Source of the DNA: a bacterium
GTDB taxonomy: Bacteria > UBP6 > JAFGXH01
Assembly (NCBI GenBank): GCA_027064085.1
Contig: JAMOQH010000154.1
Span: forward strand, 1-31,347
DNA: 31,347 bases
Reading direction: 5' to 3'
The notes beneath the pieces are model-generated. The model was not told the DNA's origin, did not search any database, and saw nothing but the letters and a program-made list of their open reading frames with translations. Position 1 is the stretch's first letter; each line of letters starts with the position of its first letter. Made by a program: the position numbers and the translations under genes. Of this stretch, positions 1-31,347 are shown piece after piece.

Positions 1-1038
1 ATTCCATACTCTTAGTGAACCATTTAATTTTAATAAAGCAGTAAAGTTTTCTTCATCAGAATCTATATAAATTTTATTTATATCAAATTTACCATCTTCT
101 TTAGTTTCTGCAAGAATAGTTCTAAACACCATTATGTCTAAATCATTTAATTTGATATGAAATCCTGATTTTTCCGCTTTGTCAAGCCTATAGCCACCAA
201 TAGCAAATCCGCCTTTATCATTATTAGCTTTATCAAGCCTGTAACCACCAATAGCAAATCCACCTTTCTTATTCTGATCTTTACTATAATTAACAGAAAG
301 CTTAACTCCAGAGCATTCTTTACCAAAACAAAAATTTCCATTATCAGTTGTTTTTGTTTTACCATTATCAACAGGATCATCATTAGGCTCTTGTTCTATG
401 GTAATTTCGGCACCAGGAACGGGTGCTCCAACATTTTTCTTAGGAATACACTCATAAGTATCTAATTGTCCTGATATCTCTAAACTATATTTTGAATCCT
501 TAACTTCTTTAACCCCTAAAAGCTCTACATCATTTTTATTATCTGTAAATAATGAATTTTCTAATATAATATCATTTAAATCAGTTGTTACTTTTATACC
601 CTTTTCATTTGTTACAGATATTGTAACATATTTAGTTCTTCCTGGCCTTTTTCTAAGTACAACATCATCATTAGTTATTGTTAATCTTACAATACCAGTT
701 AAATTTTCCTTATCTATCTCAAATTTTCCATCTTCATCTGTTTTAACAAAATCAATCAATTTTCCATCATTACTTACTAAGTTAACAGTAATATTTGACA
801 TATCATGTTGACAACTACCATCAATACACACCTTGCTATCAGAACAATATCCATCTAATACATCTTTTGAGCAAACAGCAGTACAAACCCCATCTACACA
901 CTGTTGTCCATCTAAACAACTCCCCGTTAAATTAGTTTTGGAGCACTTAGTGGACTCCTCTTCTTTAGATATTGAATTATCTGTTCCACATGACATAAAA
1001 ACTAATGTTAGCAACATAAAAAAAATAACATTCTTCAT
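1..1038 (-). CDS. Cys-rich lipoprotein with carboxypeptidase-regulatory-like repeats (partial, C-terminus off the left edge)
   Basis: The frame is open from an ATG at 1036-1038 to the left edge (346 codons, no stop reached), so the gene is partial. An AGGAGG Shine-Dalgarno at 1044-1049, five bases before the ATG, fixes the start. The N-terminus is a lipoprotein signal: a hydrophobic stretch ending in FMSC, with Cys17 as the likely lipidated residue. Next come about ten cysteines in roughly 60 residues, in a C-x4-5-G-x-C style seen in small Cys-rich extracellular modules. After them are two stretches like carboxypeptidase-regulatory/Ig-like folds (DGKLIDFVKTDEDGKFEI; GAPVPGAEITI). A 17-residue unit (GGFAIGGYRLDKA core) occurs twice in tandem. 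It is probably a surface-exposed outer-membrane lipoprotein. Function is unknown. Confidence 0.8.
   Translation of the reverse strand, partial: MKNVIFFMLLTLVFMSCGTDNSISKEEESTKCSKTNLTGSCLDGQQCVDGVCTAVCSKDVLDGYCSDSKVCIDGSCQHDMSNITVNLVSNDGKLIDFVKTDEDGKFEIDKENLTGIVRLTITNDDVVLRKRPGRTKYVTISVTNEKGIKVTTDLNDIILENSLFTDNKNDVELLGVKEVKDSKYSLEISGQLDTYECIPKKNVGAPVPGAEITIEQEPNDDPVDNGKTKTTDNGNFCFGKECSGVKLSVNYSKDQNKKGGFAIGGYRLDKANNDKGGFAIGGYRLDKAEKSGFHIKLNDLDIMVFRTILAETKEDGKFDINKIYIDSDEENFTALLKLNGSLRVWN
180..281 (-). repeat. Two tandem 51-bp repeats inside the lipoprotein gene
   Basis: The segment rc(gccaccaatagcaaatccgcc) at 193-213 recurs at 244-264 with two substitutions, an exact offset of 51 bases. Both copies encode GGFAIGGYRLDKA. 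The 51-bp period keeps the frame, and most differences are silent, so this looks like a recent in-frame duplication kept under protein selection. Confidence 0.85.
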
Positions 1039-1074
1039 TAGAACCTCCTAAAAATAAATAGTAACCAATAACTT

Positions 1075-1102
1075 CTTTTACCAGTATCTCAATTTTTGTC
1101 AA
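1075..1102 (-). promoter_or_regulatory. Putative promoter of the Cys-rich lipoprotein gene
   Basis: On the minus strand a perfect TTGACA (-35, 1097-1102) is followed after 16 bases by TAAAAG (-10, 1075-1080), with an extended TG at 1082-1083. The 15-mer around the -35 box (TCAATTTTTGTCAAG on the + strand) is identical to that at 21115-21129 upstream of the Rrf2 gene. Confidence 0.5.
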
Positions 1103-1151
1103 GTTTCAAAGTATATTTTTTTACATAAAGTACAATATTTAAACACAAATC

Positions 1152-3794
1152 CTATTTTTTTAACTTTAATGGATTTACCAAATGTAATAAAACCGGTAAT
1201 AAGAATATATCAGCAAGTAATGCTGTAAGCATGGTAACTGAAGTTAATATTGAATAATGAATTATTGCAACAAATTCAGAAAAAATCAGTGGACTAACAC
1301 CTAAAATTATCAATACCGAAGTAAAAATAATAGCTCTTCCTGTTCCAAACATTGTTTTATTGATTGCAATTTTATTACTATCAGTTAAGAGAACTTCTTC
1401 TTTATATCTTGTTAGAAAGTGTATTGAATCATCTACTGCAATACCAAGAGCAATAGAAAATATTAATACAGTTGATGTCCTAACAACAATACCAGTCATA
1501 CCCATAACTCCCATAGTTACAATAATTGGAAGAGTATTAGGTATCATACTTAAAAGCCCTATCTTTACAGATTTTAACATTATTATCATAATAATAGTAA
1601 TAAATATAAATGCAACACCAAGAGAGGTTAACATATCTTCAATGATATGACTTAACGCTCTATAGGCTACATAATTTCCACCTGTAATTTCTACTTTTAC
1701 AGAAGGAGGAAATAATTTTTTAATTTGCTTTCTAAATCTTTTAATAGTTTTAAAAAACACCTGCAATCCAACATCATTTTGAGCAAGTGAAATTCTAGCT
1801 GTATTACCATCATCCGAAACCAAGTGTGAAATATCATTTTTACCATCTTCAGTATCTTTTAGCCTCTCTAAATATGATAAAATTAAATCATTGGCTTTAA
1901 TTCCATCTGAATCTTGTGGTATTTTATAAAATTTTTCATTACTTGCATTTGCTGCCCAATAACTTTCTTTAATATAATCAGAAACCATACTTACCGTTCC
2001 TATTTCAGGCTCAGATTTTCGTATATATGATTTAAATTCATCCATTGCCTCTAGAACATTTGCTTTCAATACTCCATTTTTATGTTTTTTGTCTTTAGCT
2101 GTTATATTAATTTCAATTGGTAAAACTCCAGTTAAATTCTTTTCTGAAAATTTTGTATCTTTATAAACTTGATTTGTTGATTTCATCTCTTCAAGCATTC
2201 TTGTATTTACATTTATTTTCGTTATAAAAAATATTGATATCAATAAAATGCCTACAAATATTGCTATTACTAAAAATGGCTTATTTTCATTTATATGATT
2301 AATAGCATCTAAAAACCCTGTTGAAATTAAACTTTTTTCTTCAATATCTTTTTCTTTATCTCCTTTTGTAAATTTAGGTATGGGTAGTAAAAATAATATA
2401 CCAGGAAGAAGTAACATAATAAATATAAAAGATAATATTATTCCTATTCCGGAATAAACACCTAACCTTTCTATTATATCTATTTTGGCAGTTAAAAGAG
2501 AAAAAAATCCAATCGCAGTAGTAAAACTAGTTATAAAACAAGCTTTAAAAAGCTCTACAAATGTATCAATGATTGCAGTTTTTTTGTCTTTATTACTAAC
2601 ATTAACTTCTCTATGATACCTATGTATTAAATGTATGGTATCAGAAAGCCCAATTACTAAAATTAATGTTGGAATAATATTATTTACAATATTTAAACTT
2701 TCATTGGTTAGCTCCATAATACCAAAAGTTGCAATTGCGGCAAAAGATACAACCGTTAGAGGTAAAATAACACCATGAGCCTTTCTAAAAATAAATAATA
2801 ATATTATTCCCATTACTATTGCAGAAAGTCCAAAAAAGAAAAACAAATCTTTAGATATAAACCTAGAATACTCTCTCTGAGAAATAGGCACACCAACTAT
2901 AGCAAATTTCACATTTAAATCTTTAACTATTTTAGAATTATTTTTTTGGTAATCTTTATAAATTTTCTCTATTTTATTGAGAATAGGAGTTCTTTCTGGC
3001 TCCAAAATAAAAACATCATTTAATTTAATAGCAATTGCTGTTGTTGTTCCATCTTTTGAAATCAACTGCCCTTTGTATAAATGGTGCTTTAACATTTTTT
3101 TCTTAAGTTCATTTAATGGTTTCATGTCCGTTTTACTAAATTTATTTAAATCACTTTTTGATATAAATGGAGAAATATAAATACTATCTATACCATCATC
3201 ATCAACTTTACCATAAATATTTTTAACATTAACTATAGAAATAACTCTTTCTATTGGATTAACTAATTCTCCAACTTTAGATTCAAAAATAGACTTAACA
3301 ACATCTTTATCTTTATTCTCATCCGAGAAAAAATCATCTTCATCATCTATAATTTCTTCTTCGTCTAAATCATTTTTATTTTCTTTTTTTTGAGTTTTAA
3401 TGTTTTCATTAACTATTTTTGCAATATCAGAATCTTTATTTTTTCCATATCCCTTAAAATCTCTTTCTCTTTCATCCGTATCAACTTTTAACGGAGGCCT
3501 TTTAATTTTAATTTTTTTAATATCAGTAACCATAGTATCAAGCATAGTTAAAAATGCTGGAGTAAAAATTTTATCAGATTTCAGTACAATTAAAACAGTA
3601 TTATCATCATCACCAAAAATCCTTCTATGTTGCCCTAAAAAATCAATTGTAGGATCACTTGATATAAATAATGACCTTGTAGAAAAATCCATAACAATAT
3701 CTTTAGCTTTATAGCCTAAAAACATTACAATAGAAAATACTGTAAGTATAACTAAATACCTAAGTTTTATGATTATATTAAAAAATTTTGCCAT
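1152..3794 (-). CDS. RND/MMPL-superfamily exporter (first copy)
   Basis: 880-aa polytopic membrane protein of the MMPL/COG1033 branch of the RND superfamily. One membrane segment lies at about residues 12-29, then a large extracytoplasmic domain, then a membrane bundle from about 315. The architecture repeats in the second half. The paired intramembrane motifs GLSDTIHLIHRYHRE and GIAVDDSIHFLTRYKEE carry the acidic residues expected for proton coupling. The first periplasmic domain has an unusually acidic insert at about residues 140-165. Family members export lipids or other hydrophobic molecules; the substrate here is unknown. It is the last gene of the operon starting at 6415. Its ATG overlaps the stop of the ABC gene by one base (TAATG at 3792-3796), so translation is probably coupled. 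A second family member lies at 10863-13646. Confidence 0.9.
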   Translation of the reverse strand: MAKFFNIIIKLRYLVILTVFSIVMFLGYKAKDIVMDFSTRSLFISSDPTIDFLGQHRRIFGDDDNTVLIVLKSDKIFTPAFLTMLDTMVTDIKKIKIKRPPLKVDTDERERDFKGYGKNKDSDIAKIVNENIKTQKKENKNDLDEEEIIDDEDDFFSDENKDKDVVKSIFESKVGELVNPIERVISIVNVKNIYGKVDDDGIDSIYISPFISKSDLNKFSKTDMKPLNELKKKMLKHHLYKGQLISKDGTTTAIAIKLNDVFILEPERTPILNKIEKIYKDYQKNNSKIVKDLNVKFAIVGVPISQREYSRFISKDLFFFFGLSAIVMGIILLFIFRKAHGVILPLTVVSFAAIATFGIMELTNESLNIVNNIIPTLILVIGLSDTIHLIHRYHREVNVSNKDKKTAIIDTFVELFKACFITSFTTAIGFFSLLTAKIDIIERLGVYSGIGIILSFIFIMLLLPGILFLLPIPKFTKGDKEKDIEEKSLISTGFLDAINHINENKPFLVIAIFVGILLISIFFITKINVNTRMLEEMKSTNQVYKDTKFSEKNLTGVLPIEINITAKDKKHKNGVLKANVLEAMDEFKSYIRKSEPEIGTVSMVSDYIKESYWAANASNEKFYKIPQDSDGIKANDLILSYLERLKDTEDGKNDISHLVSDDGNTARISLAQNDVGLQVFFKTIKRFRKQIKKLFPPSVKVEITGGNYVAYRALSHIIEDMLTSLGVAFIFITIIMIIMLKSVKIGLLSMIPNTLPIIVTMGVMGMTGIVVRTSTVLIFSIALGIAVDDSIHFLTRYKEEVLLTDSNKIAINKTMFGTGRAIIFTSVLIILGVSPLIFSEFVAIIHYSILTSVTMLTALLADIFLLPVLLHLVNPLKLKK

Positions 3795-4762
3795 TATAAT
3801 TCCTCTTTTTTATCTTCATATAATAAGCATGAAACAAAATGTTCCTCTTCTAGCTCTTTAAATTTTGGCTTTTTTTGGTAACAAATATCTTGTACAAAAG
3901 TACATCTATCTAAAAAAACACATCTATTTTCAACCGGCTTTCTTTTTACCTTAAATAACTGCAAATAATTTTCTATGTCATCGATATCTTTATCTGTTTT
4001 ATTAAATAATAACTCAGTATATGGATGTAACCCCATTTCAGAAAACCGACTTTTAGGAATAATTTCTATCAAATTACCTTTATAAAATACTGCAAGCCTA
4101 TCAACTAATTTTAAAATCAACTTTAAATTACTAGAAATTAATAAAATTGAAATATTTCTTTTCTTTTTTACTTTTCTAATTAATTGAATTGTAAAATTAA
4201 GCTGAATAGAATCTTGTTGGCTTAATAATTCATCAATTACAATAAATTCGGGGTTTAAAGATAAAGCTCTAGCAAACATTAACTTTTTTAAATTAATTAA
4301 ATTCAAATCCTCTGCAAGTTTATATAAGTATTTTTCCTTTAATGAAACTTCTTTCATTAGCTTTTTTACATTATCTAATATCTCTGCTTTTTGCTTATAT
4401 AATTTATGAGAAACTATTGGTTCTGAAATAATTTGATAAACAGTCATTTTCAAATTTAACACTGTTTTGGGATCTTGAAAAACTATTTGTAATTTTTTTT
4501 TTAGCTCCCTTTGATTATATTCCAAAAATTCTTTATTTTTATAATAAATTTTTCCACTATCAGCACTACTTAAATTAACTAATATGTTTCCAAGAATTGA
4601 CTTTCCACTACCGCTTTCACCAACTAAACCTATCATTTCTTTTTCATAAATATTGAATGATACATTGTTTAGTAATTTTGTTTTATTAAAGTAATTTAAA
4701 AATAAAACTTTATCTTTTTTAACATATTTTGTTAATTTATAAATTGAAATAAGAGGTTTCAT
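3794..4762 (-). CDS. Oligopeptide-type (OppF/DppF-like) ABC ATPase with degenerate signature and switch motifs
   Basis: 322-aa ATPase subunit of the Opp/Dpp class. An intact Walker A (GESGSGKS, residues 48-55), Q-loop (FQDP, Q96) and Walker B (VIDE, D177/E178) are visible. The C-terminal oligo_HPY tail is recognisable (LHPYTELL at about 245, then Cys281, 287, 294 and 312). The LSGGQ signature is replaced by LNLIN (153-157), and the switch histidine of the usual THD is replaced by SSN (about 210-212). No permease, partner ATPase or binding protein is adjacent. It lies between the FrzS-like gene (TAA directly followed by ATG) and the RND exporter (one-base overlap). The canonical ATPase cycle may be impaired, or the protein may need a partner with a complete signature. 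A specialised ATPase/regulator within this operon is an inference. Confidence 0.85.
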   Translation of the reverse strand: MKPLISIYKLTKYVKKDKVLFLNYFNKTKLLNNVSFNIYEKEMIGLVGESGSGKSILGNILVNLSSADSGKIYYKNKEFLEYNQRELKKKLQIVFQDPKTVLNLKMTVYQIISEPIVSHKLYKQKAEILDNVKKLMKEVSLKEKYLYKLAEDLNLINLKKLMFARALSLNPEFIVIDELLSQQDSIQLNFTIQLIRKVKKKRNISILLISSNLKLILKLVDRLAVFYKGNLIEIIPKSRFSEMGLHPYTELLFNKTDKDIDDIENYLQLFKVKRKPVENRCVFLDRCTFVQDICYQKKPKFKELEEEHFVSCLLYEDKKEEL

Positions 4763-6415
4763 TTACTCTTCTGTTTTAACAACAACTCCATCAATAATAC
4801 TTGTTGCAGCATCTAACAATTGTTTAATTTTTGATTTTTGAAGTTCAATTTCTTTAAATTTATCAGCATTTTCAGAACTTCTTTGTTCTAGTATGATTAT
4901 TTTATCTTGAGCCTCATTAAATTTTGAATTTAATTCATTATGTTCATTCGTTAATTGAGTAAAATCATTTTTATATCTATCTAAATCAACTTCTAAAGAT
5001 TGTTTAGCTGGAAGTAACACTTCATTAATTTCTTTATTACTATTTTCAAGATTAATTTTTAATTCGGAAATTTCTTTTTCATAGTTATTAACTTTTTCTG
5101 TTAATGATGATAACATAATATCTTTATCTGACAGCTCATTTTGTAATTTAAGTTTTTCATTTGTTAAAGAATCTTTCTCCATACTTAAAGATGTAAAATC
5201 ATTTTTTAATATTGATAGTTCATTCTCGGTATTGGCAATTTTTTTTCTATAGCCAGAAATTAAATCATCTTGATCTACTATTTTTAATTCTAAGGTATTA
5301 CAATTATCTTTTAAATCTAAAACATCTCTCTCTTTAGAATTATAAAGCTCTTTAAATTCAATAATTTCCCTTCCTTTTTGAGTTAACTCCTGCTTCAATT
5401 TTAAAACATCTCTATTTGAGCTAGAGGCATTACTTGAATTACTAGCTTCTTCTAATAATTTATTTAAATCGGCAATTCTATTCATTTTGTTTTTATTTTC
5501 ATCTTCTAGTTTAGATATTTTACTTTCTAATTCTGTTATATCAACAGAATTATCACTATTATCATTTAGCTTATTTTCTAATTCTGTTATTTTTTGTTTT
5601 AATTCTTGAATTTTATCATTTTTCTCATTAATTTCTTTAGTTGATATTCCAGTAGATAAATTTTCATTTATATTATTTGCAACAGAAACTTCTTCAATAT
5701 CTAAATCAATGCTTCCCTCATCTATGTCCAACTCTCTTCCTGTTGATTCAATATCTATATCTAGACTTTTCTCTTCTGCATCATAGCTTAAACTATCTGA
5801 GCCTAAGTCATCTTCTAAACTATCTGAGCCTAAATCATCTAAAATATCATCATCTAAACTATCATCTCCTAAATCATCTAAAAGATCATTATTACTTAAG
5901 CCATCACTTTCTAAGTCACCCAAAATATCATCATTTAAATCATCATTTAAATCTCCTAAAATATCATCATCACTTAAGCTATCATCTCCTAAATCAATAT
6001 CTCCAAAAAAGTCATCATTGTCATCACTGCTTCCCGCTAAAGGATCTTCAAGCAATACAAAAATTCTTTTTACGATTTCATCATGAGATAAAGGTAAATG
6101 AAGATACATATTTGCAGCAGTTGGAGTTTCTTTATGTTTATCAAACTTATCTTCTGATGATTTTTCAGAAATAATAACCATAGGGATATCTTTAAATGCA
6201 TCATTCTTTTTTATTCTATTACAAATTAAAAATCCATTTACACCTTGCAAGTCAATATCTAAAATAATTAAGTCAAATTTCTGTTTTTTTAATAATGAAA
6301 ATGCCTTTGAGCCCTTTAAGTCTTCAACTATGTTTTCAACACCTTTTGCTTTTAACGCATCTTTTATTCCTTTTCTTAAACTATCATTACTTTCAACTAA
6401 TAAAACACTATACAT
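4763..6415 (-). CDS. FrzS/AglZ-like pseudo-receiver protein with acidic repeats and a long coiled coil
   Basis: 550-aa cytoplasmic protein. Residues 1-125 form a receiver-like domain resembling Myxococcus FrzS (GFLICNRIKK and the downstream FDKH recall the FrzS receiver). The putative phospho-acceptor Asp53 is present. The acidic pair near the N-terminus is E8-S9, the conserved Lys is Leu107, and the Pro after the acceptor loop is missing (DIDLQG), so it is probably a pseudo-receiver. Residues about 130-235 are Asp/Leu/Ser-rich repeats (DDDILGDL type). Residues about 255-545 are heptad-rich coiled coil. FrzS and AglZ have this receiver plus coiled-coil layout and act at cell poles or focal adhesions in gliding; a polarity or motility role here is inferred. 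First gene of an operon, with AGGGG just upstream and a promoter at 6442-6471. Confidence 0.75.
   Translation of the reverse strand: MYSVLLVESNDSLRKGIKDALKAKGVENIVEDLKGSKAFSLLKKQKFDLIILDIDLQGVNGFLICNRIKKNDAFKDIPMVIISEKSSEDKFDKHKETPTAANMYLHLPLSHDEIVKRIFVLLEDPLAGSSDDNDDFFGDIDLGDDSLSDDDILGDLNDDLNDDILGDLESDGLSNNDLLDDLGDDSLDDDILDDLGSDSLEDDLGSDSLSYDAEEKSLDIDIESTGRELDIDEGSIDLDIEEVSVANNINENLSTGISTKEINEKNDKIQELKQKITELENKLNDNSDNSVDITELESKISKLEDENKNKMNRIADLNKLLEEASNSSNASSSNRDVLKLKQELTQKGREIIEFKELYNSKERDVLDLKDNCNTLELKIVDQDDLISGYRKKIANTENELSILKNDFTSLSMEKDSLTNEKLKLQNELSDKDIMLSSLTEKVNNYEKEISELKINLENSNKEINEVLLPAKQSLEVDLDRYKNDFTQLTNEHNELNSKFNEAQDKIIILEQRSSENADKFKEIELQKSKIKQLLDAATSIIDGVVVKTEE
5785..6010 (-). 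repeat. Degenerate short repeats encoding Asp-rich DDDILGDL-type units
   Basis: The + strand shows many imperfect copies of an atcatctcctaaatcatc-like unit. On the coding strand they encode Asp-Asp-Ile-Leu-Gly-Asp-Leu/Ser-Leu units. Variable spacing (gains and losses of three-base multiples) keeps the frame. Consistent with slippage expansion of a disordered acidic linker. Confidence 0.7.
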
Positions 6416-6441
6416 AATAACCCCTAAAAATCATAATTTAA

Positions 6442-6471
6442 ATCATAAAATAAAACAGCTCAAGTTGTCAA
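6442..6471 (-). promoter_or_regulatory. Promoter of the FrzS-like/ABC/RND operon
   Basis: On the minus strand TTGACA (6466-6471) and TATGAT (6442-6447) are separated by 18 bases, about 27 bases upstream of the ATG at 6415. This is a good sigma-70-type match in the 141-base gap between 6415 and the stop of the next gene. Confidence 0.6.
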
Positions 6472-6556
6472 ATATAATGAACTAAATTATCAAATTGTTT
6501 TTAAAAAAGCCTTATTCCTTATAAATTTTCAAAATTATTTATGATAAATACTCTTT

Positions 6557-7363
6557 TTATTGTAACTTAAAAAATTTTTTATGAATATAAGTTAAAAATA
6601 TATCATAAATAGCTTTTTCGTCTATCATTTTATTGTTTTTTAATAATTCTTGATGCTTTTCTATTGTTTTATTATCATTTCTAACTATTGGGCCAGTTAA
6701 AGAATTTTGAATATTTTGATTATTTTTTAAATTTATAAAAACATCTTCAAAAAGAGGAAGTAGAATATTTAAAGCATTATTTTCATCAATATTTAAATTT
6801 TTTATTACCTCCACCGAAGATTTAACTAGAGCAGTTGAAAAATTATTAATCATTACAGACGCTAAATGAAAATATTCTTTATCACGACCATTTATAATTA
6901 TATATTTTGGGGATATTTGTTCAATTATAGGCTTAAAAAGCTCTATTAACTTATAATTATCACTTTGTAAGCTAAAATAATGCTCTTTTAAGCGTAATAA
7001 ATCGTTTTTATAGTTTGTTATGCTCATCATTGGATGTATTGATACTATATTTTTTTGTTCTATATATAAAGCACCGGAAAAGTGAAGAAAAATGACATCA
7101 TTTTTTATAACACATTCCGAATTTAATAAACTTATTATATCCAAGATGTAATCATCAGGAGTAGAAATAATAATTAAGTCACTATCTATTTTATTGGGAA
7201 TTTCATTTAATATTTTAAAGTCTAAAAAACTACCCTTCTCATTTTTATCTATGATATTATCTAAAGTGAAATTTAACTCTTTTTTGAATATACTAGTAAA
7301 TATTTTACCAACTTTACCTAAACCTATTACACTAAATGAATTAATTTTTAAATCTTTTTGCAT
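6557..7363 (-). CDS. Rossmann-fold plus DUF2520 oxidoreductase
   Basis: 268-aa protein. Its N-terminal Rossmann nucleotide-binding site (VIGLGKVGKIF, about residues 12-22) and STPDDYI strand resemble the NADP/F420-type oxidoreductase fold. The C-terminal half matches DUF2520: IHPMMS at about 108, then a helical section ending in LTGPIVRNDNKTIEKH with the typical TGPI-R-D and H residues. Members are conserved bacterial proteins of unknown substrate, often near pantothenate/CoA genes. Here it is the last gene of an operon with VKOR-DsbA, holA and a small exported protein. Its ATG overlaps the preceding stop by one base (TAATG, 7361-7365). Confidence 0.85.
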   Translation of the reverse strand: MQKDLKINSFSVIGLGKVGKIFTSIFKKELNFTLDNIIDKNEKGSFLDFKILNEIPNKIDSDLIIISTPDDYILDIISLLNSECVIKNDVIFLHFSGALYIEQKNIVSIHPMMSITNYKNDLLRLKEHYFSLQSDNYKLIELFKPIIEQISPKYIIINGRDKEYFHLASVMINNFSTALVKSSVEVIKNLNIDENNALNILLPLFEDVFINLKNNQNIQNSLTGPIVRNDNKTIEKHQELLKNNKMIDEKAIYDIFLTYIHKKFFKLQ

Positions 7364-8541
7364 TATTTTTTATTTTCTTTATCATTTAACTTTCCTCCAG
7401 CTTCAATAACAATTTTAGAAAGTTCTTTAAATGATTTTGCCCCACTATATGATTTACCATTAATTACATAACCAGGAGTTCCTCTAACACCTACTTTTAG
7501 CCCATCTCTAATATCTGATTTAACCGCATTTATAATCTTTTTAGATTTAATACAGGCTTTCATTTTTTTAGGACTTATTTTTAATTTATCAGCATAAACC
7601 ATTAAATTATCTAAATCTAAATTTTTTCTATTTGAATGAAGTAAATCCGCTGCTAACCAGAATTTATCTTCTAATCCCGCACATTTTGCAAAAAAAGCTC
7701 CATTACAAGCATGTTTATGAAATTTTTTCTCCCCAAGTAGCATATTACACTTATTATCAAGAGGAAATTCTTTTCTTATTAGTTTAACATTGTTAAATTT
7801 ATTAATTACTTTTTTGATTGTCCCCTCAAATCTCTCACAATAAGGACATTCATAATCAGAATATAGTATAATTGTAACGCCTGGCTTATCACTACCAGCA
7901 ATTCCTATTAATTTTTCTTTATTAAATTTACCATTTTTATATTCACTTGCAGTTAATGAAGATATTTCTTTATGAGCCTTACTAAAAACTTTATAAGATG
8001 GCACTAAAACGGCAAATATAATTACCACATAAATAGGAATAATACTTATGGATATATCAAAAAAAGATTTAATATTATCCTTCAAGCAAAACCTTTTTGT
8101 TTCGTCATGTTTAAACTTAAACACTGAAAGTAATACTAGCATAAAAGAAATCCAATTAACAATATAAGTCCCTATACAAAAAACACATAGAGCATCTATT
8201 TTTAATTTTGCAATTACAAAAAAGTAAATACTTCCAATAGAAAATATAAAAAAGAAAAATAATAAAGATGAATAAAATCTTTTACTCTTTTTTGCCGTAA
8301 TCATAAAAATTAAAACAAGTAAATATCCTAAAATACCTATTGATGCAACAGGAACACCCAAAATACTAGAATATTCACTGTCAGCAACTTTACTACAACT
8401 AATTTTAGAATTAAAATCACATTCAGGAACATAATTTGGGTCAAATTTAACATTATAATCAATTTGTAATAAATGAATTGAAATTCCTAAACCAACAATC
8501 ATTAAAATAAATACTATCCAATAAACTGTCTTTTTATTCAT
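7363..8541 (-). CDS. Fused vitamin-K-epoxide-reductase (VKOR) and DsbA-like disulfide oxidoreductase
   Basis: 392-aa membrane protein joining the two halves of the oxidative-folding pathway. The N-terminal VKOR bundle (residues about 1-145) has the loop pair Cys41/Cys49 and the quinone-proximal CVFC (Cys119-Cys122). A transmembrane segment at about 160-182 leads to a periplasmic thioredoxin-fold domain. That domain carries CPYC (231-234) and the cis-Pro loop GTPGYVI near the C-terminus. In known VKOR-Trx/DsbA fusions the extracytoplasmic domain oxidises client proteins and passes electrons to quinone through VKOR. Clients in this window could include the Cys-rich lipoproteins at 1-1038 and 21899-24649. 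Its ATG lies one base after the holA stop. Confidence 0.92.
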   Translation of the reverse strand: MNKKTVYWIVFILMIVGLGISIHLLQIDYNVKFDPNYVPECDFNSKISCSKVADSEYSSILGVPVASIGILGYLLVLIFMITAKKSKRFYSSLLFFFFIFSIGSIYFFVIAKLKIDALCVFCIGTYIVNWISFMLVLLSVFKFKHDETKRFCLKDNIKSFFDISISIIPIYVVIIFAVLVPSYKVFSKAHKEISSLTASEYKNGKFNKEKLIGIAGSDKPGVTIILYSDYECPYCERFEGTIKKVINKFNNVKLIRKEFPLDNKCNMLLGEKKFHKHACNGAFFAKCAGLEDKFWLAADLLHSNRKNLDLDNLMVYADKLKISPKKMKACIKSKKIINAVKSDIRDGLKVGVRGTPGYVINGKSYSGAKSFKELSKIVIEAGGKLNDKENKK

Positions 8542-8542
8542 A

Positions 8543-9541
8543 TTATGCCCCTATAATCTTTGTTACCATAATTTCCATTTGATAAAATGAAATTGCTCCT
8601 CCAAATTTAATCAAAGGTTCATATTCCAGTAAAATCTCATATTTTTGTAACAATCTTTTAAAAGAAATATTGCTTTTTTGTGATTTTATTCTTTTTTGGT
8701 CAAAATAATTCAATGATGATGACCTTGCTGCATCTGCAAATGAATATCCTTTTAATTTATAATAATGATATAATAGTATTTTTTGAAATTGAGAATGTAA
8801 TAAAGCATAAAATTTAATTAACTCCCCTTGTGGGGTATTTTCAAAATATTTTTTTAAAATTTCAATACTTAGAGATATGTTATCTTCTAAAATTAAATTT
8901 AATAAATCAAACACACTATAACTATTTTGAGCATAGGAAATATCCAACACATCATTTAAATTAATTTCATTTTCAGGAGGAACACCGTTTATAAGTTTCA
9001 TTAACTCATTTTCAGCTTGCATATAGTTATTATCAAGATTTTCAAGAAGTGTAAAAATTGCATCATTAGAAATGCTTCGATTTTCTTTTTTTAAAAATTT
9101 TAAAATAAATCTTTCAATATCAGAAGAAGTTGGAGCTTTTAAACCTAAGATATTTTTACTATCAAAAGCTTTAAAAAACTTCTTTTTTAATTTATCCCTT
9201 GAGAGAAATTCACTACTTATAAAAACTAAAAAAGTTTTCTTTTTTTTAGATAGAAGAGGAAGTAGTTGAGTTAACTTATTGTAATCTATTTTTTCAATTT
9301 TATTAATCACTACAACTCTTTTTTTAGATAAAAAAGGAGATTTATAGAAACTATTTATTATATTTTCAGTATCAAAACTTTCATCATCAAAATAATCAAA
9401 ATTAAAATCAATATTTTTATTATCTATTAAAATTTTTTGCAATTGCTCTTTAAAATCTTTTAATAAGTATGTATCAGAACTGTGGATTAATAGTGCAGAA
9501 GGTAGATTCTTAGCAACTTCTTTTAAAAATTTTGTTAACAC
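8543..9541 (-). CDS. holA: DNA polymerase III delta subunit
   Basis: 332-aa clamp-loader delta subunit, at the typical family length. Visible hallmarks are the N-terminal AAA-like fold that lacks a working P-loop (LLIHSSDTYLLKD; KRVVVINKIEKI), the middle region with the E-L-x-K-L helix (NELMKLI), and the C-terminal collar domain beginning at YSVFDLLNLIL. It loads the sliding clamp with the gamma/delta-prime subunits. The start codon is GTG at 9539-9541, overlapping the TAG of the small upstream gene by one base (TAGTG), which points to translational coupling. Confidence 0.9.
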   Translation of the reverse strand: MLTKFLKEVAKNLPSALLIHSSDTYLLKDFKEQLQKILIDNKNIDFNFDYFDDESFDTENIINSFYKSPFLSKKRVVVINKIEKIDYNKLTQLLPLLSKKKKTFLVFISSEFLSRDKLKKKFFKAFDSKNILGLKAPTSSDIERFILKFLKKENRSISNDAIFTLLENLDNNYMQAENELMKLINGVPPENEINLNDVLDISYAQNSYSVFDLLNLILEDNISLSIEILKKYFENTPQGELIKFYALLHSQFQKILLYHYYKLKGYSFADAARSSSLNYFDQKRIKSQKSNISFKRLLQKYEILLEYEPLIKFGGAISFYQMEIMVTKIIGA

Positions 9542-9774
9542 TATTCAATAGAACTATCTTTATCTGTTTTTTCTAGTTTATTAACAAAAGATGCTTTTAA
9601 TTTTAACATTCTACTAAACTTAGCACCTTTTTTATCTTTAATTTTCAACATATCAGGCTTTTTAAAATCACCATTAATCATCATATCTGAAAAATCATAG
9701 AATTTAACATCATCTTTTTTAGCAAAAAGAGATAATGACATTAATAAAATAAACATTATTGATAAATATTTCAT
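9541..9774 (-). CDS. Small exported protein (possibly CglF-like, tentative)
   Basis: 77-aa protein with a cleavable signal peptide (MKYLSIMFILLMSLSLFA) and a basic mature part of about 58 residues containing YDFSDMMINGDFKKPD. The start at 9772-9774 has a GAGG ribosome site eight bases upstream. From memory, the pattern YDF-x-D-x3-x-G-D/E-x3-P-D resembles short exported Myxococcota proteins annotated as gliding-motility CglF. This cannot be verified here. A FrzS-like gene 3 kb away makes the idea worth testing but does not prove it. It is the first gene of the operon that continues into holA. Confidence 0.65.
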   Translation of the reverse strand: MKYLSIMFILLMSLSLFAKKDDVKFYDFSDMMINGDFKKPDMLKIKDKKGAKFSRMLKLKASFVNKLEKTDKDSSIE

Positions 9775-9798
9775 AATAAAACCTCACAAAATCATTCT

Positions 9799-9827
9799 AT
9801 TATTACATAAGAAAATAAATATTTCAA
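9799..9827 (-). promoter_or_regulatory. Extended -10 promoter of the holA operon
   Basis: On the minus strand TTGAAA (9822-9827), a 17-base spacer and AATAAT (9799-9804), preceded by an extended TG at 9806-9807, lie about 25 bases upstream of the ATG at 9774. Confidence 0.55.
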
Positions 9828-9883
9828 CTATTACTAACGATTTTCTAAAAAAAGATATGTAAACCTTAGAATTAAATAAATTA

Positions 9884-9892
9884 TGCTATAAT
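9884..9892 (+). promoter_or_regulatory. Extended -10 promoter of pssA
   Basis: TG-c-TATAAT (TATAAT at 9887-9892) is a perfect extended -10. No good -35 is visible (TTAGAA at 9866-9871 is weak). The predicted transcript starts near 9899, giving an untranslated leader of about 140 bases before the pssA ATG. Confidence 0.6.
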
Positions 9893-9935
9893 AAAGAATA
9901 GTTCGGTTACCCAAAAAAATAATTTAAGAGTTGTG

Positions 9936-9974
9936 GTTTTGCGTATATTTGGAAAATATAAAAACTAACAAAAC
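9936..9974 (+). other. Nested inverted repeat in the pssA leader
   Basis: GTTTTG (9936-9941) pairs with CAAAAC (9969-9974). Inside it TATATTT (9944-9950) pairs with AAATATA (9954-9960) around a GGA loop. It sits in the predicted 5' leader, about 70-105 bases before the ATG. No poly-T follows, so it is not a terminator. No known riboswitch class is recognised. Confidence 0.4.
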
Positions 9975-10041
9975 TAAAACAAAGTTGAAAAAATTCCTTC
10001 TATCTGTTATATCTTAAAGCTATTAGATGATGAGGTAAAAA

Positions 10042-10848
10042 ATGATAATGAAATTAAAAGACTATTTTACAGCAGGTAATATTGTTTGTGGTGGAATATC
10101 TACTTTTTTAGTAATTGAAGGATTAAGACAAGGTAACGATTTTAGTTCTGCAAATGCAAATATAACAATCTCATATTTTAATTGGGCAGCATATTTTATT
10201 ATGTTTGGTTGGATTTTTGATGTTTTAGATGGTGTCGTTGCAAGATTAACCAAACAATTTAATAAGTTTGGAGCAGAATTTGACAATATTGCAGATTTAG
10301 TAAACTATTCAATTGCTCCATCTGCATTAATTTATGGTTGGTATTCTTTTTTAGACCCTACAATTAAAGGTAAAATCATAGGAGCAGTACTTGCTCTAAT
10401 GCCTCCCGTTTTTGGTTCAATTAGAATTGCAAGATTTAACATTAAAAGAATAGAATATCCAGGTATTTGGTTTGGCTTACCTAGACCTGCTTCGGCTTTT
10501 TTAATAGTGAATTTATTTGGACTTAGCTTTTTTACAAAAATCCCAGAAATTGGATATATTATTATTCCATTTATTTCAATAATGAATGTGGCGGTATTTC
10601 CATTTGTTGGACATCATAAAAGAAAAATCCCTAAATCATGGATAATGGTAGTTAGTCTTGTTGCAACAATTATTGTAAGTTCTTGGTTAGTTTCATTATT
10701 TACAAATTTTAATCACTTTTTTGATATTACATTTTTATTTTTCTCTTCATATTTTTTAACATATCCGGTATTGGTTTCTAAAGAAGAAAAAATAAAAATA
10801 CAAGAGTTTTTAGCAAATTGGAAAACAGAAGAACAAAAATTATTATAA
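10042..10848 (+). CDS. pssA: CDP-diacylglycerol-serine O-phosphatidyltransferase
   Basis: 268-aa integral membrane enzyme that makes phosphatidylserine, the precursor of phosphatidylethanolamine, from CDP-diacylglycerol and serine. The CDP-alcohol phosphotransferase motif DG-x2-AR-x8-G-x3-D-x3-D is complete (DGVVARLTKQFNKFGAEFD followed by NIAD, about residues 65-88). Several hydrophobic segments follow. Two ATGs lie close together; the first (10042) is preferred because GAGG at 10032 is at normal spacing. The next gene, an RND exporter, starts 14 bases after the stop, so the two are probably co-transcribed. Confidence 0.9.
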   Translation: MIMKLKDYFTAGNIVCGGISTFLVIEGLRQGNDFSSANANITISYFNWAAYFIMFGWIFDVLDGVVARLTKQFNKFGAEFDNIADLVNYSIAPSALIYGWYSFLDPTIKGKIIGAVLALMPPVFGSIRIARFNIKRIEYPGIWFGLPRPASAFLIVNLFGLSFFTKIPEIGYIIIPFISIMNVAVFPFVGHHKRKIPKSWIMVVSLVATIIVSSWLVSLFTNFNHFFDITFLFFSSYFLTYPVLVSKEEKIKIQEFLANWKTEEQKLL

Positions 10849-10862
10849 ATTAAAGGATAAAC

Positions 10863-13646
10863 ATGTTTAAAAATTTTGTTATAAAACTAGTAAAATCAAT
10901 TATAAAACATCACAGTCTTGTTACAATTATAACTATACTATTTACAATAATTACTTCTACAATTGCAATACAAAGATTTAAAATTAAAACATCATTAACC
11001 GCATTATTACCAGAAAACTCAGAATCAGTAAGAGTTTTACAAGAAGTAAAAAAAACAAAAGGTTCTACTGACAATATGATTATTATTTTAGAAAATAATA
11101 ATACAAATAATTTGAAAGAATTTGCTAAAATTATTCATGACAAATTACTTGGAGACCCTTTAATATTAACAGCAGAATATCATAGAAATATCAAATTTAT
11201 AAAAGACAGAATTTTATTTCATGTTCCTCTTAAAGACTTGGAAGAAATGGAGGTCAAGTTAAGAGAAAGAATATCCAAAACAAAATTTGATAAAATTACT
11301 GATATTGGCTTAGATAATGAAGATATAAATCCTGAAAAAACAGATAGTGAAGGAGATGTTCTTGATACAGAGGGCGACCCTTTTAAAAAAGATATGAAAA
11401 ATAGAAAATTAGATAAGGATATTAAAGTAACATATAACGAAGATAAAAATGCTACTGAAGTTGAAAAAACATTAGAAAACTGTGATCCCGATACCGATGA
11501 AGATTGTGAAGATGATAATATATCTTTTGATACAGAAGGCGATCCTTTTAAAACAAAACTAAGTAACAACCCCAAAAAAGGAAAATATAAAAGAAAAAAA
11601 GAAGACAATGATTTTTTAGCATACTTAAATGACAAATTAAACACTTATAAAACTAGCCCTTATGCAAATGAATTTAAAGAATGGAGATTATCTCCTGATG
11701 GCCGAATATTGGTTATTATGCTTGTTCCTTCAAAACCAGCTGGAGATGTTGCTTATGCTAAAAATTTAAAATCTCATCTTCAAAAAATAATTAAAACATT
11801 AAAACAAAAACATCCTAAATATAAAGATATAAAAATTAATTATTCAGGCTCTTACATAACAACAGTTGAAGAGACTAGTGAAGTAAAAAAAGATGTGGTA
11901 TCCTCAATTGGATTAAGTATATTTTTAATACTACTTGTATTATTTTTATATTTTGGAAAACTTAAATCTGTCTTAACAATTTTAACACCATTATTAATAG
12001 GTATGGTATGGACTTCTGGAATATTTTTTATATTTGATAGTTATTTAAATTTGATTGCAGCATTTATATTTGCAATCCTTTTAGGATTAGGAATTGATTT
12101 TGGTATTCATATACTCCATAGATACCTACATGAAAGACATAATAATAAAGATATTGAAGAAGCACTGCTAATAAGTATGACAGAAACAGGAAAATCAATT
12201 GTTATTGGAGGCCTAACGACTTCTGCTGCATTCTTTTCATTAATATTTGCAGATTTTAAGGGCTTTAGTCAATTTGGAAGATTAGCATCATTAGGAATTT
12301 TGTTAAATATTATTTCAATTTATGTAATCTTTCCAATATTAGTTATTTTCTTTGAAAATAGCTCTAAAGGATTTGGAATTAGGAGAAATTGGTATAAAAT
12401 TATTTTTAGTAAACTATTCAAAACAATAAATCAAAATATTTTTATAAAAACTAAATTAACTATAGTTATAGTAACTTTAGCTCTTACGGGAGTTGCAATT
12501 ACAAGGTTAATAGAAAAACCTGTTAAATTTGAGTATGATTTTAGAAAATTAAATAAAAAATCAAAAACTAAGAAAAAGCTAGTTAGAAGATATTCTTCTG
12601 CAACAAAATTATCTCTTTCTCCTGCGGTAATACTTACAACATCCGCCAAAGAAACAAAGGATATACATGATGTACTAGCAAAGTTAACAAAAAATCAAGA
12701 AGATTTGGTTAGACAACCTGCAATTTTTCCTATAATAAAAGAATATAATGTTGTTAAAACATATAATATGACAAAATCAATAGATACATTTGGCTCAATT
12801 TACTCTTTTTATCCTAATCACCAAAAAGAAAAACAAAAAGTTTTACAATCAATTAATAAAATGCTTACAGAAAGTAGAATTAAACATTTATCTCCTGACG
12901 AACAAAAATCAGTAAAAGAAATTAGACCATATTTACTTAGTGCTGTTCCATTTAAATTAGACGAACTTCCACAGTTTATAAAAAATATATTTAAAGATAA
13001 AAAAGGTAACTACGATAAAATGTTATTTTTATATGTAAAACTAAATACAACAAATGGAAAGAATGCAATTAAATTTGCAAATGAAATTCGTTCAATAAGA
13101 GTTAATGGTAAAAAATTAAAAGTTACAGCTCAATCTTTAATATTTGCAGATATTTTAATTTTAATTGTTAGAGACAGTTATAAAGTTACAATAATTTCAT
13201 TTATTTTTGTACTTTTAATACTTTTAATTTTTAATAGGTCTATTAAAAAAACATTAATTATGATTATTCCTTTAATTCTAGGCTTACTTGCTACATTGTT
13301 TTTCATGTCATATTTTAATATAAAATTAAGTTTCTTTAACATGATGATTATTCCAACCCTAATAGGAATGGGTATTGATAATTCTGTTCATTTAATGCAT
13401 GTATATGAAAATACAAAAAAATATAATATATATTTTGCATATAAAAATATTATTGGATCAATTACACTTTCTACCGCAACAACAATGATAGGTTTTGCAG
13501 GTCTTCTTACAGCAAATCACCAAGGTCTAAATAGCATAGGAGAATTAGCAATCATTGGCATGTCTTCGATGTGGTTTATGATTTTTATACCTATGCCTGC
13601 AATTTTACAATTATTAAGTAAAAATAAAGAAAATAATAATTCATAA
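10863..13646 (+). CDS. RND/MMPL-superfamily exporter (second copy)
   Basis: 927-aa RND-type exporter with the duplicated layout of the family. The N-terminal membrane segment is at about residues 15-38, then a large extracytoplasmic domain, a first membrane bundle with GLGIDFGIHILHRYLHE, a second periplasmic domain, and a second bundle with GMGIDNSVHLMHVYEN. The first loop holds a long charged insert (about 145-265) in which DTEGDPFK occurs twice about 70 residues apart, flanking a CDPDTDEDC motif. It follows pssA by 14 bases with an AAAGGA ribosome site, hinting at a membrane-lipid substrate (inference). It is related to, but clearly diverged from, the copy at 1152-3794. Confidence 0.9.
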   Translation: MFKNFVIKLVKSIIKHHSLVTIITILFTIITSTIAIQRFKIKTSLTALLPENSESVRVLQEVKKTKGSTDNMIIILENNNTNNLKEFAKIIHDKLLGDPLILTAEYHRNIKFIKDRILFHVPLKDLEEMEVKLRERISKTKFDKITDIGLDNEDINPEKTDSEGDVLDTEGDPFKKDMKNRKLDKDIKVTYNEDKNATEVEKTLENCDPDTDEDCEDDNISFDTEGDPFKTKLSNNPKKGKYKRKKEDNDFLAYLNDKLNTYKTSPYANEFKEWRLSPDGRILVIMLVPSKPAGDVAYAKNLKSHLQKIIKTLKQKHPKYKDIKINYSGSYITTVEETSEVKKDVVSSIGLSIFLILLVLFLYFGKLKSVLTILTPLLIGMVWTSGIFFIFDSYLNLIAAFIFAILLGLGIDFGIHILHRYLHERHNNKDIEEALLISMTETGKSIVIGGLTTSAAFFSLIFADFKGFSQFGRLASLGILLNIISIYVIFPILVIFFENSSKGFGIRRNWYKIIFSKLFKTINQNIFIKTKLTIVIVTLALTGVAITRLIEKPVKFEYDFRKLNKKSKTKKKLVRRYSSATKLSLSPAVILTTSAKETKDIHDVLAKLTKNQEDLVRQPAIFPIIKEYNVVKTYNMTKSIDTFGSIYSFYPNHQKEKQKVLQSINKMLTESRIKHLSPDEQKSVKEIRPYLLSAVPFKLDELPQFIKNIFKDKKGNYDKMLFLYVKLNTTNGKNAIKFANEIRSIRVNGKKLKVTAQSLIFADILILIVRDSYKVTIISFIFVLLILLIFNRSIKKTLIMIIPLILGLLATLFFMSYFNIKLSFFNMMIIPTLIGMGIDNSVHLMHVYENTKKYNIYFAYKNIIGSITLSTATTMIGFAGLLTANHQGLNSIGELAIIGMSSMWFMIFIPMPAILQLLSKNKENNNS

Positions 13647-13663
13647 ATATTTACCTTTTTTAA

Positions 13664-13692
13664 TTGAGCGATACTAAATAATATGATATAAT
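13664..13692 (+). promoter_or_regulatory. Extended -10 promoter of coaE
   Basis: TTGAGC (13664-13669), a 17-base spacer and TATAAT (13687-13692) with an extended TG at 13684-13685. The coaE ATG is 21 bases downstream. This is one of the best promoter matches in the window. Confidence 0.65.
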
Positions 13693-13713
13693 AAATTTTA
13701 TTTTTAGAGTATT

Positions 13714-14316
13714 ATGGTTAAAATAATTGGTTTAACAGGCTCAATTGCAACAGGTAAATCTTTTGTATCCAATATTATCAAAAATGAATTACATTATCCA
13801 GTAATAGATGCAGATAAGCTTGCTAAAGAAATAGTTGAAATAAATAAACCAGCTTATAACGAAATAGTTAAAAATTTTGGAGAAAATATAATAAAAAAAA
13901 ACAAGGAATTAAACCGAAAAACTTTAAGAGAGATTATCTTTAATAATGTAAAAAAAAGGAACCTTTTAAATAAAATTACTCATAAATATATAAAAAAAGA
14001 ATATCTTAAATTAGTAGATTTTTATAAATCACAAGGGAATAATTTAATTTTTTACGATGTCCCCCTACTCTTTGAAGCAAAACTACAATCACAATTCTAT
14101 AAAATTATAGTTGTTTATATTACACAAGAATTACAAATAGAAAGATTAATAAACCGTGACAATATCTCACAAAAAGAAGCAATTAAAACAATAAATTCTC
14201 AAATAAATATAGAAGATAAAAAAAATATGGCAGATTTTGTCATAAATAATAGCAAAACTAAAAAAGAAACATATCAACAAATTAAAAATATTATAAATAT
14301 CATAAGGGAGTATTAA
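13714..14316 (+). CDS. coaE: Dephospho-CoA kinase
   Basis: 200-aa kinase catalysing the last step of coenzyme A synthesis (ATP-dependent 3'-phosphorylation of dephospho-CoA), at typical family length. The P-loop GLTGSIATGKS is at residues 5-15. The substrate-binding DADKLAKE is at about 36-43. The lid/CoA region contains YDVPLLFE at about 115-122, and the C-terminal part has R-x-N/D residues and the D-F-V-I-N-N-S strand typical of CoaE. The following SDR gene starts immediately after the stop (TAAATG), so the two form an operon. Confidence 0.93.
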   Translation: MVKIIGLTGSIATGKSFVSNIIKNELHYPVIDADKLAKEIVEINKPAYNEIVKNFGENIIKKNKELNRKTLREIIFNNVKKRNLLNKITHKYIKKEYLKLVDFYKSQGNNLIFYDVPLLFEAKLQSQFYKIIVVYITQELQIERLINRDNISQKEAIKTINSQINIEDKKNMADFVINNSKTKKETYQQIKNIINIIREY

Positions 14317-15429
14317 ATGAAAAACATTGCTTTTTTAACAGGCTTACCACATTTCTTTGCATATAAACTCTTAAATAAAATTCTTGAAGATGATTTCTTT
14401 ATAAAAATATTTGTTTTGATTAAAAAAGAGCATACAAAAAAACTACAAAACTATATAAATAAAAAACTTTCAGCATCTCAAGGCTCAAGAATAGTAATTT
14501 TAGAAGGAGATGTTATTGCAGTAGATTTAGGTTTAAGTGGCGAAGAATACTCTATAGTAACTAAAGAAACAACTCATATTTATCACATGGCAAGTAGATA
14601 TTTTTATGGCATGGATGAAACAATTGCACATAAAGTAAATGTTATTGGAACAAGGCATACAATTGAACTTGCCGTTAATACTAAAAAATTGGTGAGATTT
14701 AATTTCTATTCTACAGCTTTTGTATCAGGTAATAAAGAAGGCGTAATTATGGAAGATGAACTTACTCTTCCTAAAAAGTTTAATAATCATTATGAAAAGA
14801 CAAAATATGAAGCAGAAAAACTAGTTAGATCATTTATAAATAAAATTCCAACAACTATCTATAGGCCTAGTATTATTGTAGGAGATAGTATAAATGGTAA
14901 AATTGATAAATTTAAAGGGCCTTATTATTTAATTAAATTATTTATGTACTCCAATTTAATACTACCTATGCCAAAAAATGGAAAAACTCCAATTAACATT
15001 GTGCCTATAGACTTTGTCATAAATTCACTTTATTATCTATCTTTAAACCCTAAAGCCAAAGGAAAAACATTTCACTTAGTAGATCCAAATCCAATAACAG
15101 TAAGGCAAATTGCAGATATTTTATCAACTAAAGTAGATAAAAACAAAAAATATCATACAATTGGTACAACTTCATCACTAATTTTAGGTATAATTTTTAA
15201 AATACCAATTTTAGATAAATTATTAATAAATCAAAAAACCGCATTCGAATTTTTATATCAAAATAAAACATATAGCACAATAAATACTCTTGAATTACTT
15301 GATGGAACAGGCATAAAATGTCCTCCTTTTAATACTTATGTAGATAGTTTACTCAAATACTTAAAAGAAGTACAACAAAAAAGGACAAATAATGATGGAA
15401 TTGTATTACTTAAAGAAAGTGATGTTTAG
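14317..15429 (+). CDS. Extended SDR / thioester-reductase-like (Male-sterility type) NAD(P)-binding protein
   Basis: 370-aa protein of the extended short-chain dehydrogenase family, closest in layout to the NAD_binding_4 (fatty-acyl-CoA/thioester reductase) group. The core strand and motifs include FLTGLPHFFAYKLL (residues 6-19), IVILEGDV, HIYHMAS, a catalytic-type FYSTAFVSG, YEKTK (the YxxxK pair) and IYRPSIIVGDS. The cofactor glycine motif is odd: TGxxGxxG is reduced to TGLPHFFA. It is co-transcribed with coaE, consistent with an acyl-CoA-related job (inference). The natural substrate cannot be told. Confidence 0.8.
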   Translation: MKNIAFLTGLPHFFAYKLLNKILEDDFFIKIFVLIKKEHTKKLQNYINKKLSASQGSRIVILEGDVIAVDLGLSGEEYSIVTKETTHIYHMASRYFYGMDETIAHKVNVIGTRHTIELAVNTKKLVRFNFYSTAFVSGNKEGVIMEDELTLPKKFNNHYEKTKYEAEKLVRSFINKIPTTIYRPSIIVGDSINGKIDKFKGPYYLIKLFMYSNLILPMPKNGKTPINIVPIDFVINSLYYLSLNPKAKGKTFHLVDPNPITVRQIADILSTKVDKNKKYHTIGTTSSLILGIIFKIPILDKLLINQKTAFEFLYQNKTYSTINTLELLDGTGIKCPPFNTYVDSLLKYLKEVQQKRTNNDGIVLLKESDV

Positions 15430-15435
15430 AATTTA

Positions 15436-15705
15436 TTAAACCCACTCAAAAAGCTTCATCCAATCTTTAACTTGCTCTTCATTTTGATAACCATAATAGG
15501 TTTTTAAAGTTCTACCATCTTCAATAAAAACTAAAGTTGGTGCTCCTTTAACAGAATACTGAATTGCCTTATCGTAATGACTGTAAATATTATAATTATT
15601 AATTATTAAATCAGAATACTCTTCTTTTATATTTGATAAAACATTTTCTTGATGCACACAAGAACTACAAGTTGGTGATACAAATTGAATAATTTCTTTT
15701 ACCAT
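15436..15705 (-). CDS. Small thioredoxin-fold protein with CSSC site
   Basis: 89-aa cytoplasmic thioredoxin-like protein. The active-site CSSC is near residues 13-16 and the cis-Pro loop GAPTLVF is about 50 residues later. The start is set at the ATG 15703-15705 because GAGG (15713-15716) lies seven bases upstream; a TTG 18 bases earlier would place this ribosome site inside the gene. The active site follows a short strand with no signal peptide, as in thioredoxins and glutaredoxins. It is convergent with the SDR gene, with only six bases between the stops. Confidence 0.85.
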   Translation of the reverse strand: MVKEIIQFVSPTCSSCVHQENVLSNIKEEYSDLIINNYNIYSHYDKAIQYSVKGAPTLVFIEDGRTLKTYYGYQNEEQVKDWMKLFEWV

Positions 15706-15777
15706 TTTATTACCTCTAAACAAGAATCAAAACTCCATTACTAAACAATTTGTATATTACTTAAATTTAAAAAAAAA

Positions 15778-16521
15778 TCAATCCAAATTTTTCATTATAG
15801 CTTCTCTAACTTGCTCCATAAGCATTGGAATATCATCTACCGTTAGCCCCTTTGTTATAATTGGTTTTCCATAATGTAAAGATATTTCACCATCTTGCAT
15901 TCTCCAAGAACCATAAGGTAATATATAATCTGAATTATTAATAGAAACAGGAATAATTGGAGCCCCTGATTTTATAGCTAAATGAAAGGCTCCTTTTTTA
16001 AATGGAAGCATTTTTTTCGTTTTAGCTCTATGCCCTTCGGGATACATAACAACAGAATCTAAACCATTTTGTAATCTTTCAACAGCTTTATCTAAGGTTT
16101 CTATTGCTGTTTTTTTATTTTTTCTATCTATTTCAAAAATACCAACATATCTCATTGTTTGCCCAAAATATGGTATTTTAAATAAAGATGATTTTGCAAC
16201 AAATCTAATAGATTTTGGTGCAGTAGCAAACATCGCTAATACATCTGCCATAGACCTATGGTTTGCTAAAAAGAGTACATTTGGATAATTAGGCTCTAAT
16301 ATACTTTTATCTTCTATAAAAGTCTTAGTTTTAACTTTAACTAAGCCTCCATTTCCAAATCTATCTAGTATTTTTTTATATACTTTATTTTTTTTAGTTT
16401 CATCAATATTTAAAATACTAGAAACAAGACCTGTCCCCCACAAGGCGTTCAAGACCATAATTGTATTTGTTGTAAAATAAGACAATTTCGTTGCATAAAT
16501 AATTTCTTTTCTAATATTCAA
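15778..16521 (-). CDS. plsC: 1-acyl-sn-glycerol-3-phosphate acyltransferase (PlsC family)
   Basis: About 247-aa acyltransferase that adds an acyl chain to lysophosphatidic acid at the membrane. Motif I NHRSMAD (H-x4-D), motif II around GIFEIDR, motif III YPEGHRAK (EGTR-type, Thr replaced by His) and motif IV PIIPVSI are all present in order. A TTG at 16519-16521 is chosen as start because AGGAG (16528-16532) lies six bases upstream; a TTG 18 bases further up (16539) has only a weak GAGG. It is one of two acyltransferases in the window (other at 21162-21734). The symbol rests on family membership only. Confidence 0.82.
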   Translation of the reverse strand: MNIRKEIIYATKLSYFTTNTIMVLNALWGTGLVSSILNIDETKKNKVYKKILDRFGNGGLVKVKTKTFIEDKSILEPNYPNVLFLANHRSMADVLAMFATAPKSIRFVAKSSLFKIPYFGQTMRYVGIFEIDRKNKKTAIETLDKAVERLQNGLDSVVMYPEGHRAKTKKMLPFKKGAFHLAIKSGAPIIPVSINNSDYILPYGSWRMQDGEISLHYGKPIITKGLTVDDIPMLMEQVREAIMKNLD

Positions 16522-16563
16522 AATAATCTCCTCACTCAATTACCTCATAATAAAACAAATTGG

Positions 16564-16592
16564 ATTATAACTATAATTTAGTGATAAGTCTA
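16564..16592 (-). promoter_or_regulatory. Promoter of the PlsC-like gene
   Basis: On the minus strand TAGACT (16587-16592), a 17-base spacer and a perfect TATAAT (16564-16569), about 45 bases upstream of the chosen start. Confidence 0.5.
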
Positions 16593-16600
16593 GAAAAAAA

Positions 16601-18430
16601 TCACGATTCCAACAATTTAGTTATTTCTTGAATGAATAATTTCATACTATATGGTTTTGGAATAAAACCGACTCCATCTTGCCGTGTTATCTCTAAAACT
16701 CTTTTATCATCTCTATAACCAGAAGAAACTATAATTTTTATATTTTTACTGAGCTTTTTTAATTTATAAAAAACTTCTCTACCATCCATTTTAGGCATAT
16801 CCATATCTAAGATAACAAGAGAAATATCTTCTTTATTCTGTTCATACAATTTTAATCCATCAATTCCATTTAGAGAAAACATAACATTAAAACTAAAGTT
16901 TTTTAATATTTCAGAAGCAGTTTTTACAATTAATAACTCGTCATCAATAATCAAAATAGTTTTATTTTTTGCATCGTAAGACAATAAATCAATTGCCTTT
17001 TTATTTTCTATAGCCTCACTACTATATATAGGTAAATATATCTTAAAAATATTCTTTTGATCCAATTCAATATAAAGTTTTCCATTTTCGTGTTCAATAA
17101 TCTTTTTCAAACTATCAATATCTAAATGGTTATAACCATTTTTAACATCATCAGATATTTTTATTTCCCAATAATCAGTATCATTTAAAGAAACTTTATC
17201 TAGTTTTATTTTAATATTTCCAATTTGTGTTTTTTGGGTTTCTTTTATTACAGTCATTAAATTATACGAATTTACAAGAATACTTAAAAATAATTGTGTT
17301 ATGTGGTAATGTGACACGAAAACAAAACACTCCTCTTCTAGTAAATTAACTTCAATATTAATATTTTTGGTAAATACTTTTTTTAAATCTTCTGTAATAC
17401 TTAAAATAAAACTATTTAGTTCTATCTTTTGTTTCTTATCATCATATTTTTTTGATAAAATTAAAAGTCTTTCTATCATTTCTAGTATTCTATTCATTGA
17501 TTTATCAACAAAAGAAAATCTTTCACTTAATTGCTCAAAAACATTTAAATCTGATAAATTTTCTTTAATTAAATCTATATTTCCTTTTAATATAGCTAAC
17601 GAATTATTTACTTCATGAGTAAATCCAGAAGCTAAACTAGATAAAGTTTCCATTTTTTGAGCATAATATACCTTGCCTTCAATTTTTAACTCTTCTGTAA
17701 TATCTTTTGCTACTCCTAATACTCCATCAAGTTTATTATTTTCATTAAAATATGGTTTTTCATCTAAATTTAAAACAACCCTTGAACCATCTTTTTTAAA
17801 AATCTCTATATTATAATTAACCTGTTTTTTTTCTGATAAAACTTGATAAATATTTTTATCAACATCATTATTTAATGGTGAATCTGTTAAATATTTTAAA
17901 TAAGAACTCTTCCATTCATAATATTCATATCCTGTAATTTTTTTTACCGATGGTGAAATGTATTGAATTATACCTTGTTGATTATATCTATACAAAAATA
18001 CATCTATATTTTCCAAAACAAAAGCTCTATCTTCGTTTAATTTCTGTATTTCAAATTCTCTTTCTTTCTTTTCTGTAATATCTCTTACAACAGCATAAAT
18101 ATTTATTGTCTTTTCAATCACAGGTATTAATAATACTTCACAATAAAAATTAGTTCCATCTTTTTTAGTATGAACCCACTCAAACCTATTTTGTCCATTT
18201 TTTATAGCCAATAAAATCATCCATTCTGCTTTTTTATATGATTTTTGACCATCTGGCTGAAATTCAGGAGATATGTCTGCAGGATGCAATCCTTTAAATT
18301 CATCATTTTCATAGCCAAACATTTTTAATACGGCATCGTTATAATGAATAAATGTATTATCATTAATAACCAATATTGCATCAACTGAATTATTAAAAAA
18401 GCCTTCATAATATTCTTTTAAGTCTAACAT
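16601..18430 (-). CDS. PAS-PAS hybrid histidine kinase with C-terminal receiver
   Basis: 609-aa soluble sensor protein without membrane segments. It has two PAS domains (about residues 1-120 and 125-245, each ending in a PAC-type VRDITEKK / VAKDITEE), a HisKA dimerisation helix with phospho-acceptor His272 in FTHEVNNSLAI, an HATPase-like domain (about 335-480) and a receiver domain (490-609). The receiver is intact: D-D, acceptor Asp542 (ILDMDMPKMDG), Ser569 and Lys592. The ATPase domain looks eroded: the N-box Asn survives (VNSYNLM), the DxGxG box is DDVKNG, and no GTGLGL lid is visible. Its ATG overlaps the stop of the bacteriohemerythrin gene (TAATG), suggesting that the hemerythrin works with the kinase, for example in oxygen or NO signalling (inference). 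Confidence 0.9.
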   Translation of the reverse strand: MLDLKEYYEGFFNNSVDAILVINDNTFIHYNDAVLKMFGYENDEFKGLHPADISPEFQPDGQKSYKKAEWMILLAIKNGQNRFEWVHTKKDGTNFYCEVLLIPVIEKTINIYAVVRDITEKKEREFEIQKLNEDRAFVLENIDVFLYRYNQQGIIQYISPSVKKITGYEYYEWKSSYLKYLTDSPLNNDVDKNIYQVLSEKKQVNYNIEIFKKDGSRVVLNLDEKPYFNENNKLDGVLGVAKDITEELKIEGKVYYAQKMETLSSLASGFTHEVNNSLAILKGNIDLIKENLSDLNVFEQLSERFSFVDKSMNRILEMIERLLILSKKYDDKKQKIELNSFILSITEDLKKVFTKNINIEVNLLEEECFVFVSHYHITQLFLSILVNSYNLMTVIKETQKTQIGNIKIKLDKVSLNDTDYWEIKISDDVKNGYNHLDIDSLKKIIEHENGKLYIELDQKNIFKIYLPIYSSEAIENKKAIDLLSYDAKNKTILIIDDELLIVKTASEILKNFSFNVMFSLNGIDGLKLYEQNKEDISLVILDMDMPKMDGREVFYKLKKLSKNIKIIVSSGYRDDKRVLEITRQDGVGFIPKPYSMKLFIQEITKLLES

Positions 18431-18828
18431 TAGTACTCCTTTTTTAATATGAAATCAGCATATTTTTTATCTTCTTTTAAAATATGATCTATTAACCATG
18501 TTACTAAAAATGTAATTAGCTCTTTACCAATAAACTCTTTTCCTATTTTTTTAGTAAACTCATCTATTTTATCTATAAAATTTTTATGTATTATTTTGTG
18601 AGCTAATAAGTCAGGATACTTATGCTTTAACATAAACTCTTCTTCTGATCTAAAATGACTAAGTGAAAAAACTCTTAAACGCTTTATGAAATGCTCTATT
18701 ATTTCTGGCTTTACACCCTTTGTGAGAGCATCAAATAACTCATTTACAATGTTTATCAAATTTCTATGGTGATTATCAACCATTTCAATTCCAAGTTTAT
18801 ATTTATCAAAATCTTTTACTAAAGCCAT
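18430..18828 (-). CDS. Bacteriohemerythrin
   Basis: 132-aa single-domain hemerythrin, the carboxylate-bridged di-iron O2-binding fold. All iron ligands are visible: His21 (D-x2-H), His58 and Glu62 (HFRSE), His77 and His81 (H-x3-H), and His115 with Asp120 (H-x4-D). The start is the ATG at 18826-18828, supported by AGAGAG just upstream; a TTG 39 bases further upstream is less likely. Its stop overlaps the ATG of the downstream hybrid kinase, so the two are translationally coupled. Likely roles are O2 storage or delivery or gas sensing. Confidence 0.93.
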   Translation of the reverse strand: MALVKDFDKYKLGIEMVDNHHRNLINIVNELFDALTKGVKPEIIEHFIKRLRVFSLSHFRSEEEFMLKHKYPDLLAHKIIHKNFIDKIDEFTKKIGKEFIGKELITFLVTWLIDHILKEDKKYADFILKKEY

Positions 18829-18866
18829 AATCTCTCTTATAAAAGTTACTTTATGTATTCGGAACA

Positions 18867-18894
18867 ATTATATCTTTTAATTAATTTATTTCAA
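18867..18894 (-). promoter_or_regulatory. Promoter of the hemerythrin-kinase pair
   Basis: On the minus strand TTGAAA (18889-18894), a 16-base spacer and TATAAT (18867-18872), about 40 bases upstream of the ATG. The -35 box overlaps the last codons of the upstream gene (stop at 18886). Confidence 0.5.
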
Positions 18895-19767
18895 GTTTTG
18901 GAATGATTTTTTTATTTTTTCTAAATATATATTAACTCCACTAGAAGTCAAAATGTAAATAACATTAGTTTTTTTATAAAATATGTTATTTATTTTCATT
19001 TTATCAGTAGAAATTTTTATTGATAAAACCTCAAATCCATTAATTCTATTAAAATTTTCTTCTAGAATAGATATTTTTTTATACTTCTTTTTGAGTCTTT
19101 TTATATAATCTTTAAAATATTCTTTTACCCCTAAATTGCTTTTTTCTAAAATAATCCCAATTACAGTACCCTTTTTTGAGATGAAAAGCCCATCTTTTTT
19201 TAATTTATAGTTATTAGGCACTAATAATTTATAATTATTTTTTTTATTTTTATACCATTCTAAAATTATTTTTTTATGTTTAGAAGTTTTTTGTTTTTTT
19301 ATCCCAACAAATGAGATTGTTTTTTGTATATTAATTAATTTTTTTTTAGTTAGTTCAGAAATAGTTTTAGGATAAGCAACTGTTAAAACTATTTTTTCTC
19401 CATAAAGATTAAAAATAATACTATAAAACTCCATATTAATCTTATTTTTTTTAGAATCAAAATCGAAACTTCCTGTAAGTAATATCGCATTATATGAATC
19501 AAACAATTCATTCTTTTTAGAAATAACCTTATAATTATGATAGCCCTTTTTTAACTTATTAATCATTAAATCTACATAAGTTGATAAATCAATTAAAGAT
19601 TCTTCAGATTGAATATTAATAGAACTACCATCTATTCCATAATAAAAGTTATTATCCTTTTTATGCCATGTACTAAGTGGTTCAAATGATAGTCCATAAT
19701 CAGAAACAGCTATATTTTTAGACAATATAGAAAAACTTATTAAAAATAAAAAGATTATTAATTTCAT
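18886..19767 (-). CDS. Exported protein with two PsbP/DcrB-like halves, function unknown
   Basis: 293-aa protein with a signal peptide (about residues 1-17) and a very Lys-rich mature part. It looks like two diverged copies of one domain of about 120 residues. Each starts with a short strand and Tyr/Phe followed by W or L (YGLSFEPLSTW; YKLLVPNNYKL), has a central helix of the YVDLMINKLKK / YFKDYIKRLKK kind, and ends with strands plus a helix. This resembles PsbP/DcrB (DUF1795)-type domains, as a judgement by eye. The ATG overlaps the rdgB stop by four bases (ATGA), so it is in the Rrf2-led operon. Confidence 0.75.
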   Translation of the reverse strand: MKLIIFLFLISFSILSKNIAVSDYGLSFEPLSTWHKKDNNFYYGIDGSSINIQSEESLIDLSTYVDLMINKLKKGYHNYKVISKKNELFDSYNAILLTGSFDFDSKKNKINMEFYSIIFNLYGEKIVLTVAYPKTISELTKKKLINIQKTISFVGIKKQKTSKHKKIILEWYKNKKNNYKLLVPNNYKLKKDGLFISKKGTVIGIILEKSNLGVKEYFKDYIKRLKKKYKKISILEENFNRINGFEVLSIKISTDKMKINNIFYKKTNVIYILTSSGVNIYLEKIKKSFQNLK

Positions 19768-20360
19768 ATCATACTCTTAAATTTTTCAAAAAATAGTTTT
19801 AAAGCTTTTCCTCTATGAGAAACTAATTTTTTCTCATCCGGAGATAATTGAGCCGCAGACAATTTTAAATTTTCATCATAAAAAATAGGGTCATAGCCAA
19901 AACCATTATTTCCAATGGGCTCTTTTAAAATAATTCCCTTCCAAATACCTTCAAATTTATTAATTTGATTTTCTCCATTATAAAAAACTAATGAAGTTTT
20001 AAATCTTGCATTTCTATTTTTTTTTCCCTTTAACTTTTCTAAAAGGTAAAACATTCTATCTTGGTCATTAAAACTTCGTTTTCCAAATCTTGCAGAATGG
20101 ATTCCAGGTTTCCAGTTTAATGCCTCTACTTCTAAACCACTATCATCTGAAATTGTCGGTAAATTAGAAATATCATAACCTGCTTTTGCTTTAATTAATG
20201 CATTCTCAAAAAAACTATTACCAGTTTCTTCAATTTCAGGTAAATCATAATTATATAAAGTTTTAATATTAATATTAAAACTTTTAAACATATTTTCAAA
20301 TTCTTTGATTTTTCCCTTATTTTTAGTAGCGATAAGAATTGTATCATATTTGTTATTCAT
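19764..20360 (-). CDS. rdgB: XTP/dITP diphosphatase (RdgB/HAM1 family)
   Basis: 198-aa nucleotide-pool cleaning enzyme that hydrolyses non-canonical purine triphosphates (XTP, dITP) to monophosphates. Typical motifs are present in order: ATKNKGKIKEF (about residues 11-21), SDDSGLEVEAL, PGIHSARFG, GFGYDPIFY and SHRGKAL near the C-terminus. Length is normal. It is followed with a four-base overlap by the exported two-domain protein and preceded, 27 bases upstream, by the 87-aa unknown. Confidence 0.95.
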   Translation of the reverse strand: MNNKYDTILIATKNKGKIKEFENMFKSFNINIKTLYNYDLPEIEETGNSFFENALIKAKAGYDISNLPTISDDSGLEVEALNWKPGIHSARFGKRSFNDQDRMFYLLEKLKGKKNRNARFKTSLVFYNGENQINKFEGIWKGIILKEPIGNNGFGYDPIFYDENLKLSAAQLSPDEKKLVSHRGKALKLFFEKFKSMI

Positions 20361-20387
20361 AATATACTCTCTTAGTTTTATAAAATT

Positions 20388-20651
20388 TTATTTATTTATA
20401 GAAAAATTCTCATATTCAATAATTGCAATATCCAACCAAATAGATATATCAATAAAAATATTAGCTCTTTGCTTATCATTATTAATAAAATCAGTTATTA
20501 AGGAATTCAATGTAAATAAACTATAACTTTTTGAGCTTTCAGAGTATAATTTTAGCTTTTTAATAATTGACATCGGAATATAGTTTACTCCTGAAATTAA
20601 GATATCATTAAAAAATGATTTTAAATCAATTAAATAACTTTCTATATCCAA
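20388..20651 (-). CDS. Small cytoplasmic protein of unknown function between the Rrf2 regulator and rdgB
   Basis: 87-aa, mostly helical-looking protein with no signal peptide and no motif I recognise. The start is TTG (20649-20651), directly after the Rrf2 stop (TGA-TTG). AGAGG inside the end of the Rrf2 gene gives a ribosome site about five bases away, so translation is probably coupled. Coding is supported by this spacing and by the intact frame between two secure genes. Confidence 0.65.
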   Translation of the reverse strand: MDIESYLIDLKSFFNDILISGVNYIPMSIIKKLKLYSESSKSYSLFTLNSLITDFINNDKQRANIFIDISIWLDIAIIEYENFSINK

Positions 20652-21074
20652 TCAAGCCTCTTTTTTAAGATTATAACTGTCTATTAATGTTTGTAAATTC
20701 TTTCCTCTTAAGTAATCTGAAATTAAGTTAGTCATATCAATCCACAATTCATGTGTTACACAATTTTTAGAAAATTCACAATATTCTGAAGCTTCTACAC
20801 AAGGAGTAATCGCCAAAGGACCATCTAGAGCAATTACAATTTCTTCTAAAGTAATTTTCTCAGGTTCTTTTGATAGAATATACCCCCCTTTACTTCCCCT
20901 AATACTTTTAACCAATCCATTAACTCTTAACATATTTAATAAATTTTCTAAATATTTTCTTGATAATACTTGTTTTTCTGCAATATAAGAAGCCATTACA
21001 GGTTTGCCATTATATTGCAAAGCTATTTCTAACATTGCTCTTATTCCATATCTTACTTTTGTTGATAACTGCAT
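20652..21074 (-). CDS. Rrf2-family transcriptional regulator with a putative Fe-S site
   Basis: 140-aa winged-helix repressor of the Rrf2 family (IscR/NsrR/CymR relatives). The N-terminal MQLSTKVRYGIRAMLEIAL, the recognition-helix region LSRKYLENLLNMLRVNGLVKS and the wing RGSKGGYILSK are typical. Three cysteines, Cys92, Cys99 and Cys105, sit where IscR/NsrR bind an iron-sulfur cluster (spacing x6, x5; E. coli IscR has x5, x5). It may sense Fe-S status, NO or redox. It is the first gene of the operon with the 87-aa protein, rdgB and an exported protein. A perfect 12-bp palindrome overlaps its promoter, suggesting autoregulation. Confidence 0.9.
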   Translation of the reverse strand: MQLSTKVRYGIRAMLEIALQYNGKPVMASYIAEKQVLSRKYLENLLNMLRVNGLVKSIRGSKGGYILSKEPEKITLEEIVIALDGPLAITPCVEASEYCEFSKNCVTHELWIDMTNLISDYLRGKNLQTLIDSYNLKKEA

Positions 21075-21093
21075 ATACCCTCAAATAAATCAA

Positions 21094-21128
21094 TAGTTTA
21101 AACTAATACATCAATCAATTTTTGTCAA
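21094..21128 (-). promoter_or_regulatory. Rrf2-gene promoter with overlapping 12-bp palindromic operator
   Basis: On the minus strand TTGACA (21123-21128) is followed after 17 bases by TAGTTT (21100-21105), a weak -10. TAGTTTAAACTA (21094-21105) is a perfect 12-bp palindrome that covers this -10. Its edge is 20 bases upstream of the ATG, and a GAGGG ribosome site lies between. This is the position expected for a repressor operator of the Rrf2 protein itself. Confidence 0.5.
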
Positions 21129-21161
21129 GTGTTTTAAATTTAAATAATTATTTTTTTGAAT

Positions 21162-21734
21162 TTAGTTTTTCTTCTGCTTAAAAATCACAGAATTATATAA
21201 CTCTGGATGTTTTCCGGAAATAGATTTATAAAAGTTTTGAATTATATTAAAATCATCTTTCATTGATTTACCTACTTTAATTAAGGTACCTACTCCAGCT
21301 ATTTTATTTTTATAGTCTAAATATCCAAGAGCAATAGGAACACTTGCCCCTTTTGCAATATGATAAAATCCTGTTTTCCATTTTTCAGTATGCTTACGGG
21401 TACCTTCAGCTGGTACAAGAATAACAAGTTCATCATTTTCTTTTAATATATTAATAGCAAAATCAACTAAATTTTTTCCTTTACTTCTATCAACTCCAAT
21501 TGCTCCTAGTTTTTTAGCTAAAAAACCAAAAAATAAAGATTTTGTATAATTATCTTTAACAAAAAACTTGAATTTTATATCATGTTTCCAAAATGTTAAT
21601 GTAGCAAATAAAATATCCCAATTACTAGTATGCGGAGCAGCAATCATAACACATTTTAATAACTCGTCTGTTTTATTAATAGATGTTTTCCACCCTAAAG
21701 ACCTCAAGATAAGTGCTGAAATAATTTTTTTCAT
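21162..21734 (-). CDS. PlsC-like acyltransferase (second copy)
   Basis: 190-aa membrane-associated acyltransferase. HTSNWD (H-x4-D; His35, Asp40) and PAEGTRK (about residues 120-126) are the two signature blocks of the glycerol-phosphate acyltransferase fold, with VDRSKGKN between them. The start is the ATG at 21732-21734 because GAGGGGGA sits just upstream; an upstream ATG at 21767 would place that site inside the gene. It is short and diverged from the one at 15778-16521. The APHTSNWDI form is common in proteins annotated simply as lysophospholipid acyltransferase. Confidence 0.85.
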   Translation of the reverse strand: MKKIISALILRSLGWKTSINKTDELLKCVMIAAPHTSNWDILFATLTFWKHDIKFKFFVKDNYTKSLFFGFLAKKLGAIGVDRSKGKNLVDFAINILKENDELVILVPAEGTRKHTEKWKTGFYHIAKGASVPIALGYLDYKNKIAGVGTLIKVGKSMKDDFNIIQNFYKSISGKHPELYNSVIFKQKKN

Positions 21735-21757
21735 ATATTCCCCCTCTTCTTTCAGGT

Positions 21758-21786
21758 ATTTTATCACATAAATGCGAAAACAACAA
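21758..21786 (-). promoter_or_regulatory. Putative promoter of the second acyltransferase gene
   Basis: On the minus strand TTGTTG (21781-21786), a 17-base spacer and TAAAAT (21758-21763), 24 bases upstream of the chosen ATG. Confidence 0.4.
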
Positions 21787-21898
21787 TCTAAAAATTAAAT
21801 TACAACAAAAATCTTGTTAAAACATTAAAGTCAATACAAACAATTAACCCGTTTAAGCTAGTTAAAAAGATTAAATAAAACAATAGGTTACAAATTGG

Positions 21899-24649
21899 TT
21901 ATTTAACCCAAAGAGTTCCAAAAAATGAATTATTTACCATACCCAAACTACAATCAGACGAACGACACATTTCACCAGACCCATGTTCTTCTGATGAGTT
22001 AGCATTATTTTTAGGTCCAAGTCCAAATCCTATTGCTGTATCAAGAGAATTACAATCATTTTCTTGATTAGAAACATAACCAAATCTAGCTTGTCTGTAT
22101 TGCCAATGAGTATTAATACCAAAATGCTTACAATAAGGTTGTACGGACCATGAAGATTTTATTCCAGGATGTCCAGTAACAACATCTTCTGCTCCACTAA
22201 AAATTTCTAAGGCAGTTTTACTAGCATCAAAATTTTTATAAAAATTATAATTATCCATGTAACCTCTAAGTTTAGTAACTTTAATGGTACTGTAGCTATT
22301 ATATTTTGCATTTGTATTATCCATACTTAAATCATTTTCATTATAAAGAACTGTATTTGTCCAATATGAAGAAGTGTATTTAAATGTAGAGTCTCCGTTA
22401 GTTTTCATAATTAAAGTCCAGCCTCCTCCATCTGTTATCATATCACAGTAAACTTTAAAAGGCTCATTATCACCATCTAATCCATCAGGGTCTATAGTAT
22501 AAATTCCATCTCCTATACTAAAACCATTCTCCAATATCTCTTTACAGGATTTAAAGTAATTTGGAACATTATTTTCACACACATAAGCTTGATTCTTATT
22601 TGTACAAACCCAATCATTCCAAGTTCCTTGACTACGCATTTCAATGCAGTTTTCATTATTCCCTGCGTTATCTGGTTGATATGGAGTTTCCCAATTATTA
22701 TATAAGTATCCAACTGCTTCATAATTCCAACGATAGTTACCTTCTTGAGCTAAATCGTTTAAACCAATAAATATATTATTACCAGATAGTAAACTAGTTT
22801 TTTGATTAAAAACCCAAGTATTTTCATCTCCGTTATCTATTTTAACCAAAGTATAATTCATACTATTACATTGAGCCTCTGCTTCAAACCAATTTAATTC
22901 TTCATTACAAAACAAATATACATGACCATTATATTCTTCTCTTGTACAGTTACTATCGCAAACTCCCGCTTCATCTATAACTCCATTACAATCGTCATCT
23001 ATTCCATTACATATTTCTTCAGGTTCAGTTCCTTCACCACACATATCACAAGCATCACCTTTACTATCTCCATCTTCATTTGCTTGATCAGGATTAGCAG
23101 TATAAATACAGTTATCAATACAATCTTCAACACCATCACTATCTGTATCTGTATCAGCAATACCACAACCACAAACACCAGCTTTTGTTTTGTTAACATC
23201 ATTTATACACTCATCACAAGCATCTCCAACTCCATCACCATCTGTATCAAGTTGCTCAGGATTTACAATAAGAGGACAGTTGTCAAGTTCATTTCCTTCT
23301 TCATCAAAGTCATTTATAGCGTCATTATCATCATCTGTATCACAAGCGTCACCCATTCCATCACCATCTGTATCAACTTGGTCAGGATTTGCAACAAACT
23401 GGCAGTTATCTAGTACGCTTCCATCATCATTAGAATCATTTATTCCATCATTATCATCATCAATATCAACACAATCTGCCTGCTCATCATTATCATTATT
23501 TGGAAAATTATCATCAATTATTCCATTACAATCATTATCAAGACCATCACAAGTAACCTCCTCTGATTCATAATGCTCAACCAAAGTATAACTAGGTTCC
23601 CCCCAACCTCCTGTTCCATTACACTCTTTCACCTGTCCTTGGCATACCCCTTGAGTTTTATTCGCAGGAGGAGGAGTTAATGCATCATCAGGGCTTCCAT
23701 TGCAATCATTATCAAGACCATCACAAATTTCTTCTACTGGAGTAACTTCTCCAACTGTTTCTCCCCAATGTCCATTAACGCATGTTTGAATCCCTGCTTT
23801 ACACTCTCCCGTATCTGAACCCTGACTTCTAGTTCTACCTGTTGTACATTCACAACCCTCATCAATAGTTCCATTACAGTTATTATCTTTTAAGTCACAT
23901 GAAAGTTCTGATTCTTCATAACCATCAATTAAGTTATAATCAGGCTCTATCCAACCATTAGCTCCATCACATACTTTTTTACTATTTGCACATACTCCTA
24001 CTGTTTTATCAGCAACGGGAGCAACTAAATTATTATCAACCTCTCCATCACAATCATTATCTAAGCCATCACACTTGGTTTCTTCGGTCTGATAACCATT
24101 TATTGAGGTGTAGTTGGGCTCTTGCCAACCATTTACACCCATACAAAGTTTCTTAGCTTCAGCACATACTCCCGCTGTTTTATCAGCAGCTGGTGCAATT
24201 AAACCATTATCAACACTACCATCACAATCATTATCTTTATTATCACAGCTTACTTCTGTTTCTTCATAACCACTAATTAAAGTATAGTCTGGCTCTATCC
24301 AACCATTAGTTCCATCGCATACTTTTTTGTTATTGGCACAAACACCTGCTGTTTTATCTGCATCAGGAATAACTTCAAAATTGTCATCTATTTCGCCATT
24401 ACAATCATTATCAAGGCCATCACAAATTTCTGAAGACGGAAGAACTTCGCCTTCACACATTCCCCATTTACCACTTGTTTGACAAGTTTGTGTTCCTTTT
24501 TTACATATACCTACACTTGCACTATTATTATCTCCTGTGTAACATTCTTGGGTTTGCCCTACTTTACACTCTGTATTTATAGGTGTCTGTGTTTCCGAAC
24601 AGGAGAAAAATATTAAAAATAAAATTAAAAATAGTAAATATTTATACAT
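21899..24649 (-). CDS. Giant surface lipoprotein: MopE repeats, thrombospondin-3 repeats, C-type lectin and fibrinogen-like domains
   Basis: About 916 aa from an ATG at 24647-24649, chosen because TAGGAG lies just upstream. The N-terminus is a lipoprotein signal ending in IFFSC. Residues about 20-575 carry seven copies of the MopE-type metal-binding motif (CDGLDNDCNGEID pattern), five of them spaced by Cys-rich units with GVCANNKKVCDGTNGW-like text. Between the sixth and seventh copies lie Ca-binding thrombospondin type-3 repeats (DTDGDGVGDACD). At about 575-710 is a C-type-lectin domain (ending NENCIEM...GTWNDWVC). The C-terminus, about 715-916, is a fibrinogen-related domain (CKEIL...VYCDMITDGGGWTLIM). 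It is probably a secreted, Ca-dependent, carbohydrate-binding adhesin that depends on periplasmic disulfide formation. Its own promoter region is at 24650-24800. Confidence 0.9.
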   Translation of the reverse strand: MYKYLLFLILFLIFFSCSETQTPINTECKVGQTQECYTGDNNSASVGICKKGTQTCQTSGKWGMCEGEVLPSSEICDGLDNDCNGEIDDNFEVIPDADKTAGVCANNKKVCDGTNGWIEPDYTLISGYEETEVSCDNKDNDCDGSVDNGLIAPAADKTAGVCAEAKKLCMGVNGWQEPNYTSINGYQTEETKCDGLDNDCDGEVDNNLVAPVADKTVGVCANSKKVCDGANGWIEPDYNLIDGYEESELSCDLKDNNCNGTIDEGCECTTGRTRSQGSDTGECKAGIQTCVNGHWGETVGEVTPVEEICDGLDNDCNGSPDDALTPPPANKTQGVCQGQVKECNGTGGWGEPSYTLVEHYESEEVTCDGLDNDCNGIIDDNFPNNDNDEQADCVDIDDDNDGINDSNDDGSVLDNCQFVANPDQVDTDGDGMGDACDTDDDNDAINDFDEEGNELDNCPLIVNPEQLDTDGDGVGDACDECINDVNKTKAGVCGCGIADTDTDSDGVEDCIDNCIYTANPDQANEDGDSKGDACDMCGEGTEPEEICNGIDDDCNGVIDEAGVCDSNCTREEYNGHVYLFCNEELNWFEAEAQCNSMNYTLVKIDNGDENTWVFNQKTSLLSGNNIFIGLNDLAQEGNYRWNYEAVGYLYNNWETPYQPDNAGNNENCIEMRSQGTWNDWVCTNKNQAYVCENNVPNYFKSCKEILENGFSIGDGIYTIDPDGLDGDNEPFKVYCDMITDGGGWTLIMKTNGDSTFKYTSSYWTNTVLYNENDLSMDNTNAKYNSYSTIKVTKLRGYMDNYNFYKNFDASKTALEIFSGAEDVVTGHPGIKSSWSVQPYCKHFGINTHWQYRQARFGYVSNQENDCNSLDTAIGFGLGPKNNANSSEEHGSGEMCRSSDCSLGMVNNSFFGTLWVK
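22990..24430 (-). repeat. Seven MopE-type metal-binding repeats and thrombospondin-3 repeats within the lipoprotein gene
   Basis: On the + strand the strings ccattacaatcattatcaag and close variants recur about every 150-190 bases from about 23,520 to 24,420, each encoding the C-D-x3-D-N-D-C-N-G core. The region 23,030-23,480 holds the DxDGDG-type calcium repeats. This internal repeat array is the coding basis of the stalk. Confidence 0.85.
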
Positions 24650-24768
24650 AAAAGCTCCTAAAAAATAAATAAACATTGGATAATCGCAATTTTTTTTCCT
24701 TTTTTAATCAAAAATACAATATACTAACTACTACTATAAAAAAAATCCTGTAACTCTCTACATAAGAT

Positions 24769-24783
24769 TGACAATTATTGTCA
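24769..24783. promoter_or_regulatory. Perfect inverted repeat between asd and the lectin lipoprotein gene
   Basis: TGACAAT-t-ATTGTCA is a perfect 7-bp inverted repeat with one central base, 18 bases downstream of the asd stop and about 120 bases upstream of the lipoprotein ATG. No T-run directly follows on the minus strand, so a terminator is less likely than a protein-binding site for expression of the adhesin. Confidence 0.4.
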
Positions 24784-24800
24784 GTTTAATAAATTTATTT

Positions 24801-25844
24801 TTATATATTTAACTCTTTTACAAGTAATTCGGCATTTAAAATTGCTCCTCCTGCTGCTCCTTTTATAGTATTGTGTCCTAAAACTGTCATCTTTATGTCA
24901 AAAATAGAATCTTTTCTGATTCTCCCTACACTCGTTCCCATTCCATTTAAAAAATCTCTATCTATTCTTGTTTGTGGTCTGTCGTTAACTTCAAATACTT
25001 GAATAGGATTTTTATGTGCTGATGGAAGATTTAAATTGTATAATGGAGAAATGAAATTATTTAATTCTGTTTTAACTTCATCTATTGATGGAGGAGTAGA
25101 GCTAAATTTAATACTTAAAGTTTCTAAGTGTCCATCTATTACAGCTACTCTATTTGCAGAAGATGATATTTTTATACTTGCATAATCTATTCTATTATTT
25201 TTTAATTTTCCCATAATTTTTAATGGTTCTGTTTCCATTTTTTCTTCTTCTCCTTCTATGTGTGGAATAACATTGTCTAATATATCATAGGAAGATAGCC
25301 CCGGATATCCTGCTCCTGAAATTGCTTGTATAGTTACAACAAAGATTGATTCTATGGGCCATTTTTTATTCAAAACACCTGCAATTAGGGTAAAAAAGGT
25401 AGTTGAGCAATTAGGATTTGTTATAATTTTTCCTTTCTCCGATTGTGTATATATTAATTTGATGTGTTCATGGTTAACTTCAGGAATTAAAAGAGGAACT
25501 CGCTCAAACATTCTGTGGTTTTTGGAGTTTGAAACTATATGTTTACCCATAGAAGCAAATTTCTGCTCTATTTCTAAGGCTATTGAGTTATCTAGGCCAG
25601 AAAACATAATTTTTGTATTTTTGGGTGCATCTAATGGATTAGAATAAATCATTAGATTTTTAATGTTTTCAGGAATAGGAGTATTTAATTTCCAATTAGT
25701 AGCATCTTTATATAATTTATTTGCTGATTTCTCAGAGGCTAGTAAAAAATTTATTTCAAACCAAGGATGATTTTCTAATAACTGTATAAATCTTTGTCCT
25801 ACTGCTCCAGTTGCTCCTAGTACTCCAACTTTTATCTTTTCCAT
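24801..25844 (-). CDS. asd: Aspartate-semialdehyde dehydrogenase
   Basis: 347-aa NADP-dependent enzyme that reduces aspartyl phosphate to aspartate semialdehyde, the branch point to Lys/diaminopimelate, Thr and Met. GVLGATGAVGQRFIQ (residues 7-21) binds the cofactor. Catalytic Cys146 is in NPNCSTT. SGAGYPGLSSYDILDN and the PSAHKNP block are typical of the archaeal/fungal-type subfamily rather than the E. coli type. Start: ATG 25842-25844 with TAGGAG upstream. It is divergent from sppA across 116 bases with a promoter for each. Confidence 0.93.
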   Translation of the reverse strand: MEKIKVGVLGATGAVGQRFIQLLENHPWFEINFLLASEKSANKLYKDATNWKLNTPIPENIKNLMIYSNPLDAPKNTKIMFSGLDNSIALEIEQKFASMGKHIVSNSKNHRMFERVPLLIPEVNHEHIKLIYTQSEKGKIITNPNCSTTFFTLIAGVLNKKWPIESIFVVTIQAISGAGYPGLSSYDILDNVIPHIEGEEEKMETEPLKIMGKLKNNRIDYASIKISSSANRVAVIDGHLETLSIKFSSTPPSIDEVKTELNNFISPLYNLNLPSAHKNPIQVFEVNDRPQTRIDRDFLNGMGTSVGRIRKDSIFDIKMTVLGHNTIKGAAGGAILNAELLVKELNI

Positions 25845-25874
25845 TTTTGACTCCTAATAACAACAATGATAAAT

Positions 25875-25902
25875 ATTATAGCTTCTATTTTTTATAATGC
25901 AA
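25875..25902 (-). promoter_or_regulatory. Promoter of asd
   Basis: On the minus strand a perfect TATAAT (25875-25880) lies 30 bases upstream of the ATG. TTGCAT (25897-25902) is a weak -35 at 16-base spacing. Confidence 0.5.
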
Positions 25903-25909
25903 CACCGAT

Positions 25910-25938
25910 TTGTAATATAAATAATATTATGCTATATT
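25910..25938 (+). promoter_or_regulatory. Extended -10 promoter of the sppA-like gene
   Basis: TTGTAA (25910-25915), a 17-base spacer and TATATT (25933-25938) preceded by TG-c (25930-25932). GGGGAG follows as ribosome site and the ATG is at 25961. Confidence 0.6.
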
Positions 25939-25960
25939 TTTTCTTTCTTGGGGAGTAATA

Positions 25961-28228
25961 ATGAAAACACTTACAATAACAATTATATTTTTATTTTCAG
26001 TAATAATTTTTGCAGACAACTCATATATGATGATATCACCTATTAAAAAAAATCCTGCAGTAAACTCTTTTAAAAATTATAGTGAAATTGGTGGATTTTA
26101 TAACAATGAAAATAAAAATTATGGCTTTTATTTAGGTACTCCATTTTGGTTTACTAATATTTATGTTTCTTCAGAATACAATAAAGATTTAGAGACTGTT
26201 ATATATTCGTGGATTACTTCTATTGATATTAGTGATTATTTTGGTATAGGTTGGAGTAATCATTATTATAAAGAGCATTATTTTGGTTCTTTGGGCTTTA
26301 TTTTTAGAAATTCATATTTATATTTAGGTTATAATTATACATTTAATAGTGATTTATTAAGTTTGTATAATAATTATTCAAAACATTCGGTACAACTTGG
26401 TGCTTTACTATTTGATAAAATTTCTCCATTTTTAAATATTAGGCAATTTGGGGATAGTTATAACAATTTAAGTGATTGGAGCTTTGATTTAGGATTAACT
26501 TTATTACATTTACACGGATTTAGTTTAACATATCAGTATACAAGAAAATGGAATAAAAATAATATTCATCAAATGAGTTTACAATTTGATTTACCATATT
26601 TTAATATGGGAGGAGAGCTAAGAAATGGTAACTTTACTAATGTTTATGCTTCTTTTCATACAAAAAGAAATAAAAATATCATTTTCGAGGCTAGTAATTA
26701 TTGGTTAAAGATTAAGTTAAATGGAAAATTATCGGAAATTGGTAAGGGAGGAATAATAAATGGTAGTAATTATTCGTTTTTAGATTTAGTTACAATAATT
26801 AAAAAAGCTATACACGATGACTATATAAAAGGAATATTTTTTGAAATAGATAAACACTCTTTATCTTCATCTCAAGCAGAAGAATTACTTAACTTACTTA
26901 AAAAAAGTAATAAAAGATATAGAGTTTATTTAAAATCTAATTCATTAGGAGACTATTTACTTGCAACTGCTTCTGAAGAAACAGCTATTCATCCAGCTGT
27001 TGATTTAAGTATTAATGGGCCAAACATTACTATAATGTTTTACAAGAAACTTTTAAATATGCTTGGAATTAAAACTTATTTTTTTAAAAGAGGAAATTAC
27101 AAAACTGCACCAGAATCATTTACCGAATCTGAACCTTCAAAATATAATAAGAAAGAACTTAATAAAATTGTAAAAACCATAAAAAAAATGATAGAAACAA
27201 CTCTTACTACAAACAAAAAACTTAATAATGCAGAAAATATACTAAATAATGCTCCTTATTCAGCTAGTAAAGCAGTTAAGTTATCTTTGGTAAATAAAGT
27301 GGCTTATTTAGATGATTTTGAAAACGAATTAAAGGCTCAAGGTGTTGAGTTTATAACAAGTTCATTGTATAATTCTATGTTTTTAAAAAGCCTTGAAAAA
27401 GATAAAAAATCTAATATAGCTATTTTAGCAATAGACGGAGAAATAACCGAAAATAAAGGCATATTTTTAGGAATTAGTGAAAATTATAGGGAAAAAATAC
27501 TTGATTCTATAAAGGAAATTAAAAATGATTCATTTATTGATGCCGTAGTTATAAGAGTTAACTCTCCTGGTGGTTCTGGTTTTGTTAGTGATGAAATTAA
27601 TCATGCTATAAAAGTACTGAAAAAATATAAACCAGTTTATGTATCTATAGGTAATATGAGTGCATCAGGAGGATATTATATTTCTGTTGCTGGAGATAAG
27701 ATTTTTGCAAATAAAATGAGTATAGTTGGCTCTATAGGAGTATTTACAGGTAAATTTGTACTTCAGGGGGTTATAGGTAAATTTATGGTAAATGTATTCA
27801 CAAAATCTATTTGGAAAAATGGTAATTTAAATTCTATGTATAATCTTTTAACAGAAAAGCAAATAAAGAAAATGGATGAAAGCGTGAGTGATTTTTATGA
27901 AATATTTTTAGCTAGAGTTAATGAGGGTAGGGGAATTGATATTAAAAAATTAAAAAATGAAATAGCAGGTGGAAGAATTTATATGGGGGAAGAAAGTAAA
28001 GAACTGCACTTAATAGATGAAATAGGTGGTTTTGATGATACTTTAAATGCTCTAATTAAAGATAATGACCTTTCTAACAATGTAAAACTGTATGCTTATC
28101 CTAAAAATAATAGTTTGTTAGTTAGTTTGTTGAGTGGAAATAAAAAGTTGTTGTTTAGGTTAAATACTATTATTAATTTATTAAATACTCCAAATTTATT
28201 ACTTTCTGATTATGATATAAGTTTCTAA
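25961..28228 (+). CDS. sppA: Signal peptide peptidase SppA (protease IV) with an N-terminal barrel-like extension
   Basis: 755-aa exported serine protease. C-terminal residues about 270-740 form the two tandem ClpP/crotonase-like halves of the long SppA type. The putative catalytic Lys381 is in GNYKTAPE and Ser569 in NMSASGGYY (188 residues apart; about 200 in E. coli). Residues 1-18 are a signal peptide. Residues about 20-250 are extra: short alternating strands rich in Tyr, Phe, Trp and Asn (for example YGFYLGTPFWF, YLYLGYNYTF, SFDLGLTLLHL, NVYASFH), resembling an outer-membrane barrel. E. coli SppA lacks this and is about 170 residues shorter before the catalytic Lys. It degrades cleaved signal peptides; the barrel suggests outer-membrane placement (inference). 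Confidence 0.88.
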   Translation: MKTLTITIIFLFSVIIFADNSYMMISPIKKNPAVNSFKNYSEIGGFYNNENKNYGFYLGTPFWFTNIYVSSEYNKDLETVIYSWITSIDISDYFGIGWSNHYYKEHYFGSLGFIFRNSYLYLGYNYTFNSDLLSLYNNYSKHSVQLGALLFDKISPFLNIRQFGDSYNNLSDWSFDLGLTLLHLHGFSLTYQYTRKWNKNNIHQMSLQFDLPYFNMGGELRNGNFTNVYASFHTKRNKNIIFEASNYWLKIKLNGKLSEIGKGGIINGSNYSFLDLVTIIKKAIHDDYIKGIFFEIDKHSLSSSQAEELLNLLKKSNKRYRVYLKSNSLGDYLLATASEETAIHPAVDLSINGPNITIMFYKKLLNMLGIKTYFFKRGNYKTAPESFTESEPSKYNKKELNKIVKTIKKMIETTLTTNKKLNNAENILNNAPYSASKAVKLSLVNKVAYLDDFENELKAQGVEFITSSLYNSMFLKSLEKDKKSNIAILAIDGEITENKGIFLGISENYREKILDSIKEIKNDSFIDAVVIRVNSPGGSGFVSDEINHAIKVLKKYKPVYVSIGNMSASGGYYISVAGDKIFANKMSIVGSIGVFTGKFVLQGVIGKFMVNVFTKSIWKNGNLNSMYNLLTEKQIKKMDESVSDFYEIFLARVNEGRGIDIKKLKNEIAGGRIYMGEESKELHLIDEIGGFDDTLNALIKDNDLSNNVKLYAYPKNNSLLVSLLSGNKKLLFRLNTIINLLNTPNLLLSDYDISF

Positions 28229-28238
28229 ATTTAATATG

Positions 28239-29567
28239 TTACTCAGCAATTGCGTTGATTTTCTTAGATAAAATCATCACAATAATACCAAGTACCATTG
28301 TAAAAACTGCAATTCCACCAAAAACGGCTAGTTCACCTTTAGATTTTGCAAATCCTCCTATAAATGAAGCTAAAGCACCGCCTCCAAGTCCAGTAACAGC
28401 GAAATATATTCCCATAGTTGAAGACCCCCATCTTTTAGGAGCCATTTTAGTAATAAATGAAAGAGATACAGGGGATAATGCAAGCTCTCCAAGAGTATGA
28501 AACAAATATGCAAATAATAACCAAGACATACCAGATTTAGCAGGATTATCTAAGAACATAAAGCCTTGTAAGGTATTTCCTCCTCTTTCCAAACTAGCGC
28601 CAACCATAAATATAAATCCTATTCCTAATATTAAATTTCCCATTCCCATTTTAAAAATAGAGCTAGGTTCTTTACCTTTTTTAGCTAGTTGTAACCAAAT
28701 AAAAGCAATAATAGGTGCAAAAATCATAATATATAATGGATTTAATGATTGAAAAAACTCTGTGGGAATTTGCCAATTAAAGAAATTTCTATTGGTATAA
28801 TTTTCTGTATATAAATTCATTAATCCACCAGCTTGCTCAAATGCTGCCCAAAAAATCATAACAATTCCAAAAGATATTACCAATACTTTTAATTTTTTCA
28901 GTTCATCTTTTGTTAAAGGTGTTTTAGATTTTGTATCAATCTTCTCCTCTTGTTTTATTAGTAATCCAACATCTCCTAAATATTTTTGCCCCCATATATA
29001 CACAATTTGACCAATTAGCATTCCTATTCCCGCTGCTCCAAAGCCCCAGTGCCATCCGTATTTTACTCTTAAGGTACCTACTACAATTCCCGCAATTAAT
29101 GCTCCTAAGTTTATTCCCATATAGAAGATAGTAAATGCACTATCTTTAGCTTTTGGATTATCTTCATATAATCCTCCAACCATAGTTGAAATATTAGGCT
29201 TTAACAATCCTACACCCAATATAATCAAACTTAAAGCAGTATAAAATGCCCATAAATCAGGTTTAGCCATTAATCCATGGCCGGCACATAATAATAATCC
29301 TCCAAGCATTACTGATTTTCTTTGACCTAGTAATTTATCTGCAATTATTCCACCGGGAACAGACATTAAATATACTAGAGTTACATAAATTCCATAAATA
29401 TATAATGCTTTTTTTTCAGTAAAGGCAAGCCCTCCTTCTGTAATAGCTGCAGACATATATAAAACTAGCATTGCTCGCATTCCATAATATGAAAATCTTT
29501 CCCATAATTCAGTAAAAAATAATATAAATAATCCCTTAGGATGCCCTAAAATTGTATCTTTTGCCAT
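28239..29567 (-). CDS. POT-family (PTR2) proton-dependent oligopeptide transporter
   Basis: 442-aa polytopic transporter importing di- and tripeptides with protons. The diagnostic ExxER motif is at Glu20-Leu-Trp-Glu23-Arg24, within TELWERFSYYGMRAMLVLY. A second PTR2-type block follows (FYMGINLGALIAGIVVGTLR), and FWAAFEQAGGLMNLY matches the TM7 region. At 442 residues it is at the short end of the family. It is convergent with the sppA gene (ten bases between stops). Confidence 0.92.
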   Translation of the reverse strand: MAKDTILGHPKGLFILFFTELWERFSYYGMRAMLVLYMSAAITEGGLAFTEKKALYIYGIYVTLVYLMSVPGGIIADKLLGQRKSVMLGGLLLCAGHGLMAKPDLWAFYTALSLIILGVGLLKPNISTMVGGLYEDNPKAKDSAFTIFYMGINLGALIAGIVVGTLRVKYGWHWGFGAAGIGMLIGQIVYIWGQKYLGDVGLLIKQEEKIDTKSKTPLTKDELKKLKVLVISFGIVMIFWAAFEQAGGLMNLYTENYTNRNFFNWQIPTEFFQSLNPLYIMIFAPIIAFIWLQLAKKGKEPSSIFKMGMGNLILGIGFIFMVGASLERGGNTLQGFMFLDNPAKSGMSWLLFAYLFHTLGELALSPVSLSFITKMAPKRWGSSTMGIYFAVTGLGGGALASFIGGFAKSKGELAVFGGIAVFTMVLGIIVMILSKKINAIAE

Positions 29568-29592
29568 ATTTACTCCAAAATTATGAACAAAT

Positions 29593-29621
29593 AAATTAAC
29601 ATAAGTACTAAATTAATACAA
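29593..29621 (-). promoter_or_regulatory. Extended -10 promoter of the POT transporter gene
   Basis: On the minus strand TTGTAT (29616-29621), a 17-base spacer and TAATTT (29593-29598) with an extended TG at 29600-29601, about 26 bases upstream of the ATG. Confidence 0.5.
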
Positions 29622-29839
29622 TTTTTTTTAATTATTACAAAATTACATAGTATATAAGATATTAAATCACGACATTCTTGCCATGATTTTTACTTTAAAT
29701 GCTGTAGTTAATTGAAAAGACAGTAACTATTATTTTGTTTATTTTTAGGAAACTATGTTGTTAATAGGGTAGTAATTTTAATTTTTAATTTAATGATCTT
29801 AACAAGTATTGTGTTTGCACAAGAAAAAAAGAATAGTAA

Positions 29840-29990
29840 GGACGAGTCGATGACTCGTCCTGTGGGATCTAGCGAGTCGGTGACTCGTCCTGTGGGGTCT
29901 AGCGAGGCGGAGGCTCCTGTGACATCTAGTAAGTCGGTGACTCGTCCTGTGGCATCTAGCGAGGCGGTGGCTAGTCCTATAGCTAAAGTT
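29840..29990 (+). repeat. GC-rich tandem repeat (30-bp units, SVTRPVGSSE) with internal hairpin
   Basis: Units begin with TCGGTGACTCGTCCTGTGG or variants at 29847, 29877, 29907 (27 bp, diverged), 29934 and 29964 (diverged). Each full unit encodes ten residues of the TRPVGSSE type. A hand count gives about 61% G+C for 29841-29970, far above the surrounding DNA. GGACGAGTC (29840-29848) and GACTCGTCC (29852-29860) form a 9-bp perfect hairpin with a GAT loop at the start. Confidence 0.85.
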
Positions 29991-30445
29991 AAAAGTCATA
30001 GTAGCAATACTACTAGTGTACCTGATGTTGTAAAACAAGATAATTCTTTAAAGAAAAAAAAGCCTATAACTTCTTTTCATAAAAATAGATATAGAAAATT
30101 TATGCCTAAATGGATGAAAGAAGATGGGTTATTAAAAGATAGATTTCTTACTTGGGCTGGAATTGGTAAGTATTTATATGGTTATAGAGATGAAAGATAT
30201 GCTGATATAGATAAAGGAGCATATTTAAAAGCTGATACTCTTGATATGGGGATGGAATATTATAAGAGTGATTTTGGTAGCTATATTCCTTTACTTAAAG
30301 ATATTAGAGCAGGATTTAATATTGCCTTTAAGAAAAGAAGTAAAATTACACCTAAAACTCTTAATGGTATTTTAAATATACCAACAAAAACAGTTCCAGA
30401 AGATGAAAAGATAATAAATGCAGAGTCTTGGCTTAATTTAGGCTT

Positions 30446-30452
30446 TTTAAAG
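30446..30452 (+). other. Slippery heptamer T TTA AAG at the frame change
   Basis: In frame 0 the codons are TTT-TTA-AAG, so TTTAAAG fits the X-XXY-YYZ pattern for -1 frameshifting exactly. After slipping, the next codon starts at 30452 and the frame stays open to 30781. The neighbouring five-T run could equally have lost a base. Confidence 0.45.
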
Positions 30453-30872
30453 AAGATAAACTACACCTTGAATTGCTCCTTGCGAGGGATAAATTTTCCC
30501 CTTTAGATGGTTTGTTTAGAGTTAAGCTTGTTGTTCCTTTTAGAAATTTCATACTCAACACTGATGTTTCTTTGTTGATGCCTGCTAATAACTTTACTGA
30601 ATCAGATGTTATACTTAAGTCTAATGAAAGAATAAACTTTGGTCTTGTATATAAAATTTCTAGTTTTAATATAGGAGCTAATTTAGGTATTTTAATTAAA
30701 AATGCTGTTGGTGGTGGTGAGTCTTATATTAGGTTTAGTAATAGATTTTCTGGTGGATTAAATCTATCTTTAAAATTTTAAATCCAGTTGTGGTAATTAA
30801 CGCCTTGTCGTATATTGCTCTTTTTATCATTACTATTTTATAAATTTTCAGTCAAGGCAAAGTAGAAATAGT

Positions 30873-30905
30873 TTGACAAAGAAATAAATTAGTGCTAAAA
30901 AGCAC
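30873..30905 (+). promoter_or_regulatory. Possible promoter and small hairpin before the last gene
   Basis: A perfect TTGACA (30873-30878) is followed after 17 bases by TAAAAA (30896-30901), a poor -10. GTGCT (30892-30896) and AGCAC (30901-30905) form a 5-bp hairpin with an A4 loop about 24 bases before the ATG. The evidence is weak. Confidence 0.3.
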
Positions 30906-30928
30906 GGGTATTTAACTATGGGTAATTT

Positions 30929-31347
30929 ATGTTGAAAATTTTTCTTTTTTTGTTTGCATTTACTTTATTTTCTTATCAAATAAAGCTTGAAAATTTGAAT
31001 AATTTTCTTGAAAGCTTTGGTTATTATGAATTATCTAATGGTAAATATCTTAATAGTAGAACTTTTGAAATTATTGATTTAGGAAATAATTTTGACTTTG
31101 TTAAAATAGCTAGAAAAAAGCTTAAAAATAAACAGTTTAAAATGCTTAAAAGTATTGGATTACTAAAAAATAAACAAAATCTTTCTTTAGAGGGGGTAAA
31201 CTCAATTTTTTTAGCCTACCTTTTAGATAAATTAAATTTAATTATGATAGATGGTAAAATTTTCCATGACTATGATGCTGAATATATCAAAAGCTTATCT
31301 CAAATGGAGAATAGTAGTCAATATGAGAATTATAAAGATCAATTATT
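30929..31347 (+). CDS. Exported protein of unknown function (partial, C-terminus off the right edge)
   Basis: The frame is open from an ATG at 30929-30931 to the window end (139 complete codons). A signal peptide (MLKIFLFLFAFTLFSY) is followed by a Lys/Leu/Asn-rich mature region with FLESFGYYELSNGKYLN and a helical stretch. No family is recognised. The ribosome site is weak. The gene lies 147 bases after the frameshifted barrel gene on the same strand, so the two could be related in function. Confidence 0.7.
   Translation, partial: MLKIFLFLFAFTLFSYQIKLENLNNFLESFGYYELSNGKYLNSRTFEIIDLGNNFDFVKIARKKLKNKQFKMLKSIGLLKNKQNLSLEGVNSIFLAYLLDKLNLIMIDGKIFHDYDAEYIKSLSQMENSSQYENYKDQL

Follow-up and report, generated by a model that had tools for sequence, protein, structure and literature searches.

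Polarity adaptors, ABC transporter subunits and export pumps are not obvious partners, and a locus that encodes all three in close succession raises the question of which of its genes belong together and what they might do. We addressed it in the window, i.e. the whole stretch of 31,347 nucleotides of contig JAMOQH010000154.1 that was analysed. Three consecutive open reading frames on its minus strand encode a coiled-coil protein with a receiver domain, an ABC ATPase and an RND exporter (Table 1). The stop codon of the coil gene abuts the start of the ABC gene with no base between them (TAAATG), and the stop of the ABC gene overlaps the start of the RND gene by one base (TAATG). An earlier note on this DNA had described these frames, their tight spacing and their motif losses, and our coordinates, junctions and residues agree with that description. 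It had also suggested that the three genes form a module in which the coil protein places the pump. Proteins of the FrzS/AglZ type, with which the coil protein was compared, are adaptors in polarity and motility.

The genome of the window (G000) was analysed together with two relatives of the same family, G001 (JAFGXH01) and G002 (DYRY01). The family sample thus consists of three genomes from two genera, all of them MAGs with 82-95% completeness. The record DYRY01000019.1 (L095), deposited as Anaeromyxobacter dehalogenans, is G002 and belongs to the same family as G000; the deposited name looks wrong.

The three genes had been given a common promoter. The site in question is the best match of its region, yet this A+T-rich region shows no excess of promoter-like matches over shuffled sequences (38 against 44 expected). 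From its letters, a promoter at 6471-6442 is plausible.

Table 1. Features of the locus and of related loci in the family. Positions are those of the window unless a locus (L) is named.
Feature	Position	Strand	Basis or remark
FrzS/AglZ-type pseudo-receiver coiled-coil protein (assigned), 550 aa	4763..6415	-	ORF, PF00072, FrzS match, tree
Pseudo-receiver domain, residues 1-125; E8/S9, D53, S83, H94, Y104, L107	6041..6415	-	alignment, AlphaFold, Foldseek
Acidic linker, residues 126-248	5672..6040	-	composition
Coiled coil, residues 255-545; the block SSNR..LKQ...REIIEFKELYNSK and the C-terminal helix are conserved	4781..5653	-	
OppF-type ABC ATPase (nucleotide-binding subunit), 322 aa, signature lost	3794..4762	-	Pfam, NCBIfam, motifs
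Lost LSGGQ signature site (LNLIN, residues 153-157)	4292..4306	-	motif alignment
Four Cys (C281, C287, C294, C312) with DppD [4Fe-4S] ligand spacing	3827..3922	-	alignment
MMPL/HAE3-type RND exporter, 880 aa	1152..3794	-	Pfam and NCBIfam
Candidate sigma-70-like promoter TTGACA-18-TATGAT, just upstream of the coil gene	6442..6471	-	11/12 consensus positions
ParA, OppB-like and OppC-like genes	L126 3656-5837 with L215 594-1793; L157 2219-5850		conserved G000-G002
MglB-like/MglA loci of the family	L174 2433-3522; L175 1662-2753; L173 278-2099		

The coil protein

The protein has the layout first read from its sequence, a receiver followed by an acidic segment and a coiled coil. Residues 4-118 match PF00072 (6.9e-16), the linker contains 39% D+E and 2% K+R, and the C-terminal part shows strong heptad periodicity (z 7.5). 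The receiver has indeed lost its lysine and one acidic residue: L107 occupies the lysine position, with leucine also in the relatives, and the acid pair is E8/S9 in G000 and Q/N in the relatives. Serine (S83) stands in place of the threonine, and the phospho-acceptor D53 is retained in all three family genomes. A receiver counts as a pseudo-receiver when one or more of its five catalytic residues are missing (PMC12632262). This one, with S9 at DD2 and L107 at Lys, is therefore a pseudo-receiver.

Its resemblance to the receivers of FrzS and AglZ, raised in the earlier note, was confirmed by sequence, since residues 1-125 are not nearer to ordinary phospho-receivers. The best solved relative is FrzS (2e-16), the next unrelated receiver being DivK (1.4e-9), and a tree of 31 receivers splits the FrzS-type and family proteins from the ordinary ones with support 99/96. 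The AlphaFold model of the domain has a pLDDT of 90.8, and its top Foldseek matches by E-value are FrzS chains (best 2i6f). Fold comparison alone does not decide the receiver type, because VIA-align Z scores are nearly equal for FrzS (20.2-20.7) and DivK (20.1) and many receivers are tied. H94 and Y104, which do not vary within the family, are the equivalents of His92 and Tyr102 of FrzS, which are essential for its function and its localisation at the leading pole (PMC1974792). FrzS makes no use of phosphorylation, and AglZ carries the same His/Tyr pair (PMC1974792). Across 386 genomes surveyed, the four best non-family matches to the coil protein are all of the FrzS/AglZ type, and each has the F-x-x-H motif, the tyrosine and a coil tail; the top survey matches include an AglZ-like locus (L208). 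A scan of genome contigs returned full-coverage relatives only in two family records, three other matches being confined to the receiver, and a search of viral contigs for relatives found none.

Judged by these comparisons, the coil protein of the window is a FrzS/AglZ-type pseudo-receiver coil. FrzS of Myxococcus xanthus likewise has an N-terminal pseudo-receiver with the His/Tyr pair and then a long coiled coil, and AglZ, of Myxococcus xanthus gliding, shares both the domain layout and the pair. We speak of FrzS/AglZ type and not of FrzS itself because D53 is kept. FrzS has Ala53, and across FrzS and eight FrzS-type proteins of the survey this position is A, S, C or N, whereas it is D in the family. 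Having kept the Asp and lost the Lys, the family coils differ from all nine FrzS-type proteins compared. No gliding-motility (Agl/Glt) gene was noted near the coil-ATPase pair. A likeness between the C-terminal helices of the family coils and AglZ was seen by eye only and was not adopted.

The ATPase

The second protein matches PF00005 (1.6e-21), and OppF is both its best NCBIfam match and its best solved relative. The oligo_HPY match (PF08352) is borderline, with 27.4 bits in the genome scan against a cut-off of 27.1 and 25.0 bits, just under, with hmmscan. It retains Walker A, Q-loop and Walker B. The signature is not intact, as had been noticed at the outset: LNLIN stands where LSGGQ would be, and Ser in place of the H-loop His. 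The AlphaFold model, computed from three sequences, has a pLDDT of 37.8. The spacing of the four cysteines is identical to that of DppD (284, 290, 297 and 315), and they are invariant across the OppF-type ATPases of the family. In DppD, mutation of the [4Fe-4S] ligand cysteines dissolves the transporter complex, i.e. the ligands are needed for assembly (PMC12136057). Their invariance suggests that the window ATPase still joins a complex with permeases. The oligo_HPY region and the four-Cys [4Fe-4S] motif are thus shared with the OppF/DppF/NikE-type ATPases of Opp/Dpp/Nik systems, but the window protein differs from these in having lost LSGGQ and in being encoded away from permeases or a binding protein. 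Since LSGGQ is absent, we regard it as a divergent relative and do not count it as an active Opp ATPase.

Gene order across the family

The coil and ATPase genes are adjacent in all three family genomes, hence in two genera, and either abut or are spaced by one base; in G001 and G002 the ATPase gene follows the coil gene one base on. All the genes flanking the pair differ between the genomes: they are ftsY-like and secA genes in G001, and G002 has genes for M16-type proteases and for an unrelated repeat protein. No counterpart of the pairing was seen at the eight FrzS/AglZ-type loci inspected in other lineages: the few kilobases retrieved there contain no Opp-type ATPase.

The third protein matches PF03176 (MMPL), and its best NCBIfam is HAE3 (2.8e-66, below the NCBIfam cut-off), in line with its first description as a hydrophobe-type RND exporter. 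Like HAE3/MMPL exporters it has two MMPL domains, and the proton-relay region in TM10 is intact and conserved (DD788/789). Orthologues with about 55% identity occur only in the family. In G001 and G002 they are on contigs other than those of the coil-ATPase pair, one of them alone and the other followed by a bactofilin gene. Because the RND gene is unlinked in both relatives, what is conserved is a two-gene module of coil protein and OppF-type ATPase, to whose transcript the pump was added in this lineage only. Gene order therefore upholds the proposed module for the pair and not for the pump: a three-gene module is not supported by synteny in G001 and G002, and the notion that the coil protein generally places the pump falls with it. 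Between G001 and G002, dN/dS is 0.21-0.36 for the coil, OppF, OppD and OppC genes and 0.15 for the RND gene. Such purifying selection argues against simple decay of the coil/Opp gene set.

Opp-type and polarity genes elsewhere in the genomes

The ATPase had been described as lacking a permease. No permease gene is linked to it, but OppB-like and OppC-like permease genes, together with an OppD-like ATPase gene, are found elsewhere in the genome, and the stronger reading that the genome has no permease is overturned by the OppB-like and OppC-like genes at the C40 locus. In G000 and G002 the two permease genes are side by side and unlinked to the ATPase gene, while G001 has a complete OppC-like gene and an OppB-like gene in two pieces at contig ends. 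The G000 proteins match Opp1B (OppB-like, 1.4e-13) and Opp4C (OppC-like, 2.3e-10). The permeases keep recognisable C-terminal Opp permease regions, and TM1 and TM2 of the OppB-like proteins are separated by about 240 extra residues on the extracytoplasmic side. Among 386 genomes the full-length OppB model is matched by only three members, all of the family, and the others match only its C-terminal permease part. In G000 and G002 the permease genes are preceded by one for an ATPase of the ParA family whose N-terminal motifs are cysteine-rich.

The second Opp-type ATPase, which is OppD-like, is encoded at C33 in G000, C131 in G001 and C210 in G002. Walker A is present in all six NBDs of the family and LSGGQ in none, whereas all seven Opp ATPases taken from other genomes for comparison have LSGG or FSGG. 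The OppD-like proteins of G001 and G002 have lost Walker B, and only that of G000 has the four cysteines; it may not be a strict orthologue of the other two. When compared with a complete Opp/Dpp/Nik transporter, G000 has the OppB and OppC types, and no OppA (SBP_bac_5) was found. An SBP_bac_5 binding protein scored in none of the three family genomes, which are incomplete MAGs, and in 11 of 14 control genomes. A canonical Opp ATPase or OppA may have been missed at this completeness (82-95%).

The gene of the second signature-less, four-Cys ATPase in G000 overlaps one for an MshEN-like protein with a long acidic part (C33; L100 3396-4292 and 4270-6081). The two were considered as a conserved pair and dropped, the MshEN homologue of G002 having no adjoining ATPase. 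Both G001 and G002 encode a large MshEN-like protein, with acidic and HEAT-like parts, upstream of a PstC/PstA-like permease pair (L159 476-4929, L160 222-4711), and the G001 copy contains a long run of ETIEIPVEAVEPVS-type repeats.

The family also encodes relatives of polarity proteins. G001 and G002 each have an MglA gene with an adjoining MglB-like gene, and an MglA-like gene of G000 overlaps with one for a histidine kinase. Binding of SgmX to the pseudo-receiver of FrzS is made possible in Myxococcus by MglA-GTP (PMC12632262). Given the MglA/MglB-like proteins of the family, a role of the coil protein in polarity or spatial organisation is plausible.

Possible functions of the pair

How could these elements work together? 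We propose that the OppF-type ATPase would be a subunit of a divergent complex of the Opp/Dpp/Nik family, whose OppB-, OppC- and OppD-like partners are encoded at scattered loci. Its pairing with these permeases is presumed because they are the only close Opp-type set. The ATPase would enter the complex via its C-terminal four-cysteine domain and would bind ATP through Walker A. With LSGGQ lost in both ATPases, the canonical cycle of ATP-sealing and hydrolysis is probably absent or very slow, although an atypical signature is not proof of absent hydrolysis. The loss of LSGGQ, the failure to find SBP_bac_5 and the extracytoplasmic domain gained by OppB lead us to think that the complex may act as an ATP-bound membrane receptor or scaffold, and probably not as a peptide importer. 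The FrzS-like protein would read a polarity protein or another protein partner via its His94/Tyr104 face, not by phosphorylation, and would tether or gate the complex through the ATPase. We infer here the physical assembly of the complex, the loss of its ATPase activity, its localisation, the reading of a partner, coil-ATPase binding and function. That the two-gene module serves an Opp-derived membrane scaffold or receptor with impaired ATP cycling, placed or controlled by a FrzS-like adaptor, has in our view an even chance of being right. Its most specific form, in which an Opp-type complex deprived of sealing motif and binding protein, and with an OppB ectodomain gained, docks to a FrzS-type adaptor as a doubly pseudo positioning or signalling device, is put forward more tentatively. 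Together, these observations suggest an old transporter re-used as a positioned membrane complex.

In the main rival to the scaffold, the transporter still works. It would be a divergent member of the Opp/Nik type whose ATPases hydrolyse ATP despite an unconventional signature, and the FrzS-like protein would regulate or localise uptake or export. Such activity would fit the presence of Walker A and the Walker B Asp in all OppF-type copies, the H-loop His kept in the G001 and G002 copies, the recognisable C-terminal regions of the permeases and purifying selection. Yet LSGGQ is missing from both NBDs in all three genomes, the G001 and G002 OppD-like proteins are without Walker B and no binding protein was found in the family genomes, so that we hold this explanation to be rather unlikely. 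One might also speculate that the genes are relaxed or decaying, neighbours by chance in an Opp system nearing loss. Several motif positions are eroded, the genes are dispersed and the ATPases are only 30-33% identical across genera. But the frames are open in all three genomes, dN/dS is well below 1, the pair has been retained although all its flanks changed, and the four Cys and Walker A are invariant, which makes decay improbable. Even less credit is due to a three-gene module in which the coil protein places the RND exporter and the ATPase is accessory. The co-directional, overlapping gene set of G000 and the intact proton relay of the pump speak for it, but against it stand the orthologues (55% identity), which in neither relative are linked to the coil and ATPase genes.

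We searched the literature for a pairing of pseudo-receivers with ABC proteins, or for an ABC ATPase partner of FrzS/AglZ-type proteins, and found nothing relevant. The pairing of the coil protein with an Opp-type subunit offers a concrete and testable connection of bacterial polarity proteins with a re-purposed transporter, and the family ATPases lend themselves to asking how an ABC complex may serve without its signature motif.

Other genes in the window

Upstream of the operon, positions 7363-8541 encode a fusion of VKOR and DsbA-like thioredoxin domains. A second RND protein (10863-13646, 927 aa, HpnN/BstA-like) adjoins a phosphatidylserine-synthase-like gene on the other strand. Further along, at 21899-24676, is the gene of a lipoprotein-like protein in which CDGLDNDCDG and calcium-binding-type repeats are numerous and the C-terminal part is lectin-like.
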